This document shows positions 1 through 64,000 of a DNA stretch of 64,000 nucleotides, piece after piece. Positions within the stretch are counted from its first letter, which is position 1; the number at the start of each line of letters is the position of its first letter. The DNA is from Verrucomicrobiales bacterium. GTDB taxonomy: Bacteria > Verrucomicrobiota > Verrucomicrobiia > Verrucomicrobiales > DEV007. Made by a program: the position numbers and the translations under genes. A model generated the notes under the pieces. That model was not told the origin of the DNA and did not search any database. It was given only the letters and a program-made list of their open reading frames with translations. The stretch covers positions 62,001 to 126,000 of the forward strand of contig PAAG01000046.1 of the NCBI GenBank assembly GCA_002698785.1, in the 5' to 3' direction.

Positions 1-558
1 ATCGAGAAACCACATCATCAGATCCGCATCGTGAATCCCGTCTCCAACGAGCGGAGAGATTTTATCAAGACGAATGTTGCCCGGTGCCATCGGGAGATTT
101 CTCCGAGCATGCATGGAGACAATGCGACCTATCCGGCCTGCATCGATTGCGTCTTTCGCCAAGGTGACGCGTGGGTCGAATCTGCACACGTGCCCGACCA
201 TGAAGCAGGCATCGCTTTTTTCCGCAGCAGATAGTAGTTCTCGGCATTGTTCCGACGTGGCCGCCATCGGCTTTTCGAGCATGACGTGCTTCCCGCTCTC
301 CAATGCAGCGAGTCCCACTTCGTAGTGATCCTGCCAGTGTGTGGTGATGCTGACTGCATCGATAGAGTCGTCAGCTAGAAGATCTCGGTAGTCTGAGTAG
401 CAGGTTTGGATTTGAAACTCCTCTGCGGCTTCACTGAGGCGAGCATCATTTCGGTTTGAAAATGCGATGAGATCGCAATTTGGCAAGCCCGCTATAACCC
501 GGGCGTGAATTTTCCCGAAGCGGCCGATGCCAATGATTCCCCACCTGACTCTATCCAT
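1..558 (-). CDS. Gfo/Idh/MocA family oxidoreductase, N-terminal part (cut by window edge)
   Basis: NAD(P)-dependent sugar or cyclitol dehydrogenase family. I translated it directly from the minus strand: the ATG is at 558-556 and the frame stays open for 186 codons to base 1. The protein opens with a Rossmann fold (GIIGIGRFGKIHARV, about residues 7-21) and carries the family motif EKPMA near residue 97, followed by GHVCRFDP. There is no signal peptide, so it is probably cytoplasmic, unlike the Tat-exported relative at 17818-19257. The C-terminal substrate domain lies outside the window, so the substrate cannot be judged. It is divergent from the DsrE-like gene at 727, leaving a 168-bp gap for two promoters. 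Confidence 0.88.
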   Translation of the reverse strand, partial: MDRVRWGIIGIGRFGKIHARVIAGLPNCDLIAFSNRNDARLSEAAEEFQIQTCYSDYRDLLADDSIDAVSITTHWQDHYEVGLAALESGKHVMLEKPMAATSEQCRELLSAAEKSDACFMVGHVCRFDPRVTLAKDAIDAGRIGRIVSMHARRNLPMAPGNIRLDKISPLVGDGIHDADLMMWFLD

Positions 559-726
559 GATTTTCCAAAGCAACTCTCTGATTCCTATCACAGCACACCC
601 TGATCGGGCTAAGTCCGTAAACACGGCGCGAGTGTCATCGAAGATGATTTCTTCCTCAAACTTTGAACAATGCTCAAAACATAACCACATAGTTATATTC
701 CAATCAGGAATACCACCTCCTAACCT

Positions 727-1269
727 ATGAAATCAATCGCCTTCGTAATCACTGTCTCGCTAATCTCTACGGCATTTCAATTGGGAACCGCCGCCGATTC
801 TCCAGCGATGCAGAACCTGACCGAGCATCCATCGGGACACGTTCGCATTCCCCTCCAGGTAACCGAAAACGTGAAGGTTGCTTACCAGATCAGCGACGAC
901 AAACTCAAAAACGGCGTCAGCCGGGCACTTTTCTACGCTGAAAAACTCTTGAATACGTACAATGACAATGACGTATCGGATTCTGAAATCGATCTGCACC
1001 TCGTCTTCCATGGCGACGGAACGAACGCGCTCGTCAACGCAGAAACTCGAAAGCGACTTGGCGCTGAGGGAGGGACGGAGAATCCGAATCTGGCTTTAAT
1101 CGACAGTCTTGTAGATCGAGGGGTCAGCATTGAACTCTGCGAAAGTTCGATGGAGCAGCGCGAGGTGACATCCGAGCATCTTGCCGATGGGGTGGCGACG
1201 GTCCGGGGTGCCTTTCCAAGACTGATCGAACTTCAGTTGCTCGGTTACGCGTATATCAAATTCGAGTAG
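727..1269 (+). CDS. DsrE-like exported protein
   Basis: 180-residue protein with an N-terminal signal peptide (about residues 1-22). The body has the alternating pattern of the DsrE/DsrF fold: a hydrophobic strand ending in LHLVFHGDG (about 90-98), an acidic helix, then RGVSIELCESSM with Cys138 at the position of the conserved family cysteine. DsrE-type proteins carry sulfur or bind small thiols; this assignment is by pattern and is not proof of sulfur transfer. An exported form would have to act in the periplasm. It stands alone between divergent and co-directional neighbours, 75 bp before the SGNH gene. No good Shine-Dalgarno precedes the ATG. Confidence 0.6.
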   Translation: MKSIAFVITVSLISTAFQLGTAADSPAMQNLTEHPSGHVRIPLQVTENVKVAYQISDDKLKNGVSRALFYAEKLLNTYNDNDVSDSEIDLHLVFHGDGTNALVNAETRKRLGAEGGTENPNLALIDSLVDRGVSIELCESSMEQREVTSEHLADGVATVRGAFPRLIELQLLGYAYIKFE

Positions 1270-1344
1270 CCGGAGAAATCTGGTCCTATCACGCAATTTC
1301 AAACTCGCACACTGGGGAGTTCTCTGCAAATTGCTCAAATTGCA

Positions 1345-2652
1345 ATGAAATCCCCTCTGTTACCTCTTTTACTTTCCGGAATTTTCTTTCTCTCCACTTC
1401 TCTCGGCCACACTGAGGACGAATACCTTCTTCGCGATGCGAAAGAGCTATCCATCAGAGGAGGAATTCCCAATATCCTGAAGAAGCTGCACAGCGACTCT
1501 GATGAAGAACTTCGCATCGCCTATCTGGGCGGCAGCATCACGGCAGCAGCAGGATGGCGAGTAAAGACGCTGGAATGGTTGAAAGAACGTTACCCAAACA
1601 AGAATCTCTCGGAAATCCACGCAGCAATTGGCGGCACGGGTTCTGACTTGGGGGTTTTTCGCTTGGAGCAGGATGTGTTGCGCCACGATCCTGACTTTCT
1701 CTTTGTCGAGTTCGCCGTCAATGACGGCGGTGCGCCGCCGGAACAAATCCACAAAGCGATGGAAGGGATCGTGAGGCAAACCTGGAACGCCGACCCGGAA
1801 ATCGATATCGTTTTTGTTTACACCCTGAGCCAGCCGCAACTCGCGGACCTACAAAACGGGAAATTTTATCGTTCTGCGAGTGCGATGGAAGAACTCGCCG
1901 ATCACTATGACATCCCCACGATTCACATGGCGATGGAGGTAGCGGCGCGGGAAAAGGATGGAACTTTGATTTTCAAAGGAGAAAAGCCAACCGGTGACGA
2001 ACCTGATGATGCTCCTTTGGTATTTTCGACAGACGGTGTTCATCCGCTGGTTGAGACGGGTCACGAACTTTATCTAGAAGCAGTTGCTCGTTCTTGGGAG
2101 AAGCTGGAAGAGGCAGGTGGCGAGGCGAAGCCCCATGAACTTGGAACGCCGTTTCGCGAGGACAACTGGGAAGCGGCGAAGATCGTCCCCATCACAGAAG
2201 ACCTATTGAGCGGAGGGTGGGAGAAACTCGATTCAGGAGAAAATGGCAATACCATCGCAAAGCGTTTCTCGAAGCGCATGCCTGAGATGTGGCTCGCGAA
2301 GGAGCCCGGCGCTACTCTCTCGTTTCGATTTAAAGGAAAGGAAGTCTCCATCTACGACATCCTCGGACCGGATGGAGGGCAGATCTCGATCAAGCTGAAT
2401 GATAAGGACGAAAGGTTCGTGAACAGAATCGATGGCCACTGCACCTATCATCGTCTTAATACGTTACGTGTCGGAGGCGATGAAACGGATGAAGTGCAGT
2501 CTGTCACTCTGACCCTAACCGATGAAAAACTCGATAAGCGGGAAATTCTCTTTGAGAAGAACCGAGATGATTTCGACAAGAACCCCGAACGCTACAGTGA
2601 TCATGTCTGGCACGCCGGCTCGATCATGATCATCGGAGATATCGTCAATTAA
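1345..2652 (+). CDS. Secreted SGNH/GDSL hydrolase
   Basis: 435 residues with a cleavable signal peptide (about 1-22). SGNH blocks are visible: GGSIT with nucleophile Ser64, IGGTGSDLG (about 95-103, block II), FAVND with Asn126 (block III) and STDGVHP with Asp230 and His233 (block V). The family comprises esterases and carbohydrate deacetylases. After about residue 260 there is an extra, mostly beta C-terminal domain ending in an aromatic-rich strand, probably a sugar-binding or accessory module. It converges on the DUF1552 gene with only 3 bp between stops. The substrate is unknown; deacetylation or de-esterification of a polysaccharide is inferred from the surrounding glycan-related genes. 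Confidence 0.85.
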   Translation: MKSPLLPLLLSGIFFLSTSLGHTEDEYLLRDAKELSIRGGIPNILKKLHSDSDEELRIAYLGGSITAAAGWRVKTLEWLKERYPNKNLSEIHAAIGGTGSDLGVFRLEQDVLRHDPDFLFVEFAVNDGGAPPEQIHKAMEGIVRQTWNADPEIDIVFVYTLSQPQLADLQNGKFYRSASAMEELADHYDIPTIHMAMEVAAREKDGTLIFKGEKPTGDEPDDAPLVFSTDGVHPLVETGHELYLEAVARSWEKLEEAGGEAKPHELGTPFREDNWEAAKIVPITEDLLSGGWEKLDSGENGNTIAKRFSKRMPEMWLAKEPGATLSFRFKGKEVSIYDILGPDGGQISIKLNDKDERFVNRIDGHCTYHRLNTLRVGGDETDEVQSVTLTLTDEKLDKREILFEKNRDDFDKNPERYSDHVWHAGSIMIIGDIVN

Positions 2653-2655
2653 TCC

Positions 2656-3996
2656 TCACGCTAGAAGCGCGGGAAGGGTTCCCGTGCTGTCGGCGAAGCT
2701 CTTCATTTCGATACCGAGAGCGCGAGCCTGCGTGAGCCAGAGGTTTGCCAACGGCTCCCCTTCCCTGCAATGGATCCAGCGCCCTCCGCCTCGGAGAGTG
2801 CCGCCTGACCTTCCTGACACAACAATAGGAAGATCCGAATATTGATGTGTCGCTCCGTCGCCAAGACCAGAGCCGTAGGTGAAGATGGTGTTATCGAGAA
2901 GTGTGGATCCGTCGGCTTCTTCCAGAGAGGCCATTCGATCGACCAGGTAGACATACTGATCCATGTGGAATTGGTCGAGTTTGATCAAATCATCCACGAA
3001 TTTGTCCTGATTATGGGACATGACGTGGTGGCTTCTGGGATCGTCAAATACACCCTCGAAGGTAAACGGTGTATTCCAGCGTTCAGGGCCAACCATCAAG
3101 GTAGCCACTCGAGTGAGCCCGGTTTGGAGTGCTGAGATCATCAGATCCCCCATGAGGCGGATGTATTCACCACGTGGCAAATAGGACTCGGGCGGTTCTT
3201 CGATCTTCACGCGAGAGAGTTCTCCCTTCATGTCATCGAGCTTGTCCATCTGCTGCTCGATGGTGCGAATAGAATCGAAGTATTCACCGAACTTCTGCTG
3301 ATCTGTGTAGGTAAGCCCGCGCTGAAGGGACTTCGCGTCTTCCAAGACAAGATCCGTGATGTTTCGATAGGCTTGGATTTCCTTCGTGCCGAAAAGGCGA
3401 CGATAGACCTTTCGAGGGTCGCGAAGGGACGGTGCTACATGGCCGGTGCCGAACCATGAGATATTGTCGAAGTAGATCGATTCGAGGTTGTCTTTGTGAC
3501 TATTGCAGCTGAGCTCAAGTGTTCGAAAGGGTGTAACACTTCCTATTTCGTCGCCGACAATATGGTCGAATGTCCGGTCCAGCGGATATGCCGATGTCGT
3601 GATCGTGTTAGGCAAAGCGCTACTGAGAAAGCACGATCCACACTGGGCGTGAACGTCGGTGCCATTCTGGTAGAAGCGATTCATACCAGTGACCAACGTG
3701 ACTTTATCCTGAACGGGTTTTAGTCGATCAAGAGTGGGAGTCGATGGAAAAGCGTGTTCGCCGGGCTTGATTGCGACATCGACTTTGATCTCTTCCTGAC
3801 TGCTGGTGAATTTCGGAATCGTCGCCTCCCCTTCTCCAGGAAAGAATCCGCGCCGGACGACACCAATCGGAACGTAATAGATGGCGAGACGTTTCGCAGG
3901 AGCAGACGTCGCACCACTCACACTCTCTAGCCACGGCAGACTCATGAGAGCACCACCGGCTCCTCTCAGAAAATTCCTTCTGCTCGTTTGTTTCAT
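2656..3996 (-). CDS. DUF1552 protein, Tat-exported
   Basis: 446-residue member of the DUF1552 family, typical of Planctomycetes and Verrucomicrobia. It begins with a twin-arginine signal (TSRRNFLRGAGGALMSLPWL, residues 4-23), so it is probably folded before export. Family-like segments include LAIYYVPIGVVRRGFFPGEG near residue 37, LVTGMNRFYQ, QCGSCFLS, and a C-terminal FTYGSGLGDGATHQYSDLP of the alkaline-phosphatase-like type seen in related DUF1501 proteins. The biochemical role is not established. It lies 4 bp downstream of the DUF1592-type gene on the same strand, the standard arrangement for this pair, so the two are almost certainly co-transcribed and act together outside the cytoplasm. 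Confidence 0.88.
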   Translation of the reverse strand: MKQTSRRNFLRGAGGALMSLPWLESVSGATSAPAKRLAIYYVPIGVVRRGFFPGEGEATIPKFTSSQEEIKVDVAIKPGEHAFPSTPTLDRLKPVQDKVTLVTGMNRFYQNGTDVHAQCGSCFLSSALPNTITTSAYPLDRTFDHIVGDEIGSVTPFRTLELSCNSHKDNLESIYFDNISWFGTGHVAPSLRDPRKVYRRLFGTKEIQAYRNITDLVLEDAKSLQRGLTYTDQQKFGEYFDSIRTIEQQMDKLDDMKGELSRVKIEEPPESYLPRGEYIRLMGDLMISALQTGLTRVATLMVGPERWNTPFTFEGVFDDPRSHHVMSHNQDKFVDDLIKLDQFHMDQYVYLVDRMASLEEADGSTLLDNTIFTYGSGLGDGATHQYSDLPIVVSGRSGGTLRGGGRWIHCREGEPLANLWLTQARALGIEMKSFADSTGTLPALLA

Positions 3997-4000
3997 ACCT

Positions 4001-6052
4001 TTACTGTGCGGCTACCGCCTGTGTTTCAGACACCGTATACTTTTGCAGAAATGGGTCGCTCGACACAATCCCGTGTATGAGGGAGTGAAATCGATAGTCG
4101 TCGTCTTTTACTGTTTCAGAGATCTTGTCCAAAGCAGGAGCGTCTACCGCCTCGAGTTCCCGCCCGAGCGCGAATGACAGCAGGTGCGATGCGAATGCTC
4201 TCACAAATCGTTCTTTTTCTTCCAGAATTGCATCCTTGAATTCAACCACGTCTGTAAACTCGTGACGTCGAAAGAGAGCGCCGGAAGAGTCGACCTCCCG
4301 TCCATTCTCGTAGACTTCACGCCACTCACCTGCGGGCCCGAAATTCTCTAAGGCGAATCCAAGAGGGTCGATCTTCTCGTGACATCCTGCGCACGAGGCT
4401 TGCTCCCGGTGGGCTGCGAAACGCTCTCGCAAGGTCATCTTATCTACATCGAGCCCATCTTCCTTCAATGGCGGCACGTCGGCAGGAGGCGGTTCGGGAG
4501 GGTCGTTGAAAATAGCGGTCAAAATCCAGGCTCCACGGGTGATGGGGTGAGTTCTCTTTGCTCCTGACGTCATGGTCATGACTGCTGCATTCGTAATCAC
4601 CCCGCCCTGTCGACGGTCGGTTACAGGTACCCTTTGAAACTCCACACGAGTGACTTCGTTTTTCTGACTTTCGATTTCTTCGCCATACCATCGACGCAGG
4701 CGATTGCTGCGGTAGGAAAAGTCGCAATCGATCAGCTTGATGATGGATTGGTTCTCGATGAGGAGAGTTTCAAAAACGAGCAGAGGCTCCAGCATCATGT
4801 GCATGCTCGTGCGGTACTTTGCGAAATAGAAATCGGGATAGGTCTCGCGATCCGGAGTGGAGGTGATGATTCTTTCCAATTGCAGCCACTGCGCGGGGAA
4901 GCTGTCGCAGAATCGCTTGAGTTTCTCATCACGCAGCATTCGGTCAACTTCCTGACGGAGCGTCTCGGGTTCTTTCAACCGTCCTTTCCTCGCGAGATTC
5001 AAGAGTCTCTGGTCGGGGATACTTCCCCATAGGAAAAACGACAACCGAGAAGCCAACTCGTAGTCGTCAACACTTGCTAACCCCGGCTCCGCAGCCGCGG
5101 AATCAAACAGGTAGAGGAATCGAGGAGAAGCGAGCGCTGCAGCCATCGCCTCCTTCATGCTGCTGGACAGACTTTCGCCCTCGTCCATCATTGTCAGAAC
5201 ATAGGAGCTGTATCGATCGATTGTGTCTTGCTCGACTGGCTTGCGAAAGGCATGAGTCAGAAAACGTTCCATACGTGGTCGGACTACCGCCTCGATCTCC
5301 GCCCCTTCTCCCGGCTCGGAAAAGTAGACCTTCCAGACACCACTCGTCTTTTCATTGAAATCGTGGCTCTCGACAATTGATTTTCCTAGTCGGAGAAAGG
5401 ACTCCATCAAAATCGGGGAGAGCGTGAGATGATCTCCACGATTGTCGAAACCGTGCTCTGCTCGCAAATCCTGAGGAAAGGCTGCTACTCCCCCGAGTCG
5501 TTTTTCAATGAGCTGCGACTTCCCGAGTGGTCGACTGCCCACCTGCACCACCTCGGGCATTTTTCCGGATTCTGGCTGAAAGTAGTCTGCATGTTCCCTG
5601 CACATTCGCTCAGGGAGGGAGAAAACTTCTACGTTCAAATCGAAGAGATCCTGAACCGCGTTGTTGTATTGAAACCGATTCAACCGTCGAATCGGAGTTG
5701 ACGGATACTCTGTGACAGAGGCGAGACTGGTATCCAGCAAGCTGTCTAAGTGCCCCACCAATGCTTCCCTTACCTCAATAGGAAGAGGAGGCTCATCCTC
5801 AGGGGGCATCTCCTCGAATTCGATGACTTCCAGTAGAGCCTCAAGGAAATTCGAATCTCCTACCAAATGGTCCACCGAATCGATCTTGGTCAAGTCGACC
5901 TTTCCTTTCACTTTACCGTTCTCCCCGTGACATCGGACGCAGTGTTCTTGAAACACGGGAGACAAAAGCGCGTCGAAATCGGCCGATACTGATGCGGAAA
6001 CACAAATCGCCCCTGAGATCGCCACAGTGAAAAGGTTCCCCAATCGAATCAT
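4001..6052 (-). CDS. DUF1592-type protein with cytochrome-c motifs (DUF1587/1595/1592/1588/1585)
   Basis: 683 residues with a signal peptide (about 1-24), then a planctomycete-type cytochrome module with heme motif CVRCH (38-42). The body shows the usual domain series: DUF1587 around RRLNRFQYNNAVQDLFDL, DUF1595 around FLTHAFRKPVEQDTIDRY, DUF1592 around LASRLSFFLWGSIPD, DUF1588 around GGVITNAAVMTMTS with a second CxxCH (CAGCH, 554-558), and C-terminal DUF1585 (FALGRELEAVDA). Two c-type hemes are expected. It is the first gene of a two-gene unit with DUF1552. Electron transfer coupled to an extracellular oxidation is plausible but is inference. The gene starts 211 bp from the divergent giant protease gene. 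Confidence 0.9.
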   Translation of the reverse strand: MIRLGNLFTVAISGAICVSASVSADFDALLSPVFQEHCVRCHGENGKVKGKVDLTKIDSVDHLVGDSNFLEALLEVIEFEEMPPEDEPPLPIEVREALVGHLDSLLDTSLASVTEYPSTPIRRLNRFQYNNAVQDLFDLNVEVFSLPERMCREHADYFQPESGKMPEVVQVGSRPLGKSQLIEKRLGGVAAFPQDLRAEHGFDNRGDHLTLSPILMESFLRLGKSIVESHDFNEKTSGVWKVYFSEPGEGAEIEAVVRPRMERFLTHAFRKPVEQDTIDRYSSYVLTMMDEGESLSSSMKEAMAAALASPRFLYLFDSAAAEPGLASVDDYELASRLSFFLWGSIPDQRLLNLARKGRLKEPETLRQEVDRMLRDEKLKRFCDSFPAQWLQLERIITSTPDRETYPDFYFAKYRTSMHMMLEPLLVFETLLIENQSIIKLIDCDFSYRSNRLRRWYGEEIESQKNEVTRVEFQRVPVTDRRQGGVITNAAVMTMTSGAKRTHPITRGAWILTAIFNDPPEPPPADVPPLKEDGLDVDKMTLRERFAAHREQASCAGCHEKIDPLGFALENFGPAGEWREVYENGREVDSSGALFRRHEFTDVVEFKDAILEEKERFVRAFASHLLSFALGRELEAVDAPALDKISETVKDDDYRFHSLIHGIVSSDPFLQKYTVSETQAVAAQ

Positions 6053-6263
6053 CCAATTGGGATCTTCTTACATTATTCAAATCTGAACAGGCCCATATTC
6101 AAGGATTCAACCTCCAACCTGTGCCATGCTCAAATTATGGTTTTTATGGTTTTTATATTGATTGTAAGGGTATTAGACGTAAGGTTATCGCTCGAAGAAC
6201 CGCGACTTTGCGACCTCCACGCAAATTTCAGCCGCTCTTACTCGACACGCACACACAAACACT

Positions 6264-9200
6264 ATGGCACGCAGCGCTCCTCAAAAGTTTGCGGCAATAT
6301 CCTGTGGGGTATTGGTGCTCATTGTGTTGTGCTTTTATTTTACGCTAAAAAACACTGATCAGCCCGAGCAATCGCCCGCTCATTCGCAGTCGAATCCCAT
6401 TGAGCACGCCGACTCAGAAACAACCAAAGGCGCACAACATGAAAAATTGGACGGCGCGCCTGATGTGGAAACCACCAATCCACCGGTAACAACATCGAAG
6501 ACACTCGCCGAAACGGATTCAGAGACTTCAAGTTCCAGCAAGGATTTCTGGGAAGATCTCCAAATCGAAGAAGTCCCAACCCTCGCCTCCGCTCCATTCC
6601 GGGCTCTTTTCACTGCCGAAGTCGGACAGTTGGTAGAACTCCCGCTCTCTCCCCCTCTATCCGCTGAGGTGACCATGAACCACAATCATGAGAACGGTGC
6701 ACGAGTTCTCGGACTGAAGCTGACCGACTTCCCCGAGACCACCGCTTCCCTGAAGATTGACACCAATGAAGTACTGACCGGCATGCTTCTTTCGAGAAAG
6801 AGTCCGGAAGTTCTTCAATTCAGAGAACGACGCTCGAACAGCGAAATTCACCTTTCCACAACATCCGTCGACAAAGTTATCTGTAGCCGCTTCGACGGTG
6901 GCAATCTTCTTCCCGGGTTGCCTTCTGCTCCTGCCGCAGCGGCCGCTGCCGAAGGCGCTCCTAAGGAACTTGCAGAGGCGGGTGGGTCCATCCCCCTCTT
7001 AGAAAGCCTTCCCAGTGCACCAAAAGTAATCTATCTCGATTTCGATGGGGAATATGTCGACGGGACCGTTTGGAACACGAACCACAACAACGGAGATCCA
7101 ATCAATGCCGCAGCGTACGGATCTACAGGTGATGTTGAATCAATCTGGAAAAGTGTCTCCGCTGATTATCGCGTCTTCAATGTGAACGTCACTACGGATC
7201 GGTCTGTCTTTGACGCGACAAATACCGCCGATCGTTGCATGGTAATTTTTACTCCAACACAGAGTTGGTATTCAAACACAGCTGGAGGAGTCGCATACAC
7301 CAACACCTTTGGTGACGAGACTGATTACATGTGCTGGGTCTTCAATTCAGGAATCAACCTGGCTTCGGAAGCAGCAAGCCACGAAGTTGGTCACCAACTC
7401 GGCCTGACTCATGACGGGACCAGTATAAAAGAATACTACTCCGGTCATGATCACTCAGGAACCGGTATCAAATGGGGGCCCATCATGGGCAACGCCTACT
7501 ACAGGGACATTGTTCAGTTCTCGAAAGGAGAATATGCCGATGCAGATAACGACGAGGACGATTTCGCCGAGATCGATACCTTTCTCGACATTCGGACCGA
7601 TGAATTTGGTGACACGATCGCTACGGCATCCGGCCCCGGAGAAGATTCCCCGGGAGCCATCAACATGACGGGCGTGATCGAAACGCAAGACGACATCGAT
7701 GTCTTTCGAATCGAGACCGGTGGCACAGGAGATATTTCCCTCACCTTACTTACTGATGCGTATACGAATCTGGACACTCATCTAGAGCTTCTCGACTCAG
7801 GCGGTTCGGTAATCGCCGAAGCAAATCCCGCAGATGATTTTGAAGCAACCCTTGGAGTCACAAACCAACCTGCCGGAGTCTATTACATTCGCGTAGAAGG
7901 AGTCGGGCTCGGAACGGCATCAGACGGCTACACAGACTACGGTAGTGTCGGTGAATACGTTCTCTCCGGAGGCTATGTGCCTGATGCGGGTCAGGTAGCC
8001 CCAGATACACCTGCATATATCACCGCGACGGATGGAGAATCCGAAACGGACATCACCGTCTCCTGGACACCATCTGCGGGAGCAACTAGCTATCTCCTGT
8101 ATCGTTCGACATCCGACTCAAGCGGAACAGCATCACTAATCGCTGAGGTAGTGGGTACCACTTACGCTGACTCGACAAACCTGGTGTTGGAAACGTCCTA
8201 TTACTACTTCGTGAAAGCAAAGAACTTCGCCGGTGAATCCGCATTCTCCTCCAGTGACAGCGGGTTTACATATGCTTCCTTTGGAGCACCCACTGGAGTC
8301 TCTGCCACGGATGGTGAGCCTCAGATCACGATAACGTGGAATCCCGTATCCGCTGCGGTTGATTACGGGATTTATCGCTCTACCTCGGACAACCTCTCCG
8401 GTGCTGTCAACATTGCGGTCACAACAGATACTGAGTATGTCGACACAACAGCCGCGCTGGACACCTACTATTATTACTGGCTCGATTGCTCCAACGCTCA
8501 AGGTGGCCTCTCGGACTTTTCGGAGTCGGATCGCGGACATCGATCCAACCTCTCACTTGATCCTCCGGCGACGATTTCCGCAACCGATGGCGACCACTCC
8601 GACAAGGTCACAGTGACTTGGGCTGCGTCGACGAACGCCGCTTCGTATCAGATTTTCCGAGGATCGACCACCAACTCTGGCGATGCTTTCCTACTCACAG
8701 AAACCTCCAACCTGACGTACGAAGACACCTCGATTGCACTGGATACCATCGCCTACTACTTTGTTCGGGCGAAGAACGGATCGACCTTCTCCGACTTCAC
8801 CTCCGCAGAACCGGGACACCGAACCTATCCAGTTCCGAGTGTTCCCACCAATGTCACCGCAACCGATGGAACGGTTTCCAATCGTATTGACGTAAGTTGG
8901 TCCGCATCGGCAGATGCTACCGGATATTACATCTACCGCGCCACCTCAGACTCGTCTGGATCAGCGATTCAAATCGATTCCACGTCTTCGACCACCTATT
9001 CTGACACAACTGCATCTGCAGGCACGACCTACTACTATTTCGTCAAGGCTTACAACCCGAGCAACGAATCTGACTTTTCTGCAAGTGACAGCGGAATCTG
9101 GAACCTCCCCCCTCCACCTGTGCCCACCAATGTCTCAGCAACTGATGGAGTGTTCTCCGACAAAGTTGGCATCTTCTGGGGAGAATCTACCAATGCTGAT

Positions 9201-12200
9201 GGATACCGCATCTATCGTTCTGTATCCGACTCCAGCGACGGCGCATCCCTTCTCGCCACGTCCCCTCTCACATCATACGCAGACACAACGGCTACGCCTG
9301 GAGTAACCTACTACTATTTTGTGAAGGCCTACCGAGGCGCGACAGAATCTGATTTCTCGCTAAGCGATGCCGGCTTTATTCGGCCACCTGCACCAGCTAC
9401 TCCGACTTCGCTTTCCGCATCCGATGGATCTTCCACAGATCACGTCACGATCACATGGCAGCAGGCCAATTACGCCACTGGATATCGAGTATTCCGATCT
9501 CAGACCAATGATGCTTCCGGAGCCAGTGAAATAGCAGACGTCACTGGATTGACTCACAACGACACGACTGCGGTCCCCAATGTCACCTACTACTATTTCG
9601 TCGAAGCTTACAATGGCACCGGAACCTCCGCTCGATCATCGGGAGAATCCGGATTCCGCCAGCTAGCCCCACCTGCTACCCCAGCGAATCTCTCCGCTAC
9701 GGATGGTGCCCATCCCGATAAGATCGAGGTTTCATGGTCCTCTTCAGCGAATGCGACTGGCTATCACCTGTATCGTTCACTGACCACATCGATCAACGAT
9801 GCAAGCGAAGTCGCCGATACAACTTCTACCTCGTTCACAGATACGCAGGTCTCTGCTGAAACCTCCTACTACTACTTTGTTCGGGCGTACAATGGAGGTG
9901 GAAGCTCTTCGTTCAGTGGATACGAGGTCGGACATCGGCTTGCCAATCCACCCGCAGTCCCCACAAATCTTTCGGCAAGTGATGGCACCAGTTCCGCTCA
10001 TATTGAGGTCACATGGTCCCCCGTTTCCGGCGCCGATGGATACCGACTCTATCGCGGAACGACGAATATTTCTGGCGACGCCACCGAAATCCACGACCTG
10101 TCTGGCACCTCCTTCAACGACCCGAATGTCGCACCAGACACAAACTACTACTATTTCGTCTCCGCTTACAACAGCGAGGGCGAATCCGACTTGTCCGCTC
10201 CTGATGTCGGTCAGCGGTTGGCAACCCCGCCCGCCATTCCGAACAACCTCTCCGCAAGCGATGGAACAAGCTCGGAACATATCGCTGTTTCCTGGTCATC
10301 CGTTTCCGGCGCTACCGGATACCGGCTCTATCGCGGAACGACGAATGTTTCTGGCGATGCTATCGAGATCCAGGACTTGGCTGGCACCTCCTTCAACGAC
10401 GCGGATGTCGCACCAGACACAAACTACTACTACTTCGTCTCGGCATACAATGGTGAAGCCGAATCAGACCTTTCCGTACCCGATGTCGGTCAACGCCTCC
10501 CGAATCCACCTTCAGTTCCAACCAATCTCTCCGCTAGCGATGGAACAAGCCAGGATCATATCGCAGTTTCCTGGTCTTCGGTGAGTGGCGCGACCGGCTA
10601 CCGACTCTATCGCGGAACGACGAATGTTTCTGGCGATGCTATCGAGATCCAAGACTTGGCCGGCACCTCCTTCAACGATACCGATGTGGCACCAGATACG
10701 AACTACTACTATTTCATCTCAGCTTACAACGACGAAGCAGAATCGGACTTGTCCGCTCCTGATGTGGGGCAACGCCTGCCAAATCCGCCTGCGGTTCCCA
10801 CAAATCTCTCCGCTAGCGACGGCACAAGCATGCTTCACATTGAAGTGTTATGGACCACTGCGACCGGTGCCACTGGATACAGGCTCTACCGTGGAACGAC
10901 AAATAATCCAGGAGGTGCAGCCCTGATAAAGGACCTCACAGGAACTTCTTTCAACGATCCTGACGTCTCAGCAGATACGGATTATTTCTACTTTGTTTCG
11001 GCTTACAATGACGAAGCCGAGTCAGACCTTTCTTCTCCAGACTCGGGCAGCAGACTTCCGAATCCCCCAGCCACTCCCGCAAACCTTTCAGCCAGCGACG
11101 GAAGTTCAGCCACTCATATTGAAGTCACTTGGACCTCTGTCGTCGGGGCGACCGGTTACCGACTTTATCGAGGAACAACCAACGTCCCCGGTGATGCAGC
11201 GGAAGTCGCTGATACTAACGGAACCTCATACGAAGACACAGAAGTCTCTCCAAACACCGATTACTACTACTTCGTCTCGGCCTACAACGACGAAGCCGAA
11301 TCAGACCTCTCTTCTCCGGACGTCGGGCATCGACTCCCGAACCCTCCCTCAATACCAACAAACCTCTCTGCCAGCGACGGATCAAGCAAGACGCAAGTAG
11401 AAGTGTCATGGTCCTCTGTTTCGGGAGCGGATGGTTACAGACTGTATCGCGGGTCCACGAACATTCCCGGCGAAGCCACTCTGCTGCAAGACCTCGCCAG
11501 CACCTCTTTCAACGATACTGGTGTAGATGCAGAAACGAACTACTACTACTTCGTCTCATCCTACAACGCAGAAGCGGAATCTGAACTCTCGACTCCAGAC
11601 GTCGGACATCGCCTGGCAAATCCTCCTGCAATTCCTTCTTCTATCTCGGCCAGTGATGGCACCAGTACACTGCAAATTGAAGTATCCTGGTCCACTTCGA
11701 CAGGAGCAACGGGGTATCGCCTTTATCGCGGAAACACCAATGTTCCGGGTGACGCCGAAGAAATTGCCGACGTTCCGGGCTCTTCTTACAACGACTCGAA
11801 TGTCTCTCCGGACATTGACTACTACTACTTCGTCTCAGCTTACAACGACGAGGCCGAATCTGACCTCTCATCACCAGATGTTGGCCAGCGACTTCCTAAC
11901 CCACCGGCAATCCCAGCAAATCTCTCCGCGAGTGATGGCACCAGTAAAGTTCACATTGAAATCAGCTGGGGTCCTGTTTCCGGGGCAAATGGATATCGAT
12001 TGTATAGAGGTTCTTCCAACGTGGCTGGCGAGGCCTCGCAGATAGCCGATATCCCCGGCACTTCTTTCAACGACTCGAATGTCTCAGCAGACACGGACTT
12101 TTACTATTTTGTTTCGGCTTACAATGATGAGGCCGAATCAGAACTCTCCTCTCCCGAAGTCGGGCACCGACTCCCACAACCACCACCTGTTCCCTCTTCG

Positions 12201-15200
12201 ATCTCTGCCAGCGATGGAACGAGCAAAACGGAAATCACTGTCTCCTGGCCAAGTTCGACTGGCGCGACGGGATACAGATTGTATCGAGGAACGTCTACTG
12301 TGCCCGGCGAAGCCGTTCAAATCGCAGATCAATCCGGAACATCCTTCAGTGACACTGACGTGTCTCCGAACACGGACTACTACTACTTCGTCTCGGCATA
12401 CAACAACGAGGCAGAATCAGACCTGTCTGCTCCTGATGTCGGTCAACGCCTCCCGAATCCACCTCCAGTTCCCACAAATCTCTCCGCTAGCGATGGAACA
12501 AGCCAGGATCATATCGCTGTTTCCTGGCCCTCTGTGAGTGGAGCGACTGGATACAGGCTCTACCGTGGAACGACAAATATTCCTGGGGATGCAGCCCTGA
12601 TAAAAGACCTCACAGGAACTTCTTTCAACGATACTGACGTCTCAGCAGACACGGATTATTTCTACTTTGTTTCGGCTTACAATGACGAAGCCGAGTCACC
12701 CCTTTCTTCTCCAGACTCGGGCAGCAGACTTCCGAATCCCCCCGCCACTCCCGCAAACCTTTCAGCCAGCGACGGAAGTTCAGCCATTCACATCGAAGTC
12801 ACCTGGACCTCTGTCGCCGGAGCTACTGGTTACCGCCTCTACCGCGGCACAACAAATATTCCCAGCGGAGCTTCGGAGATCGCAGATCTTCAGGGGTTGT
12901 CATTCATCGATTCTGAAGTCGATCACAGCACCAGCTACTACTATTTCGTGTCCGCCTACAACACGGAAGCAGAGTCCAACCTATCGTCACCGGAAGTAGG
13001 GCATCGCCTTCCGAATCCCCCAGCCGCTCCCGCTTCCATATCCGCGAGCGATGGTAGCGCTGCCACACATGTTTCCGTCACTTGGCCGGCAAGCGCCAAC
13101 GCCACGGGTTACAAGCTTTTCCGAGGCACAACCAATGTGGCCTCAAACGCCAGCCAGATTGCCGATATTGCTGGGACATCCTTCAACGATACAGACATCG
13201 ATCCAGACACCACTTATTACTACTTCGTTGCCGCCTACAACACGGAAGGCGAATCCGCACGCTCGATCGATGATTCCGGATATCGCAACTCCGCATTGCC
13301 CGATACTCCCACGTCGATCAGTGCATCCGATGGCACCTCGACGACCCAAATTCAAATTAGCTGGAGCACTTCCACATCGGCAATTGGCTACAGGCTTTAT
13401 CGTTCGGAAAGCAGCCTCTTCAGTGGCGCTGTGCAATTGCAGGACTCGGCAGTGACGTCTTACACCGATACGTCGGTAGATCCGCACAAGACCTATTACT
13501 ACTTCGCGACAGCTTACAATAACGATGGAGAATCTCCACCAACGGCTGGAGATCCTGGACACATCATCCCCCCCACACCATCTGCGCCCGGTTCGATCTC
13601 CGCTTCGGACGGAACGCATACGACTCATGTCGAGGTGTCCTGGCAATCTGTTGATCACGCAGATGAATATCGACTCTACAGAGCCACGACGAACAATCCA
13701 TCACTCGCTTCTAACATCGCTTCTGTGTCTGGCACGACATACGACGACTCATCGGCTGCGACAGACGTGGAATACTTCTATTTCGTCAGCGCATACAACG
13801 AGGGAGGAGAATCATCCAAGTCACAGGGCGACTCCGGTTTTCGTGCCGCCGAGATTCCTGACACGCCGGCAACGATTTCGGCGTCGGACGGCACTTCCAG
13901 CGAATCAGTTTCCGTATCGTGGTCAGCGAGCTCCGGGGCGGCCGGGTATAGGCTGGTCCGGTCTCTTACCGATTCCCCACTCGACGGAGAAGAGATAGCC
14001 GACCAAACTCAGACTTCTTTCGAAGATTCAAGTGCTGCAGCGGATACTACTTACTACTACTTCGCCCTCGCATACAGTTCTGGTGGTTCATCTGCCTTTA
14101 CCGCCGGAGAAAGAGGATATCGCAATGCAGAGATCCCTGAGAAGCCAACGGGACTAACGGCTTCTGATGGGGATTCTACAGATCATGTTCTACTCACTTG
14201 GAACGCATCCGCTCGAGCAGCAACCTACAAAGTCTATCGCTCCTCAAATGAAGCGGGAACCGACATTCTGCTGCTCGATTCGACTGCTGCCACAACATTC
14301 CTCGACCTCACGGCAAATCACGAGACCGAATACTACTACTTCGTCGCCGCCCACAACTCAGGTGGAGATTCTCCACTTTCGGATAGCGACATCGGATTCA
14401 GGGCTCCACCTGTCCCGTTGACTCCGACTAATCTTTCGGCATCGGACAACACACCTTCGACGCACGTGGCCATATCATGGGATGCCTCGACATGGGCGAC
14501 CGGGTATCGGCTCTATCGATCCATCTTCCCCAATGGTTCGAACAAAGTGGAGATTGCAGACACCGCTGACCTCTCTTTTGAAGACACAACAGCTGAATAT
14601 GACCAGACTTATTACTACTTCGTTCTGGCTTACAATACTACGGGCGAATCCTCGCTCTCAGTTGCAGAATCGGGGCTCCGCCAAACACCAGCCCCTTCCG
14701 CTCCCACGTCAGTGACAGCGACCGACGAAGAGTCAGGAACCATTCTGATCAGTTGGGAACCTGTCGAATTTGCAGAGGGCTACTACGTCTACCGAAACAC
14801 ATCGAATACGACAGACGGAGCCACCCAAATTGCTTACGTCACCGGAGAGACATCCTACGAAGATACCTCCGCCGTTCAGGGAGAAACCTATTTTTACTTC
14901 GTAGTTGCGTCGAACTCCACCGGCGACTCCGACTACAGCACAAGCGATTCCGGGACTCGTCCGAATGTTCCGGATCCCCCAACCTCTCCTACTGGAGTCG
15001 CCGCAACCGAGGGAACCTTTGAAGGAGCTATCGAAGTGAGCTGGGCAACCATTGCCGGCGCGGAGGAATACCTCGTCTACCGAAACACCATCGATGACTT
15101 TGATTCGGCGACTCTTGTCGAAACCACTCCACTTCTCTCTTACTACGATACCGATGTCGTAGAAGACACAGTCTACTTTTACTTCGTCGTGGCGAGAAAC

Positions 15201-16082
15201 GCGACAGGTGATTCCCTCCCTTCGGCGGGAGTGTCAGGATACGCAGGCCTTCCCGAAGTGCCCGATGACCGATACGAGGAGAACGACAGTAAGGAAGAAG
15301 CCTATTCTCTCAGTGCAATCGAAGAGATCTGGCTCTCCAGGCACGCTGGCCTGGGTATCGCCGCCGACGAAGACTGGTACAGCCTGACATTACAACCGGC
15401 AAAAACGAGAATCGAAATCATCGTGATGCCCCTGTCACCGCAAGTTCCCATAGAAATCATCTTGTTCGACGAGGAAGAGAACGAACTCGCCACAGCGACT
15501 CCACTTGCCACCGGCTCGATCCTTTCTTATGACCTGGCGGCAGCAAAAGAGAATTACTATCTCCGCATTCGACCAACCACATCGGATACGACATCATATG
15601 ACCTGATCTGGAAAGGCTTGGAATCGGGAGAAATCGGCAACCGCCCCGACATGACAATTGGCCCGAAGCCTCATCGCCAGATTGGACAGCAACACTACAA
15701 CACCAAGGGCCGAGGGCAGACGATCAAAGACAAAGTAAAAGGAAGAAAAGCAGGGAAAGTCTTTTTCAAAACTCTGAACGAAGGCGTTGCACCGGTGAAA
15801 CTCACTTCCTACGGAAATCAGCCGGATCTCTACTTTGATCTAAAATACATCGCCCCCGGCACTGGCAACGTCACTGCTCAAATGGCTACGGGTAGGTTCA
15901 ACCGTAGGCTCCTCCCCCTCGCAACGGACATGATCAAATTGAAAGTGAAAGTCACTCGACATGGTTCGACGCGCCGAAGGAAGATGATTGCTTACACGAC
16001 GAGCACGATAAATAACGATCCGTCCACAACTGACGTTGCTCGATACAAGTTCAAGGCTATACCAAAGAGAAAGAGAAGGTAG
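6264..16082 (+). CDS. Giant exported metalloprotease with 26 fibronectin-III-like repeats and two PPC-like domains
   Basis: 3272 residues in one open frame. Order of parts: N-terminal hydrophobic anchor or signal (about 11-31); acidic Ser/Thr/Glu-rich linker; a region of unknown fold; a zinc metalloprotease domain (about 250-440) with HEVGHQLGLTHDG, giving His373, Glu374, His377 and His383 of a metzincin HExxHxxGxxH site; a pre-peptidase C-terminal (PPC)-like domain (about 460-575); 26 FN3-like repeats of about 93 residues (about 580-2994); a second PPC-like domain (about 2995-3118); and a basic tail ending KRKRR. The repeats suggest a long stalk presenting the protease or an adhesive surface. 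No sortase, type IX or autotransporter signal is recognisable. No clear Shine-Dalgarno precedes the ATG. Substrate unknown; surface protein digestion, adhesion or predation are possible. Confidence 0.9.
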   Translation: MARSAPQKFAAISCGVLVLIVLCFYFTLKNTDQPEQSPAHSQSNPIEHADSETTKGAQHEKLDGAPDVETTNPPVTTSKTLAETDSETSSSSKDFWEDLQIEEVPTLASAPFRALFTAEVGQLVELPLSPPLSAEVTMNHNHENGARVLGLKLTDFPETTASLKIDTNEVLTGMLLSRKSPEVLQFRERRSNSEIHLSTTSVDKVICSRFDGGNLLPGLPSAPAAAAAAEGAPKELAEAGGSIPLLESLPSAPKVIYLDFDGEYVDGTVWNTNHNNGDPINAAAYGSTGDVESIWKSVSADYRVFNVNVTTDRSVFDATNTADRCMVIFTPTQSWYSNTAGGVAYTNTFGDETDYMCWVFNSGINLASEAASHEVGHQLGLTHDGTSIKEYYSGHDHSGTGIKWGPIMGNAYYRDIVQFSKGEYADADNDEDDFAEIDTFLDIRTDEFGDTIATASGPGEDSPGAINMTGVIETQDDIDVFRIETGGTGDISLTLLTDAYTNLDTHLELLDSGGSVIAEANPADDFEATLGVTNQPAGVYYIRVEGVGLGTASDGYTDYGSVGEYVLSGGYVPDAGQVAPDTPAYITATDGESETDITVSWTPSAGATSYLLYRSTSDSSGTASLIAEVVGTTYADSTNLVLETSYYYFVKAKNFAGESAFSSSDSGFTYASFGAPTGVSATDGEPQITITWNPVSAAVDYGIYRSTSDNLSGAVNIAVTTDTEYVDTTAALDTYYYYWLDCSNAQGGLSDFSESDRGHRSNLSLDPPATISATDGDHSDKVTVTWAASTNAASYQIFRGSTTNSGDAFLLTETSNLTYEDTSIALDTIAYYFVRAKNGSTFSDFTSAEPGHRTYPVPSVPTNVTATDGTVSNRIDVSWSASADATGYYIYRATSDSSGSAIQIDSTSSTTYSDTTASAGTTYYYFVKAYNPSNESDFSASDSGIWNLPPPPVPTNVSATDGVFSDKVGIFWGESTNADGYRIYRSVSDSSDGASLLATSPLTSYADTTATPGVTYYYFVKAYRGATESDFSLSDAGFIRPPAPATPTSLSASDGSSTDHVTITWQQANYATGYRVFRSQTNDASGASEIADVTGLTHNDTTAVPNVTYYYFVEAYNGTGTSARSSGESGFRQLAPPATPANLSATDGAHPDKIEVSWSSSANATGYHLYRSLTTSINDASEVADTTSTSFTDTQVSAETSYYYFVRAYNGGGSSSFSGYEVGHRLANPPAVPTNLSASDGTSSAHIEVTWSPVSGADGYRLYRGTTNISGDATEIHDLSGTSFNDPNVAPDTNYYYFVSAYNSEGESDLSAPDVGQRLATPPAIPNNLSASDGTSSEHIAVSWSSVSGATGYRLYRGTTNVSGDAIEIQDLAGTSFNDADVAPDTNYYYFVSAYNGEAESDLSVPDVGQRLPNPPSVPTNLSASDGTSQDHIAVSWSSVSGATGYRLYRGTTNVSGDAIEIQDLAGTSFNDTDVAPDTNYYYFISAYNDEAESDLSAPDVGQRLPNPPAVPTNLSASDGTSMLHIEVLWTTATGATGYRLYRGTTNNPGGAALIKDLTGTSFNDPDVSADTDYFYFVSAYNDEAESDLSSPDSGSRLPNPPATPANLSASDGSSATHIEVTWTSVVGATGYRLYRGTTNVPGDAAEVADTNGTSYEDTEVSPNTDYYYFVSAYNDEAESDLSSPDVGHRLPNPPSIPTNLSASDGSSKTQVEVSWSSVSGADGYRLYRGSTNIPGEATLLQDLASTSFNDTGVDAETNYYYFVSSYNAEAESELSTPDVGHRLANPPAIPSSISASDGTSTLQIEVSWSTSTGATGYRLYRGNTNVPGDAEEIADVPGSSYNDSNVSPDIDYYYFVSAYNDEAESDLSSPDVGQRLPNPPAIPANLSASDGTSKVHIEISWGPVSGANGYRLYRGSSNVAGEASQIADIPGTSFNDSNVSADTDFYYFVSAYNDEAESELSSPEVGHRLPQPPPVPSSISASDGTSKTEITVSWPSSTGATGYRLYRGTSTVPGEAVQIADQSGTSFSDTDVSPNTDYYYFVSAYNNEAESDLSAPDVGQRLPNPPPVPTNLSASDGTSQDHIAVSWPSVSGATGYRLYRGTTNIPGDAALIKDLTGTSFNDTDVSADTDYFYFVSAYNDEAESPLSSPDSGSRLPNPPATPANLSASDGSSAIHIEVTWTSVAGATGYRLYRGTTNIPSGASEIADLQGLSFIDSEVDHSTSYYYFVSAYNTEAESNLSSPEVGHRLPNPPAAPASISASDGSAATHVSVTWPASANATGYKLFRGTTNVASNASQIADIAGTSFNDTDIDPDTTYYYFVAAYNTEGESARSIDDSGYRNSALPDTPTSISASDGTSTTQIQISWSTSTSAIGYRLYRSESSLFSGAVQLQDSAVTSYTDTSVDPHKTYYYFATAYNNDGESPPTAGDPGHIIPPTPSAPGSISASDGTHTTHVEVSWQSVDHADEYRLYRATTNNPSLASNIASVSGTTYDDSSAATDVEYFYFVSAYNEGGESSKSQGDSGFRAAEIPDTPATISASDGTSSESVSVSWSASSGAAGYRLVRSLTDSPLDGEEIADQTQTSFEDSSAAADTTYYYFALAYSSGGSSAFTAGERGYRNAEIPEKPTGLTASDGDSTDHVLLTWNASARAATYKVYRSSNEAGTDILLLDSTAATTFLDLTANHETEYYYFVAAHNSGGDSPLSDSDIGFRAPPVPLTPTNLSASDNTPSTHVAISWDASTWATGYRLYRSIFPNGSNKVEIADTADLSFEDTTAEYDQTYYYFVLAYNTTGESSLSVAESGLRQTPAPSAPTSVTATDEESGTILISWEPVEFAEGYYVYRNTSNTTDGATQIAYVTGETSYEDTSAVQGETYFYFVVASNSTGDSDYSTSDSGTRPNVPDPPTSPTGVAATEGTFEGAIEVSWATIAGAEEYLVYRNTIDDFDSATLVETTPLLSYYDTDVVEDTVYFYFVVARNATGDSLPSAGVSGYAGLPEVPDDRYEENDSKEEAYSLSAIEEIWLSRHAGLGIAADEDWYSLTLQPAKTRIEIIVMPLSPQVPIEIILFDEEENELATATPLATGSILSYDLAAAKENYYLRIRPTTSDTTSYDLIWKGLESGEIGNRPDMTIGPKPHRQIGQQHYNTKGRGQTIKDKVKGRKAGKVFFKTLNEGVAPVKLTSYGNQPDLYFDLKYIAPGTGNVTAQMATGRFNRRLLPLATDMIKLKVKVTRHGSTRRRKMIAYTTSTINNDPSTTDVARYKFKAIPKRKRR
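8001..15246. repeat. Array of 26 tandem FN3-coding repeats, about 279 bp each
   Basis: In-frame repeat array within the giant protease gene. Each unit opens with a P-x-[NST]-[LIV]-[ST]-A-[ST]-D-G motif, has a central GYRLYR-like strand, and closes with YYYFVSAYN and an ESDLS-like turn. Units 8-18 (about 9960-13028) are the most alike at both protein and DNA level; units at both ends have diverged. Spacing in the central block is exactly 279 bp: unit 10 starts at 10518, unit 11 at 10797 and unit 17 at 12471. The pattern indicates expansion by unequal recombination. This is a protein-domain array; the units contain no spacers. Confidence 0.93.
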
Positions 16083-16136
16083 TCGAGCCTTCCCTTTCGT
16101 CGGGCTTGCTCGATTGCGTGCTTACCAGAAATAGCG

Positions 16137-16973
16137 ATGCAGTTCACAGTGCCGCCAATGCACGCGCTTGTAGGAATTTCATCACTTCTATTTCTTTTTC
16201 CCTTCACCCTCCTTGCTCAGGAATCGGGAAAGAAGGAGCCGCACACCAAATGGACTATGCTCTTTAATGGAGAAGACCTGAGCGGCTGGCACAAACAAAG
16301 CAAGCGAGGCCAACACGGCACGGGCGGAAACTGGGGAGTCACGCAGGATGGCATCCTATTTGGTGAGCAAGACCCACCCGGCTCGGGAAATGGAGGTCTG
16401 CTGCTCACGGACGAGACATTTGATGAGTTCGAATTGGAGATCTCTCTCAAGCCGGACTGGGGGCCAGACAGCGGTATCTTTGTCCGAACAGATGAGAAAG
16501 GCGCCGGATGGCAAATTTATGTCGACCACCACGACCACGGGAATGTCGGACATATTCGGCTGGAGACCAAGCCCTATAGCGTCCCCTTCCGTCCGTTTGG
16601 TTTCTCTCGGATTGATCCTGCCAAACCTCCTCTGGAAATGGCGGTCGATTCCCGTACAACAGACTGGCCAGACAATGTTTACGAACAGCTCTGCACGCAA
16701 GAGGAATGGCTCTCCGTCTGGAAAACAGACGACTGGAATGACATTCGCATACGCGTCACCGGAGGTCACTTACCCACCATCGAGACTTGGGTAAACGGAC
16801 TGAAATGCTGTCGATTCGATGCAACTGAAACATCGCATCCAAAATTTGATGCGGAAAAGGCTAAAGAAGTGACGCTACCCGAGGGATCAATCGCCCTTCA
16901 GGTTCATGGAGGGAAAAATTGGAAAGCCGGTCAGCGTGTCTACTGGAAGGATATCAGAGTCCGGAGACTCTAG
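16137..16973 (+). CDS. DUF1080 (3-keto-disaccharide hydrolase family) secreted protein
   Basis: 278 residues with a signal peptide (about 1-29, ending near LLAQES). The DUF1080 fold opens with the family signature WTMLFNGEDLSGWH (about 40-53) and continues with FDEFELEISLKPDWGPDSGIFVR and a closing KAGQRVYWKDIRVRRL strand. It is a concanavalin-like beta-sandwich; characterised relatives hydrolyse 3-keto-glycosides. It starts 54 bp after the giant protease gene on the same strand and may be co-transcribed with it. The Tat-exported Gfo/Idh/MocA oxidoreductase 0.9 kb away could supply 3-keto substrates, which is inference. Its last codons overlap the convergent TPR lipoprotein gene by 4 bp. A second DUF1080 gene lies at 38746. 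Confidence 0.85.
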   Translation: MQFTVPPMHALVGISSLLFLFPFTLLAQESGKKEPHTKWTMLFNGEDLSGWHKQSKRGQHGTGGNWGVTQDGILFGEQDPPGSGNGGLLLTDETFDEFELEISLKPDWGPDSGIFVRTDEKGAGWQIYVDHHDHGNVGHIRLETKPYSVPFRPFGFSRIDPAKPPLEMAVDSRTTDWPDNVYEQLCTQEEWLSVWKTDDWNDIRIRVTGGHLPTIETWVNGLKCCRFDATETSHPKFDAEKAKEVTLPEGSIALQVHGGKNWKAGQRVYWKDIRVRRL

Positions 16974-17740
16974 TTGACTGGACTGATGCCTCTTACTTTC
17001 GCATGCAGCTGCGCCACCTTTCCCATGGGATGCTCCATGGAGTACTCAAATGCCGCTTTTCGAATGTGCTCTTCAGACTTCTCCAGATCACCCACGGCCT
17101 CGTAGTAAAGTCCGAGATACAGATGCGCATAGCAAAGATTGTTTCGTTCAGCATCGGAAAGCACATTGTCATCATCGGGCTTTGACGCCGCAAGGACCTC
17201 TTCTGCCGTTCCTTTTCCTGCAAAGAGTGCGTGAACCTCTTTCATCGGGACGCGGCTATCTCGCTGTATATCAATGAACTCTTCCCTCGCCTTTTCGATG
17301 GTGCCGCCGGGCGCACGAACACTGCAGAGAAAATGCCAGGCCGCGTTTTCCACATCCTGAGTATTCACCGTCTGGTGCCGTTCGAATTGGGCTTTCCCCT
17401 TTTCATACTCCTCAGCGTAATAATAGGCCAAACCACGTTGCCAATGATGAGCATCCTCTTCCGGATACAATTCGAGAAAGGCGTCAAAATCGGCAATCGC
17501 ACCATCCACCTCTCCTTTCTCAAAGAACCGATCCATTCCCCTTCTCTGGAAGGCGATCCCACGTATTCTTCGCCACTTGCTGTCTTCTGAAAGGCCCTCA
17601 GTCAGCTCGATTACCTTCCCATACCGCTGCCCTTGGAAGGCATTCATCACCTCCGTTGCCTTCTCCTCAGAAATCACATCGTCCTCGGCGAGACCGCATG
17701 CAGAGAGAAAGAAAAAAGGAACCAGGAGAAACCAGCGCAT
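16970..17740 (-). CDS. TPR-type lipoprotein
   Basis: The start is placed at the ATG at 17740 because it yields a short lipoprotein signal with lipobox FLSAC (Cys15); the open frame upstream runs through a transcription terminator and into the neighbouring gene. The 256-residue product is helical, with tetratricopeptide-like segments such as GIAFQRRGMDRFFEKGEVDGAI, HHWQRGLAYYYAEEYEKGKAQF and CYAHLYLGLYYEAVGDLEKS. It probably serves as a scaffold at the inner or outer membrane. It follows the oxidoreductase gene on the same strand, but a strong terminator between them suggests separate transcription. No partner is evident. Confidence 0.78.
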   Translation of the reverse strand: MRWFLLVPFFFLSACGLAEDDVISEEKATEVMNAFQGQRYGKVIELTEGLSEDSKWRRIRGIAFQRRGMDRFFEKGEVDGAIADFDAFLELYPEEDAHHWQRGLAYYYAEEYEKGKAQFERHQTVNTQDVENAAWHFLCSVRAPGGTIEKAREEFIDIQRDSRVPMKEVHALFAGKGTAEEVLAASKPDDDNVLSDAERNNLCYAHLYLGLYYEAVGDLEKSEEHIRKAAFEYSMEHPMGKVAQLHAKVRGISPVN

Positions 17741-17753
17741 TCCCTCAGTTAAA

Positions 17754-17784
17754 CGAAAAACGGGAGCCCGTAAAGAGCTCCCGT
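17754..17784 (-). terminator. Rho-independent terminator of the 17818-19257 oxidoreductase gene
   Basis: Read on the minus strand: a stem ACGGGAGC with its complement GCTCCCGT (17777-17784 pairing with 17760-17767), a short loop, then a run of five T. It lies about 35 bp after the oxidoreductase stop and just upstream of the TPR lipoprotein start. Confidence 0.85.
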
Positions 17785-17817
17785 CTTCGTAATTCCGTAT
17801 GAAATCTGTTAATCCAA

Positions 17818-19257
17818 TCAGGAGAGCGCCCACCCGTCGCGATAGTCTCTCTTGATGAGTTTCGCGGCTTCCGGAGTATTCGGCGAAGAAAGATTCTCGG
17901 AATCCCACTCCACTTTCTTGTTGAGGCGAACAGCGAGATTTCCAAGGAGAACCATTTCAGTGAACGGCCCGCTGTGAGCAAACTTCGACTGGGGCAATGA
18001 AGCATCGCCCGCCTTGATCGCATCGATGAATTCCTTGTGAGGATCTTCGTCGCGAGCACGTGGAATAGTCGGCTCTGGGTAATCAAATCCATCCATTAGG
18101 CTTCCTGGCTTAACGACCCAGTTGTCCTTGCTGCGGTTGAACCAGATCTTCCCTTCGGTTCCAATGAGAACACAGCCGTAGCCACCTTTTTCGTCGCCAC
18201 CGAATCCTTCGAGAATCTCCGCTGGTGGGAGATTACGCTCACGGATCTTTCCTCCGTCGATGCTGCTTTCCAGAGCCCACTTGTCAGGATTGAAAACAGC
18301 GTCCTTGTATCCGTCGTACCAAGTGTATTTCACTGGCGGCTTATTGCCACGCTTTGGAAACTCGTATTCAATCGTCGCCCATGTCGGAGGAGACACATCG
18401 CTCATCGCCCCTCTTCCGTCGGCACTCACTGCGCTGACGCTGGTTGGCGCACCGAGATCTGCAGCCCAGTAGCTGAGGTCCATGATGTGGCAAGCCATGT
18501 CACCAAGAGCACCAGTTCCAAAATCCCAATATCCACGCCATTTGAACGGAGCAATCTTTGAGCTGTATTCGCGGAAAGGAGCGGGACCTACCCAGAGATC
18601 CCAATTCACGTGAGCAGGTGCTTCTTCTGGCTCTGGCCATGCGGGGATTCCCTGTGGCCAGATTGGGCGGTTCGTCCAGGCATGAACTTCCACTACATCA
18701 CCGATCAATCCCGCCTGAATCAATTCCACGACACGACGCATGTGAGCTTCGGCGTGTGCCTGGTTGCCCATTTGAGTGACCACACCAGTTTTCGCAGCAA
18801 GCTCGGTCAGGTAACGGGCCTCCCAGATACCGTGAGTAAGCGGCTTCTGACAATACACCGCGCAGTCCTTCTTCATCGCAGCCGACGCAGCATGCGCGTG
18901 GACGTGGTCCGGAGTGGAAACAGTAACGGCGTCGATCTTATCCCCTTCGGACTCGAGCATTTCGCGCCAGTCCTCAAAAAATTTCGCGTCGGGATAGTTC
19001 TTTCTCGTTTTTACCCATCCACCGCCCGCGTTCGGATATTTGTCGGTATTAACAATGTCACAGAGGTGAGTAATCTCGAACCCGGCTTCAGCCGAGTTGC
19101 TGATATCACTCGCTCCTTTGCCAGAGGTTCCAATTCCTGCGAGTGTGATTTTCTCGTTTGCACCGAAAACACGGCTCGGGACGACTTGAAAATTGAAGGC
19201 GGCGGCTGTAGCGGCGACGCCCTTTACGAAGTTACGACGGGAGGTTTCCTTTTCCAT
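17818..19257 (-). CDS. Tat-exported Gfo/Idh/MocA family oxidoreductase
   Basis: 479 residues. The N-terminus is a twin-arginine signal (TSRRNFVKGVAATAAAF, residues 5-21). It continues with a Rossmann domain (ITLAGIGTSGKGASDI, about 37-52) and the family motif QKPLTHGIWEARYL (about 136-149), then the alpha/beta substrate domain with PFKWRGYWDFGTGALGDMACHI. Exported members of this family act on sugars or glycosides in the periplasm with a tightly bound NAD(P), and some form 3-keto sugars. With the nearby DUF1080 protein this suggests an oxidise-then-hydrolyse route, which is inference. It is monocistronic, ending at a clear terminator. Its upstream region holds two TGTACA sites. Confidence 0.9.
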   Translation of the reverse strand: MEKETSRRNFVKGVAATAAAFNFQVVPSRVFGANEKITLAGIGTSGKGASDISNSAEAGFEITHLCDIVNTDKYPNAGGGWVKTRKNYPDAKFFEDWREMLESEGDKIDAVTVSTPDHVHAHAASAAMKKDCAVYCQKPLTHGIWEARYLTELAAKTGVVTQMGNQAHAEAHMRRVVELIQAGLIGDVVEVHAWTNRPIWPQGIPAWPEPEEAPAHVNWDLWVGPAPFREYSSKIAPFKWRGYWDFGTGALGDMACHIMDLSYWAADLGAPTSVSAVSADGRGAMSDVSPPTWATIEYEFPKRGNKPPVKYTWYDGYKDAVFNPDKWALESSIDGGKIRERNLPPAEILEGFGGDEKGGYGCVLIGTEGKIWFNRSKDNWVVKPGSLMDGFDYPEPTIPRARDEDPHKEFIDAIKAGDASLPQSKFAHSGPFTEMVLLGNLAVRLNKKVEWDSENLSSPNTPEAAKLIKRDYRDGWALS

Positions 19258-19273
19258 AGACTCTACTTCTGAC

Positions 19274-19302
19274 TGTACATTTCAGAAGGCGGAGAGTGTA
19301 CA
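19274..19302. promoter_or_regulatory. Paired TGTACA palindromes upstream of the oxidoreductase gene
   Basis: Two identical six-base palindromes TGTACA at 19274-19279 and 19297-19302, 23 bp apart start to start (about two helical turns), lie 17-45 bp before the start codon of the minus-strand oxidoreductase gene. A perfect 14-bp palindrome GCCGGATATCCGGC follows at 19328-19341. They are candidate operator sites; the regulator is unknown. Confidence 0.35.
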
Positions 19303-19342
19303 CGCAAACTCCACAGTGTTTCAACGCCGGATATCCGGCAAA

Positions 19343-20674
19343 TTACGCCTCCGCAGGCTCGCCGCTCAATACGTCTTCTCCCTCAGACTTGGCTACGACG
19401 ATTGCGCCGCAGGAGTCACTGAAAACATTCACCGCTGTACGAGTCATATCGAGTGGTCGGTCGACTGCGAGAATCAACCCGATTACGGCTTCAGCATTCG
19501 GGATTCCCACGTTATAAACAATAATCGTGATCGCCACCAAGCTCGCCGAGGGAACCCCCGCGACCCCAATGCTTGTAAGAAGCGCAAGCATTACCACGGT
19601 AAACTGCGTCGTGAGAGCCATCTCGAAGCCGAGCACCTGCGCTACAAACATCACCGCGACACATTCGTAAAGAGCCGTCCCATCCATATTCACCGTTGCT
19701 CCGAGAGGCAAAACGAAGCTGGTCACCCTTTCTGAAGCTCCTGCGTTTTTCATCAGTGCGTTCATGGTCACAGGTAGCGTGGCCGAACTCGAAGATGTTG
19801 AGAACGCTGTGAGCAATGCATTCCGCATCGCATAAAAATGTTTCCTGGGACTGACACCAGCAAGGAACTTCAGAATTAGCGGCATCACGACAAAGAGGTG
19901 AGTCAGCAACGCCGCTACCACAACGAGGAAATATTTTCCAAGCAGCAGGACGATCGGGATCCCTGTCTGAGCTGTCGTCTCCGCGACCAATCCGAAAATT
20001 CCGATCGGTGCCAGAATCATGACCCAGTTAGTGATCAGCAGCGTCAGTTCATTGAGCCCCTCAAAAAATCCGAGGACTGATCCCCTTCCGCTGCTCGAGA
20101 TAAAAATCAGTCCAACTCCCGTGAGGATACTCACGAAAATCAGCGACAGCATTTTGTTATTTGCCCCGAATGATTCGAAGACGTTCTGGGGAATCATCCG
20201 GATGAACAAATCCCGCACAGCACTCATTCCACCCTCCTGACCTGCCAGCTTGCCTTCGACCGCACCTTTGTACTTGTCGGCGTTCCCCTCGATCTGCTGC
20301 TGAATTGCCTCATTTGGCTGTCCGTCTTTCAACCCTGGCTTGAAGACATTGACCATGGTCAGACCAATCAAGATCGCGATCAAACTGGTCAGCGCATAGT
20401 AGCCGATCGTTTTTATGCCAAGTCTCGCAAATCCCGAGCTCTTCCCCAGTCCAGCAATTCCCACGACAATAGAAGTGAAGACCAAGGGTACGATCACCAT
20501 CTTCAAGAGATTCATGAAGATGGTGCCTATGTAGTCAAAAATCGAAACAAGGATCTCGCCGGTTCGATTGAGCACCAGCTCGGGTTCCGTCTCCACCACA
20601 CAGGTGGCATTAATGATCGATCCGGTCACCAGTGCCGCGATCATTGCGACGAGAATCCATTGCCAGGGCTTCAT
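19343..20674 (-). CDS. Dicarboxylate/amino acid:cation symporter (DAACS family)
   Basis: 443 residues with about eight membrane segments. The family's serine-rich motif and re-entrant loop are visible as STSSSSATLPVTMNAL, followed by the NMDGTALYE motif that binds cation and substrate, and a C-terminal VDRPLDMTRTAVNV. Members take up glutamate, aspartate or C4-dicarboxylates with Na+ or H+. A roughly 60-residue loop after the third membrane segment (around PGLKDGQPNEAIQQQIEG) is a common feature of bacterial members. It lies 27 bp downstream of dnaB on the same strand, so read-through from dnaB is possible. Confidence 0.92.
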   Translation of the reverse strand: MKPWQWILVAMIAALVTGSIINATCVVETEPELVLNRTGEILVSIFDYIGTIFMNLLKMVIVPLVFTSIVVGIAGLGKSSGFARLGIKTIGYYALTSLIAILIGLTMVNVFKPGLKDGQPNEAIQQQIEGNADKYKGAVEGKLAGQEGGMSAVRDLFIRMIPQNVFESFGANNKMLSLIFVSILTGVGLIFISSSGRGSVLGFFEGLNELTLLITNWVMILAPIGIFGLVAETTAQTGIPIVLLLGKYFLVVVAALLTHLFVVMPLILKFLAGVSPRKHFYAMRNALLTAFSTSSSSATLPVTMNALMKNAGASERVTSFVLPLGATVNMDGTALYECVAVMFVAQVLGFEMALTTQFTVVMLALLTSIGVAGVPSASLVAITIIVYNVGIPNAEAVIGLILAVDRPLDMTRTAVNVFSDSCGAIVVAKSEGEDVLSGEPAEA

Positions 20675-20701
20675 ACTCAGAAAAACAGTCTATCGATTCA
20701 C

Positions 20702-22192
20702 TCAGCCAGGCTCATCGGTTTTTGCCCGGTTATCGAACCGCATGAATTCCTTATGGAACGTCAGCGGCACTTCACCCGTAGGACCGTTACGCTGCTTCGC
20801 AATGATAAATTCGGCTTCGCCCCATTTGCTCTCGCGATCCTCTTCGTCATCAGCATAAACTTCAGGACGCATCAGAAGTCCAACAAGGTCGGCATCCTGC
20901 TCGATCGAGCCAGACTCACGAAGGTCACTCATTCGAGGCTTACCACCGCGAGAGTCAGGATTCCGGTTCAACTGCGCAAGGACGATGATCGGGATATTCA
21001 GTTCCTTCGCGACACCTTTGATACCACCCGAAATCTCCGCGATCTCCTTCTCACGACCATCTCGCCGAGCGGTATCAGGCGCTTTCAAAAGCTGAAGGTA
21101 GTCAATCGCGATCAATTGAATGTCGTGATCCTTTTTCAAACGTCGAGCCTTTGCCTGCAGCTCGTTAATTGTCAGGCCCGGAGTATCGTCGATCCAGATC
21201 GGAGCTTCGGCCATCTGCCCTGCCGCCTGCATCAACTGAGGAAAATCACTCTTTGAAAGGAATCCACCTCGCAGTTTCTGCATCTGCACCTTGGCACGAG
21301 AACAGAGAACACGTTGCACCAGTGATTCGCTGCTCATCTCAAGACTGAACACTGCAACGGGAACGGCATTCTCTTTCCGAATCGAGATATTCTCGACGAT
21401 GTTCATGACGAAAGAGGTCTTACCCATCGAAGGACGAGCCGCGACAACGATCATCTCCCCGCCGTGGAAACCATTGGTCATTTCGTCGAGATCGTGGAAT
21501 CCCGTCATGAGACCGCTTGTGGTTCCTTCGTTATTGTAAACGTCCTCGATGGATTGGATGACATTGAGCACGTGGGTCCGCATGTCTTCAATCCCCTTCT
21601 CCTGCTCGATCTCGTTCCGGATGCCAAGGACCTTTTTCTCCACTGTGTCGAGGAAGGACTTTACGTCGTCAGGACTGTCGTAGGCATCCGTGACACAGTT
21701 CGTGCAGTCCCCAATTACTCGACGCAGCACAAACTTCTCTTTCAAAAACTCCACGTAATCGTCGAAGAGAGCCGTGGTGGGAACATCGTCCAGCAAGTCA
21801 GCCAGCGCTCTAGCGCCCCCAACAGCCTCCAACTGATCCCGTTGATCGAGTTCGGTCGTGAGAATGATCAAGTCCAGCTTACCCTCTGGCCGCGTCTTAT
21901 ACAGGTGAAGCAGAGCCTCGTAGATGACCCGGTGAGCGGGGATGTAAAAGAAGGGAGGAGACATCTTCTCGATCGCTCGAGGAATGATGTTGTTCGGGTC
22001 GAGCAGCATACAAGATAGCGCAGCTCGCTCGGCATCCACGTTGACCGGCATAGAGCGGAGAGAGTCGTCTCCCGGGCCGGATCTGTTGGGCGGTCTATCG
22101 CCGTTGTCTCGTTTTCCTTTTGGTCCCTTTCGCAAAGAGTCGGAATGGTGCGCAGACGGGTTGTCCGCGCCTTGTCGGTTGAATTCAGGCAT
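20702..22192 (-). CDS. dnaB: Replicative DNA helicase DnaB
   Basis: Hexameric 5'-3' helicase that unwinds DNA ahead of the replisome. The start is set at the ATG at 22192 (496 residues); an in-frame TTG at 22264 would add 24 residues. The first 50 residues are a charged, low-complexity extension, then the N-terminal DnaB domain (AERAALSCMLLDPNNIIPRA), then the RecA-like domain with Walker A ARPSMGKTS (252-260), Walker B LIAIDYLQLL, and RESGSIEQDADLV near the C-terminus. No intein is present. It follows rplI on the same strand, a widely conserved neighbourhood, with a terminator between them. Confidence 0.95.
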   Translation of the reverse strand: MPEFNRQGADNPSAHHSDSLRKGPKGKRDNGDRPPNRSGPGDDSLRSMPVNVDAERAALSCMLLDPNNIIPRAIEKMSPPFFYIPAHRVIYEALLHLYKTRPEGKLDLIILTTELDQRDQLEAVGGARALADLLDDVPTTALFDDYVEFLKEKFVLRRVIGDCTNCVTDAYDSPDDVKSFLDTVEKKVLGIRNEIEQEKGIEDMRTHVLNVIQSIEDVYNNEGTTSGLMTGFHDLDEMTNGFHGGEMIVVAARPSMGKTSFVMNIVENISIRKENAVPVAVFSLEMSSESLVQRVLCSRAKVQMQKLRGGFLSKSDFPQLMQAAGQMAEAPIWIDDTPGLTINELQAKARRLKKDHDIQLIAIDYLQLLKAPDTARRDGREKEIAEISGGIKGVAKELNIPIIVLAQLNRNPDSRGGKPRMSDLRESGSIEQDADLVGLLMRPEVYADDEEDRESKWGEAEFIIAKQRNGPTGEVPLTFHKEFMRFDNRAKTDEPG

Positions 22193-22283
22193 CGGTTTGT
22201 GTGAACGGGTGTGTTGAGAGGATGGATAGCCCGAAATGGACCTTCCATATTCGGACGCCGCCAATACCCTGTCCGCAGTACAG

Positions 22284-22317
22284 AAAAAAGGCGGGTCTGC
22301 TATCTAAGCAACCCGCC
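22284..22317 (-). terminator. Rho-independent terminator after rplI
   Basis: On the minus strand, GGCGGGT (22311-22317) pairs with ACCCGCC (22290-22296) around a 14-nt loop, followed by TTTTTT. It lies between rplI and dnaB, so dnaB expression needs read-through or its own promoter. Confidence 0.85.
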
Positions 22318-22379
22318 CGAATTTCGCAAAGCTAATTGATCAAAATTACTATTTTCGATCAACTATCCCCGAAGTTCGA

Positions 22380-22874
22380 TCAGCTTTCTGATTCTGCGCT
22401 CGCTTCTTCGCCAGCCTCGTCGGCTGCCACCACGCGAACCGTAACGGAGGCATCCACATCAGGATGAAGCTTCACAGGGATGTCGAAGCTTCCAGTCGTC
22501 TTGATTGGATTCTCTAAGACAAGCTGGTGACGGTCAATATTCAACTTGCTCTTCTCGTTGATCAGATCTGCAACATCAGAAACAGTCACGGAACCAAAAG
22601 CTTTACCCCCCTGCCCGATTGAAAGCTCGGTAGTCAGACGAAGCTTCTTGAGGCGAGTCGCCGCATTCTCAGCGTCAGCAAGTTCCTGAGCTTCACGCTT
22701 GGCGCGAGTCTCCTTCAACTGCTCGACATGACGGAGATTTCCGCGAGTCGCCTCGTAGGCACGGCCTTGAGGAAGGAGAAAATTACGTGCAAATCCACGC
22801 TTCACCTTTACGACGTCAGCTTCCGCACCAAGACCGTCGATCTTTTCCTTTAAAATTACTTCTACAGTTGCCAT
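22380..22874 (-). CDS. rplI: 50S ribosomal protein L9
   Basis: 164 residues. The N-terminal domain begins MATVEVILKEKIDGLGAEAD and contains VKVKRGFARNFLLPQGRA, the characteristic rRNA-binding loop of L9. A long connecting helix (about 45-75) leads to the C-terminal domain ending PVKLHPDVDASVTVRVV, and a short acidic Glu/Ala-Ser tail extends beyond the usual 148-150 residues. L9 binds domain V of 23S rRNA. A near-consensus sigma-70 promoter and a strong terminator frame the gene as a single transcription unit. Confidence 0.96.
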   Translation of the reverse strand: MATVEVILKEKIDGLGAEADVVKVKRGFARNFLLPQGRAYEATRGNLRHVEQLKETRAKREAQELADAENAATRLKKLRLTTELSIGQGGKAFGSVTVSDVADLINEKSKLNIDRHQLVLENPIKTTGSFDIPVKLHPDVDASVTVRVVAADEAGEEASAESES

Positions 22875-22907
22875 CGTAAACGTGAGTTACCAGATTCGAA
22901 AAAAAGG

Positions 22908-22943
22908 GGCGGGACTTATAGTTGCTTTCGGTTAGAATGTCAA
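22908..22943 (-). promoter_or_regulatory. Sigma-70 promoter of rplI
   Basis: On the minus strand, TTGACA (22943-22938) and TATAAG (22920-22915) are separated by exactly 17 bp. Predicted transcription start is near 22908, giving a leader of about 34 nt before the rplI ATG at 22874. This is a perfect -35 and a 5/6 -10. Confidence 0.8.
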
Positions 22944-23002
22944 CTCTTCTGGAAAAAAGATTTGATTATCTGAACCAATCCTGTTCTCCCCTTTATTCTA
23001 CC

Positions 23003-23584
23003 ATGGCTGAAGTACCCTCGACCTTCCAACTCAAACCAGGGCAATCCGCCCCAGATTTCGAGCTTCCTGACGCCCAGGGAAGCATTTACCAGCTTTCAAA
23101 TCTCATATCAGGCAAGAAGGGCTTACTTGTTGCGTTTGTCTGTAACCACTGCCCTTTTGTCATTCATCTTGCAGACAAGCTCGGAGAATTCGCCGATGAA
23201 GTCTCAGGAAAAGGTATCGCCACAGTTGCCATCAGTTCCAACAACGTAGAGAAATATCCTGCTGACTCTCCTGAAAAGATGGCTGAGTTCGCCAAGGAAA
23301 AAGGGTGGAATTTCCCCTACTTACACGATGAATCTCAGGACGTTGCGAAATCCTATGCCGCAGCCTGCACGCCCGACTTCTACCTTTTCGATTCCAACCT
23401 GAAACTCGCATACGCCGGTCAGTTCGACGACACGCGCCCAGGCAACGGTTCCCCGACTGGAGAAGATCTGGCAAGGGCCATCGACAACCTGATTGAGGGC
23501 AAAGAGACACCCCAGCCGTGGTATCCCAGCAGCGGATGCAATATCAAGTGGAAACCGGGGCAGGAGCCGGACTACTTCGGGTGA
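23003..23584 (+). CDS. Thioredoxin-like (AhpC/TSA-type) protein
   Basis: The start is placed at the ATG at 23003 (193 residues), where the conserved part begins. It has the thioredoxin/peroxiredoxin fold: LKPGQSAPDFELPDAQG, then GLLVAFVCNHCPFVIHL with active-site motif CNHC, a cis-Pro region CTPDFYLFD (about 121-129), and a C-terminal SSGCNIKWKPGQEPDYF tail typical of this subgroup. It probably acts as a thiol-disulfide reductase or peroxidase. There is no signal peptide, so it is likely cytoplasmic. The lipoprotein gene follows after 19 bp and may be co-transcribed. Confidence 0.85.
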   Translation: MAEVPSTFQLKPGQSAPDFELPDAQGSIYQLSNLISGKKGLLVAFVCNHCPFVIHLADKLGEFADEVSGKGIATVAISSNNVEKYPADSPEKMAEFAKEKGWNFPYLHDESQDVAKSYAAACTPDFYLFDSNLKLAYAGQFDDTRPGNGSPTGEDLARAIDNLIEGKETPQPWYPSSGCNIKWKPGQEPDYFG

Positions 23585-23603
23585 ACTTAGGCTCTTTGGA
23601 GAA

Positions 23604-24098
23604 ATGAAGACCAAGTGCAAATCGACGGAATTTGGAGTTCGACTCATTGCACTTCTCCTTTCCCCTCTCTTTCTCCTCACAATATCGAGCTGTTCCTCCA
23701 CCGCGCCGGTGACAAAAAGCGCAATGGGTATCCAGGCAGTAACTTCTGAGCAGCTAATCTTTCACCGAGTAGACGTGGTAGGAGAAGAATTAGTTGTAGA
23801 AGGCGTCCTCTTCAGCCCTCTGAACACGATCAACAAAACCTCCATTCGTGGATTCGGTAAAACAGCCCGAATCAAGATGACCCAGGCTATGTTGCGGGCA
23901 GATGGGCGGCCTGAGTTTCGTGTAGTCGTCCCCATTCCACCAAAGGTGGAAACAGTTACCATCGGTAAAGACAACAAACCAATATGGTCGCGAACAAGCG
24001 GGGTCCTCGTCAGCACTTCCGACGTAGACAGCCAGACAGATCGAGCGGCTGCAGATCTGAATCGTCGGGTGAACCGAGTTCTCGATGCTTTCGATTGA
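23604..24098 (+). CDS. Hypothetical lipoprotein
   Basis: The start is the ATG at 23604, preceded by GGAG at 23597-23600. The 164-residue product has a lipoprotein signal with lipobox ISSC (Cys30). The mature part is a small beta-rich domain without a recognised family; it contains DVVGEELVVEGVLFSP and RPEFRVVVPIPPKVETVTIG. It lies 19 bp downstream of the thioredoxin-like gene and 33 bp before the sulfatase, on the same strand, suggesting a three-gene unit. Function unknown. Confidence 0.7.
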   Translation: MKTKCKSTEFGVRLIALLLSPLFLLTISSCSSTAPVTKSAMGIQAVTSEQLIFHRVDVVGEELVVEGVLFSPLNTINKTSIRGFGKTARIKMTQAMLRADGRPEFRVVVPIPPKVETVTIGKDNKPIWSRTSGVLVSTSDVDSQTDRAAADLNRRVNRVLDAFD

Positions 24099-24131
24099 TT
24101 ATCATTCTCAAAAGAAATACGTAAATACCCC

Positions 24132-25514
24132 ATGCGCTTCCGTCTTCCAAAGTCACTAGCGAGGCTCACCGCCATTGCCCTCGCATCACTTCCCCTCTTC
24201 GCCTCAGCGGATGATCGTCCCAACATCATCTTCATCCTCGCAGATGACATGGGCTACGCGGACGTCTCCTGCTACGGCGCACCTGATGTAAAAACTCCGC
24301 ATATCGACAAATTGGCGGCGGACGGGGTTCGGTTCACCAACATCTATGCGATGGGACCTGAGTGCACCCCTTCCCGCACGGCTTTCCTGACAGGCAGATA
24401 CCCCCAGCGTGTGGGTGGATTGGAATGCGCCATCGGAACAGGCAATGTGGGAAGATACGACGACGCTATCAGATTAGCGGAAAACGACGATCTGGGTCTT
24501 CCCGCTGATTATGCTGTAACCGCCCCGGCTCTTCAGAAAGCGGGTTACTACAACGCAATCTTCGGGAAATGGCACTTGGGATACGAGCCGAAGTTTTCTC
24601 CACTCGATCAGGGCTTTGAAGAGTTCATCGGTTTCCTCGGTGGAAATGTCGACTACTTCCGTCACAAGGAACTATCAGATATCGAGGTCTACCTTTCCGG
24701 CCGCGAGCCGATTCAAGAAGAGGGCTACACGACTGACCTGATCACAGAAGACGCGCTTCAGCTTATCGAAAAGCGAGCAAAGTCACCGGAAGCCCCCTTC
24801 TTTCTCTACCTGCCACACGCTGCTCCGCACTTCCCCTTTCAAGCTCCCGGCGATGACGATGGAGGACTCCCCTCAGCCGAAAACTGGACGAAAGGTACCC
24901 GGGAGACCTACATCGAGATGCTCGAAAGCCTCGACAATTCCGTGGGTAAAGTGGTCGAATCACTTGAAGAAAATGGCCTTACCGAAAACACCCTGATCGT
25001 TTTCGCCAGTGACCATGGGGCGATGCCTCCTGGTCTCAATGATCCCTGGCGTGATTTCAAGGGGACCCTGTTCGAAGGAGGGATTCGCGTACCAATGATT
25101 GCTCGCTGGCCAGCAAAACTTCCATCGGGAAAGACCTGCGAGCAGGTCGGAACTCTCATGGACCTCTCCCATAGCTTTCTTACTGTGGCCGGGGCCGAAA
25201 TTCCCTCAGACGGTCTGGATGGTGACGACTTACTTGCGCATGTTATCGAAACCAGCCCTGAATATTCTCGAGAGCTACACTGGCGATCAAAGAGAGGAGA
25301 CAAAACGTGGTGGGCCGTTCGTGATGGAAACTACAAATACGTCAGGAAAACCGAAGGTGGAGAAACCGAAGAATGGATGTTCGATCTCGCCACCGACCCC
25401 GGTGAGCAAAACAGTCTACTGGATGGAACCCCGCAGGAAACAACACGGGGTTTAGCAGATCGCCTTCGAGCACTGAACCTTGAATGGGAGGAAAGAGTAG
25501 CCCCTTCTCGTTGA
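24132..25514 (+). CDS. Secreted sulfatase (Cys-type, formylglycine-dependent)
   Basis: 460 residues with a signal peptide (about 1-26). The sulfatase signature CTPSR (78-82) is followed by TAFLTGRYPQRVG; Cys78 would be converted to formylglycine. Metal ligands Asp38 and Asp39 sit in FILADDMGYADVSCYG, and a second cluster is VFASDHGAMPP with the expected Asp-His. The protein should hydrolyse sulfate esters on carbohydrates or aryl compounds; the sequence does not say which. The last third is the usual C-terminal subdomain (YKYVRKTEGG, WMFDLATDPGEQ). It probably follows the two upstream genes in one transcript. Confidence 0.93.
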   Translation: MRFRLPKSLARLTAIALASLPLFASADDRPNIIFILADDMGYADVSCYGAPDVKTPHIDKLAADGVRFTNIYAMGPECTPSRTAFLTGRYPQRVGGLECAIGTGNVGRYDDAIRLAENDDLGLPADYAVTAPALQKAGYYNAIFGKWHLGYEPKFSPLDQGFEEFIGFLGGNVDYFRHKELSDIEVYLSGREPIQEEGYTTDLITEDALQLIEKRAKSPEAPFFLYLPHAAPHFPFQAPGDDDGGLPSAENWTKGTRETYIEMLESLDNSVGKVVESLEENGLTENTLIVFASDHGAMPPGLNDPWRDFKGTLFEGGIRVPMIARWPAKLPSGKTCEQVGTLMDLSHSFLTVAGAEIPSDGLDGDDLLAHVIETSPEYSRELHWRSKRGDKTWWAVRDGNYKYVRKTEGGETEEWMFDLATDPGEQNSLLDGTPQETTRGLADRLRALNLEWEERVAPSR

Positions 25515-25622
25515 TCGCCTTAGACAAGGCCGATTGAGTCAGAACACGAGACAGTTGTACCCTTTGCGGAGATCTGCGAAAAATTCTGTCGAAACTAGGT
25601 AAGATTCGAGGAGAGTAAAGCC

Positions 25623-27326
25623 GTGAGCGCCAGAAACAGCACCATCCCTCGTCCCGGTTCCCCTACATGGGTTATCGGGCACAAGAATCCCGATACTGAT
25701 GCCATTTGTTCGGCATTGGCCTATGCGGACTTGCTTCGTCAAACACGCATACCGGAAGCGCGGGCAGCCTGCTGCGGACCTCCCAATACTCGAACAGAGT
25801 GGGTGCTGAACAAAGCTGGCGCCACCAAACCTCGCTTGATGAGCGACGTCTTTTTGCGCGCTTCAGACATTTGCAGAAAAGAAGTCGTATCTGCGCTGCA
25901 GAACGAGACAGTCATCGAAGCCTACCGTAGAATGACGGAACACAACATCCGAAGTGTTCCGGTAGTGGATGTTTCCGGAACGATGCTCGGGATCCTATCC
26001 CTTCAGGATCTCCTTCCCCTCCTCATTCCCGAGAGCGATCAAGGCGACAATGCAAGACTCGTTACAACTTCGACTCGCAACATCGCCCGGGTATTGGATG
26101 CCGAAATTATTCATCTCTCTGACGAGTCGGTCGATGAACAAGACTTTCTTATGATGGTGGCCGGTTCGTCAGAACCTGTCATGGTGGAACGAATCGGACG
26201 TCTTCCGAAAGAGAAGTTGCTCATCATCACAGGTGACCGTGCTGGCGTCCACCTCCATGCCGTTGAAGCGGGAGTGAGATGCCTTGTCATCACCAGTGGG
26301 TTTCGCCCCTCCGAAGCGATCATTCAGGCTGCGAAAGTAAACGGGACAGCGATCCTCGTAACGGAAAGGGACACCGCTTCGACGACCCAGTTAATCCGTG
26401 GTGCCAGGGCCATTCAAAATGCGGTTTCCAAAGACTTTGTTTTCTTCCCGCCGGAGACCACCATCCAGGTGATCAAAGACAAGATAAAGGCAAACCGACA
26501 GCAGGCCTTGTTCCCCGTCTGCGATCCAGACACAGGCAACCTCATCGGTGTTTTCTCACGCACCGATCTGGTGAATCCAGACCGGCCCCGACTTGTTCTA
26601 GTAGACCACAATGAGTTTTCTCAGGCCGTAAGCGGAGCCGAAGAGGCAGAGATCATCGAGGTAATCGATCACCACCGACTCAGCGGAAACCTGGTCACGA
26701 AGGAGCCGATTCAATTCATCAACAAGACTGTCGGCTCCACATGCACAATCGTCGGCAATGCATTCCAGACGCATAACGTTCAACCGTCGAAAACCACTGC
26801 CCTCTGCATCTGCGCCGGCATCATTTCTGACACGCTCAACCTGACTTCGCCTACTACTACAGATGAAGACAGGAGTATTCTTCAATGGGCCAGCCAAATC
26901 GCGGAAATCGATGTGGATCAGTTCAAAGATGAGTTTTTCTCCGTTGGTTCGGTCCTTCGAGGAAAAGATACCCAACATGCCGTCGGTTCAGATCGGAAAG
27001 AATTCGATGAGAGCGGCTATCGCCTGAGCATTTCTCAGGTAGAAGAAGTCGGCTTCGATTACTTTTGGCCATCCCGCGAAGCTCTGCAGCAGGAGCTTCG
27101 TCGGTTAATAGACGAGAACAATCTGGATTTCGCCTGCCTGATGATTACTGACATCACGCTGAATGATAGTCTGCTACTCATCGAAGCATCTCAGGAAATC
27201 AGAGAGAGAATCGCTTATCCGAGGAAAGATTCTCATCTGTTCGTACTGAAAGGCGTCGTCAGCCGGAAGAAACAGCTTTTCCCCTATATCAGTTCGATAC
27301 TTGCCGAGATCCCTAAAGCGGAATAG
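25623..27326 (+). CDS. Manganese-dependent family II inorganic pyrophosphatase with CBS-DRTGG regulatory insert
   Basis: 567 residues from a GTG start at 25623 with an AGGAGAG sequence about 10 bp upstream. Hydrolyses pyrophosphate in the cytoplasm. The DHH-type catalytic part begins VIGHKNPDTDAICSALAYADL (His20, Asp24, Asp26) and resumes after a long insert with EVIDHHRLSGN (Asp349, His350, His351); the DHHA2 part contains SVGSVLRGKD. The insert (about 75-315) has a CBS domain, a DRTGG-like domain around KLLIITGDRAGVHLHAVEAG, and a second CBS domain ending NLIGVFSRTDLVNP. In characterised CBS-pyrophosphatases the insert binds adenine nucleotides and controls activity. It is convergent with the AP2-like gene, with 3 bp between them. 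Confidence 0.92.
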   Translation: MSARNSTIPRPGSPTWVIGHKNPDTDAICSALAYADLLRQTRIPEARAACCGPPNTRTEWVLNKAGATKPRLMSDVFLRASDICRKEVVSALQNETVIEAYRRMTEHNIRSVPVVDVSGTMLGILSLQDLLPLLIPESDQGDNARLVTTSTRNIARVLDAEIIHLSDESVDEQDFLMMVAGSSEPVMVERIGRLPKEKLLIITGDRAGVHLHAVEAGVRCLVITSGFRPSEAIIQAAKVNGTAILVTERDTASTTQLIRGARAIQNAVSKDFVFFPPETTIQVIKDKIKANRQQALFPVCDPDTGNLIGVFSRTDLVNPDRPRLVLVDHNEFSQAVSGAEEAEIIEVIDHHRLSGNLVTKEPIQFINKTVGSTCTIVGNAFQTHNVQPSKTTALCICAGIISDTLNLTSPTTTDEDRSILQWASQIAEIDVDQFKDEFFSVGSVLRGKDTQHAVGSDRKEFDESGYRLSISQVEEVGFDYFWPSREALQQELRRLIDENNLDFACLMITDITLNDSLLLIEASQEIRERIAYPRKDSHLFVLKGVVSRKKQLFPYISSILAEIPKAE

Positions 27327-27329
27327 TGG

Positions 27330-27767
27330 CTATCCCCTTGCCTCTCTTCGTGCCCGGCAGGCCAAGCGAAACGCTTCTCGATCCCCGTACTTCAATACCG
27401 AAAATCGGATCGACTCTCGGACTCCGTCCGGAGATGTCCAATTCGCTTGCCAGAAGTGATACTCAGCTCCTTTCGCGCTTCGCTGAATGATTCGGGTAAC
27501 GCCCACTACGCCAGAGCGATTTCGTGCGGCCGGTGAGGTATGTGATCGGGTAGAAACCCCTTTGCCTGTTCCCCGCTCGGTGTGAGCAAGAAGGCGATCG
27601 CGATACTGCCTGGCTTTGAGCAACGCGCCATCTTCACCGCCCCAGACAGAATCAGAAAAAAAGCGCCCGTAACGGACGCCTTTTCTTTGCAGTCTTACCT
27701 GCCACCCGTGAGTACCGACTGAAGGTTGATCCAGTCGGCTGATACCGAAATCTTCTTCGGAATCACT
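27330..27767 (-). CDS. AP2/ERF-like DNA-binding protein with two repeats
   Basis: Small basic protein (145 residues from a GTG at 27767; longer starts would overlap degP). Two AP2-like units are visible: residues about 8-62 (ISRLDQPSVGTHGWQVRLQR, then YGRFFSDSVWGGEDGALLKA) and about 84-143 (GVVGVTRIIQRS, HFWQANWTSPDGV, FSVLKYGDREAFRLACRARR). This three-strand plus helix pattern matches AP2 domains of bacterial proteins and homing endonucleases, but no nuclease domain is present. A role in DNA binding is inferred from the fold. It lies 25 bp downstream of degP on the same strand and probably shares its transcript. The start codon is uncertain. Confidence 0.7.
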   Translation of the reverse strand, partial: SDSEEDFGISRLDQPSVGTHGWQVRLQRKGVRYGRFFSDSVWGGEDGALLKARQYRDRLLAHTERGTGKGVSTRSHTSPAARNRSGVVGVTRIIQRSAKGAEYHFWQANWTSPDGVRESIRFSVLKYGDREAFRLACRARREARG

Positions 27768-27792
27768 CACGGGATGTTTACGCGGGTGGAAA

Positions 27793-29304
27793 TTATTCTG
27801 TGAGAGGAATCGCAAGGATGTCACGACGTCCACCGGCATACACCTGCAGGAGCAGAACATCGCCTTCGAACCCGCTCACAATGTCATGAGCTTCCTTCGA
27901 TGATTTTACGTCCTTCTGGTCGATCTGAGTGATGACAACCCCGGGGCGTAGACCATTTGCGGCAGCAGAGACATTGTCTTTCACACTCTCTACCAGCACA
28001 CCTTCCACAGACTCGTCAAGTTGAAGAGCCTCACGATCTTCCTCTGCGATATCTTTGACGCGGACACCCTCAACGAGCTCTTTTGGCTTTGCCTCAGGCT
28101 TCTCGCGGCCAGGTGAGGTAAATCCAGCAAGATTCACTTCTTCCAAGTCACCCAGCTCTACGCTGAAGTCTTTCTCTTTGCCATTGCGAATGACACTGAA
28201 GTTCACATCCGTTCCAGGAGAGGTATTGCTGATATCAAGTCGCAGACGCTGAACGCCATCCACATCCTTGTCATTGTAGCCTACGATCAAATCACCAGGC
28301 TTCATGCCACTCTTCTCTGCAGGAGTGTCGGGATGAACTTCAGTGATTAGAACACCCGAAAGGTCGTCACGACCGAGTGCACGGGCGTAGTTGTTGTCGA
28401 TTTCACGGAGGGAGACCCCCAGGAATCCACGACGGACAGTGCCACCATCATCCAGGAGCCGCTGCACGATGTTCAGAGCCATGTTCGATGGAATCGCGAA
28501 GCCGATACCGATATTGCCACCAGTAAAGTTTGACTGGATCGCCGTGTTGATACCGATAAGACGCCCCTGCGCGTCAACGAGAGCACCGCCGGAGTTTCCT
28601 CTGTTGATCGCTGCATCCGTCTGGATGAAATTCTCGAAACCGCCGTTGGTGATGTTCAGCTCGTTTCGGCCGACAGCACTGATGATTCCAATTGTAGCAG
28701 TCTGCTCGAGACCGAGAGGGTTACCTACCGCGAGAGCGACATCACCGATATTCAGCTTCGCGCTGTCACCGATTGTAATCGCCTGCAAACCAGTCTCTTC
28801 GATCTTAATTAGCGCAACGTCAGTGCGAGGATCAGCTCCTACGAGCGTCCCCTCGTATTCTTTGTGAGTATCTGGAAGGATGACCGTGATTTCATCAGCA
28901 TCTCCTACGACGTGATTGTTTGTGAGAATGTAACCATCCTCTGAGATGATCACTCCAGAGCCCAACCCCTCCTGCATTGGCGAGTTGCCGCCGCCATGCC
29001 GATCAAAATACTCGTCGGGGATGTCAGGGAAAAATCTTTTGAGCATTTCTTCCTGCATCGGATTGCTCGTTGCCTCGACGGCTTTTCGAGACTCGATCGT
29101 CACCACTGTGGGCATTACTTTTTTCAGCGCAGGTGCATAACTCGCAACAGCACCGTTTTCGGTGGAGACAGGGGATTTATCCACTGTTATTCGCTTTTCC
29201 AAGTCAGCGAACTTAATGGAATCAGCCCGCACCGTGGGCAGGCTCGACGCGAGAAGGCCGCCAATAGCCAGGAGCGGGATAAATGTGAACAGGTTTCGTT
29301 TCAT
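27793..29304 (-). CDS. degP: Periplasmic serine protease DegP/HtrA (Do family)
   Basis: 503 residues with a signal peptide (about 1-27). The trypsin-like domain carries the complete triad: His131 in TNNHVVG, Asp162 in RTDVALIK and Ser238 in RGNSGGAL. Two PDZ domains follow: the first around FLGVSLREIDNNYARAL and HPDTPAEKSGMKPGDLIVGY, the second around VRVKDIAEEDREALQL and NGLRPGVVITQIDQKDV. It is a chaperone-protease for misfolded envelope proteins, fitting a cell with heavy protein export. It is divergent from the MoeB/rhodanese gene (167-bp gap). The AP2-like gene follows on the same strand. No Shine-Dalgarno is visible. Confidence 0.95.
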   Translation of the reverse strand: MKRNLFTFIPLLAIGGLLASSLPTVRADSIKFADLEKRITVDKSPVSTENGAVASYAPALKKVMPTVVTIESRKAVEATSNPMQEEMLKRFFPDIPDEYFDRHGGGNSPMQEGLGSGVIISEDGYILTNNHVVGDADEITVILPDTHKEYEGTLVGADPRTDVALIKIEETGLQAITIGDSAKLNIGDVALAVGNPLGLEQTATIGIISAVGRNELNITNGGFENFIQTDAAINRGNSGGALVDAQGRLIGINTAIQSNFTGGNIGIGFAIPSNMALNIVQRLLDDGGTVRRGFLGVSLREIDNNYARALGRDDLSGVLITEVHPDTPAEKSGMKPGDLIVGYNDKDVDGVQRLRLDISNTSPGTDVNFSVIRNGKEKDFSVELGDLEEVNLAGFTSPGREKPEAKPKELVEGVRVKDIAEEDREALQLDESVEGVLVESVKDNVSAAANGLRPGVVITQIDQKDVKSSKEAHDIVSGFEGDVLLLQVYAGGRRDILAIPLTE

Positions 29305-29471
29305 TTGCTTTTTGGGAGGTTCTTGTTGGATTTTCGTCTAAATAATCTGGTGAGTTGAGATTGACCGGAGAATACAGTCCCCAATTGTCATTTGCTTGTT
29401 ACAGCGAAGCCGATGATCTTTTCCGTCTAAAACCTTTCAAAAAATCAACAACTCCCGCTTTATCCGAATAA

Positions 29472-30632
29472 ATGGAGCCCTCCTCATCACCGACTCTGGA
29501 TATGGAACTTACAACCGAAGAGATGCAGCGTTACGCACGGCACCTCAGCATTCCTGACGTCGGGATCGAGGGTCAAAAAAAGCTGAAATCGGCAAGCGTG
29601 CTCTGCATTGGTGCAGGCGGCCTCGGCTCCCCCGTCACCATGTATCTCGCTGCAGCAGGAGTCGGAGAAATTCACTTGGTCGATTTTGATGTCGTAGATT
29701 TCTCCAATCTCCAGAGACAAATTGTTCACGGAACGTCAGACGTAGGCAGAAAGAAAATCGAGTCTGCCGCAGGTCGCCTGAGTGAGATCAATCCCGAAGT
29801 GAAGGTCCACATCCACGATGCCCGCCTTTCAGCTGAAAACGCCAGGGAACTGGCAGAGCCATGCGACCTCATCATCGACGGGACGGATAACTTCACAACC
29901 CGTTACCTTTCCAACGATCTGTCTGTCCTTACCCAGAAGCCGAACGTCTACGGCTCCATCTTCCGATTCGAAGGACAAGTTTCCGTCTTTGCTCCACACC
30001 TTGGAGGCCCCTGTTACCGGTGCCTCTTTCCTACCCCACCAGATCCCGGTCAAGTCCCCAGCTGTGCGGAAGGTGGCGTCCTGGGAGTACTCCCTGGAAT
30101 CGTCGGGAGCCTTCAGGCAAATGAAGCGATCAAATTGATCCTCGGCATTGGCCAGCCGTTGATCGGGCGCCTGGTTCACTTCGATGCACTTGCATTTCGT
30201 TTCCGTGAGATCAAATTACGTCGCGATCCCGAATGCGCCGTGTGCGGCGAATCACCCTCGATACAAGAACTCAAAGAAATTGATTTTACCTGTGACATGA
30301 GCCAATCCCCAGAATTTCGCGAAATCGATGTCCACCAACTGAAAGCCCGTATGGAAGACAGCTCGTCATTCGTGCTACTCGATGTTCGAGAACACCACGA
30401 AATCGAAATCGCGAAACTACCCGGCTCCACCGTGATCCCCCTTGGCGAACTTCCCGAACGTCTCGGGGAACTTGATCCCGAGGCAGAAACAATCATCCAT
30501 TGCAAAGCAGGAGGTCGTAGCGCCAAAGCGCTGATGATTCTGAACGACGCTGGGTTTACTGATGCCAGCCACGTTCAAGGTGGGATCAATGCCTGGTCCA
30601 CTGAAATCGATAGCTCGGTTCCTCTATACTGA
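29472..30632 (+). CDS. ThiF/MoeB-type adenylyltransferase fused to rhodanese (MoeZ-like)
   Basis: 386 residues. The E1-like N-terminal domain has nucleotide motif GAGGLGS (47-53), HLVDFDVVDFSNLQRQ and DGTDNF, plus zinc-binding cysteine pairs CYRC (181, 184) and CAVC (255, 258), and Cys198. The C-terminal rhodanese domain (about 283-386) has active-site HCKAGGRS with Cys344. Such fusions adenylate and then thiolate the C-terminus of small sulfur-carrier proteins for molybdopterin, thiamine, cysteine or thio-tRNA synthesis. No sulfur-carrier gene is nearby, so the pathway is open. Its stop overlaps the next start by one base, indicating translational coupling. Confidence 0.92.
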   Translation: MEPSSSPTLDMELTTEEMQRYARHLSIPDVGIEGQKKLKSASVLCIGAGGLGSPVTMYLAAAGVGEIHLVDFDVVDFSNLQRQIVHGTSDVGRKKIESAAGRLSEINPEVKVHIHDARLSAENARELAEPCDLIIDGTDNFTTRYLSNDLSVLTQKPNVYGSIFRFEGQVSVFAPHLGGPCYRCLFPTPPDPGQVPSCAEGGVLGVLPGIVGSLQANEAIKLILGIGQPLIGRLVHFDALAFRFREIKLRRDPECAVCGESPSIQELKEIDFTCDMSQSPEFREIDVHQLKARMEDSSSFVLLDVREHHEIEIAKLPGSTVIPLGELPERLGELDPEAETIIHCKAGGRSAKALMILNDAGFTDASHVQGGINAWSTEIDSSVPLY

Positions 30633-30853
30633 TGGCAGAGATCCTGTCAGAAGAAGTCACTGAGCTTCTTCGCTGCCCCGTTTCCGGGCAGCGAATCAGG
30701 TCGGCTACATCGGAGGAACTTCAACGTTTCCCCGGCACCTTCGCTGAAGGTGGTTTCGTGACGGAAGACGGCAAACGCCTTTACCCCGTCCGCGACGGCT
30801 TCCCAATGCTCGTCGAAAGCGAGTCAGTGATTACAGCGGATCACACTTTTTAA
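30632..30853 (+). CDS. Trm112-family small protein
   Basis: 73 residues. Shows the Trm112/YcaR pattern: ELLRCPVSGQRIR near the N-terminus, then GGFVTEDGKRLYPVRDGFPML, the conserved YPVRDGFPxLL-type core. Only one of the usual zinc-type cysteines (Cys14) is kept, as in many bacterial members. Eukaryotic and archaeal Trm112 activates methyltransferases; bacterial versions are poorly understood. The start ATG shares its A with the TGA stop of the upstream MoeZ-like gene, so the two are coupled. It converges on nadK with a 4-bp overlap. Confidence 0.85.
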   Translation: MAEILSEEVTELLRCPVSGQRIRSATSEELQRFPGTFAEGGFVTEDGKRLYPVRDGFPMLVESESVITADHTF

Positions 30854-31719
30854 ATAGTCGTCCCGGTCCAACCCAATTTCTGGTGGAGCACATCGTAGAA
30901 ATTGTTCCCAGGCAAGGAAATCAACGGAAGGCTGAAATGAGCGCGACGCATGTCGACCGTTGCTGGCTCGCGAAGGTCAGCCACCAACTGTCCATCGACC
31001 ATCAGCGCCAAATCATCCCTCTGCTCCGGCACCTCGAACACCACATGAGCCGAGCCGTCAAGAACCAGCGGCCGATTCGCAAGAGTGTGAGGACAAATTG
31101 GGGTCACCACGAAAACACTCGCCCCCGGCTGCACCAGAGGTCCTCCCGCTGACAGAGAATAGGCGGTGGACCCGGTAGGAGTCGCGAGAATGAGACCATC
31201 ACCCGTGTATCGATTTGCACGCTTTCCATTGATGTTTGCTTCTACATGAATCACGCGAGAATCCACCCCTCGACAAAGCGTTACCTCGTTCAAGGCAAAG
31301 AAGTTATCGAGTGTTTTCCCTTCCCTTTGCAAAGTCCCTTCTATGAGAACTCGCTGAGATGTTTTGTAATCTCCGGTCACGATCGCATGGACAAGATCGC
31401 TGCTCTCGTCTGCCGTAGCACTAGTCAAAAATCCGAGCGTGCCCGTATTAATCGCCGCAACTGGTTTGATCTTCTCTTCCAACTGCCGCAGGACCCAGAG
31501 TATCGTCCCGTCTCCACCGAGGACGACCAGTAGGTCGATCTGATCGCTCAATTCCGCCAACGGCAAGCCGCTCTCGAAATTTGCTAGACAAGCCGTCTCG
31601 TCCTCCAGCACGACCGGGACACCTTGCTCACCGAACTGCTTCACAAGGTCCTTGAGCAAATCCTTCGCTCCAGCCTTGGATGGGTTCGCGACGATTCCTA
31701 CTCGGGGTGCTTCAGCCAT
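30850..31719 (-). CDS. nadK: NAD kinase
   Basis: 289 residues. Phosphorylates NAD to NADP in the cytoplasm. Family motifs: LGGDGTIL (67-74, phosphate binding), NTGTLGFLTSA (about 91-101), FALNEVTLCRG and TGDGLILATPTGSTAYSLSAG. It overlaps the end of tlyA by 22 bp on the same strand and is surely co-transcribed with it. The tlyA-nadK pairing is common in bacteria, often followed by recN; recN is absent here, where the next gene is convergent. Confidence 0.95.
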   Translation of the reverse strand: MAEAPRVGIVANPSKAGAKDLLKDLVKQFGEQGVPVVLEDETACLANFESGLPLAELSDQIDLLVVLGGDGTILWVLRQLEEKIKPVAAINTGTLGFLTSATADESSDLVHAIVTGDYKTSQRVLIEGTLQREGKTLDNFFALNEVTLCRGVDSRVIHVEANINGKRANRYTGDGLILATPTGSTAYSLSAGGPLVQPGASVFVVTPICPHTLANRPLVLDGSAHVVFEVPEQRDDLALMVDGQLVADLREPATVDMRRAHFSLPLISLPGNNFYDVLHQKLGWTGTTI

Positions 31720-32438
31720 GCCAGAAATTCGATATTACCATCGGTGCCACTGATAGGCGACTGGGTAAGTGCTTGCCAGCTTTTTCCGAGATCATCCACA
31801 ACAAAGCTGCGAATTTTCTCCACCGCCTCCTTATGCAACTCGGGCTCGCGTACAATTCCCCCTTTTCCTATCTGTTCTTTTTTCAGTTCGAACTGCGGTT
31901 TGATCAGACAGACAACCGATCCTCCCGGTTTCAGGACCTCAAAAATCGGCCCAAGTATCAGTGTGAGAGAAATAAACGATACATCGATCACGACGAGATC
32001 GACCTGCTCCGGCAAATCAGACGGCTCAAGGTATCGAATATTGAATCCCTCCCGCGACACGACTCGCTCATCATTCCTTATCTTCCAAGCCAGTTGGTTT
32101 TTCCCCACGTCATAGGCGTAGACTTTTGCCGCCCCTCGTTGAAGGACACAGTCTGTAAAGCCTCCCGTGGAAGCGCCAGCATCAAATACCACGGCGTCCT
32201 CTACATCGATCTCGAATTCATCCAGCGCCTTCTCGATTTTCAAACCACCACGACTGACGAACTTCGGCCGGTTCTTGACTTCGATTTCGGCATCCTCGTC
32301 GACTTTCAGCCCCGGCTTCAAGAGCCCGTCGACACCTTCGACACGCACCTCACCGGCGAGGATCAATCGCTTGGCCATCTCGCGTGAATCGCATAATCCT
32401 CGGCGATGCAGGGCCTGGTCGAGTCGCTCTTTTCCCAT
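31698..32438 (-). CDS. tlyA: TlyA-family rRNA 2'-O-methyltransferase (S4 plus FtsJ-like domain)
   Basis: 246 residues. An N-terminal S4 RNA-binding domain (about 3-62; RLDQALHRRGLCDSREMAKR, then the linker RGGLKIEKALDEF) precedes a Rossmann-type methyltransferase with SAM motif VVFDAGASTGGFTDCVL (83-99), YAYDVGKNQLAWKIRND and LVVIDVSFISLTLIL. Relatives methylate cytidines in 16S and/or 23S rRNA. It overlaps nadK by 22 bp. The start is 92 bp from the divergent DUF1549 gene, and the gap contains a nested inverted repeat. Confidence 0.93.
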   Translation of the reverse strand: MGKERLDQALHRRGLCDSREMAKRLILAGEVRVEGVDGLLKPGLKVDEDAEIEVKNRPKFVSRGGLKIEKALDEFEIDVEDAVVFDAGASTGGFTDCVLQRGAAKVYAYDVGKNQLAWKIRNDERVVSREGFNIRYLEPSDLPEQVDLVVIDVSFISLTLILGPIFEVLKPGGSVVCLIKPQFELKKEQIGKGGIVREPELHKEAVEKIRSFVVDDLGKSWQALTQSPISGTDGNIEFLAWLKHPE

Positions 32439-32458
32439 TTAGAAATACAAATTCGTAA

Positions 32459-32500
32459 CCGATTCTTCTGAGACCACGTCTTTCCGTGGTAGAAAATCGG
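32459..32500. promoter_or_regulatory. Nested inverted repeat between tlyA and the DUF1549 gene
   Basis: CCGATT (32459-32464) pairs with AATCGG (32495-32500), enclosing ACCACG (32473-32478) paired with CGTGGT (32485-32490) around a 6-nt loop. It sits in the 92-bp divergent intergenic region and could be a DNA operator or a leader RNA hairpin for either gene. No terminator T-run is present. Confidence 0.35.
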
Positions 32501-32530
32501 AATACTCTTTTCTAACGCCACCCTGACACC

Positions 32531-34171
32531 ATGTCATCGTCTTTCTCCCGCATCCTCATAGGTCTTGCCACTTTGGCAGCGCTGATGGTAGCAGCTGTGG
32601 TTGGACTGAGTTTCTATCTGAAAGAGCCGCGACTGGAAGAACTACCGCCATCCAACTTAGGCGCAACGGAGATTCAGCAGCTCGAAACAGTGAATCAAAT
32701 CTTCGCGGATCACTGGAAAAGCGAAAACCTGTCACCTACTCCCGAAGCGGACACTCTCACTCTCGTTCGGCGTCTTTCACTGGCACTCACTGGCGCAGCG
32801 CCTTCTCTCGAAGAAATCCGTCGACTCAAATCACTTACCGAAGACGCTGACCCAATCCAATCCTGGCTGACCCACCTTTTCTCCGATCAGCGCTATTCCA
32901 ACTATATTGCGGAACGACTCGCCCGCACCTACGTGGGTGTCGAACAGGGTCCCTTTCTCGTGTATCGCCGACGCCGCATGGTCAATTGGCTCGCTGAAGA
33001 GCTCGTTAGAAACCGCCCCTACGACGAATTAGTTCGCGACATGGTCGCTGCGGAAGGAATCTGGACATCCAACCCAGAGGCGAATTTCATTACGGTCTCC
33101 GTCATCCAGAATGGAGAAAACAAGGGCCCTGACGAGGTGAAACTCGCAGCCCGCACTTCGCGGGCTTTTCTCGGAGTCAGCCTCGATTGCATGCAGTGTC
33201 ATGATGACAAATTCGGCGATCACTGGAAACAGCAGGACTTCCATCAGCTTGCCGCCTTTTTCGCCCAGTCGGATATGGCCGTCAGCGGAGTCATCGAGAA
33301 CCGTAAAAAAGTCTATCAGACCCGCTATAACGGAGAAACAGAGGAATCGAAAGTCCCTGCCCTGGTCCCCTACTCTCCCGAGCTTCTTCCCGAATCGGGT
33401 AATTACCGTCAACGCTTGGCTCAGTGGATCACCCACCGTGAGAACCGGGCGTTCTCTCGCGCCATGGTCAATCGCACATGGGCCCTGATTACTGGACGTC
33501 CGCTCTCCTCACCCGTAGACGATATTCCACTCGAAGGTCCATTTCCGGTGGGAATGGAAGAGTTTGTCGATGCTTTCATTGAAAGCGACTTTGACCTCCA
33601 GAGCCTCATCCGCATCATGGCTGCGAGCGAGCCTTTCCGCCGATCAAGCAGTACCGGAGATCCGGAAGCGCCCGTCACACTCGAACAAGAAGAAGCGTGG
33701 GCCGCATTTCCCATTACACCACTTCGCCCGGAACAAGTAGCCGGCAGCGTGATTCAGGCAGGAACGCTGACTGCCCTTGATGGAAACACGCACATCTTTC
33801 AGAAAATCCGCCGCTTTGGGGAAACCCGAGACTTTGTGAAACGCTACGGCGATCCGGGTGAAAACGAATTCATCGAGGACGCAGGGACAATCCCTCAGCG
33901 TCTCCTTCTCATGAACGGCAAGCTCGTCGACGAACGAACGGAGCCAAATCCGCTCATGAACAGCTCGACTCGCCTGGCTCACCACTCTCCGTCCGACGAA
34001 GCGGCTGTCGACGTCGCCTTTCTCGCCACCCTGACACGCCATCCCAACGAGGAAGAAAGTCGTCACTTTGTCTCCCTCATCGACGGCACCAAGAGCAAGC
34101 ATCGGGAGAAAATGATGGAAGATGTCTACTGGGCCCTGATCAACTCAACTGAATTCTCCTGGAATCGATGA
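32531..34171 (+). CDS. DUF1549/DUF1553 protein with one c-type heme motif
   Basis: 546 residues with an N-terminal membrane segment (about 8-30). The DUF1549 part contains LVRRLSLALTGAAPSLEEI and DQRYSNYIAERLARTYVG; the heme motif CMQCHDDKFGDHW gives CxxCH at 220-224. The DUF1553 part includes FSRAMVNRTWALITGRPL and a C-terminal FLATLTRHPNEEESRHF and INSTEF. Unlike many relatives it lacks an N-terminal planctomycete cytochrome module. The stop overlaps the DUF1501 start by 4 bp (ATGA), so the pair is translationally coupled. Function unestablished; it is an extracytoplasmic heme protein working with its DUF1501 partner. Confidence 0.9.
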   Translation: MSSSFSRILIGLATLAALMVAAVVGLSFYLKEPRLEELPPSNLGATEIQQLETVNQIFADHWKSENLSPTPEADTLTLVRRLSLALTGAAPSLEEIRRLKSLTEDADPIQSWLTHLFSDQRYSNYIAERLARTYVGVEQGPFLVYRRRRMVNWLAEELVRNRPYDELVRDMVAAEGIWTSNPEANFITVSVIQNGENKGPDEVKLAARTSRAFLGVSLDCMQCHDDKFGDHWKQQDFHQLAAFFAQSDMAVSGVIENRKKVYQTRYNGETEESKVPALVPYSPELLPESGNYRQRLAQWITHRENRAFSRAMVNRTWALITGRPLSSPVDDIPLEGPFPVGMEEFVDAFIESDFDLQSLIRIMAASEPFRRSSSTGDPEAPVTLEQEEAWAAFPITPLRPEQVAGSVIQAGTLTALDGNTHIFQKIRRFGETRDFVKRYGDPGENEFIEDAGTIPQRLLLMNGKLVDERTEPNPLMNSSTRLAHHSPSDEAAVDVAFLATLTRHPNEEESRHFVSLIDGTKSKHREKMMEDVYWALINSTEFSWNR

Positions 34172-35499
34172 ACCCGTTTTCTCATATCCCAACGAAGCGT
34201 GAACTCGCAGCAGAAGCATGTGGATCGAATGACCATTTCTCACGTCGTACCCTCCTACAGGGAATCGGCCTCGCTGGATTGAGTTGGCTGACTCCCCTTT
34301 CCCGCCAACTCACTCTCGCCGCCGAAACCACCGGAAAACGTCCGAAATCCGTCATCGTTCTTTGGATGCGTGGCGGAGCGAGCCAGTTGGAAACCTTCGA
34401 TCCCCACCCCGGCAGTCCCATCGGCTACGACAGCACCGCCATCGCTACTGCCACAAAAGGAATTCAATTCGGAAAAGGTCTCGAACAGACCGCCGAACTT
34501 ACCAACGACTTCTCCATCATCCGTTCCGTCACCAGCAAAGAAGGTGACCACGAACGAGCCACCTATAACGTAAAAACCGGATACCGCCCCTTTCCCGGAT
34601 TGGTTCATCCGTCTATCGGCTCTGTTCTCTGCCACGAACTTCCCGCCCCCCTGATCGACGGATCTACCATTGAGATTCCGACCCACATTTCGATCATGGC
34701 CGGGCGCGACTCCGCCCGTGGAGGATACCTTGGCGCGCAGTATGATGCCTTTCAAATAGGAGATCCCAAGAGCCCAATCCCAGATGTCCGCTCCCGCGTT
34801 GACGAAACGCGGACAGCCAAGCGCATGGATTCCCTTAACATTCTTGAGAACTCGTTCTCCGCAGGACGTCTCGCCAGTCTGGAAAAGGAGAGAACTCTCC
34901 ATCAGTCCTCCATCGAAAGGGCACGACACATGATGTCATCCGACCAACTGTCTGCCTTTGAAATCGCCGACCTGCCAAAGGCAGAGCGCGAAGCTTACGG
35001 AGACACACCTTTCGGTCGTGGATGTCTAGCGGCCGTCAGGCTCGTGGAAGCTGGGGTCCGCTGTGTCGAGGTTACTCTGGGAGGATGGGATACTCACGCC
35101 AATAATCTCGAAGGCGTTCTCAAACAGAATGCCATTCTCGACCCTGCTCTCGCTTCCCTGATCAAAGGTCTCAAAGCCCGCGATCTTTACGACGAAACGA
35201 TCATCGTTGTAGGCACAGAATTTGGACGCACCCCGAAACAGAACGTCACCGAAGGACGCGACCATTGGCCACACGGCTTCAGCATTCTCATGGGAGGAGG
35301 CGGACTCAAGAACGGCCAAGTCATCGGAGAAACCGATCCGACTGGCGAGAAAGAAGAGCCCGCAGGAAAAGTCCGCGTCGAGGACATTCACGCCACCGTC
35401 CTCGAAAAATTCGGAGTCGACTATGAGTATGAGCTAACCACCCCGATCGGCCGCCCCCTCGCCATCAGCGATGGCATCCCGATCCGGGCGCTACTCTGA
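34168..35499 (+). CDS. DUF1501 protein, Tat-exported
   Basis: 443 residues. A twin-arginine signal lies a little inside the N-terminus (FSRRTLLQGIGLAGLSWL, about 24-41). DUF1501 features: KSVIVLWMRGGASQLETFDP (about 61-80), GGYLGAQYDAF, a long AFEIADLPKAEREAYG segment, GWDTHANN, and VVGTEFGRTPKQN followed by GRDHWPHGFS, which resembles the metal site of alkaline-phosphatase/sulfatase-fold enzymes. It is the second gene of the unit with the DUF1549/DUF1553 protein, a standard pairing. Catalytic activity is unknown. The 3' end overlaps the convergent EF-hand gene by 9 bp. Confidence 0.92.
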   Translation: MNPFSHIPTKRELAAEACGSNDHFSRRTLLQGIGLAGLSWLTPLSRQLTLAAETTGKRPKSVIVLWMRGGASQLETFDPHPGSPIGYDSTAIATATKGIQFGKGLEQTAELTNDFSIIRSVTSKEGDHERATYNVKTGYRPFPGLVHPSIGSVLCHELPAPLIDGSTIEIPTHISIMAGRDSARGGYLGAQYDAFQIGDPKSPIPDVRSRVDETRTAKRMDSLNILENSFSAGRLASLEKERTLHQSSIERARHMMSSDQLSAFEIADLPKAEREAYGDTPFGRGCLAAVRLVEAGVRCVEVTLGGWDTHANNLEGVLKQNAILDPALASLIKGLKARDLYDETIIVVGTEFGRTPKQNVTEGRDHWPHGFSILMGGGGLKNGQVIGETDPTGEKEEPAGKVRVEDIHATVLEKFGVDYEYELTTPIGRPLAISDGIPIRALL

Positions 35500-36711
35500 T
35501 ACGACGTCAGCCATACCATCACCATCTTCATCCACTACGCCTGAGAGTGGATGACCAGTCACCGCTTCCCAGGCGATCTTCCGAAACATCTTGTCCAGAT
35601 CCGGGCCGGGATAATCGCCTTTTCCACCAAAGTCGACTTCCTTGTCGATCAACTCGGGCGACTTACCATAGAGTGTGGCGTAAAAGACGTAGCCCTCCAG
35701 CCGATCAAAGCCCGGCCCAAGGTGCCCTAGCTGATCCCTCCAGAGAGAACGCTCCTTCCCACCGATCACTTTATGGATTCCCTCTACCTGCGGAAGTTCG
35801 CCGCGAACGTAGTATTTCGCCGCCAGGGTCATCGCATCAGAAGTCGGGAGAATGAAAACCTTGTCAGGATACATCTCCCGAACCTTCTTCATCAAATTTC
35901 CATACAGATCTCGCTTTTCCTGACCAAGCTTCTCAATCACCTCTTCGGTAAAGAACTCTTCTGATTCAGGATTCTCTTCCAGCTGATACAATTGTATCCA
36001 CGCATCCGAGAGATAGAATTTCATGTTCGGCTGATACTTCAGACAGAAATCGATCCAGCAGGTGTAGTATTCGATCTCATCGTTGAAATACGGCCCCCAT
36101 GTCATGACATCCCAGTCCGCATTCGCAATCGACGCCAGTAACTTCGGCACAGGCTTTCCCTCGAACTGAAAAATGCCATTTTCCTGCTCCCACTTGTATC
36201 GGGTGCTGCCGGTCATCCCACCTCCGATGTGAGTGTAAAGAGGCTGCTCAAATCCATCCGCTCGACAGATCCTCAACAGCGAATTGTATCCCGGTGCCAT
36301 AAAGCTATGCCCCGTGCCAATGATCCGAAGCACTCCGTTCTCAGGCTTCTCGTGAGACACGACCGCCTTCTTTCCTGCTCCAACGACCTCCTGATAGATC
36401 GACGCAATCTCTTCCGGCGACTTGCGAAATACGGCGGTCTCCGGAAAATCCGAACTCTCCCACCGCGGGTCGACCGAGAACGTCCGGGGCGCTCCACCGC
36501 CAGTTTTTCCCTTCCCTTTCTGCCCCTTGAGAACAGACTTCCGATACTGATCCGCTTCTTCACTCGTAAGAACTCCATCCCGATTCGCATCCGCTTGCGG
36601 AAATCGGTCCAGCCATTTTGAAAGCTGTTCGGGGGTGTATTTGCTTTCCCCAACGGAGTTACCAACACTAAACAACAGCAACAAAAGCCAACAACATCCC
36701 AGTCGAATCAT
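35491..36711 (-). CDS. Secreted EF-hand protein with SGNH-like domain
   Basis: 406 residues with a signal peptide (about 1-21). One canonical EF-hand loop, DANRDGVLTSEE (41-52), predicts calcium binding. After a Gly/Lys-rich linker the main domain begins LRIIGTGHSFMAPGYNSLL with Ser136 in a GxSF-type position resembling SGNH block I, then NADWDVMTWGPYFND (block III-like) and VEGIHKVIGG near the C-terminus. I could not identify a convincing DxxH block V, so hydrolase activity is uncertain. It is convergent with the DUF1501 gene. Secretion, calcium binding and neighbours suggest an extracellular role. Confidence 0.72.
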   Translation of the reverse strand: MIRLGCCWLLLLLFSVGNSVGESKYTPEQLSKWLDRFPQADANRDGVLTSEEADQYRKSVLKGQKGKGKTGGGAPRTFSVDPRWESSDFPETAVFRKSPEEIASIYQEVVGAGKKAVVSHEKPENGVLRIIGTGHSFMAPGYNSLLRICRADGFEQPLYTHIGGGMTGSTRYKWEQENGIFQFEGKPVPKLLASIANADWDVMTWGPYFNDEIEYYTCWIDFCLKYQPNMKFYLSDAWIQLYQLEENPESEEFFTEEVIEKLGQEKRDLYGNLMKKVREMYPDKVFILPTSDAMTLAAKYYVRGELPQVEGIHKVIGGKERSLWRDQLGHLGPGFDRLEGYVFYATLYGKSPELIDKEVDFGGKGDYPGPDLDKMFRKIAWEAVTGHPLSGVVDEDGDGMADVVSE

Positions 36712-36797
36712 TGCAGAAAGGAATCAGAATTCGATTCCATATGCAAGCCCGTCAACGCGAACACCTATAAACTGTAGCGACGAATCTCACCACCACA

Positions 36798-36833
36798 TCG
36801 ACAGAGATAAGAGTTCCAGCTATAATCCTTTGG
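36798..36833 (+). promoter_or_regulatory. Sigma-70 promoter whose start point coincides with a GTG codon
   Basis: TCGACA (36798-36803, 5/6 to consensus) and TATAAT (36821-36826, perfect) are separated by 17 bp. The expected transcription start, 7 bp after the -10, is 36833, exactly the G of the in-frame GTG that best begins the downstream gene. This predicts a leaderless mRNA. Confidence 0.7.
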
Positions 36834-38314
36834 TGAGCCTCCATGAACAGCACTCCCGGAGCCCCGCGTTTTGGTGGAAAGCCTGGGGATTCCTAACAAT
36901 ATTTTCCTTGGTATTTCTCATTGTCCTCATCTGGCCGGGATATACCATGGTTCAGAAGAGGCAATTCGAGGAACACGTCGATTACCTGAGGAGCATCGGA
37001 GAACCTGTCTCAATCGCAGGGATTTCAGACGCAATTGAATCAAACCCGGAGCAAAATTTTGCGGAGACCTCGATTGTAAGATTCTTCCGGGGCCTTGAAA
37101 TAGAAGAATCGGAAAAGTCTTGGAATACTCCGGTCAATTTCGATCTGAAGACACTTCACGGTTACACCAACCCCACAGAAAAGAGGTCGGTTTCTTATAT
37201 TTTCACACCTCCGGTCCAAGCACATTTCCCAGACATCACGCCCGAAGAGGCGCGGGAAAAGTTTGAAGATTTTTATACTAAACATAGTGCAGCTATCAGC
37301 GCCCTGGAAGAGTCAGTTCGCCTTCCTGACTGTAGGTTTCCTATTGATTTGAATGATGAAATGATCAGTCCGCTGTTTGAATACACCAATCCTTTCATGA
37401 AGTTTTCCCATCTCGTTTCTACGAGGGGGCGCCACCACTTGGAAAAAGGAAACATCACTGAGGCCGCTTACGATGCGGAAACTATTATTCTCCTCTCTGA
37501 GCGAATTTTCGCAGATCATTTTATTTTACCCCAAATCGTCGGATACATATTTCTGCAACAGGGCATTTCAATTATCCAACAGGGTTTGGCTCAGAGCCTT
37601 TGGTCGAACGATCAAATGAGGACCTTTGACGAGCTGCTTTCCCGTTTTAAACTCCAGACAAATCTACTCAAAGCAATCCGAGACGAGAGAGTTGGATGGT
37701 TCGAATTCGGCTATCTCGATAAGGAGGGACGAGACAAGGTGAGAAAGTCGGGGCTCGATCTAAACGGAAACTTTCATCCCCTGATACCCTCTGGATGGTA
37801 TTACGACAATTTCACCAAAGCGTCCGAACTTCTTCAACTGGGAATTCTCTCCGATGCCTCAGGAAATCGAGCAATCAACCACCTACCAGCAAGCTCGACC
37901 ATTGAGAGGTTGATGACAGCTCTAAACTCGGAACATCACACAAGGATCCGATACCGACTGGCGGCGAATTGTATTCCAAATTATGGAGTCTTATTCGATA
38001 GAGCCTTGCGCACGGAGACTTACATCCACCACGCCCGCATAGCCATTGCCTTGGAGAAATTTCGGAAAAACAAGGGGACCTTCCCGACTGACGTCAGCCA
38101 GATTTCTCCTCCCCTCCCTGTTGAGATAACAACAGACCCATTTTCAAAATCTCCAATGAGATACAAACTCCTCGCTAGCGACTCTTACGAAATTTACAGC
38201 GTCGGAGCCAACAAAGTTGATGATGGCGGACAGATACGATGGAGACTGAACGACGGTGACTGGGTCTGGCGCCTCTCTTTACCCGAGGATTTCGATTATT
38301 CTACTTATCGCTGA
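36833..38314 (+). CDS. Hypothetical membrane-anchored protein
   Basis: 493 residues from the GTG at 36833; an open frame extends further upstream, but it would overlap the divergent gene and lie before the promoter. One membrane segment (about 16-37, WGFLTIFSLVFLIVLIWPGY) leaves a large external domain that is mostly helical (IVRFFRGLEIEES, AALEESVRLPD, HHLEKGNITEAAYDAET). The last 80 residues, LEKFRKNKGTFPTDVSQI, DPFSKSPMRYKL and YSVGANKVDDGG, resemble the C-terminal part of type II secretion major pseudopilins, although there is no prepilin leader. Function unknown. It overlaps the convergent small membrane protein gene by 10 bp. Confidence 0.75.
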   Translation: MSLHEQHSRSPAFWWKAWGFLTIFSLVFLIVLIWPGYTMVQKRQFEEHVDYLRSIGEPVSIAGISDAIESNPEQNFAETSIVRFFRGLEIEESEKSWNTPVNFDLKTLHGYTNPTEKRSVSYIFTPPVQAHFPDITPEEAREKFEDFYTKHSAAISALEESVRLPDCRFPIDLNDEMISPLFEYTNPFMKFSHLVSTRGRHHLEKGNITEAAYDAETIILLSERIFADHFILPQIVGYIFLQQGISIIQQGLAQSLWSNDQMRTFDELLSRFKLQTNLLKAIRDERVGWFEFGYLDKEGRDKVRKSGLDLNGNFHPLIPSGWYYDNFTKASELLQLGILSDASGNRAINHLPASSTIERLMTALNSEHHTRIRYRLAANCIPNYGVLFDRALRTETYIHHARIAIALEKFRKNKGTFPTDVSQISPPLPVEITTDPFSKSPMRYKLLASDSYEIYSVGANKVDDGGQIRWRLNDGDWVWRLSLPEDFDYSTYR

Positions 38315-38643
38315 GCCTTCGAAACACTCTTCAGCCCTTCCAGAAAAGCCTCAGCCGTTCTGACACCGATAACAGCCGACGCAACAAACCAAGTGCCTAC
38401 GAAAGCAATCCCTATCCATTCTAAAACCTCAGAAAATTCCCCCTCCAACTCCATCCCGAGAAATACACATTTGAGAATCGGCAGGAAAATTCCCAGCAAT
38501 ACACCGAAAACGTAGGCAGGGACCTTCCGGGAAAATATCATGCGGGACAGAAGCCCACTGAGGAACGGAATCAAAAAAAGGATGGATAGGGCTGTCCAGA
38601 ACATCCACGCCATATCGGCGCTTGTTACGATCGTAGCGAACAT
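38305..38643 (-). CDS. Small hypothetical membrane protein
   Basis: 112 residues with three probable membrane segments (about 12-33, 42-62 and 75-95). Short polar tail ends SVSKAQR. I do not recognise a family. The ATG at 38643 is separated by only four bases (ATTT) from a long hairpin that would form in the mRNA, so translation may be controlled by structure. The gene is downstream of the DUF1080 gene on the same strand with a 102-bp gap, and its 3' end overlaps the convergent 36833 gene by 10 bp. Confidence 0.6.
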   Translation of the reverse strand: MFATIVTSADMAWMFWTALSILFLIPFLSGLLSRMIFSRKVPAYVFGVLLGIFLPILKCVFLGMELEGEFSEVLEWIGIAFVGTWFVASAVIGVRTAEAFLEGLKSVSKAQR

Positions 38644-38647
38644 AAAT

Positions 38648-38685
38648 CAGGCTCTACAGTTGGCAGAATACCAACCGAGAGCCTG
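38648..38685 (-). promoter_or_regulatory. Leader hairpin directly before the start codon at 38643
   Basis: On the minus strand, CAGGCTCT (38685-38678) pairs with AGAGCCTG (38655-38648), and the inner arms GTTGG (38675-38671) and CCAAC (38663-38659) also pair, around a 7-nt loop. There is no T-run, so it does not look like an intrinsic terminator of the upstream DUF1080 gene. A possible -10 TATAAG is at 38718-38713. Confidence 0.5.
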
Positions 38686-38745
38686 AACATCCAGCCGAAT
38701 CGACTGAAGCCCCTTATAAAGAGCTCGTTACGAAGATAATTTAGA

Positions 38746-39432
38746 TCATTCTACAACCTTGATCTTCACATTACGGAAAGAAACCACATTGCCGTGGTCC
38801 TGAAGGCAGATGTGACCTTCGGTAGGTTTTCCGAAATTCTCGAACTTCGAAAACTTGCTGGCAGCCACCTTCTCGTCCCATTCCTCTGATCCTTTCACGT
38901 ATTCACAATACTTCGTGCCGTTCATGTAGTGAACGCACTTCTCAGGAGTGATGATGATGTGCATCGTGTTCCACTCGCCCGCTGGGTTTGTCGCGTCGAC
39001 CTCTGAAGGGTAAAGCTGATACAACCAACCTGCTTTCTGTGGGTCATGCCCATCAACGTTGTCCTGAATCTGAACCTCAGGCCCTGTCTGCCAAGGCTTG
39101 GGCTCGGTTTCTTTAACGTGATACATCAGCCCACTGTTTCCTTCGGGAGCGATTTTGTAGTCGAGTTTGATCTCGAAAGCGCCGTATTCTTCTTTCGTAA
39201 TGATATCTCCGCCACCTTTTTCTGTAAGGGTGAAGGCGCCATCTTTGACCTGCCACTTTTCATTCACGCCCTCGGCTTTGTAGTTTCGGAAATTGGAGAG
39301 GTCCTTTCCGTCGAAGAGCAGCTTCCAGCCGTCTTTCTTCTCGGCTTCGGTCAGGGTGTTGGGCTCGTCAGCAACAGCTGTCATCGTGACTAGGCCCAGA
39401 AATACGGTAGAAAAAAGGATCGAAGGTTTCAT
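38746..39432 (-). CDS. DUF1080 (3-keto-disaccharide hydrolase family) secreted protein
   Basis: 228 residues with a signal peptide (about 1-21). The DUF1080 core has GWKLLFDGKDLSNFRNY (about 35-51), YGAFEIKLDYKIAPEGNSGLMYHV, QIQDNVDGHDP and the terminal HICLQDHGNVVSFRNVKIK. It is the compact, single-domain form and is only distantly like the copy at 16137. Likely role: hydrolysis or binding of 3-keto-glycosides in the periplasm. It is divergent from a sulfatase with only 41 bp between starts, so their promoters must overlap, suggesting shared control in glycan use. Confidence 0.9.
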   Translation of the reverse strand: MKPSILFSTVFLGLVTMTAVADEPNTLTEAEKKDGWKLLFDGKDLSNFRNYKAEGVNEKWQVKDGAFTLTEKGGGDIITKEEYGAFEIKLDYKIAPEGNSGLMYHVKETEPKPWQTGPEVQIQDNVDGHDPQKAGWLYQLYPSEVDATNPAGEWNTMHIIITPEKCVHYMNGTKYCEYVKGSEEWDEKVAASKFSKFENFGKPTEGHICLQDHGNVVSFRNVKIKVVE

Positions 39433-39472
39433 GGCCGCGATGTATCACTTTCAGACGACGCTGGCAAGCCCC

Positions 39473-40909
39473 ATGAAAACGCTTTTTCTATCATTCCTTC
39501 TCTCTTTTTCACTCCTGTCCGCTGCCGAAAAACCTCACATCATCCTCGTCATGGCCGACGACCAGGGCTGGGGACAGATGGGCTACATGGACCATCCGAA
39601 CCTGAAAACTCCCAATCTAGACGACATGGCAGCCAGCGGCTTGCGGTTCAATCGATTCTACGCCGGGGCTTCCAATTGCTCTCCCACTCGTGCCACCGTA
39701 GTGACTGGGCGCACCAACGACCGCACGGGAGTCTTCAACCACGGCTATCCCCTGCGGCTACAGGAAAAAACCGTTGCACAGGCATTGAGAGACGCGGGAT
39801 ACGCCACTGGTCATTTTGGCAAATGGCACCTTAACGGCCTTCGTGGCCCCGGTGTTCCTGTTCTGAAGGATGACACGCACAGTCCGGGAGCCTTCGGATT
39901 CGACCACTGGCTCACAGTCACCAATTTCTTCGACCGAGATCCCCTACTCAGCCGAATGGGTGATTTCGAGGACTACAAAGGAGACTCTTCAGAGATCGTG
40001 GTCGATCAGGCTCTCAAGTTTATAGAAGAAAAGGCCGCCGACGGTCCCACGTTCTCTGTCATCTGGTATGGCACACCACATTCCCCTTTCGTCGCGTCAG
40101 AGGAAGACCGCGCCCCTTTTTCTGATCTCCCGGAGGAATACCAGCACCAGTATGGTGAGATCGTCGCCATGGATCGCAGTATCGGGACGCTACGTGAATC
40201 AATACGTGAAATGGGTATCGCGGAAAATACCTTGGTTTGGTATTGCAGCGACAACGGCGGCCTGTCCCAATTCGGCCCCGAAACCATGGGAGGACTTCGC
40301 GGATCGAAAAACACGATGTTCGAAGGCGGACTTCGCGTTCCCGGAATTATCGAGTGGCCATCCGTGATCACAGAAGGTCGGATCACCGAGACGATTGCCG
40401 GCACCGTCGACATTTTCCCCACCCTCGCTGATCTTGTCGGCCTTCCAGAAACAGTGATGTTAAAACCTGTCGACGGAGTCAGCATCCTTCCATTAATCGA
40501 AGGGAAAGAATGGAAGCGAAAGAAGCCCCTCGCCTTTCGTCATGATGGTCGAGGAGTCCTGCTCAGCGCAGACGGGCAGCACAAACTCATGGTTTCCAAA
40601 GATGGGGACATCGCCCTCTATGATTTGGCTGACGACCCTACTGAGTCCGCAAACCTGAAAGAAACCAAACCCGAGCTCGCCAAGAAAATGGAAGCCCGTT
40701 GGATAAAATGGAACGACACAGTGGAAGCATCCGTCGCTGGCGAGGACTACGAGAGCGGAAAACTCGATCCAAATCAGCCAGAGAGGCGCATGTGGACCGA
40801 AGACTCGGCCTACAAACCATACATGGAGCAGTTCAAATCACGCCCCGAGTATGCCGATTTTATCAAACGTATGAACCGCCCCAAAAAGAAGGAGAAACCG
40901 AAACGCTGA
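39473..40909 (+). CDS. Secreted sulfatase (Cys-type, formylglycine-dependent)
   Basis: The start at 39473 gives a good signal peptide (MKTLFLSFLLSFSLLSAAEK) and a 478-residue protein. Metal ligands Asp29-Asp30 are in LVMADDQGWGQMG; the signature CSPTR (69-73) followed by ATVVTGRTNDRTG predicts formylglycine at Cys69; FGKWHLNGL and WYCSDNGGLSQFGP carry the other metal and sulfate-binding residues. The C-terminus is Lys/Pro-rich (RPKKKEKPKR). Substrate unknown, most likely a sulfated polysaccharide or its oligomers. Divergently paired with DUF1080. Confidence 0.93.
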   Translation: MKTLFLSFLLSFSLLSAAEKPHIILVMADDQGWGQMGYMDHPNLKTPNLDDMAASGLRFNRFYAGASNCSPTRATVVTGRTNDRTGVFNHGYPLRLQEKTVAQALRDAGYATGHFGKWHLNGLRGPGVPVLKDDTHSPGAFGFDHWLTVTNFFDRDPLLSRMGDFEDYKGDSSEIVVDQALKFIEEKAADGPTFSVIWYGTPHSPFVASEEDRAPFSDLPEEYQHQYGEIVAMDRSIGTLRESIREMGIAENTLVWYCSDNGGLSQFGPETMGGLRGSKNTMFEGGLRVPGIIEWPSVITEGRITETIAGTVDIFPTLADLVGLPETVMLKPVDGVSILPLIEGKEWKRKKPLAFRHDGRGVLLSADGQHKLMVSKDGDIALYDLADDPTESANLKETKPELAKKMEARWIKWNDTVEASVAGEDYESGKLDPNQPERRMWTEDSAYKPYMEQFKSRPEYADFIKRMNRPKKKEKPKR

Positions 40910-40958
40910 CAACGGTTTCCCTTGAAACGGGACAAAAGTGGTGACTGTTTGGCAAACG

Positions 40959-42059
40959 ATGGCCGAGACACTCACTCTTCCCAAATGGTATGACCTCCAC
41001 ACCCACTTTCGCCAGGGAGCGAACGTGGCTACCTATATCGCTGACCATCTCGCCATGGGATGTGCAGGTGCCCTGGCAATGCCGAACACCAAGCCCCCCG
41101 TCGCTCGCATCACTGGAGAGAAATCTGACACGTCCTGGTCCATCGAAGCCTACCGAGACGACCTCCTGGCTGCCGGAGCGGATGCCTTCGACCAGCTGAT
41201 CATTCCACTCTACCTGACACGAGAGACAACTCCCTCCATGATCGAAGAGGGAGCAAAGTCCGGACTCCTTCGCGCCTGCAAATACTATCCCCCACACGGC
41301 ACAACTAACGCCGAACACGGCGTCGCGATGGACAATTGGATCGGTAGTGATGTCTTTCGTGCCATGGAAGAGCACGGACTCGTTCTCTGCATTCACGGAG
41401 AGCAGCACGCACTAGCCGGACCTGACTATTTTGATCAGAAACAAACAGCTGAGTCAGTTTTTTACACGAATAGTTTACCGAGGGTTCTGGATACTCATCC
41501 GAATCTCAAGATCGTCTGCGAGCACATCACGACAAAAACGGCTGCTGAATTTGTCCAGTCCGCACCGGCTACCGTAGGTGCGACCATCACTCCTCAACAC
41601 CTCATCTACACCGTTGGACACCTCATCCAGGGTCTGAAATACCATCTCTACTGCCTCCCAATTGTGAAGTTCGAGGAAGACCGAGCAGCCCTTCGCGAGG
41701 CCGTAACCACGGAAGGTCAGTCCAAATTCTTCGCGGGAACAGACAGCGCGCCCCACACTACTAAAGCGACGGAATGCGGTTGCGCCGCCGGATGCTACAC
41801 CGGCGGATGTGCACCGCAGCTCTATGCCATGGCCTTCGAAGCCTCTGAATCCGACCTCTTTTCAGACTCGGGAGAGGCAGAATTGAAACGGTTTCTCTCC
41901 ACGAACGGCCCCGAGTTCTACGAATTTCCTGTCTCCACAGAGACTTTCACGATGGAGCAGACTCCATCCAAGTGCGAAACGCATCAGACTGATGAAGGCC
42001 CCGTAGTCCCCCTCCCGGTTGGGATGGACCTTGAATTGGCGTGGGCGATCACATCCTGA
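40959..42059 (+). CDS. pyrC: Dihydroorotase (PyrC type)
   Basis: Pyrimidine synthesis: interconverts carbamoyl aspartate and dihydroorotate in the cytoplasm. 366 residues from the ATG at 40959; a GTG at 40938 would add 7. Metal and catalytic residues of the homodimeric type are present: HTH (14, 16) in YDLHTHFRQG, Lys108 in CKYYPPHGTTN (the bridging carboxylated lysine), His146 in CIHGEQH, His189 in CEHI, and Asp262 in FAGTDSAPHT. The C-terminal CGCAAGCYTGG segment is typical of this class. It follows the sulfatase by 49 bp, but functional linkage is doubtful. Confidence 0.92.
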   Translation: MAETLTLPKWYDLHTHFRQGANVATYIADHLAMGCAGALAMPNTKPPVARITGEKSDTSWSIEAYRDDLLAAGADAFDQLIIPLYLTRETTPSMIEEGAKSGLLRACKYYPPHGTTNAEHGVAMDNWIGSDVFRAMEEHGLVLCIHGEQHALAGPDYFDQKQTAESVFYTNSLPRVLDTHPNLKIVCEHITTKTAAEFVQSAPATVGATITPQHLIYTVGHLIQGLKYHLYCLPIVKFEEDRAALREAVTTEGQSKFFAGTDSAPHTTKATECGCAAGCYTGGCAPQLYAMAFEASESDLFSDSGEAELKRFLSTNGPEFYEFPVSTETFTMEQTPSKCETHQTDEGPVVPLPVGMDLELAWAITS

Positions 42060-42153
42060 ATTCCCCCATACGAAAAGGGAATTTTCCATTTGCCGATCCC
42101 CCAAACCGATTCTATGATCCCCGCCCTGCCAAATTCGGCAGAGCGAAGGAAAC

Positions 42154-42226
42154 GGGGCATTAGCTCAGCTGGTAGAGCACCTGCATGGCATGCAGGGGGT
42201 CAGCGGTTCAAGTCCGCTATGCTCCA
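42154..42226 (+). tRNA. tRNA-Ala (anticodon GGC)
   Basis: A 73-nt cloverleaf. Acceptor arm GGGGCAT pairs with ATGCTCC (one G-U); D-arm GCTC/GAGC; anticodon stem CCTGC/GCAGG with loop ATGGCAT, giving GGC at 42187-42189; T-arm AGCGG/CCGCT with TTCAAGT. The discriminator is A and the CCA end is not encoded, so it must be added, consistent with the CCA-type enzyme at 53481. A hairpin CCACTC/GAGTGG (42224-42241) overlaps the 3' end. Confidence 0.95.
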
Positions 42227-42346
42227 CTCCTCGACGAGTGGATCCCACCTGCACGAAGATGATGGAAAAGCGATTTTCATCGTAACAACCTGGCAAAAGT
42301 TTTTCTTACATAGATGGGAAACTCGTGCCACCATTAGCCATTACCT

Positions 42347-42871
42347 ATGAAGAGGACCGCTTATTACCTATTCATCGTGTCTATATCTCTATTTCTGTCC
42401 TCTTGCGACAACCCTCAGTTGGCAGAGTTGCTTGGATCAAATAAGAGATTCCCGATAAAACGCACTCTCACCGATAAAAACGGGAGAGAAATGGAGGCAT
42501 CCATCGTCGGCCGCAGTGAGAACAGTCTAAATATCATTCGGATTGATGATCGAAAATCATTCGTCCTCCCAATCAACCGGCTTTCCGAGGAGGATCAGAC
42601 ATTTGCGCGCTCCCTCCCTCTTGGATCATCCGGAATGGTCTCCACCTCAGGAAATAACAATACCCTTTCAGCAGACTCCAGAACCTCCCACACTATCGAA
42701 TTGAACAACAAGGAAATCGAAAATCTGCAACGACAGTACAAGGAACTGAACATCGAACTCCAACGCTATGGCTACGGGACCATGAAGCGTAGATCCACCG
42801 AGCGCCGGATGGCAGAATTGCAGGCAGAAATCGACGGTTTGCGAGCAGAAAACTACCGTCTGCGGAAATAG
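42347..42871 (+). CDS. Lipoprotein with SHD1-like domain and coiled coil
   Basis: 174 residues. Lipoprotein signal with lipobox LSSC (Cys20). The segment about 38-88 (RTLTDKNGREMEASIVGRSE, SFVLPINRLSEEDQTFA) matches the SHD1-like pattern frequent in Planctomycetes and Verrucomicrobia: a small beta domain closed by LxxLSEEDQ. The C-terminal 60 residues form a charged heptad-like coiled coil (NNKEIENLQRQYKELNIELQ, MAELQAEIDGLRAEN). It is probably periplasmic and oligomeric. No obvious partner gene lies nearby; mgtE is convergent 16 bp away. Confidence 0.75.
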   Translation: MKRTAYYLFIVSISLFLSSCDNPQLAELLGSNKRFPIKRTLTDKNGREMEASIVGRSENSLNIIRIDDRKSFVLPINRLSEEDQTFARSLPLGSSGMVSTSGNNNTLSADSRTSHTIELNNKEIENLQRQYKELNIELQRYGYGTMKRRSTERRMAELQAEIDGLRAENYRLRK

Positions 42872-42887
42872 AAAGCCCCTGACCTGC

Positions 42888-44270
42888 TCACGCAAGCTTC
42901 GCCAGCACGGCCGAGGCGAGGTTCAACACCAGGAAAAACCCGCACATATCAGTCGCGGTGGTAAGGATTGGTCCCGAAGCAAGAGCGGGATCGACCTTAA
43001 ACTTTTTCAGTAAAAGAGGAACACATCCTCCAAGTAGAACGGACAGGAGTGTATTCAGTGCGAGCGCTCCCCCTACTACCAAGCCAAGGTATACATTGTC
43101 TTTCCAGAGAGCGGCTATCGTGCCCAGCAGCACACCGAGAATCATACCGTTGCAGATTCCCAATACCCCTTCTTTCCAGACTATACGCACAAACTCTGTC
43201 GGTCGAATCAAGCCAAGCGTCAGTTCACGAATACTCACAGCAACAGCCTGATTGCCCGAGCAACCACTCATGTCGGAGACGATAGGCAGAAAAACAGCAA
43301 GCGCGATCACAGACTGCAGAGTGTCTTCATACATTGCAATCACACTGGCCGCGACAATGTTCAGGACGATATTTGGTGCGAGCCAGGCGAGACGACGCCG
43401 ACAACGCTGAAACATCGGCATGCTTCGCAGCTCTTCCCCTCCGACAATACCGGAGGAGTGCAGGTAATCTTCAGTCTGGTGGTCAGCAGTCGCTTCCCGG
43501 ACAGCCTGCTGAGTAATCACCCCCACAAGCAAACCCGATGCCTCGATCACCGGCAGACCGATGTAATTCTTGTCGTCGAAAACTTTTCGAAGCGAGTCGA
43601 AATCGTCACTTACGCTGACACTGAGTGGGTCCACGATCATCACCTCGACAACAGGTCTGGCACGGCGAGTCAGGACAAGGTCGCGTAAGCGGAGAACTCC
43701 CCTCAGAATTCCTCCGCCATCGGTGACATAAACATACTGAACATCCATGTCCCCATAGAGCTCTGCATGCTCACCGAGTTCGTGGAGAACATCACCTACT
43801 GTAGAGTCTTCGGAGAATGCGGCGAACGACTCCGTCATGAGCCCGCCAGCTGTATCCCATTCGTACCCGGATCGTTCTCGCAAATGATCAGCCTCATCTG
43901 CATCATCGAGTTCCGCGAGAACGGCCTCAGTCTCCTCGGTGTGCATTTCCCGAAGAAGGTCTGCGCCTATCCCTTCCGGTAGCTCCTCTACAATATCGGC
44001 TGCCGCCTCAGGGCTCAGATCTTCAAGAATCTCAACCGCATGCGCCTCCGGAAGTCGCTCCAGCAGCTCGGCAGCAATGGCTGGTGACAAATTCTCGACG
44101 AGAGTGATCTGCGACTTTCCCGGAAGGTGGGCCATCGCAAGTCGCTGATCCTCCGGACTCAGCTCCTCCAGGAATTCCGCAGCTCCCGCATGATCGCTTG
44201 CTTCGATGCGCTCCCCGAGTGGCTCCCAGGGACGTTCTACTTCAGATTCGAGGAGTTCAGGATCGGACAT
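42888..44270 (-). CDS. mgtE: Magnesium transporter MgtE
   Basis: 460 residues. An N-terminal MgtE domain of repeated helices (LLERLPEAHAVEILEDLSPE, IVEELPEGIGADLLREM) is followed by two CBS domains (TVGDVLHELGEHAEL, LPVIEASGLLVGVITQQ) and five membrane helices. The pore helix motif PIVSDMSGCSGNQ and the late DPALASGPILTTATDMCGFF are characteristic of the Mg2+ channel. The CBS and N domains sense cytoplasmic Mg2+ and close the pore. The short upstream gap (87 bp to the terminator of the next gene) leaves little room for a magnesium riboswitch. Confidence 0.95.
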   Translation of the reverse strand: MSDPELLESEVERPWEPLGERIEASDHAGAAEFLEELSPEDQRLAMAHLPGKSQITLVENLSPAIAAELLERLPEAHAVEILEDLSPEAAADIVEELPEGIGADLLREMHTEETEAVLAELDDADEADHLRERSGYEWDTAGGLMTESFAAFSEDSTVGDVLHELGEHAELYGDMDVQYVYVTDGGGILRGVLRLRDLVLTRRARPVVEVMIVDPLSVSVSDDFDSLRKVFDDKNYIGLPVIEASGLLVGVITQQAVREATADHQTEDYLHSSGIVGGEELRSMPMFQRCRRRLAWLAPNIVLNIVAASVIAMYEDTLQSVIALAVFLPIVSDMSGCSGNQAVAVSIRELTLGLIRPTEFVRIVWKEGVLGICNGMILGVLLGTIAALWKDNVYLGLVVGGALALNTLLSVLLGGCVPLLLKKFKVDPALASGPILTTATDMCGFFLVLNLASAVLAKLA

Positions 44271-44357
44271 GAAATGATAGAGGAAGAGTGGTTACCCAGA
44301 GATATGGGAGGAGAATCCCGAATGCAACACGGACCTTCCCGCTCCTTTCCGACAAAA

Positions 44358-44391
44358 TAAAAAAGCGACTGCCCGCTAGGACAGCCGCTTC
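44358..44391 (-). terminator. Rho-independent terminator after the fasciclin gene
   Basis: On the minus strand, AGCGGCTG and CAGTCGCT arms (about 44391-44384 and 44371-44364) with one mismatch enclose a loop, followed by TTTTTTA. It is about 50 bp after the fasciclin stop and upstream of mgtE. Confidence 0.8.
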
Positions 44392-44439
44392 TAAATAACG
44401 ATCAGTTAAAGTAATTCAACCGACTTGCCAACTGGTGGA

Positions 44440-44928
44440 TTACTCGGCAGGCATGATGACAGCGTCAATCACATGGATCACACCGTTGGAAGCCTCGATG
44501 TCGGTTTTTACAACAGTCGCGTCGTCGATCTGCACGGTATCTCCGTCCACAGTGACCTTTGCTTCTGCGCCATTAACGGTTTCAGCGTCCATTGGCTTTA
44601 CGTCAGCGGCCATCACTTTTCCGGATACAACGTGGTAGGTAAGGACATCTGCCAGTGCATCTTTGTTTTCAGGCTTAAGCAGCTCGTCGAGCGCTCCGTC
44701 GGGAAGCTTCGCAAACGCCTCGTTGGTAGGTGCGAAGACTGTAAATGGTCCTTCTCCAGAAAGTGTCTCGGCGAGGCCGGCAGCTTTGACTGCGGCCACC
44801 AGTGTCGAGAAGTCTTCGTTTCCTGCGGCAATCTCGACGATTGATTTCTTCTCGTGCTTCTCACTTGCTGTTGCTGAGATCAAAAGCGCTGTAGCTGCTG
44901 TAATTGAGGTAATGAGTAGTTTTTTCAT
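44440..44928 (-). CDS. Secreted fasciclin (FAS1) domain protein
   Basis: Start placed at the ATG at 44928, which begins a clean signal peptide (MKKLLITSITAATALLISAT); 162 residues. A single FAS1 domain follows, with VEIAAGNEDFSTLVAAVKAA, GPFTVFAPTNEAFAKLP (the H1-type motif), DVLTYHVVSGKV, and the H2-type end GVIHVIDAVIMPAE. FAS1 proteins mediate surface or matrix adhesion. It is monocistronic, ending at a clear terminator, and shares a 187-bp divergent region containing phased GACA repeats with the repeat peptide gene at 45116. Confidence 0.93.
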   Translation of the reverse strand: MKKLLITSITAATALLISATASEKHEKKSIVEIAAGNEDFSTLVAAVKAAGLAETLSGEGPFTVFAPTNEAFAKLPDGALDELLKPENKDALADVLTYHVVSGKVMAADVKPMDAETVNGAEAKVTVDGDTVQIDDATVVKTDIEASNGVIHVIDAVIMPAE

Positions 44929-45033
44929 AAGATGTTTGTTTGGTCGTTTTATTTTGTGTAGGCCTATGGGTGTTTCCATTGACCTGCCAAAACCGGTTAC
45001 GACGGTGAGCGAAACAAAGATGAACATTATCTC

Positions 45034-45059
45034 GACAAAAAATGGACAAAAATTAGACA
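45034..45059. promoter_or_regulatory. Three GACA motifs phased at 11 bp
   Basis: GACA occurs at 45034-45037, 45045-45048 and 45056-45059, exactly 11 bp apart and separated by A-rich spacers, in the divergent region between the fasciclin gene and the 45116 gene. One-helical-turn spacing suggests cooperative binding on one DNA face. The regulator is unknown. Confidence 0.4.
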
Positions 45060-45115
45060 CAATCAAAATTCATGATTCGTCTGCATAGAACGATGAAACA
45101 GTCCGTCAGTAAGAA

Positions 45116-45460
45116 ATGATGAATCGTCGCGTTGCCTCGGGGGTCGGTTTTCTTTCTGCTATTACATTTGCACTTCTCCTCCCCCAAACGGACGGAATTG
45201 CTTCAAACTGCAAGATACCCATGAAAGACCTCGCAAAAATTCGCGGCAAAATTCAGTTCGTCACTTCATTCCCGGACTACAAGGTTCAAGTTGTAGACTC
45301 TTTCGCAGATCTCCATGTCCAGAAAGTCACGAGCTTTCCTGACGGCCCGGGAAAATGGCAGATCGTGGACAGCTTCCCCGACTACAAAATTCAGATCGTG
45401 GACAGCTTTCCCGATTTCAAAATCAAGTATGTTACCAGTTTCCCCGGGGTACAGAATTAG
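45116..45460 (+). CDS. Small exported protein with six 11-residue repeats
   Basis: 114 residues (ATG at 45116 or 45119). A hydrophobic N-terminus (about 8-30) suggests a signal peptide. From about residue 44 the protein consists of about six 11-residue units of consensus K-[IV]-Q-x-V-[DT]-S-F-P-D-[YF], for example KIQFVTSFPDY, KVQVVDSFADL and KIQIVDSFPDF; one unit has a three-residue Gly-Pro-Gly-type insert. Alternating polar and hydrophobic residues with a turn at SFPD suggest a small beta-meander or solenoid. I recognise no named family. It is divergent from the fasciclin gene, which may mean a shared role at the surface. Confidence 0.7.
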   Translation: MMNRRVASGVGFLSAITFALLLPQTDGIASNCKIPMKDLAKIRGKIQFVTSFPDYKVQVVDSFADLHVQKVTSFPDGPGKWQIVDSFPDYKIQIVDSFPDFKIKYVTSFPGVQN

Positions 45461-45526
45461 CGAAGCTTCCTCAGTTGCTCGCTTGCGAAACCCCTGCACT
45501 ACGTGTCCAGTAGGGCTACCCCCCCT

Positions 45527-46315
45527 ATGGATCGATCTGAAAACCTCTCGAAGTTTCTCCAGTCCGACGGACGCACCGTCATACTCCCCATCGACCACGG
45601 CACTGCCATTCCTGTCCCTGGGATGGAAGATCCTGTCGCCTTGATCGAAGAAGTCAGCCCAGTGGTAGACGGCTTTGTCGTCAATCTGGGTCTGGCTCTC
45701 GCAGCCGCCGACGCACTCGATGACAAAGGCCTGTGTCTGCGCACAGACGTTTACAAGCCTCGCTACGGTGACAATATCGACGAGGGTGCCTATCGCATCT
45801 ACGGAGCCGACGAAGCCCTGACCGTAGGTGCCAACGCGATGATGAACATGCTCTACACTCATCATTCGAATGAAGCAGATATCACACGTGAAGCAGCCGA
45901 ATTGGTTGGAGAGAGCCTTGAAGTCGACGTCCCGGTGATCTTGGAAGCGCTTCCCTTTGGAATCGGGCGACCTTCCGATTACACCCTCGAAAACATCGGC
46001 TTCACCGTTCGCATGGCCGCGGAACTCGGGTCCGACATTGTAAAAACAGCTTACCCCACCGGCGCCACTTCCGACGAATTCAAAGCTATCGTCGATGCCT
46101 GCTTTGTTCCTGTGATCGTCCTTGGCGGAGCTGCCATGGGTGACGACTCAGCACTGCTCGGTATGGTAAAAAATGCAATGAACGCAGGAGCAGTTGGCGT
46201 CGCCGTAGGCCGCAACGTCTGGCAACATCCCCAGCCGAAGAAGATCGCAGCTGCACTTCACTCCATCGTTCACGATGAGGCGAGTGTAGACTCCGCGCTA
46301 AAACATCTCTCGTAG
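45527..46315 (+). CDS. DhnA-type class I aldolase (fructose-bisphosphate aldolase/LsrF-like)
   Basis: 262 residues from the ATG at 45527; a GTG at 45503 would add 8. A TIM-barrel Schiff-base aldolase: TVILPIDHGTAIPVPGMEDP near the N-terminus is the DhnA-family opening, IVKTAYPTG carries the probable Schiff-base lysine, and the phosphate-binding end is VIVLGGAAMGDD plus GAVGVAVGRNVWQHP. Members cleave fructose bisphosphate or related keto-phosphates; the precise substrate is not fixed by sequence. The next gene (radical SAM) starts 70 bp later on the same strand. Confidence 0.87.
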   Translation: MDRSENLSKFLQSDGRTVILPIDHGTAIPVPGMEDPVALIEEVSPVVDGFVVNLGLALAAADALDDKGLCLRTDVYKPRYGDNIDEGAYRIYGADEALTVGANAMMNMLYTHHSNEADITREAAELVGESLEVDVPVILEALPFGIGRPSDYTLENIGFTVRMAAELGSDIVKTAYPTGATSDEFKAIVDACFVPVIVLGGAAMGDDSALLGMVKNAMNAGAVGVAVGRNVWQHPQPKKIAAALHSIVHDEASVDSALKHLS

Positions 46316-46385
46316 AGCGGCGTGATTTCGGCATAGTGGAGATCCGGATTCTGGGCTATCGTCCCTCCCGAGACTCCCCCTTACC

Positions 46386-47651
46386 ATGCTCGTTCCTTCC
46401 CTCCAATACGCAGGTCGAATTCTCAAGACTGCTGACAAGCGCCACCTCGCCAAGTTCATGTGGAACTTCGGTGTGAAAGGCGTCCGATCCGTAAACCTTT
46501 TCAAGAAGAGGATGAAAGAGGGAACTTACTTCCCCCCTTTCATCTATCTCTCAATCCTCAACAGTTGCAACCTACGTTGCCAGGGCTGCTGGGTGGACGT
46601 CGACAAACCCCAGGTAAAGCTCGAACTCGACGACCTCAACAACATCGTCAACGACGCCAAGGCCCATGGGAACTCTTTCTTTGGCATTCTCGGTGGCGAG
46701 CCGTTCATGCACACCGAATTGTTCGACTTCCTGGCCGAACACCCTGACTGCTTCTTTCAGGTCTTCACGAACGGGCAGATGATCACCGAGAAAAAAGCGA
46801 AGCAACTTCGCCAACTCGGAAATGCCACTCCCCTGATCTCCATCGAAGGCACCGAAATCGTCGCAAACGAGCGACGCGGTGGAAAGGATGTGCTCAACCG
46901 AACCCTTCGCGGTCTCGACAACTGCCTCGACAACAAGATCCTAACGGGTGTCGCCACAAGCCTCTGTGCAACCAACATCGACGACTTACTCACAGAGAGC
47001 TGGTTACGCACACTTATCAAACGAGGCGTTCACTACGCATGGTATCACACCTACCGTCCCGTAGGCCCCCAGCCAAACGAACAACTAGCACTTTCACCAG
47101 AGCAAGCCCGCCGAGTTCGTGAGTTTGTGGTGAACATGCGCACCAAGCTTCCGATCGGTATCATCGACGCCTACTACGATGGCGAAGGCCGCGCACTTTG
47201 CCCCATGGCGAATGGCATTTCTCATCACATAGGTCCCACGGGAGGAGTTGAGCCCTGCCCCATTATCCAGTTCGCCACGGAAAACGTCCGGGATGGCTCT
47301 ATTTACGACACCCTTACGCAGTCCGAATTCATGAGAGACTTCCGCGAGACAGCAGCCCAGCATACCCGCGGCTGCATCGTTCTGGAGCGCCCCGACCTTG
47401 TCAAAGCACTGGCCGAGAAACACGGAGCTAAGGACACCACGATTCGCAAGACAGCCATCGCAGAACTGGAAGCAATGACACCACGCAACAGTCAGTGGAT
47501 GCCGACCGGTGATGAGATTCCTGAAAAGCATCCAGTCTACCGATGGGCGAAAAAAGTCTGGTTCAACGACTTCGGAGTCTATGACGGTCTTCAAGCTGAA
47601 CCTGCAAAAGCTCAGGTCGACAAAACCAAAGAGCCTGCCGCAGTGGAGTAA
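46386..47651 (+). CDS. Radical SAM protein
   Basis: 421 residues. The 4Fe-4S site is LNSCNLRCQGCW with Cys61, Cys65 and Cys68 (CxxxCxxC). Further barrel motifs are NSFFGILGGEPFMH (the GGEP-type SAM-binding strand), FQVFTNGQ and ATPLISIEG. Later cysteines in ALCPMANG, GGVEPCPI and HTRGCIVLE may bind an auxiliary cluster, as in SPASM-type proteins, but the spacing is not classical. The substrate is unknown and no precursor peptide or dedicated partner is evident next to it. Cytoplasmic; no signal peptide. Confidence 0.85.
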   Translation: MLVPSLQYAGRILKTADKRHLAKFMWNFGVKGVRSVNLFKKRMKEGTYFPPFIYLSILNSCNLRCQGCWVDVDKPQVKLELDDLNNIVNDAKAHGNSFFGILGGEPFMHTELFDFLAEHPDCFFQVFTNGQMITEKKAKQLRQLGNATPLISIEGTEIVANERRGGKDVLNRTLRGLDNCLDNKILTGVATSLCATNIDDLLTESWLRTLIKRGVHYAWYHTYRPVGPQPNEQLALSPEQARRVREFVVNMRTKLPIGIIDAYYDGEGRALCPMANGISHHIGPTGGVEPCPIIQFATENVRDGSIYDTLTQSEFMRDFRETAAQHTRGCIVLERPDLVKALAEKHGAKDTTIRKTAIAELEAMTPRNSQWMPTGDEIPEKHPVYRWAKKVWFNDFGVYDGLQAEPAKAQVDKTKEPAAVE

Positions 47652-47785
47652 GCCACAGGTGTCTATTTGAGAAAACTGCGTGTCGGAGTACATTCCCGCA
47701 CAGCAGCCCATGGGCTTTATCAGCTCACAATTGTCGCTCAATATTCTCGCAAGCCCCATTTCTGGGCACCGATCAAATTAGAAAA

Positions 47786-48805
47786 ATGCTACCTTGGTTC
47801 CAGAACGGCCAATTCCCCCTTTACCTCGCCCCAATGGCGGGAGTGACGGATTTGGTATTTCGCCGAATCTGCAAAGAACTGGGCGCGGACGTAATGGTGA
47901 CCGAGTTTGTATCCGCCGAGGGCATCATTCAGGCGGACGAACGGACCCGCGTCTACACGGAATTTGAAGAGACCCAACGTCCCGTCGGAGTTCAACTTTT
48001 CGGCGCTGACGGCCCTCGCATGGCGGAAGCAGCAAAGAAGATCATCGACTGGAAACAGCCCGATTTCATCGACATCAACTTTGGTTGCCCGGTCAAAAAA
48101 GTCGTATCCAGAAATGGCGGATCCTCACTCCTCAAAGACTGCCCCGTTCTCGCCGAAGTCGCCTCTTCCATCGCAAAAGGTGTCGGCGATCAGGTTCCTG
48201 TGACGGCAAAAATCCGCATTGGCTGGGACCAGAGCCTCATCAACGCCCCGGAAGTATGCCACATCCTCGAAGACTGCGGGATGCAGGCCATCGCCATCCA
48301 CGGCCGCACACGGGCGCAGGGATACTCTGGCGAAGCTGACTGGGAAGTAATCGATGAGTGTACCAGCAAAGTAACCGTCCCAGTGATCGGCAATGGAGAC
48401 ATTGAGACCGGCCAGGATGTGGAAATTCGAAGAAATACCACCGGAGTCAGCGGCGTCATGATTGGACGAGCTGCCATGCAATACCCGTGGGTATTCCGCG
48501 ATGCAAAGCACTATCTGGAGACTGGAGAACACCCAGCACCCGTGCCCGTAGAGGAACGCTGGGAACTCATCCTCCGCCATTCCCAAATGCTTAACGAGTG
48601 GGGCAAATTCCCAACAGAGAAGCACGCCATGCAATCTCTCCGCTCCCGCTTGATGGCTTACTCAAAAGGGCTTCCACAAGGAAAACTACTTCGAAGCAGA
48701 TTCTCCACGGTAAGCTCGATCGCGGAACTGGAAGATATCGCCAGCGAGTATTTGAACAGGCTGCCAGAGCGCGTTCCGCTGCCCTCTACACCAGCGATCA
48801 GTTAA
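47786..48805 (+). CDS. dusB: tRNA-dihydrouridine synthase
   Basis: 339 residues. Flavin enzyme reducing uridines in the D-loop of tRNA. Motifs: LYLAPMAGVTDLVFRRICKE at the start, DINFGCPVKKVVSRNGGSSLL with the catalytic cysteine, KIRIGWDQS, AIAIHGRTRAQGYSGEADW and GNGDIETG plus GVMIGRAAMQYPW of the FMN site. It resembles the DusB group. The gene stands alone, 134 bp after the radical SAM gene, and is followed by an AT-rich inverted repeat. Confidence 0.94.
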   Translation: MLPWFQNGQFPLYLAPMAGVTDLVFRRICKELGADVMVTEFVSAEGIIQADERTRVYTEFEETQRPVGVQLFGADGPRMAEAAKKIIDWKQPDFIDINFGCPVKKVVSRNGGSSLLKDCPVLAEVASSIAKGVGDQVPVTAKIRIGWDQSLINAPEVCHILEDCGMQAIAIHGRTRAQGYSGEADWEVIDECTSKVTVPVIGNGDIETGQDVEIRRNTTGVSGVMIGRAAMQYPWVFRDAKHYLETGEHPAPVPVEERWELILRHSQMLNEWGKFPTEKHAMQSLRSRLMAYSKGLPQGKLLRSRFSTVSSIAELEDIASEYLNRLPERVPLPSTPAIS

Positions 48806-48815
48806 GAGGGTCGTA

Positions 48816-48838
48816 AAATTTTGTTTGCCACAAAATTT
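48816..48838. repeat. AT-rich inverted repeat downstream of dusB
   Basis: A perfect 9-bp inverted repeat, AAATTTTGT (48816-48824) and ACAAAATTT (48830-48838), around a 5-nt loop TTGCC. It lies between the convergent ends of dusB and the small 48871 gene and may act as a weak bidirectional terminator, although it has no GC-rich stem. Confidence 0.4.
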
Positions 48839-48870
48839 GCGCATCCTCCCGACCTTGCGCATAAGCCACC

Positions 48871-49104
48871 TTACCGGTCGGCTTTTTCAGTGAAGGAGTA
48901 AACCCCTTCGAGGGCAATCGAATCCGACCGCAACTTATCCAAATCAGCCAGCATTCGTGCCCCCCGCGTTCTCCGGGCCCTGAGCTGGCGAAAAGTCCGA
49001 CGACAAGCCCGCAAGACACTTGGCATTGCCGCAACCAATATCAAGGTAAGCATCACCACAGATCCCCCGAAAAAGATCATAAAGAACTTCGCAATTGGTT
49101 CCAT
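48871..49104 (-). CDS. Small hypothetical membrane protein
   Basis: 77 residues. One clear N-terminal membrane segment (about 8-30, FMIFFGGSVVMLTLILVAAM), then a strongly basic stretch (RACRRTFRQLRARRTRGAR) and a charged helix. The pattern of a single anchor with a cytoplasmic Arg-rich region is plausible for a real small protein, but I recognise no family. Support is its position: it starts at the edge of an AT-rich promoter-like island shared with yaaA and ends near an inverted repeat. Confidence 0.45.
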   Translation of the reverse strand: MEPIAKFFMIFFGGSVVMLTLILVAAMPSVLRACRRTFRQLRARRTRGARMLADLDKLRSDSIALEGVYSFTEKADR

Positions 49105-49190
49105 AACTTAGTCAATAAATATTAAAGTTTAACAAATAATTATCAATTTAAAATAATTTTATTTAAATTTTTAAAATTTATTGCAGCTCG
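49105..49190. promoter_or_regulatory. Extremely AT-rich divergent intergenic island
   Basis: About 80 bp made almost only of A and T, including long AAATTT runs, between the small membrane protein gene and yaaA, in a chromosome that is otherwise roughly half G+C. It likely holds promoters for both directions, or a site for a nucleoid or silencing protein. I cannot single out one -10/-35 pair among the many possible. Confidence 0.5.
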
Positions 49191-49273
49191 AATTTCTCTT
49201 TTCTCCTATTTGTTGTCAGCCCCTCAAAGATCCCCTATCGTTCCGGCTTTCAATACGTCCCTCTTTCATCCGC

Positions 49274-50062
49274 ATGCTCGCCGTAATCTCGCCAGCGAAG
49301 ACACTCGACTTCGAATCCCCCTGCCCTCCACATACTTCGACGCAGCCACAGTTTCTCGACGAGGCCTCAGAGATCATCGAAGTGCTCAGGAAGAAATCGC
49401 GGCCCCAGCTTCGCGACCTGATGGGAATCAGTGAGAAACTGGCTGACCTGAACTTCACTCGTTACAAAGAGTGGCACACCCCATTCACAGACGACAATGC
49501 CAGGGCTGCTCTCCTCGCTTTTAAAGGTGATGTCTACACCGGTTTTGAACTGGCAGACTATACTAAGTCCGACTTCCAGTTTGCACAGAAGCACCTCCGC
49601 ATCCTGTCCGGTCTGTATGGCTCGCTCCGTCCACTCGATCTGATGCAGCCATACCGCCTTGAGATGGGCACACAGCTCAAAACAAGCCGCGGAAAAAACC
49701 TCTACGAGTTTTGGGGAGATCGCATCACAAAAGAGCTGAAGAATTCCCTCAAGAAATCAGGTTCGGAAACCCTGATTAACCTCGCCTCGAACGAATACTT
49801 CTCGGCCGTCGACCTTTCTACCCTCGCCTGCCAGACGATAACCCCCCAGTTCAAGGAACTGAAGAACGGCACCTACAAGTTCCTCAGCTATTACGGTAAG
49901 AAAGCCAGAGGTATGATGTGCGAATTCATGATTCGAAATAGAATCACAGAGCCCGCAGATTTGAAGAAATTCAAGATGGAGGGATACCGATATAATGCGA
50001 AATTGAGTTCTGGTGATGATTGGGTATTCACCCGCGACACACCTCCCAACGCGAAGTCTTGA
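49274..50062 (+). CDS. yaaA: YaaA family peroxide-stress protein
   Basis: 262 residues from the ATG at 49274, where the conserved part begins (MLAVISPAKTLDFESP). Family motifs: LMGISEKLADLNFTRY, ALLAFKGDVYTGFEL, LRILSGLYGSLRPLDLMQPY, RLEMGT, and NLASNEYFSAVD. In Escherichia coli YaaA limits free iron and DNA damage under peroxide stress. The length matches the family. The stop codon overlaps the next gene's ATG by one base, and that gene overlaps a third, so yaaA heads a translationally coupled three-gene unit with two exported proteins of unknown function. Confidence 0.93.
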   Translation: MLAVISPAKTLDFESPCPPHTSTQPQFLDEASEIIEVLRKKSRPQLRDLMGISEKLADLNFTRYKEWHTPFTDDNARAALLAFKGDVYTGFELADYTKSDFQFAQKHLRILSGLYGSLRPLDLMQPYRLEMGTQLKTSRGKNLYEFWGDRITKELKNSLKKSGSETLINLASNEYFSAVDLSTLACQTITPQFKELKNGTYKFLSYYGKKARGMMCEFMIRNRITEPADLKKFKMEGYRYNAKLSSGDDWVFTRDTPPNAKS

Positions 50063-50778
50063 TGCGCCTTCCTATTTTTCCATTCGCGATTTTCGCAGTC
50101 ATGCTGAGTTCCGAGTGCTTTGCACAGGAACCCGACAGCCCTGTTCCAGAAAAAGATAAAGAATCTGGCAGCAGCAGCTTGGGACCAACTTTGGAGCTTG
50201 ATGTCTCTCGACGCCCATTCAAGAATTTCCTCACCGATGAAGTTGCTCTGAAACCATATCTGGCTGAGGACGGCACCCCTGAGGATTTCGAATCCATTTT
50301 TGTCGTGGGCTCCCTCCAGGCGAAGGTGGCTATTTTCTGGGATCCTGTTGTCTGCCGTTTGCTTGGCGTTCTCGATCTGGATGGGAAAAAAGATCCAGTT
50401 GAAGCTGACCTGCCCTCCACCTATCCCTATATTCTCCAGGCAGCTGGGCCACCTCCTCTAGCCGATGCCTCGGGAGATCCCGAATATTTCGGCTTCCGCC
50501 TCGTCGATGGTAGCCCTGAGTTCCTTTATACGTTTGGTTCCCTGGTGGTCGAGGAACGCATCTGGCTTGAGGATCTCGGCAAGACACTGAAACAACGCTT
50601 CTCATTTCGTTCTCCCTCCCGGCCTGTAACGATCAAAATTCCTGAGGACTGGAGAAATCGTGCAGCAGCTTCCAAAGGAACTTGGGATAAAAATGTTCTT
50701 TCTATACCCGTTGAGGATGCAACAGAAGTTGTCTTGACCTACCAACTGGTTCAACCCGACACCGACTCCACGAATTGA
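50062..50778 (+). CDS. Hypothetical exported protein
   Basis: 238 residues. The ATG at 50062 shares its A with the yaaA TGA and begins a good signal peptide (MRLPIFPFAIFAVMLSSECFA). After an acidic linker the mature domain is beta-rich, with FESIFVVGSLQAKVAIFWDP, LLGVLDLDGKKDP and FGSLVVEERIWLED. The pattern faintly recalls domains of secreted verrucomicrobial proteins that accompany sorbosone-dehydrogenase-like propellers, but I cannot name a family with confidence. It overlaps the downstream gene by 4 bp. Confidence 0.7.
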   Translation: MRLPIFPFAIFAVMLSSECFAQEPDSPVPEKDKESGSSSLGPTLELDVSRRPFKNFLTDEVALKPYLAEDGTPEDFESIFVVGSLQAKVAIFWDPVVCRLLGVLDLDGKKDPVEADLPSTYPYILQAAGPPPLADASGDPEYFGFRLVDGSPEFLYTFGSLVVEERIWLEDLGKTLKQRFSFRSPSRPVTIKIPEDWRNRAAASKGTWDKNVLSIPVEDATEVVLTYQLVQPDTDSTN

Positions 50779-52097
50779 TCTCCCACCCAACCATTTTCCG
50801 ACACACAGCGCTCTCCGCTTTGGTTGCCATGGCTGTTGTCTTATTTAATCCTGCTATTAGTCAGGATGCCGCGTCGGGCAGTAAGCAGAGAAAATTCGTT
50901 CAGATCAGCAGTCAGGAATCATCTCCCAGTGTCAGTGCGATTGCCCCTATTGATGACAAGAACGTCTTCTTTTTGAATAAAGAGGGACAGATTGGAGTGG
51001 CGAAATTCTCTCCTGGTCTCAGCCAAATCGGCTGGGAACTCTACTCCGATGTGAAATGGAGCGGTCTCTCAGAACTCACTATCGGTCCCAACTACTCACT
51101 CGTGTTTGCGGCCCCAGGTGAAATCACACAGGCATTCGATACGGACCAGAATATGGAGCTGGACTTCTTCCAGGCCCTGGTCAGAACCTGGCCCGGCAAA
51201 GATCAGGGGTCGAGTATCACGGCAGGCCCGATAGCGGACGCCTACGGTAGAATTCTTTTCGCTATATCCCCGTATATTGAAGAAGAAGGAGAAACACCAC
51301 GAGCCAGGATCGTCGCTTGGCATCCATCTTCAAAGGAGCTTATTCCGGTAACAAATAGCCAACTTCCTGTCTCTTCGTTTGCCCTAAGTTCCGATGGTCT
51401 TCTCGCAGCCAGGCTCGATATGCCAGATTACAAAGACGGATACTATCTCTCGCTAACGGAAATCCCCTCCTTCAATCCCCAAGCTCCAGTGCCTGAATCA
51501 GTCCCATACACTCGACCGTCCCTTCTCATCCCGGCAGAGCTGACAAAAGGAGCAGAGCCAACAAAGTTCGCTTTTTACCACGATGGTGGTCAGGAAAAAC
51601 TTCTCGCAACCTGCCCTGACTCCAGACGTCTCATCGAGATCATTCCCGAAGAACGCGGAGGGATCTGGCAGGGCTCATTTCTCGTGCACAGCGAAACCAA
51701 AGAAAACTTGGTGACCTTGGTCGAAATGAAAGAAGGCAGCGTGCTCGGTGGTGGTGAGAGCGGGTTCATCCCCGTTGAACTTGCCCCAGACGACTTTCGC
51801 ATTTCAAAGATCGAACTGCGCCAGAACCTGATTGTGCTCGACTTCACCCAGCCGGTCGACCGCACCGAGGCAGTAAAGCCCGAGAGCTATTCAGTCACTG
51901 CTATTTCACTATCCAGTTCGGGCGACAGGAAACTGGCAGCCGAGCCCATCATTGAATCCGACGGAGAGACAGTCATTCTGAAGGTGGAAGAGATTCCAAC
52001 AGAAACAGTGCTTCGCATTGTATGCCAAAACGTTCCGTCTGATTCCGGAGAGTCCCTTCTTAGTCCAATGGTCTTCTCAACGATCCACAAGAAGTGA
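50775..52097 (+). CDS. Hypothetical exported beta-propeller-like protein (TTG start)
   Basis: 440 residues beginning at a TTG (50775) that overlaps the previous stop as TTGA; the resulting N-terminus is a signal peptide (about 1-30). The body is built of repeated strand-turn units (APIDDKNVFFLNKEGQIGVA, LSELTIGPNYSLVFAAPGE, GPIADAYGRILFAISPY, FALSSDGLLAARLDMPD), suggesting a six- or seven-bladed propeller. The last 100 residues (ISKIELRQNLIVLDFTQPVD, RIVCQNVPSDSGESL) form an Ig-like module often seen at the end of secreted PVC dehydrogenase-like proteins. No CxxCH heme motif remains. It likely works with the protein encoded at 50062. Confidence 0.7.
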   Translation: MISHPTIFRHTALSALVAMAVVLFNPAISQDAASGSKQRKFVQISSQESSPSVSAIAPIDDKNVFFLNKEGQIGVAKFSPGLSQIGWELYSDVKWSGLSELTIGPNYSLVFAAPGEITQAFDTDQNMELDFFQALVRTWPGKDQGSSITAGPIADAYGRILFAISPYIEEEGETPRARIVAWHPSSKELIPVTNSQLPVSSFALSSDGLLAARLDMPDYKDGYYLSLTEIPSFNPQAPVPESVPYTRPSLLIPAELTKGAEPTKFAFYHDGGQEKLLATCPDSRRLIEIIPEERGGIWQGSFLVHSETKENLVTLVEMKEGSVLGGGESGFIPVELAPDDFRISKIELRQNLIVLDFTQPVDRTEAVKPESYSVTAISLSSSGDRKLAAEPIIESDGETVILKVEEIPTETVLRIVCQNVPSDSGESLLSPMVFSTIHKK

Positions 52098-52137
52098 TCG
52101 TGAGTTCCCTCTCATAGGAGAGTTCGCCTGAAAAAAG

Positions 52138-52171
52138 AAAAGGCCGGAGTCCGCTCACACGGTCCGGCCCT
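52138..52171 (-). terminator. Rho-independent terminator after the DUF3597 gene
   Basis: On the minus strand, GGGCCGGACC and GGACTCCGGCC arms form a strong stem with a one-base bulge and an 8-nt loop, followed by TTTTC. It is about 25 bp after the DUF3597 stop and may also limit read-through from the plus-strand gene at 50775. Confidence 0.75.
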
Positions 52172-52195
52172 TCAGTTTACGGAATCAGTCTGAAA

Positions 52196-52639
52196 TTAGT
52201 CGAGGAGATCAGCAGGGACTTTTCCGCCATTCTCAGCGAGCTTCTTCATGACCTGCTTGTGCAACCACATGTTCATCTCGGCTGAGCCTTTGGCATCGAT
52301 GTCCGCCTGGCTGTATCCGAGCTCAAGAGCAAGCTCTTTACGAGCACCATAGCTGCTGTCCATTCCGACAAGCTTCATCAGGTCCACAATCGAACGTTTC
52401 CAATCCAGATCTTCAGGATGCTCAGCTTCCATTTTGGTAAGAATTGCCTCCACATCGACTTCTTCGATCGGAGCAGGTGCAGGCTCAGCAGCATCTACTT
52501 CAGCCGCGGTTGGCTCATCGATTACCTCACCCTCCGCACCTGGCTCGGGAGCTGGTGTTGGTGGAGCTTCTTCAGCAGGAGTTTCTTCTTCTTTTTTCTT
52601 GCCGAAGATTCGGCCCATCAGGTCGGAGAACATGCTCAT
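52196..52639 (-). CDS. DUF3597 protein
   Basis: 147 residues from the ATG at 52639. The N-terminus (MSMFSDLMGRIFGKKKEE) and C-terminal domain (VEAILTKMEAEHPEDLDWKR, SIVDLMKLVGMDSSYGARKE, MNMWLHKQVMKKLAENGGKV) closely follow the DUF3597 pattern, which resembles a LysM-neighbouring module. The middle is a Pro/Ala/Glu-rich linker. Role unknown; no signal peptide, so probably cytoplasmic or membrane associated. It is single in its unit and ends at a strong terminator. Antisense reading of the linker creates a long false frame on the other strand. Confidence 0.88.
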   Translation of the reverse strand: MSMFSDLMGRIFGKKKEEETPAEEAPPTPAPEPGAEGEVIDEPTAAEVDAAEPAPAPIEEVDVEAILTKMEAEHPEDLDWKRSIVDLMKLVGMDSSYGARKELALELGYSQADIDAKGSAEMNMWLHKQVMKKLAENGGKVPADLLD

Positions 52640-52778
52640 AGAGCAAGATGCTATATCGAGGATTTTGGGAGGCAAGTTTCAATATCGGAAGAAGGGCAGT
52701 TTTCGACTCCCCTGTCCTTTCCTCCTCCGAGATACCATTGCGCCCGGCAAAAATCCAAACTACCATGCTCAGGTAATC

Positions 52779-53474
52779 ATGCGCTTCTCTCCCCATATTG
52801 TTGCCATTACGTTTGCTCTCGTCTTTTGCGTTCCTTTGATATCGGGCGGACAGGGTGGATTGTTTCAATTCAATCGCGATCCCCAGGCAGCGATTATTAG
52901 AAAAGCAAAACGCTATAATCTTGTTTCGGTCGAAAAAGAAGTTCCCGGAGCTCGCATCGACATGAAGTATAAAGTGACTTCCGCTTCAGGGCGTCCCCTT
53001 TACCTGCCCGACATGCCTTGCCTGGTGCACCGTCTGACCGCGGAGAAATTGAAAAAAGCGAACAAGACTCTCAACGAGCACGGATATGCCCTGAAAATCT
53101 GGGATGCCTGGCGCCCGCCGGAAGCGCACCAGGCACTATGGGATGCAGTCAAAGATCCAAAATACGTCGTCCCTCCAAGCAAAGGTCTTTCGTGGCATTG
53201 TTACGGCATCTCTGTAGATCTCACGCTTGTAGACAAGAATACAGGCCAAGAGGTGGCCATGCCCTCAAAATTTGACGAATTCTCTCATTCGGCAGCTTCC
53301 GACTACAAGGGCGGAAATCCAGAAATCGCCAAGCGTGTCGCTCTCCTGCAAAAGACTATGCGCGATCTAGGCTTCCGCACCATCGTATCCGAATGGTGGC
53401 ATTTCGACGATATGACTGCCTTCGGTAAAGTCAGTCACGTGCGAGCTTCTGATCTCGGCATCAAAATGCCGTAA
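52779..53474 (+). CDS. M15 family D-Ala-D-Ala dipeptidase-like protein
   Basis: The start at 52779 gives a hydrophobic signal (about 5-24) and a 231-residue product. Zinc site residues: His140 and Asp147 in SWHCYGISVDLTLVD, and Glu205 plus His208 in SEWWHFDD; Arg112 in WDAWRPPEAHQ matches the conserved substrate arginine. These are the VanX/DdpX hallmarks, so it should cleave D-Ala-D-Ala dipeptides or related peptidoglycan stems. As an exported, chromosomal, single-copy gene without vanA, vanH or a two-component system, it is more likely for cell-wall recycling than glycopeptide resistance. The CCA enzyme gene follows after 6 bp. Confidence 0.9.
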   Translation: MRFSPHIVAITFALVFCVPLISGGQGGLFQFNRDPQAAIIRKAKRYNLVSVEKEVPGARIDMKYKVTSASGRPLYLPDMPCLVHRLTAEKLKKANKTLNEHGYALKIWDAWRPPEAHQALWDAVKDPKYVVPPSKGLSWHCYGISVDLTLVDKNTGQEVAMPSKFDEFSHSAASDYKGGNPEIAKRVALLQKTMRDLGFRTIVSEWWHFDDMTAFGKVSHVRASDLGIKMP

Positions 53475-53480
53475 CCCTGT

Positions 53481-54794
53481 ATGGAAAACACTGCGACGGG
53501 ATTAGTCCGGAAACTTCAAGAGGCCGGATACATTGCTTATTTTGCGGGTGGTTGCGTTCGAGACCGCCTCCGCGATGTAGTGCCCAAAGATTTCGATATC
53601 GCTACGAATGCAACACCCGAACAAGTTCTCCGAATCTTCCCCGGATCGGGAACGGTTGGGGCTCACTTTGGCGTTGTTTTGGTCCGTCGCGATGGCGAAC
53701 ATTTCGAAATCGCAACATTTCGCGAAGACGGAGAATACAAAGACGGAAGACGACCGGAGTCGGTCCTCTTTTCTTCACCGGAGGAGGACGCCAAACGAAG
53801 AGACTTTACCATCAACGGCATGTTCTTCGATCCCATAGCCGAAGAACTCATTGATTATGTAGGCGGACAAAGTGATTTGAAAGCAGGAACCATCCGAGCA
53901 ATCGGCATTCCTACTCACCGCTTTCAGGAAGACTTCCTGCGAATGCTGCGGGCGATTCGCTTCGCGACTGTTTTCAATTTTCAAATCGAAGACGAAACTT
54001 GGAATAGCATTCAGAAAACTGCCGAGAAGATCACGACGATCAGTCCAGAACGCATTCGCGAAGAACTGGACAAAATCTGGAAGAGTCCCAACAGGGTGCG
54101 TGGCTTCGACCTTCTCGTCGATAGCGGCCTCATGAAGGCGATCCTACCCGAAATCCTTACTCTTCAAGGTTGTGACCAACCACCTCAATGGCATCCGGAA
54201 GGAGATGTGTTCACTCATACCCGTTTGATGCTCACCCACCTTACGCCAGACGCGAGCCTTCCACTGGTATTATCGGTTCTCTTCCACGACATCGCAAAAC
54301 CTGCGACTTACACTTATGACGAAGAGGCCGAACGCATCCGGTTCAATGGCCACGACAAAATCGGTGCGGAAATGACGGAAGAAATCCTCAAGCGACTTCG
54401 CTATCCCAACCACATTATCGACGTCGTAGTTGGCGCAGTGGATCAACACATGAAGTTCAAAGACGTGCAAAAAATGCGCAAGGCCAAGCTGAAACGCTTC
54501 ATGGCCAGGGAGAATTTCGAAGTCGAGTTGGAGCTCCACCACGTCGACTGTCTTGGCAGCAATGGAAGGTTGGGAAACTACGATTTCATTCAGCAGAAGA
54601 GAAAAGAGTTCTCCGAGGCTCCCTTAATTCCGGAGAAATTCCTCGATGGCCGAGATCTGATCGAGAGAGGTATTTCGCCGGGGCCGGAGTTGGGAAAAAT
54701 ACTCACAGAAATACAAGACCTTCAATTGGAGGGAGTTCTTACATCTCGCAAAGAAGCTCTTGATTGGCTTGAAGAGCATCTCGCAAACAGATAG
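53481..54794 (+). CDS. cca: CCA tRNA nucleotidyltransferase (HD-containing)
   Basis: 437 residues. The class II polymerase head has GGCVRDRLRDVVPKDFDIAT with the DxD pair, GTVGAHFGVVLV, EIATFREDGEY and KRRDFTINGMFFDP; the RNA-binding region includes FQEDFLRMLRAIRFA and TISPERIREELDKI. An HD domain follows (DVFTHTRLMLTHL and VLFHDIAKPATYTYD), whose phosphodiesterase function repairs tRNA ends in some enzymes. Poly(A) polymerase of the same superfamily is an alternative; the tRNA-Ala in this window has no encoded CCA, so a CCA-adding enzyme is needed. Starts 6 bp after the M15 peptidase gene. Confidence 0.82.
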   Translation: MENTATGLVRKLQEAGYIAYFAGGCVRDRLRDVVPKDFDIATNATPEQVLRIFPGSGTVGAHFGVVLVRRDGEHFEIATFREDGEYKDGRRPESVLFSSPEEDAKRRDFTINGMFFDPIAEELIDYVGGQSDLKAGTIRAIGIPTHRFQEDFLRMLRAIRFATVFNFQIEDETWNSIQKTAEKITTISPERIREELDKIWKSPNRVRGFDLLVDSGLMKAILPEILTLQGCDQPPQWHPEGDVFTHTRLMLTHLTPDASLPLVLSVLFHDIAKPATYTYDEEAERIRFNGHDKIGAEMTEEILKRLRYPNHIIDVVVGAVDQHMKFKDVQKMRKAKLKRFMARENFEVELELHHVDCLGSNGRLGNYDFIQQKRKEFSEAPLIPEKFLDGRDLIERGISPGPELGKILTEIQDLQLEGVLTSRKEALDWLEEHLANR

Positions 54795-54897
54795 CTGCAC
54801 AACCGTTCCGCCGCGGCATCCTGTGTTCCAAGATCACCAGTTGACGAACGGAACGACATCGCTTCCGTAGTGAGAACAGCTTGCATTTTTTTACGCC

Positions 54898-56010
54898 ATG
54901 AACCGCTTCCGGTACCGAATTCGAAATACGGCGCGCCTTCTTTTCGTAGTGTTGACCATGTCGGCAGCACTCGTGAACTCGGAAGAGAAAGAAATACCTA
55001 TCGTCTGGCACGATGTAGCGAGTTGGGGCGTCGAAGGACAGGGATGGCCCCCCGGCGCTCTCAAACTGCGATACGATAGACTTCCAGCCAAAGCGGAAGG
55101 AATTGTCAGGGATGCTGTCTGGAACCTTAGCCGCGACAGCTCCGGTATTCTTTTCCGCTTCAATACCGATTCGACCGAATTCACCATCCGCTACAAACTT
55201 GGCGATGCCGGTCTCGCGATGCCTCACATGCCTGCAACAGGTGTGAGCGGAGTTGATGTCTACGCCCTTGATGACGGAAAGTGGAAATGGGTAGATGTTT
55301 CCAAGCCCACCAAACAGGAGGTCGAGCACACGATCAAAGGGCTCGATCCGGGGCTGCGCACATACATGTGCTACCTGCCGCTGTTCAATTCCACCGCCGA
55401 AATTTCGATTGGAGTTCCTGAGAACTCCAAGTTCCAGCCTGTAGCACCAAGGAAGCAAAAGCCGATCGTTTTCTACGGAACATCGATCACTCATGGGGCC
55501 TGCGCTTCCCGTCCGGGCATGACTCATCCCGCCATTCTCGGCCGACGTCTCGACTACCCTATCGTTAACCTCGGCTTCTCAGGAAATGGGAAAATGGAAC
55601 CCGAAGTTGGTGCCCTCCTCACCGAAATCGATGCCGCTGCCTATGTGATCGATTGTCTTCCCAACATGGACGGCGACATGGTCGAGGAAAGAGCACTGCC
55701 CCTCGTAAAGCAACTTCGAAGGGCTCGCCCCAATACCCCCATCATCCTCGTCGAAGACCGATCCTTCACTAACTCATGGATTTTCAAAAGTAGGCGGGAC
55801 CGTCACAAAGGCAATCGCGCCTCCCTCGTCCGCGCATTTGACGCCCTCGTTTCCACCGGGGAGAAAGACATCTACTATATTCCCGGTGAAGATTTGCTGG
55901 GCGGCGACACAGAGGGTGCCACCGATGGTTCCCACCCTAATGACCTTGGCTTCATGCGTCAGGCAGACGAATTTGAACCAGTTCTTCGTAAAGCGCTCGA
56001 CATCGAGTAG
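54898..56010 (+). CDS. Secreted SGNH hydrolase with N-terminal GxDLY-like domain
   Basis: 370 residues with a signal peptide (about 1-27). The N-terminal half is a beta domain with [20 protein letters not shown], matching the GxDLY-type module. The SGNH hydrolase follows: Ser196 in [30 protein letters not shown] (block II), IDCLPNMDG (block III position), and [10 protein letters not shown] with Asp343 and His346. Related enzymes are carbohydrate esterases or acyl hydrolases. It sits in a same-strand run with floA (50-bp gap). Substrate unknown. Confidence 0.88.
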
Positions 56011-56060
56011 ATCAGTTCTTACAACTATCCAACAGAAAACCCAAAAGCCCACAACCTGCC

Positions 56061-57077
56061 ATGCTCCAATTTATAATCATCGGGATCATCGTCCTGATCG
56101 TCATTGTCATTTTCCTGATCCTCGCGAAGTTCATCGGGATCTGGATTCGTGCTCGCGTATCGAACGCACCGGTTGGTCTTCTCAATCTGGTCGCCATGTG
56201 GATTCGGAAAGTGCCACCAGCACTCATCGTAGATAGTCGAATTACAGCAGCAAAGGCTGGCCTCGATTTCTCTACCGACCAACTCGAAGCCCACTATCTT
56301 GCAGGAGGTCACATCGACGACGTTGTGCTCGCGATGATCGCCGCTGACAAAGCCGCCATCCCTCTCGCTTTTGATCGTGCCTGCGCTATTGACCTTGCTG
56401 TGAAAGGAACCACCAAGACTGTTCTCGAGGCGGTTCGAACATCAATTAACCCTGCAGTGATCGATTGTCCCGGAGGCGGCGGAAAAATCGATGCAGTTGC
56501 TCGCGACGGTATTCAACTCCGCGCACGAGCACGAGTCACCGTGCGAACAAATCTCGACCGCTTCGTCGGCGGTGCGACAGAAGAGACAATTATCGCTCGT
56601 GTAAACGAAGGAATCGTGACCTCCATTGGTTCCGCCTCTTCCCACAAAGACGTGCTGGAGAACCCTGACCATATTTCAAAACGCGTTCTTGAGCGTGGCC
56701 TTGACGCGAACACAGCATTCGAGATCCTTTCCATCGATATCGCCGACGTAGACGTGGGCGACAACATTGGAGCGACCCTGCAAAAGAGCCAGGCCGAAGC
56801 CGACAAAGACGTCGCCCAGGCGAAAGCCGAGGTTCGTCGCGCAGCCGCCGTTGCCACGGAACAGGAAATGGCCGCACGCACTCAGGAAATGCGCGCCAAA
56901 CTCGTCGAAGCCGAAGCACAGGTGCCCATGGCTATGGCCGAGGCATTCCGTAGCGGAAATCTCGGTGTAATGGACTACGCCCGCTATCGCAACATCACTG
57001 CTGACACTGAAATGCGTTCAAGCATTGCCGAAGAAGTCAGCGAAGATGAAGACGAAGACGGCAATCCGCATAACTAG
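56061..57077 (+). CDS. floA: Flotillin-like protein FloA
   Basis: 338 residues. An N-terminal membrane segment ([20 protein letters not shown], about 2-21) anchors a SPFH-type domain starting [21 protein letters not shown] and containing [19 protein letters not shown] and [20 protein letters not shown]. The C-terminal part is Ala/Glu/Lys-rich coiled coil ([20 protein letters not shown]). FloA organises functional membrane microdomains and membrane fluidity. The usual NfeD partner is not adjacent; instead a short proline-rich membrane protein gene follows after 27 bp. Confidence 0.94.
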
Positions 57078-57104
57078 TCGGAAAGCACCTGACGAACATC
57101 TCTC

Positions 57105-57635
57105 ATGGAAGACTTCCCTTGGCATATCGTTGTTGTTGTATTCATCCTATTCATAGGATGGGTACGCAACCAGATCCGGGAAGCGGCAGAAGCCAGGAGA
57201 GAACGGCGTGCAGCAAAAAAAGCCGAAGAATTGGCGAGTCGCAGGTCTGGCCGTTCTCCACAAAGCACGCCACGCCAGAGCACCCCACCGCCACAACCTC
57301 AGCAACCGAAATCATTTCGTGACTTGTTCGAGGAAATGCAGCGGCAAATGGAGGCAAGCCAGCCCCCACCGCCCCGCGCATCCGGTCCGCCGCCTGTTCC
57401 GCGCTCCGCGCAAAAGCCCAAGACTCCGCCACCACCGCCGAAGGAGGAGGTTCCTGTTGTTGCTCCCTTACCAGGAGCAATCTCTGGTCCTCCCCTGAAA
57501 ACCAAGAGAAGGAAACGGAAAAGCGAGTTGGCGAAAGCACTCACTGGAAAGCTGAAGGACGGCAAGCAGCTCACGAATGCTCTTATCTTGAAGGAGATTC
57601 TCGATTCCCCTCGATCACTCCGCCCCATGGACTGA
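57105..57635 (+). CDS. Proline-rich single-pass membrane protein next to floA
   Basis: 176 residues: an N-terminal membrane segment (about 5-20, PWHIVVVVFILFIGWV), a basic helix rich in Arg/Lys/Ala (about 22-48), a long Pro/Gln/Ser linker (about 50-140) containing one short helix FRDLFEEMQRQMEAS, and a basic C-terminal helix ending LTNALILKEILDSPRSLRPM. That terminal motif (LI-x-x-EIL-x-x-P-x-[AS]-LRP) recurs, to my memory, at the end of many PVC hypothetical proteins, but I know no function. Position 27 bp after floA suggests co-expression and a role in FloA membrane domains; this is inference. Confidence 0.7.
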   Translation: MEDFPWHIVVVVFILFIGWVRNQIREAAEARRERRAAKKAEELASRRSGRSPQSTPRQSTPPPQPQQPKSFRDLFEEMQRQMEASQPPPPRASGPPPVPRSAQKPKTPPPPPKEEVPVVAPLPGAISGPPLKTKRRKRKSELAKALTGKLKDGKQLTNALILKEILDSPRSLRPMD

Positions 57636-57637
57636 AG

Positions 57638-58822
57638 TCACAGCACTTCGCGGATGATTCCGGGGGATACGAATCCTATCAAGGCAACTAAGGCCCCTGC
57701 CACGATCAGGCTTGAGACGACGACAAAGATCGATTCAAATCCTACGAGAGCCCTCAACACGATCGGGTCGGCTCCCAAAACTCTAAGTTGGCGAAACTCA
57801 TCGCTTCTCAGTCGATACGATAAAAGGAAGACCAAAGCACCAATCGCTAGAGTCGCTACTCCGATCGCAAACAGCAGCCAGAGCACCAGCTTCTGCACGC
57901 TGAATACTGTCTCGAACAACTCATTCATCTCTTCCTTTGGAGAGATCAATTGGAGCAGTTCCGAGGAAACATAGCGCCCTTTCACGATGGCCTGGGCCTT
58001 CGCATCCCTTGGCAGAATCACTGCTGCGGTGAGCGGAAAGTCCCCCGTATCCCCATGGAAATGAAACGAGTCTGCATTCTCCGGGGTGATCTCGTTATAC
58101 TCAACGACTGAGGCGTTCAGGCGAATTACCCCACCCTCTTCTTCTTCCAGATTCAGGCGCTCTTTCTCCTCCGTCTTCTCTGCTTCCTGGTGCCCGTGCC
58201 CAAGCCCGCCTATCACCCAGCACGTTTTTACATCGACAAAAATGGCTTCGTCGTCAGGAGAACCCGAAGGCTCCAGAATTCCGACCACATTCATTTTCAA
58301 AGGATACACCCCCGCCAGATCAAACAGCGCTTCCGGAGAAGAAATGATCGCATCCCCGATCTCAACCCCGGTTCCTTCCGCTACAGCAGATCCCACCACA
58401 CATTCACCCAACCGTATCAGCTGTCTCCCCTCACCAACCCGCAATTCACGAAACGAAAAGTAGTCCAGGCTAGTTCCCACGATTCGGTATTCTCCCGATG
58501 AATACTTTGCGTGGATCGGTATTGCCGTCACCAGTCCATCGTCGCCGATTGTCTGCACTTCTCCGCTCGGCAGGGTTCCGATCTGAGGTTTTGTAAAATA
58601 CAATCCGTTGAACACCAACTCCAGAGCACTCCCCGTCTTTCCGAGCAACAACGGAGTAGACTCAGCACGTTCCCTCAAATGGATTTCTACCTGACTGACG
58701 ACCACCCCAATCGCTGCGGGCAAAAGCCACACCAGCGAAAACGCAGAAACAAGCAGCATGGTTTTCGTCCGATTTCGGACAAGGTATTTCCACCCTAGGA
58801 AAAATACGCCCTTCCAGTTCAC
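57638..58822 (-). CDS. ABC transporter permease (FtsX/MacB type)
   Basis: 394 residues. One N-terminal membrane helix (about 21-45), a large extracytoplasmic domain (about 46-290), and three C-terminal helices (around LVLWLLFAIGVATLAIGALV, ALVGFESIFVVVSSLIVAGA and following). The short C-terminal FtsX-type core (LRSDEFRQLRVLGADP coupling helix) identifies the family. The start ATG overlaps the ATP-binding gene stop by 4 bp. Such permeases usually move lipids, lipoproteins, antibiotics or transmit mechanical signals rather than import solutes. It converges on the 57105 gene with a 2-bp gap. Confidence 0.87.
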   Translation of the reverse strand: MNWKGVFFLGWKYLVRNRTKTMLLVSAFSLVWLLPAAIGVVVSQVEIHLRERAESTPLLLGKTGSALELVFNGLYFTKPQIGTLPSGEVQTIGDDGLVTAIPIHAKYSSGEYRIVGTSLDYFSFRELRVGEGRQLIRLGECVVGSAVAEGTGVEIGDAIISSPEALFDLAGVYPLKMNVVGILEPSGSPDDEAIFVDVKTCWVIGGLGHGHQEAEKTEEKERLNLEEEEGGVIRLNASVVEYNEITPENADSFHFHGDTGDFPLTAAVILPRDAKAQAIVKGRYVSSELLQLISPKEEMNELFETVFSVQKLVLWLLFAIGVATLAIGALVFLLSYRLRSDEFRQLRVLGADPIVLRALVGFESIFVVVSSLIVAGALVALIGFVSPGIIREVL

Positions 58823-59487
58823 GACGCCGCCCCCTTCCTCAGTTCGGGCATGTCGACTACTCGGTCAAACTTCGGTAAGAGAACTGGATCGTGCGTGATC
58901 ATCAGAACCGTTGCCTCGATCCTTCGCGCCTCCTCTAAAAGTAGTTCAACGCTCTTGTCCTGATTTTCTGGATCCAGGTTACCCGTCGGTTCGTCAGCGA
59001 GCACCAAAGGTGGTTCCGTCACCAGGCCCCGGCACAAAGCAGCTCTCTGCCTTTCTCCCTGCGACAACCGGTCGGGAAAATCATCCAGCAGTTCCTCGAT
59101 CCCAGCACGTCCCGCCAACGATTGGCATCTCTCCCCTAAACCGGCGGGCTCATCGTAGCTCTTCCCAATCCGGTAGGGCAACCCGATGTTCTCCCTCACC
59201 GTGAGATAATCCAAAAGTTCGAAACTCTGCGGCACCAGCCCGATGTTACCTAACCGATACCGCTGCCTGTCTGATACAGGCATCTCGGCTGGCCGAAACT
59301 CCCCCACTTGAATCTCCCCCGAAGAAGGAATCAGATTTCCGGCAATCAAATTCAGAAAAGTCGATTTTCCACAACCACTCGGTCCTACCAAAGCAACCGC
59401 CTCACCTTTCTTTGCGCAAAACTCCGGGATGCGCAGCGTGAACCTCTCCCCCGGATACGTAAACTCGATATCGCGGCACTCAATCAT
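58819..59487 (-). CDS. ABC transporter ATP-binding protein (LolD/MacB-like)
   Basis: 222 residues. Walker A GPSGCGKST (35-43), Q-loop LVPQSFELLDYLTV (about 84-97), signature LSQGERQRAALCRGL (141-155), Walker B PLVLADEPTGNLD (160-172) and switch His in LMITHDP. The size and motif spacing match the LolD/FtsE/MacB group. It is the middle gene of a unit with 4-bp overlaps at both ends (ATGA type), so it powers the permease at 57638 and acts with the exported protein from 59484. Substrate unknown. Confidence 0.93.
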   Translation of the reverse strand: MIECRDIEFTYPGERFTLRIPEFCAKKGEAVALVGPSGCGKSTFLNLIAGNLIPSSGEIQVGEFRPAEMPVSDRQRYRLGNIGLVPQSFELLDYLTVRENIGLPYRIGKSYDEPAGLGERCQSLAGRAGIEELLDDFPDRLSQGERQRAALCRGLVTEPPLVLADEPTGNLDPENQDKSVELLLEEARRIEATVLMITHDPVLLPKFDRVVDMPELRKGAAS

Positions 59488-60677
59488 AGCTGTGGCGAAG
59501 CCACTCGGCGGGTTGTTTTCTGGACGCGCTCCTCATTCAAGAGTTCAAGGTCCGACATTTTCCAAGTCCCTTCAACCGCATCTACCGTGATCTCTGCCTC
59601 ATACTTATTGGTACGTTCGTGAGTATGGCCCCAGTGGGTAACCTCTCCGATGGTTACCCATTCTGTATGAGCCTGAAAAGCATTCGTGTCACCTACCAAT
59701 CCCTCCATCTTCGCCTCCCTGAGTGCTATCTCATACACCCGCACCCGCGCACCACCCACATTTTCCAGTTCCAGAGAATTCCGAATTTCCAGGTACACGC
59801 GCTCCAGGAGTGCTCCCTCTATGCTCTTCTCGAGCGTGTCGTAAATGTTCGATTCATCCCGAAAATCAAAGGCATGATACGTGTTTCGTAGAAGTGCATA
59901 AACGATCTCATCCACTTCTTTCGCAGCAGGCGCTTCCAGTGTCTCGGTTCGAATCCGTATCGCAAGAAAACCTAGAACCAAACTCCCGACCATTAGGAAC
60001 AGGATCCACTTCGGAGACTCCATTTTTTTCCGCACCACAACGATCGAACCTGCGATCAGACCAATCAGCGCGATGGGGAGAAAGAACTTCAAGGGAGCCG
60101 CACGAACCACCCTGACCTCCGGCACCGAAAGAAGCTTTGGAGCCTCGATTCCGTCGATCATGCTCCAGCTCGCTTTCTTGTTCTCTGGAGTAACGAATCG
60201 CGCTGCCGGCGGCCCCCGGCTCGCAATTTCGATCGGCAAACGCTCTTGGCCAGGAGCAAACCAAAGCCACTCGATTTCCAACTCTGTTACATCGCGCGCC
60301 ACCGAAGAAAGCGTCACACCAACAAGCGCGTCATTCACCGGAATATTTTCCCGCTCGTCCTCCACATATCCTGTCACCGGGTCTTGCACCAGAAACCTGG
60401 CCGTTTGATCGGTGAAATCGAAACTCTGCCCACCAGCATTCAGATTCACCCCAGATCGAAGGAGCGTTTTCACATTCTCCAGAATTTGCCTCTTCATTTC
60501 CGGAGTCACCATTTCTCCATCGATTTTCCAGGCCTCCCTGAATGCAGAAACCTCCACAAGCGCTTCCAACCGCACCTCAAATGGTTCGACTCCGATGAAA
60601 CCACGTACTCCCTCCCCAGCACCCTGGACCGCCCTGAACAACATCAGGCATACAAAAACGCAGACAAAAATTCGCAC
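59484..60677 (-). CDS. Hypothetical membrane protein heading the ABC unit
   Basis: 397 residues. Signal peptide (about 1-19), an external beta-rich domain (about 20-205) with VEPFEVRLEALVEVSAFREA and VSSVARDVTELEIEWLW-like strands, two membrane helices (about 208-228 and 236-256), then a soluble C-terminal domain (about 265-397) with LEKSIEGALLERVYLEIRNS and TVDAVEGTWKMSDLELLNEE. I do not recognise a family. It is the first gene of the three-gene ABC unit and overlaps the ATPase start by 4 bp, so it is probably a substrate-binding or coupling subunit, or the exported substrate's handler. Confidence 0.75.
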   Translation of the reverse strand: MRIFVCVFVCLMLFRAVQGAGEGVRGFIGVEPFEVRLEALVEVSAFREAWKIDGEMVTPEMKRQILENVKTLLRSGVNLNAGGQSFDFTDQTARFLVQDPVTGYVEDERENIPVNDALVGVTLSSVARDVTELEIEWLWFAPGQERLPIEIASRGPPAARFVTPENKKASWSMIDGIEAPKLLSVPEVRVVRAAPLKFFLPIALIGLIAGSIVVVRKKMESPKWILFLMVGSLVLGFLAIRIRTETLEAPAAKEVDEIVYALLRNTYHAFDFRDESNIYDTLEKSIEGALLERVYLEIRNSLELENVGGARVRVYEIALREAKMEGLVGDTNAFQAHTEWVTIGEVTHWGHTHERTNKYEAEITVDAVEGTWKMSDLELLNEERVQKTTRRVASPQL

Positions 60678-60820
60678 CCCGGAATCAATACGGTCGAACG
60701 CATTACGTCAACTACGCCAATCCCGCCCTGGATAAGGATCTTTTTCACCTTTTTCCTTTAATGCGGCGCTTGATTCAGTTGCGGTTCTTTGCTTTGCTTC
60801 CCGTTCACACTTTTTTGACT

Positions 60821-62362
60821 ATGCGAAAGACTCAGATTGCCTTGCTCGCCACTTCAGCCCTCGTGACGTCCGGCTATTCCGCAGAGGAAGTCGACTTCAT
60901 GACACAGGTAAAGCCTTTGATTGAAGGCACCTGCATCCACTGCCATGGCCCCGAAAAGCAGGAAGGCGAATACCGAATGGATACCATGGAAGCCGCTATC
61001 GCCGGCGGAGAGTCTTGGCCCGATGAAACCATCGTAGCAGGTGATTCCGACGCCAGCGCAGTGTACTGGATGACCGCCGAGCCGCACGACAGCCCGGACA
61101 TCATGCCTCCCAAGAAGCCCCTCACCATCGAGCAGCAGGAAATCCTGAAGAACTGGATCGATCAGGGCGCGAAGTGGCCCGAAGGCGTCACTCTTGAAGA
61201 GAAGCCTCGCATGGACTTCAAAAACAACATCCAGCCTCTCCTGACCAAAGGCGGACCTTTCAATGAGCAAGAGCACATGTTCCTTCGCCTCTGGGTAGAG
61301 CAGGGCGCAGTTTGGCCAGAGGGCTTTTCTCTCGGCGGAGCAGCCGCTGCGGAAGAAGAAGGCGGAATGGCTGACAATCTCGATCTCATCAAAACGATTC
61401 GTGAGAAGATCCTGGAGACATCGACCGAAAAAGCTGAGGCCGACATGAAGGATTACACCGGCGAAATTCCCAAGACCGGTGAAAAATTCGAAATGGTCGC
61501 CCTTCCCGGCGGTCAGTTTCTCATGGGCAGCCCCGGTGATGAAGCGGGACGTTTCGAAGACGAAGGTCCCCAGCACAAAGTCGAAATTGCTCCCTTCTGG
61601 ATGGGCAAATTCGAAGTTACATGGAACATGTATGAGCCGTTCATGATCACGGGCGTAGCGCGTAACAAAGATGGATCTCCCGAAAGCATTCCTGAAGACG
61701 CCGAACCTGTAGACGTCGTTTCCAGCCCGACTACCCCATACACCGAGATGAGCTTTGGTATGGGCACCGACGGCTACCCAGCGATTTGCATGACCCAGCA
61801 CGCAGCCAACAAATTCTGTCAATGGCTCAGTGCACAGACCGGCCACTACTACCGCCTTCCTACCGAAGCCGAGTGGGAATACGCTTGCCGCGACGGAACA
61901 ACTTCCGCTTTCTCCTGCCCGGAGGACCAACTCGCAGACTTCGCAGTCATGGACCCCGAGCAGGTCCGTGTAGGGTATGAAAAAGTCGGCACGAAAAAGC
62001 CCAATCCATGGGGCCTCTTCGACATGCACGGAAACGTTATGGAATGGTGCCTCGACCAATACATCGAAGACGCCTATGCCAAATACGAAGGCAAAACTGT
62101 CCAGAATCCACTCGAGATTCCCACCACTCTCTATCCACGCGTAGCCCGTGGCGGTTCCTGGTATGACCCACCAGAAGAACTCCGCTCCGCACGCCGCATT
62201 TTCTCTGACGAGAACTGGAAAGTGCAGGACCCACAGCTTCCCAAGTCCATCTGGTATCACACAGACGCCCACTGGCTTGGTTTCCGCATCGTCCGCCCTC
62301 TCGAGGTTCCGGAAGCCGAAACCATGAACATCCATTGGAACTTCGGTCGCGGTCAGGAGTAA
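60821..62362 (+). CDS. Cytochrome-c/formylglycine-enzyme-fold fusion protein
   Basis: Start placed at 60821, where a signal peptide begins; 513 residues. An N-terminal planctomycete-type cytochrome module has heme motif CIHCH (38-42) and IMPPKKPLTIEQQEILKNWI. A second, shortened copy follows (about 129-165, FKNNIQPLLTKGG then LRLWVEQGAVWPEG) lacking CxxCH. The C-terminal 300 residues are a SUMF1/FGE-sulfatase domain: LPGGQFLMGSPGDEAGRFED, RLPTEAEWEYACRDG, GLFDMHGNVMEWC and VARGGSWYDP, ending GFRIVRP. The cysteine pair needed for formylglycine formation after GGS is missing, so it is not expected to activate sulfatases. ApbE follows after 6 bp. Confidence 0.9.
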   Translation: MRKTQIALLATSALVTSGYSAEEVDFMTQVKPLIEGTCIHCHGPEKQEGEYRMDTMEAAIAGGESWPDETIVAGDSDASAVYWMTAEPHDSPDIMPPKKPLTIEQQEILKNWIDQGAKWPEGVTLEEKPRMDFKNNIQPLLTKGGPFNEQEHMFLRLWVEQGAVWPEGFSLGGAAAAEEEGGMADNLDLIKTIREKILETSTEKAEADMKDYTGEIPKTGEKFEMVALPGGQFLMGSPGDEAGRFEDEGPQHKVEIAPFWMGKFEVTWNMYEPFMITGVARNKDGSPESIPEDAEPVDVVSSPTTPYTEMSFGMGTDGYPAICMTQHAANKFCQWLSAQTGHYYRLPTEAEWEYACRDGTTSAFSCPEDQLADFAVMDPEQVRVGYEKVGTKKPNPWGLFDMHGNVMEWCLDQYIEDAYAKYEGKTVQNPLEIPTTLYPRVARGGSWYDPPEELRSARRIFSDENWKVQDPQLPKSIWYHTDAHWLGFRIVRPLEVPEAETMNIHWNFGRGQE

Positions 62363-62368
62363 TCGCCT

Positions 62369-63421
62369 ATGATCGAAGCTCCCGGAGCGAAAGAAAACTC
62401 TGCAAAGGCGGGCCACTTGGTCCGCCTTTTTGCTGCATTGGTATGCCTTCTACCCACCTCCTGCAGGGCCGAAGAGAAATCCCTCTTCACCTTCCAGCAG
62501 CCTCACATGGGGACCTTGTTTACCATTCGGATCTACGGCGAAAAGCGAGAGTCCGAAATGATAAAGGCGGCCGCCGACAAAGCATTCGAACGAGTCGCAG
62601 AACTAAATCAAATCTGTTCCGACTACTTACCGGAATCTGAGCTGAACAACTTCGCCCGAGAGCCCTCAGGGAAACCGAACCAAGTCAGTCGTGACCTCTT
62701 CAATGTTTTTCAAAAAGCCGTTCAACTCTCCGAAGCCACCGGTGGCGCATTCGATCCAACTGCAGGTCCTCTCATTCGCCTCTGGCGCACCACAAAAAAG
62801 AACGGTCGTCTCCCCCCTCCGAAAAACCTGAATTCCGCCCTCTTTCGGACGGACTATCGACATCTCGACCTCAACCCTATCCAGAGAACGATCACCAAGA
62901 GAATAGACGGCATGCTGTTCGATCTTGGCGGTATAGCCAAAGGGTACGCCGCAGACGCAGCATTTCTCATACTCAGAGAAGCCGGCTACAATCAAGTGCT
63001 GGTAGCTGCCAGCGGAGACATCGTCGTGGGCGATCCCCCACCTGGCCGTGAAGGCTGGACGATCGGAATCGAAACTCTCGACGTCTCCATCGCTCCCGAA
63101 GAAATGCAGACCGTCACATTGAAAAATCAGGCCATCTCTACCTCAGGCGACGCGCGCCAATTCATCGAACTCGACGGAGTCCGTTACTCCCACATCGTAT
63201 CCACCGAAACCGGCCTCGGCCTCACCGAGCGCATCGCCGCCACCGTCATCGCACCCGACGCCACCACCACCGACAGTTACGCTACCGCCGTCACCCTCTT
63301 GGGGGAAAAGGAGGGGCTCAAATTCATCGAAGGCCAAAAAGACATTGAATGCCGCATAGTTTCCCTTCGTGAAGGAAAAGAAGCAATCACCACCACCAGT
63401 GGCTTTCCTCTACAACAGTAA
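62369..63421 (+). CDS. apbE: FAD:protein FMN transferase ApbE
   Basis: 350 residues. Lipoprotein signal with lipobox LPTSC (Cys32). ApbE motifs: QPHMGTLFTIRIYG (about 44-57), GGAFDPTAGPLIRLWR, LDLGGIAKGYAAD, VAASGDIVVGDPPPG and AISTSGDARQFIELDGVRYS plus HIVSTETG. It attaches FMN covalently to threonines of flavoproteins such as NqrB, NqrC and RnfG. It starts 6 bp after the cytochrome/FGE-like fusion on the same strand, implying a common transcript; the flavoprotein client is not in the window. Confidence 0.94.
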   Translation: MIEAPGAKENSAKAGHLVRLFAALVCLLPTSCRAEEKSLFTFQQPHMGTLFTIRIYGEKRESEMIKAAADKAFERVAELNQICSDYLPESELNNFAREPSGKPNQVSRDLFNVFQKAVQLSEATGGAFDPTAGPLIRLWRTTKKNGRLPPPKNLNSALFRTDYRHLDLNPIQRTITKRIDGMLFDLGGIAKGYAADAAFLILREAGYNQVLVAASGDIVVGDPPPGREGWTIGIETLDVSIAPEEMQTVTLKNQAISTSGDARQFIELDGVRYSHIVSTETGLGLTERIAATVIAPDATTTDSYATAVTLLGEKEGLKFIEGQKDIECRIVSLREGKEAITTTSGFPLQQ

Positions 63422-63583
63422 CTTCGACTTCAGTCGAAGCGAATGCCACCGGCCATGTTGTGACCATCCATGATGGCAAACATTCAGCCCAGACATCACC
63501 CAAACCAAAAGGCACAGAACCTGCGGCAACTTTCTCCCCCTTTTCTAGAGCATATTCAAATCGCCAGTACTACACCCACCTAA

Positions 63584-63823
63584 ATGAGCGACACACTTCC
63601 CGATCCCATCCAACTCAAAGATCCCAACGGCAGCACCACCTTCAAGATCTTCCCCAGCCTGTCCTCTTTCGAAATCGTCGTCGGAGAACCCGAGGATGAG
63701 ACGACCGAAAAGACAATCCTCTGGCACACCAAGGCCGGAGAGAAAGCCATACCAAACGCAAACAATACTTGGACCATCCCCGCTTGGGCAGATGAAACCA
63801 ACTACGTCCCCGTCGAAGGTTGA
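63584..63823 (+). CDS. Small hypothetical protein
   Basis: 79 residues, without signal peptide or membrane segment. Beta-rich, acidic: QLKDPNGSTTFKIFPSLSSF, EKTILWHTKAGEKA and WTIPAWADETNYVPVEG. I recognise no family. Coding support comes from regular codon use, a sensible start 162 bp after apbE, and a convergent neighbour beginning right after its stop. Product and role unknown. Confidence 0.5.
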   Translation: MSDTLPDPIQLKDPNGSTTFKIFPSLSSFEIVVGEPEDETTEKTILWHTKAGEKAIPNANNTWTIPAWADETNYVPVEG

Positions 63824-63846
63824 TCCTGCCAGTCCACCGACTCCCT

Positions 63847-64000
63847 CTATTTCTTGGCGTCGGCTATCGTCAGATCATATTTTCCGATATTGGACAGAAA
63901 AACGCCGCTGGATAGGTCCTTCTCAAACTCCAGTTTGAACTCCTGCGAGCCAAAGATCACCACATCGCGGGAACCTTTCACTTTGTACTCGTATTGCTGA
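63847..64000 (-). CDS. Hypothetical protein, C-terminal part (cut by window edge)
   Basis: Read directly on the minus strand: an open frame enters at the window edge and ends at the TAG at 63847-63849. The visible 51 residues include EYKVKGSRDVVIFGSQEF, KLEFEKDLSSGVFLSN and the end IGKYDLTIADAKK. No family can be assigned from this fragment. Confidence 0.55.
   Translation of the reverse strand, partial: QQYEYKVKGSRDVVIFGSQEFKLEFEKDLSSGVFLSNIGKYDLTIADAKK

Follow-up and report, generated by a model that had tools for sequence, protein, structure and literature searches.

Unit 17 of a 26-unit fibronectin-III-like array in a Verrucomicrobiales protease-like gene is a patchwork of two other units of the same gene

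General accounts describe how tandem protein repeats recombine within a gene and evolve in concert (PMC2267704). Bacteria also possess surface proteins whose stalks vary in length, described as Periscope Proteins, for which intragenic recombination was proposed to alter the repeat number (PMC8201768). A giant gene in the 64,000 nucleotides of Verrucomicrobiales DNA analyzed here (the window) can be compared to both. With repeats under concerted evolution it shares mosaic units, a homogenized centre, diverged edges and in-register exchange within one gene; nevertheless, homogenization is mild and old in the present case, which is known from one genome (PMC2267704). Like Periscope Proteins, its product has an N-terminal functional domain followed by many beta-sandwich domains in tandem; the repeats of Periscope Proteins, though, are highly identical, and their number differs among similar strains (PMC8201768). 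Adjacent units in the core of the array studied here are 63-84% identical, and with a mean neighbour identity of 68.5% in the core and 58% over units 3-25 they do not represent highly identical DNA repeats. Among the literature matches listed, judged by title and the start of the abstract, none dealt with this gene or with fibronectin-III-like (FN3-like) arrays in such proteases, while general accounts were among them. The case is an ordinary one, in which repeats within a gene recombined; the array itself is much longer than those of its relatives.

The gene is an open reading frame of 3272 amino acids (positions 6264-16082, forward strand, as are all features below), which comprises an N-terminal hydrophobic segment recognized by eye, a metzincin-like protease, a PPC-like domain, 26 FN3-like units and a C-terminal part, for which a search for a family match gave none. 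The zinc motif of metzincins (M12B/reprolysin-like) is defined as HExxHxxGxxH/D. This pattern is present in HEVGHQLGLTHD (residues 373-384, positions 7380-7415), which we take to be the zinc site, with PIMG (7479-7490) presumably as a candidate Met-turn. The Pfam model Reprolysin_3 matched residues 323-384 with 23.3 bits (cut-off 22.4) when the N-terminal part was searched, and scored 20.7 bits, under the cut-off, with the whole protein; a weak similarity to karilysin was found in the PDB (E 0.012). The fibronectin type III model PF00041 reached 314.8 bits over 14 stretches of the whole protein, and 25.4 bits with unit 17 by itself (cut-off 25). Judging from domain content, the array most likely forms a stalk that would act as a spacer for a protease that is exported or sits on the surface, or would bind its substrate.

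The array extends from 8007 to 15260, and a profile built from the array itself recovers the 26 units counted in the initial annotation. Units 3-24 measure 279 bp each, unit 2 has 276 bp and unit 25 has 285 bp. Units 8-18 (9960-13028) form a core with mutual nucleotide identities of 61-89%, while pairs with at least one member among units 3-7 or 19-25 show 33-61%, a range in which unit 25 was compared ungapped and hence out of register. The median pS of core pairs is 0.74, which is near synonymous saturation. The centre of the array was homogenized in the past, and the edges escaped.

No close ortholog of the giant gene was found among 56 genomes (its own and 55 relatives), among the 33 genomes obtained for the genus (own included), which were searched with the array, or in a sample of 386 genomes of the order that contained its own, the latter search being confined to matches at E up to 1e-60 with at most three candidates scored per genome; a contig scan gave one locus, at 35%. 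Outside the giant gene, no sequence exceeded 53% identity to the protease part, a value reached over a portion of it. Sixteen homologous reading frames, 14 from the genus (two of them in the window's own genome) and two from other families of the order, share 35-52% amino acid identity in the protease part and carry 0-4 FN3-like units (3-4 in 13 of the 16), so that the 26-unit array is far longer than any of theirs. Eight four-unit arrays that were compared keep their unit order across genomes, with 43-50% amino acid identity at the same position and 30-39% at other positions; in a comparison of these eight and two three-unit arrays (10 of the 13 homologues) with the 26 units, no clear positional counterpart was detected. 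Additionally, eight further giant reading frames of the order with the same protease part (2323-3572 amino acids) were fetched: seven contain no units recognized by the array profile, and the eighth cannot be judged, as 6753 of its 12501 bases are N.

Unit 17 (12471-12749) was studied by a triple test, DNA alignment, synonymous sites and trees. It had been proposed to begin like unit 10 (from 10518) and to continue like unit 11 (from 10797), with offsets of 1953 and 1674 bp, and these starts and distances are exact. In a 3SEQ-type exact test that covered units 3-25 in all 10,626 ordered triples, with exact p values calculated for 235 prescreened triples, unit 17 as child of units 10 and 11 ranks first (m,n,k = 22,65,56; p 2.8e-8; 3.0e-4 after Bonferroni correction for the number of triples). 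Its informative sites are mainly 10-like at nt 24-75 of the unit and mainly 11-like from nt 78, which places the switch at nt 75-78; exceptions are nt 3, 6, 60 and 63 (11-like) and nt 110, 114, 119, 135 and 163 (10-like). As had been asserted, the DNA follows the protein in this switch, both in the alignment and at synonymous sites. In codons that encode the same residue in units 17, 10 and 11, six sites are 10-like, all of them within nt 24-75, and 38 are 11-like (p 6.5e-4). A GARD-like scan of units 8-18, the kind of breakpoint test recommended at the outset, favours two trees (dAICc 122, breakpoints nt 69-81). With the full set of 11 core units the signal at nt 75 amounts to 116.7; it drops to 59.8 without unit 17 and to 75.0 without units 12 and 18, and the best breakpoint shifts to nt 183 (signal 32.1) upon removal of units 12, 17 and 18. 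Still, it stays at nt 75 (dAICc 26.1) when units 9, 17 and 18 are left out, thus part of the signal at this phase comes from elsewhere. For the 3' part, the tree unites 17 with 11 at a bootstrap of 100, and a grouping of 17 with 10 is rejected (AU 2e-52). In the 5' part, 17 groups with 10 at a bootstrap of 51; the AU test prefers this pairing there and does not reject 17 with 11 (p 0.18 over nt 1-75 and 0.077 once 42 nt upstream are included). When codon columns of units 3-24 were permuted 2000 times in a GENECONV-like test, the global p values were 0.017 for 11/17 and 0.38 for 10/17 (pairwise 0.0005). The 11/17 half is decisive, whereas the 10/17 half alone is not, and it is confirmed that unit 17 is truly a patchwork of two other units of the same gene.

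The mosaic occupies no more than roughly 390-440 bp. Its 5' tract covers the end of unit 16 and the 5' part of unit 17 (12429-12545) and equals its partner in units 9/10 (10476-10592) at 106 of 117 nt (91%, dS 0.33). The upstream edge is blurred (maximum likelihood, ML, start at nt -94, support -101 to -32), and the similarity of units 10 and 17 ends near nt 75 (support nt 47-123). The 3' tract comprises the 3' part of unit 17 and the 5' part of unit 18 (12546-12816) and agrees with its partner in units 11/12 (10872-11142) at 257 of 271 nt (95%), with a dS of 0.13 over nt 76-342. In line with the statement that the match runs on into units 18 and 12, the ML tract spans nt 76-346 in unit-17 coordinates (start support nt 73-82, end support 312-353) and ends at about nt 67 (33-74) of unit 18. 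A 279-bp unit lies just beyond the support for its length (ML 271, support 237-278) and within the looser range of 234-290. On both sides, identity falls to about background: unit 16 matches unit 9 at 66.2% over 237 nt upstream, and unit 18 matches unit 12 at 67.6% over 216 nt past nt 342. The divergence of the two parts does not differ significantly, neither for all sites (Fisher p 0.18) nor for synonymous counts (8/30 versus 8/66 sites, p 0.086), which allows a single event. Their dS values are 2.5-fold apart, which would fit two events as well.

Recombination between repeats, suggested earlier as an out-of-register crossover or gene conversion, was borne out, but a plain crossover was not: such an exchange would have extended the likeness into the flanks, and with similarity near background on both of them, conversion-like copying fits better. 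The offsets of exactly seven and six units had been regarded as evidence for such a mechanism; they carry no information on it, because units 3-24 are all 279 bp long and every in-register match gives multiples of this length. We consider it fairly probable that homologous recombination among the tandem FN3 units of the gene gave rise to unit 17, with conversion-like copying into units 16-18. The most economical reading would be a non-reciprocal copying (gene conversion) in which the first stretch was taken from the end of unit 9 and the start of unit 10, the template then shifted by one unit near nt 75, and about 271 bp, nearly one unit, were copied from units 11 and 12. Units 17 and 18 would thus be the recipients, one event with a template shift would suffice in place of two, and the cell's ordinary homologous recombination may have been responsible.

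The original proposal that unit 17 is the recombinant agrees with trees and triples, as does the reverse direction, and no close ortholog was found that would polarize the change. Possibly, although we find it rather unlikely, unit 17 with the start of unit 18 is older and intact, units 11/12 took their tract from 17/18, and unit 10 is a hybrid of a 17-like start and a remainder homogenized with units 8 and 9. Unit 10 as child of 17 and 8 does rank second and third in the two orders (Bonferroni 0.036 and 0.046), units 9 and 10 are 92.2% identical over nt 76-177 (dS 0.33), and units 8, 9, 10 and the start of 11 bear a second trace of exchange (10014-10829) with an offset of one unit, in which 10014-10550 matches 10293-10829 at 82.5% over 537 nt. 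However, the likeness of 10 and 17 would then have to stop near nt 75 by coincidence. Moreover, units 9 and 10 over nt 76-279 (84.8%, dS 0.82) have diverged further than units 17 and 11 have over their tract (Fisher p 4e-4), so that homogenization of the whole 3' part of unit 10 was not the younger event.

The 3' tract starts (nt 76) and ends (about nt 67 of unit 18) at a similar phase, which makes a whole-cassette transfer possible. That one unit was inserted or swapped whole, e.g., by way of a one-unit circle that left units 11/12 and was integrated again at unit 17, appears improbable to us; if true, the array would have grown partly by scattering single units six units away, beyond tandem duplication of neighbours. 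A search for a coherent pre-event unit (start of 17 with end of 18, or start of 11 with end of 12) gave identities that differ by a few percent, too little to tell insertion from replacement. The offset-six similarity of units 9.5-12.95 to 15.5-18.95 (959 nt at 78%) could stem from an unequal, reciprocal crossover or from duplication of units 9-12 as a block to 16-18, with later divergence. This is very doubtful, since a single event of one age cannot yield both the 95% of the tract and the 66-68% beside it, unless most of the block was overwritten later; past nt 342, units 18 and 12 are down to 67.6%, and upstream of nt -42 unit 16 resembles units 9 and 10 at only 66-68%. The draft state of the genome (60 contigs, contamination estimate 4.97) and the general difficulty of assembling repeats might point to an assembly artefact, which we regard as highly improbable: the longest exact repeat in the array has 48 nt, a length exceeded by ordinary sequencing reads, and unit 17 possesses sites of its own that differ from both partners. 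Least credible of all is selection or convergence on the protein sequence, to which the conserved residues common to FN3 units and the uneven conservation along the unit might lend themselves, as the synonymous counts (38 of 44 sites 11-like, the six 10-like ones at nt 24-75) are strong evidence to the contrary in the 3' part. In addition, the DNA is identical to units 11/12 over runs of 48, 43 and 42 nt and to unit 10 over one of 41 nt.

The locus offers a clear case, worked out in detail, of exchange between repeats that are not neighbours within a bacterial gene; one of the breakpoints is placed within a few bases, and a tract is about one unit long. It partly explains how a long FN3 stalk with a homogenized centre can arise where relatives have 3-4 units; the general view remains unchanged, as recombination of repeat arrays is already known. 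The initial annotation took the array to be actively remodelled. With a dS of 0.13-0.33 for the exchange, set beside the pS of the median core pair and the low identity of core neighbours, a current change of the gene is not supported, and the exchange is the trace of ordinary copying in the past. It would also be old when measured against the dS that typically separates strains. As to the site of the breakpoint, conservation along the unit is highest in the 27-nt stretch at nt 186-212, and nt 73-99 form only a smaller peak; thus, greatest similarity alone does not explain where the switch occurred.

The giant protease ORF (6264-16082, plus strand, 3272 aa) carries 26 FN3-like units at 8007-15260 according to a profile built from the array's own units, and Pfam fn3 matches 14 stretches of it with 314.8 bits. 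As units 3-24 each have a length of 279 bp, their columns are directly comparable; unit 25 (285 bp) was aligned without gaps and is hence out of register. A custom 3SEQ-type exact test covered every ordered triple of units 3-25 (10,626 in total), with exact p values for the 235 triples that a prescreen let through. The top triple featured unit 17 (12471-12749) as child and units 10 (from 10518) and 11 (from 10797) as parents (p 2.8e-8, Bonferroni 3.0e-4), which bears out the initial annotation of unit 17 as a mosaic of these two. The only other triples below 0.05 after correction presented unit 10 as child of 17 and 8, one trio in two orders. The switch was kept at synonymous differences alone (p 6.5e-4): in unit-17 coordinates, every one of the 6 synonymous 10-like sites lies within nt 24-75, and just nt 3 and 6 of the 38 synonymous 11-like sites precede nt 78. 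Likewise, a GARD-like breakpoint test, of the kind proposed at that stage, favoured two trees over one by dAICc 122 across units 8-18, with best breakpoints at nt 69-81. At nt 75, dAICc was 116.7 for all 11 core units (8-18), 59.8 without unit 17 and 75.0 without units 12 and 18, and the omission of units 12, 17 and 18 shifted the best breakpoint to nt 183 (dAICc 32.1). Much of the two-tree signal stems from both tract ends, which lie in units 17 and 18. The peak was still at nt 75 (dAICc 26.1) in a set lacking units 9, 17 and 18, thus part of the signal at that phase does not come from the unit-17 tract; dAICc of 26-32 is the level produced by other exchanges or uneven rates.

The high-identity segment resembling unit 11 and the start of unit 12 spans 12546-12816 by ML (nt 76-346; 257 of 271 nt identical), with a supported start of 73-82, end of 312-353 and length of 237-278 (looser limit 234-290), so that the match does run on into units 18 and 12 as noted before. 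Since this tract begins and ends at nearly equal phase, it is about one unit long. ML sets the limits of the 9/10-like segment at nt -94 and 122, with broad support intervals (-101 to -32 for the start, 47-123 for the end); its part at 12429-12545 is identical at 106 of 117 positions. Upstream of nt -42 units 16 and 9 share 66.2% identity, upstream of nt -97 61.5% (112/182), and units 18 and 12 share 67.6% past nt 342; both outer flanks are about at the level of other core pairs. Of the crossover or gene conversion envisaged initially, the sequence shows a patch of approximately 390-440 bp and no swap of long flanks. Units 12 (11076-11354) and 18 (12750-13028) are alike mainly over nt 3-67, with about 68% in the remainder, and this likeness is the tail of the unit-17 tract.

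A GENECONV-like permutation over units 3-24 resulted in global p values of 0.017 for 11/17, 0.069 for 9/10 and 0.38 for 10/17. For the 5' part, the tree joining 17 and 10 was better (bootstrap 51), yet 17 with 11 was not rejected (AU 0.18 and 0.077). Given these values, the mosaic is firm in its 3' half, its 5' half resting mainly on the combined triple test.

Synonymous divergence (dS) amounts to 0.13 in the 17/11 tract and 0.33 in the 17/10 tract, with a median core pair at pS 0.74. The next closest pairs show whole-unit dS of 0.81 (9/10, dropping to 0.33 over nt 76-177) and 1.06 (8/9). The 17/11 exchange is younger than any other that can be seen in the core; judged against usual strain differences, it is probably not recent. 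Identity between adjacent units of the core ranges from 63 to 84%, with a mean of 68.5%. Owing to the tract dS values and these neighbour identities, the view of an actively remodelled array is not supported, and the sequences fit an episodic, old homogenisation. Local duplication or conversion has left a second trace at 10014-10829, where units 8-10 and the beginning of unit 11 show a separate tract offset by one unit (537 nt at 82.5%).

The most probable mechanism is homologous recombination by the cell, through which 9/10 sequence and next 11/12 sequence would have been copied into units 16-18, with a one-unit template shift in between. The divergence of the 5' and 3' parts does not separate one event from two (Fisher 0.18 for all sites, 0.086 for synonymous counts). 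Transfer in the reverse direction has a fair probability. Literature support is general: concerted and birth-and-death modes are described for repeats within proteins (PMC2267704).

Among the genomes examined, this one alone was seen to have 26 units in one array with a core of that kind. A close ortholog of the giant was not found in 56 genomes (own and 55 relatives), in 33 genus genomes including the own with the array as query, in the genome contigs collection, or in 386 genomes of the order including the own (matches at E up to 1e-60). Twenty stretches were fetched, and 16 ORFs with the protease part carried four (11 ORFs), three (2), one (1) or no (2) FN3-like units by the array's own profile; both zero-unit ORFs, and no others, come from outside the genus, one of them being truncated where the fetched stretch stops, and contig ends cut two four-unit ORFs on their N-terminal side. 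The remaining 4 of 20 ORFs feature 6-8 units without protease-part match at E 1e-8. Two ORFs of the own genome (L052 and L053, contigs C9 and C60) have 8 units each without match to this protease part. Seven loci from other families of the order (L070, L072-L077) hold very long ORFs (2323-3316 aa) that share the protease part, in which this kind of FN3 unit was not found by the array's own profile. In the protease-part tree (17 rows), the giant groups with a paralog encoded in its own genome and a protein of the relative G028, both with three units (support 90/84, long branches). Within-array unit identity at DNA level was at most 56% in 14 of 17 other arrays and 66-73% in L062, L063 and L066, therefore mild unit similarity occurs outside the giant too. 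These three protease homologues (1767-1840 aa) form a clade of their own, and their two FN3-like units of that identity hint that exchange or duplication of this sort took place in another array as well.

The label "protease" is reasonable for the 3272-aa ORF because its N-terminal part includes HEVGHQLGLTHD (residues 373-384), a marginal Reprolysin_3 match (23.3 bits vs. cut-off 22.4) and PPC just below its cut-off (25.8 vs. 25.9). Within 6264-7990, residues 11-149, preceding the protease domain, weakly resemble the NCBIfam biofilm-associated metzincin protease inhibitor (21.4 bits vs. cut-off 180), possibly as a propeptide resemblance but probably by chance. Among 10 adjacent ORFs that were scanned are DUF1552, PSD/PSCyt, sulfatase, 3-keto-disaccharide hydrolase and Gfo/Idh/MocA proteins, families which point to the Planctomycetota-Verrucomicrobiota group. 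Besides, a 33-bp tandem duplication (45359-45423; 2 copies, 90% match) overlaps the minus-strand ORF 45266-45865.
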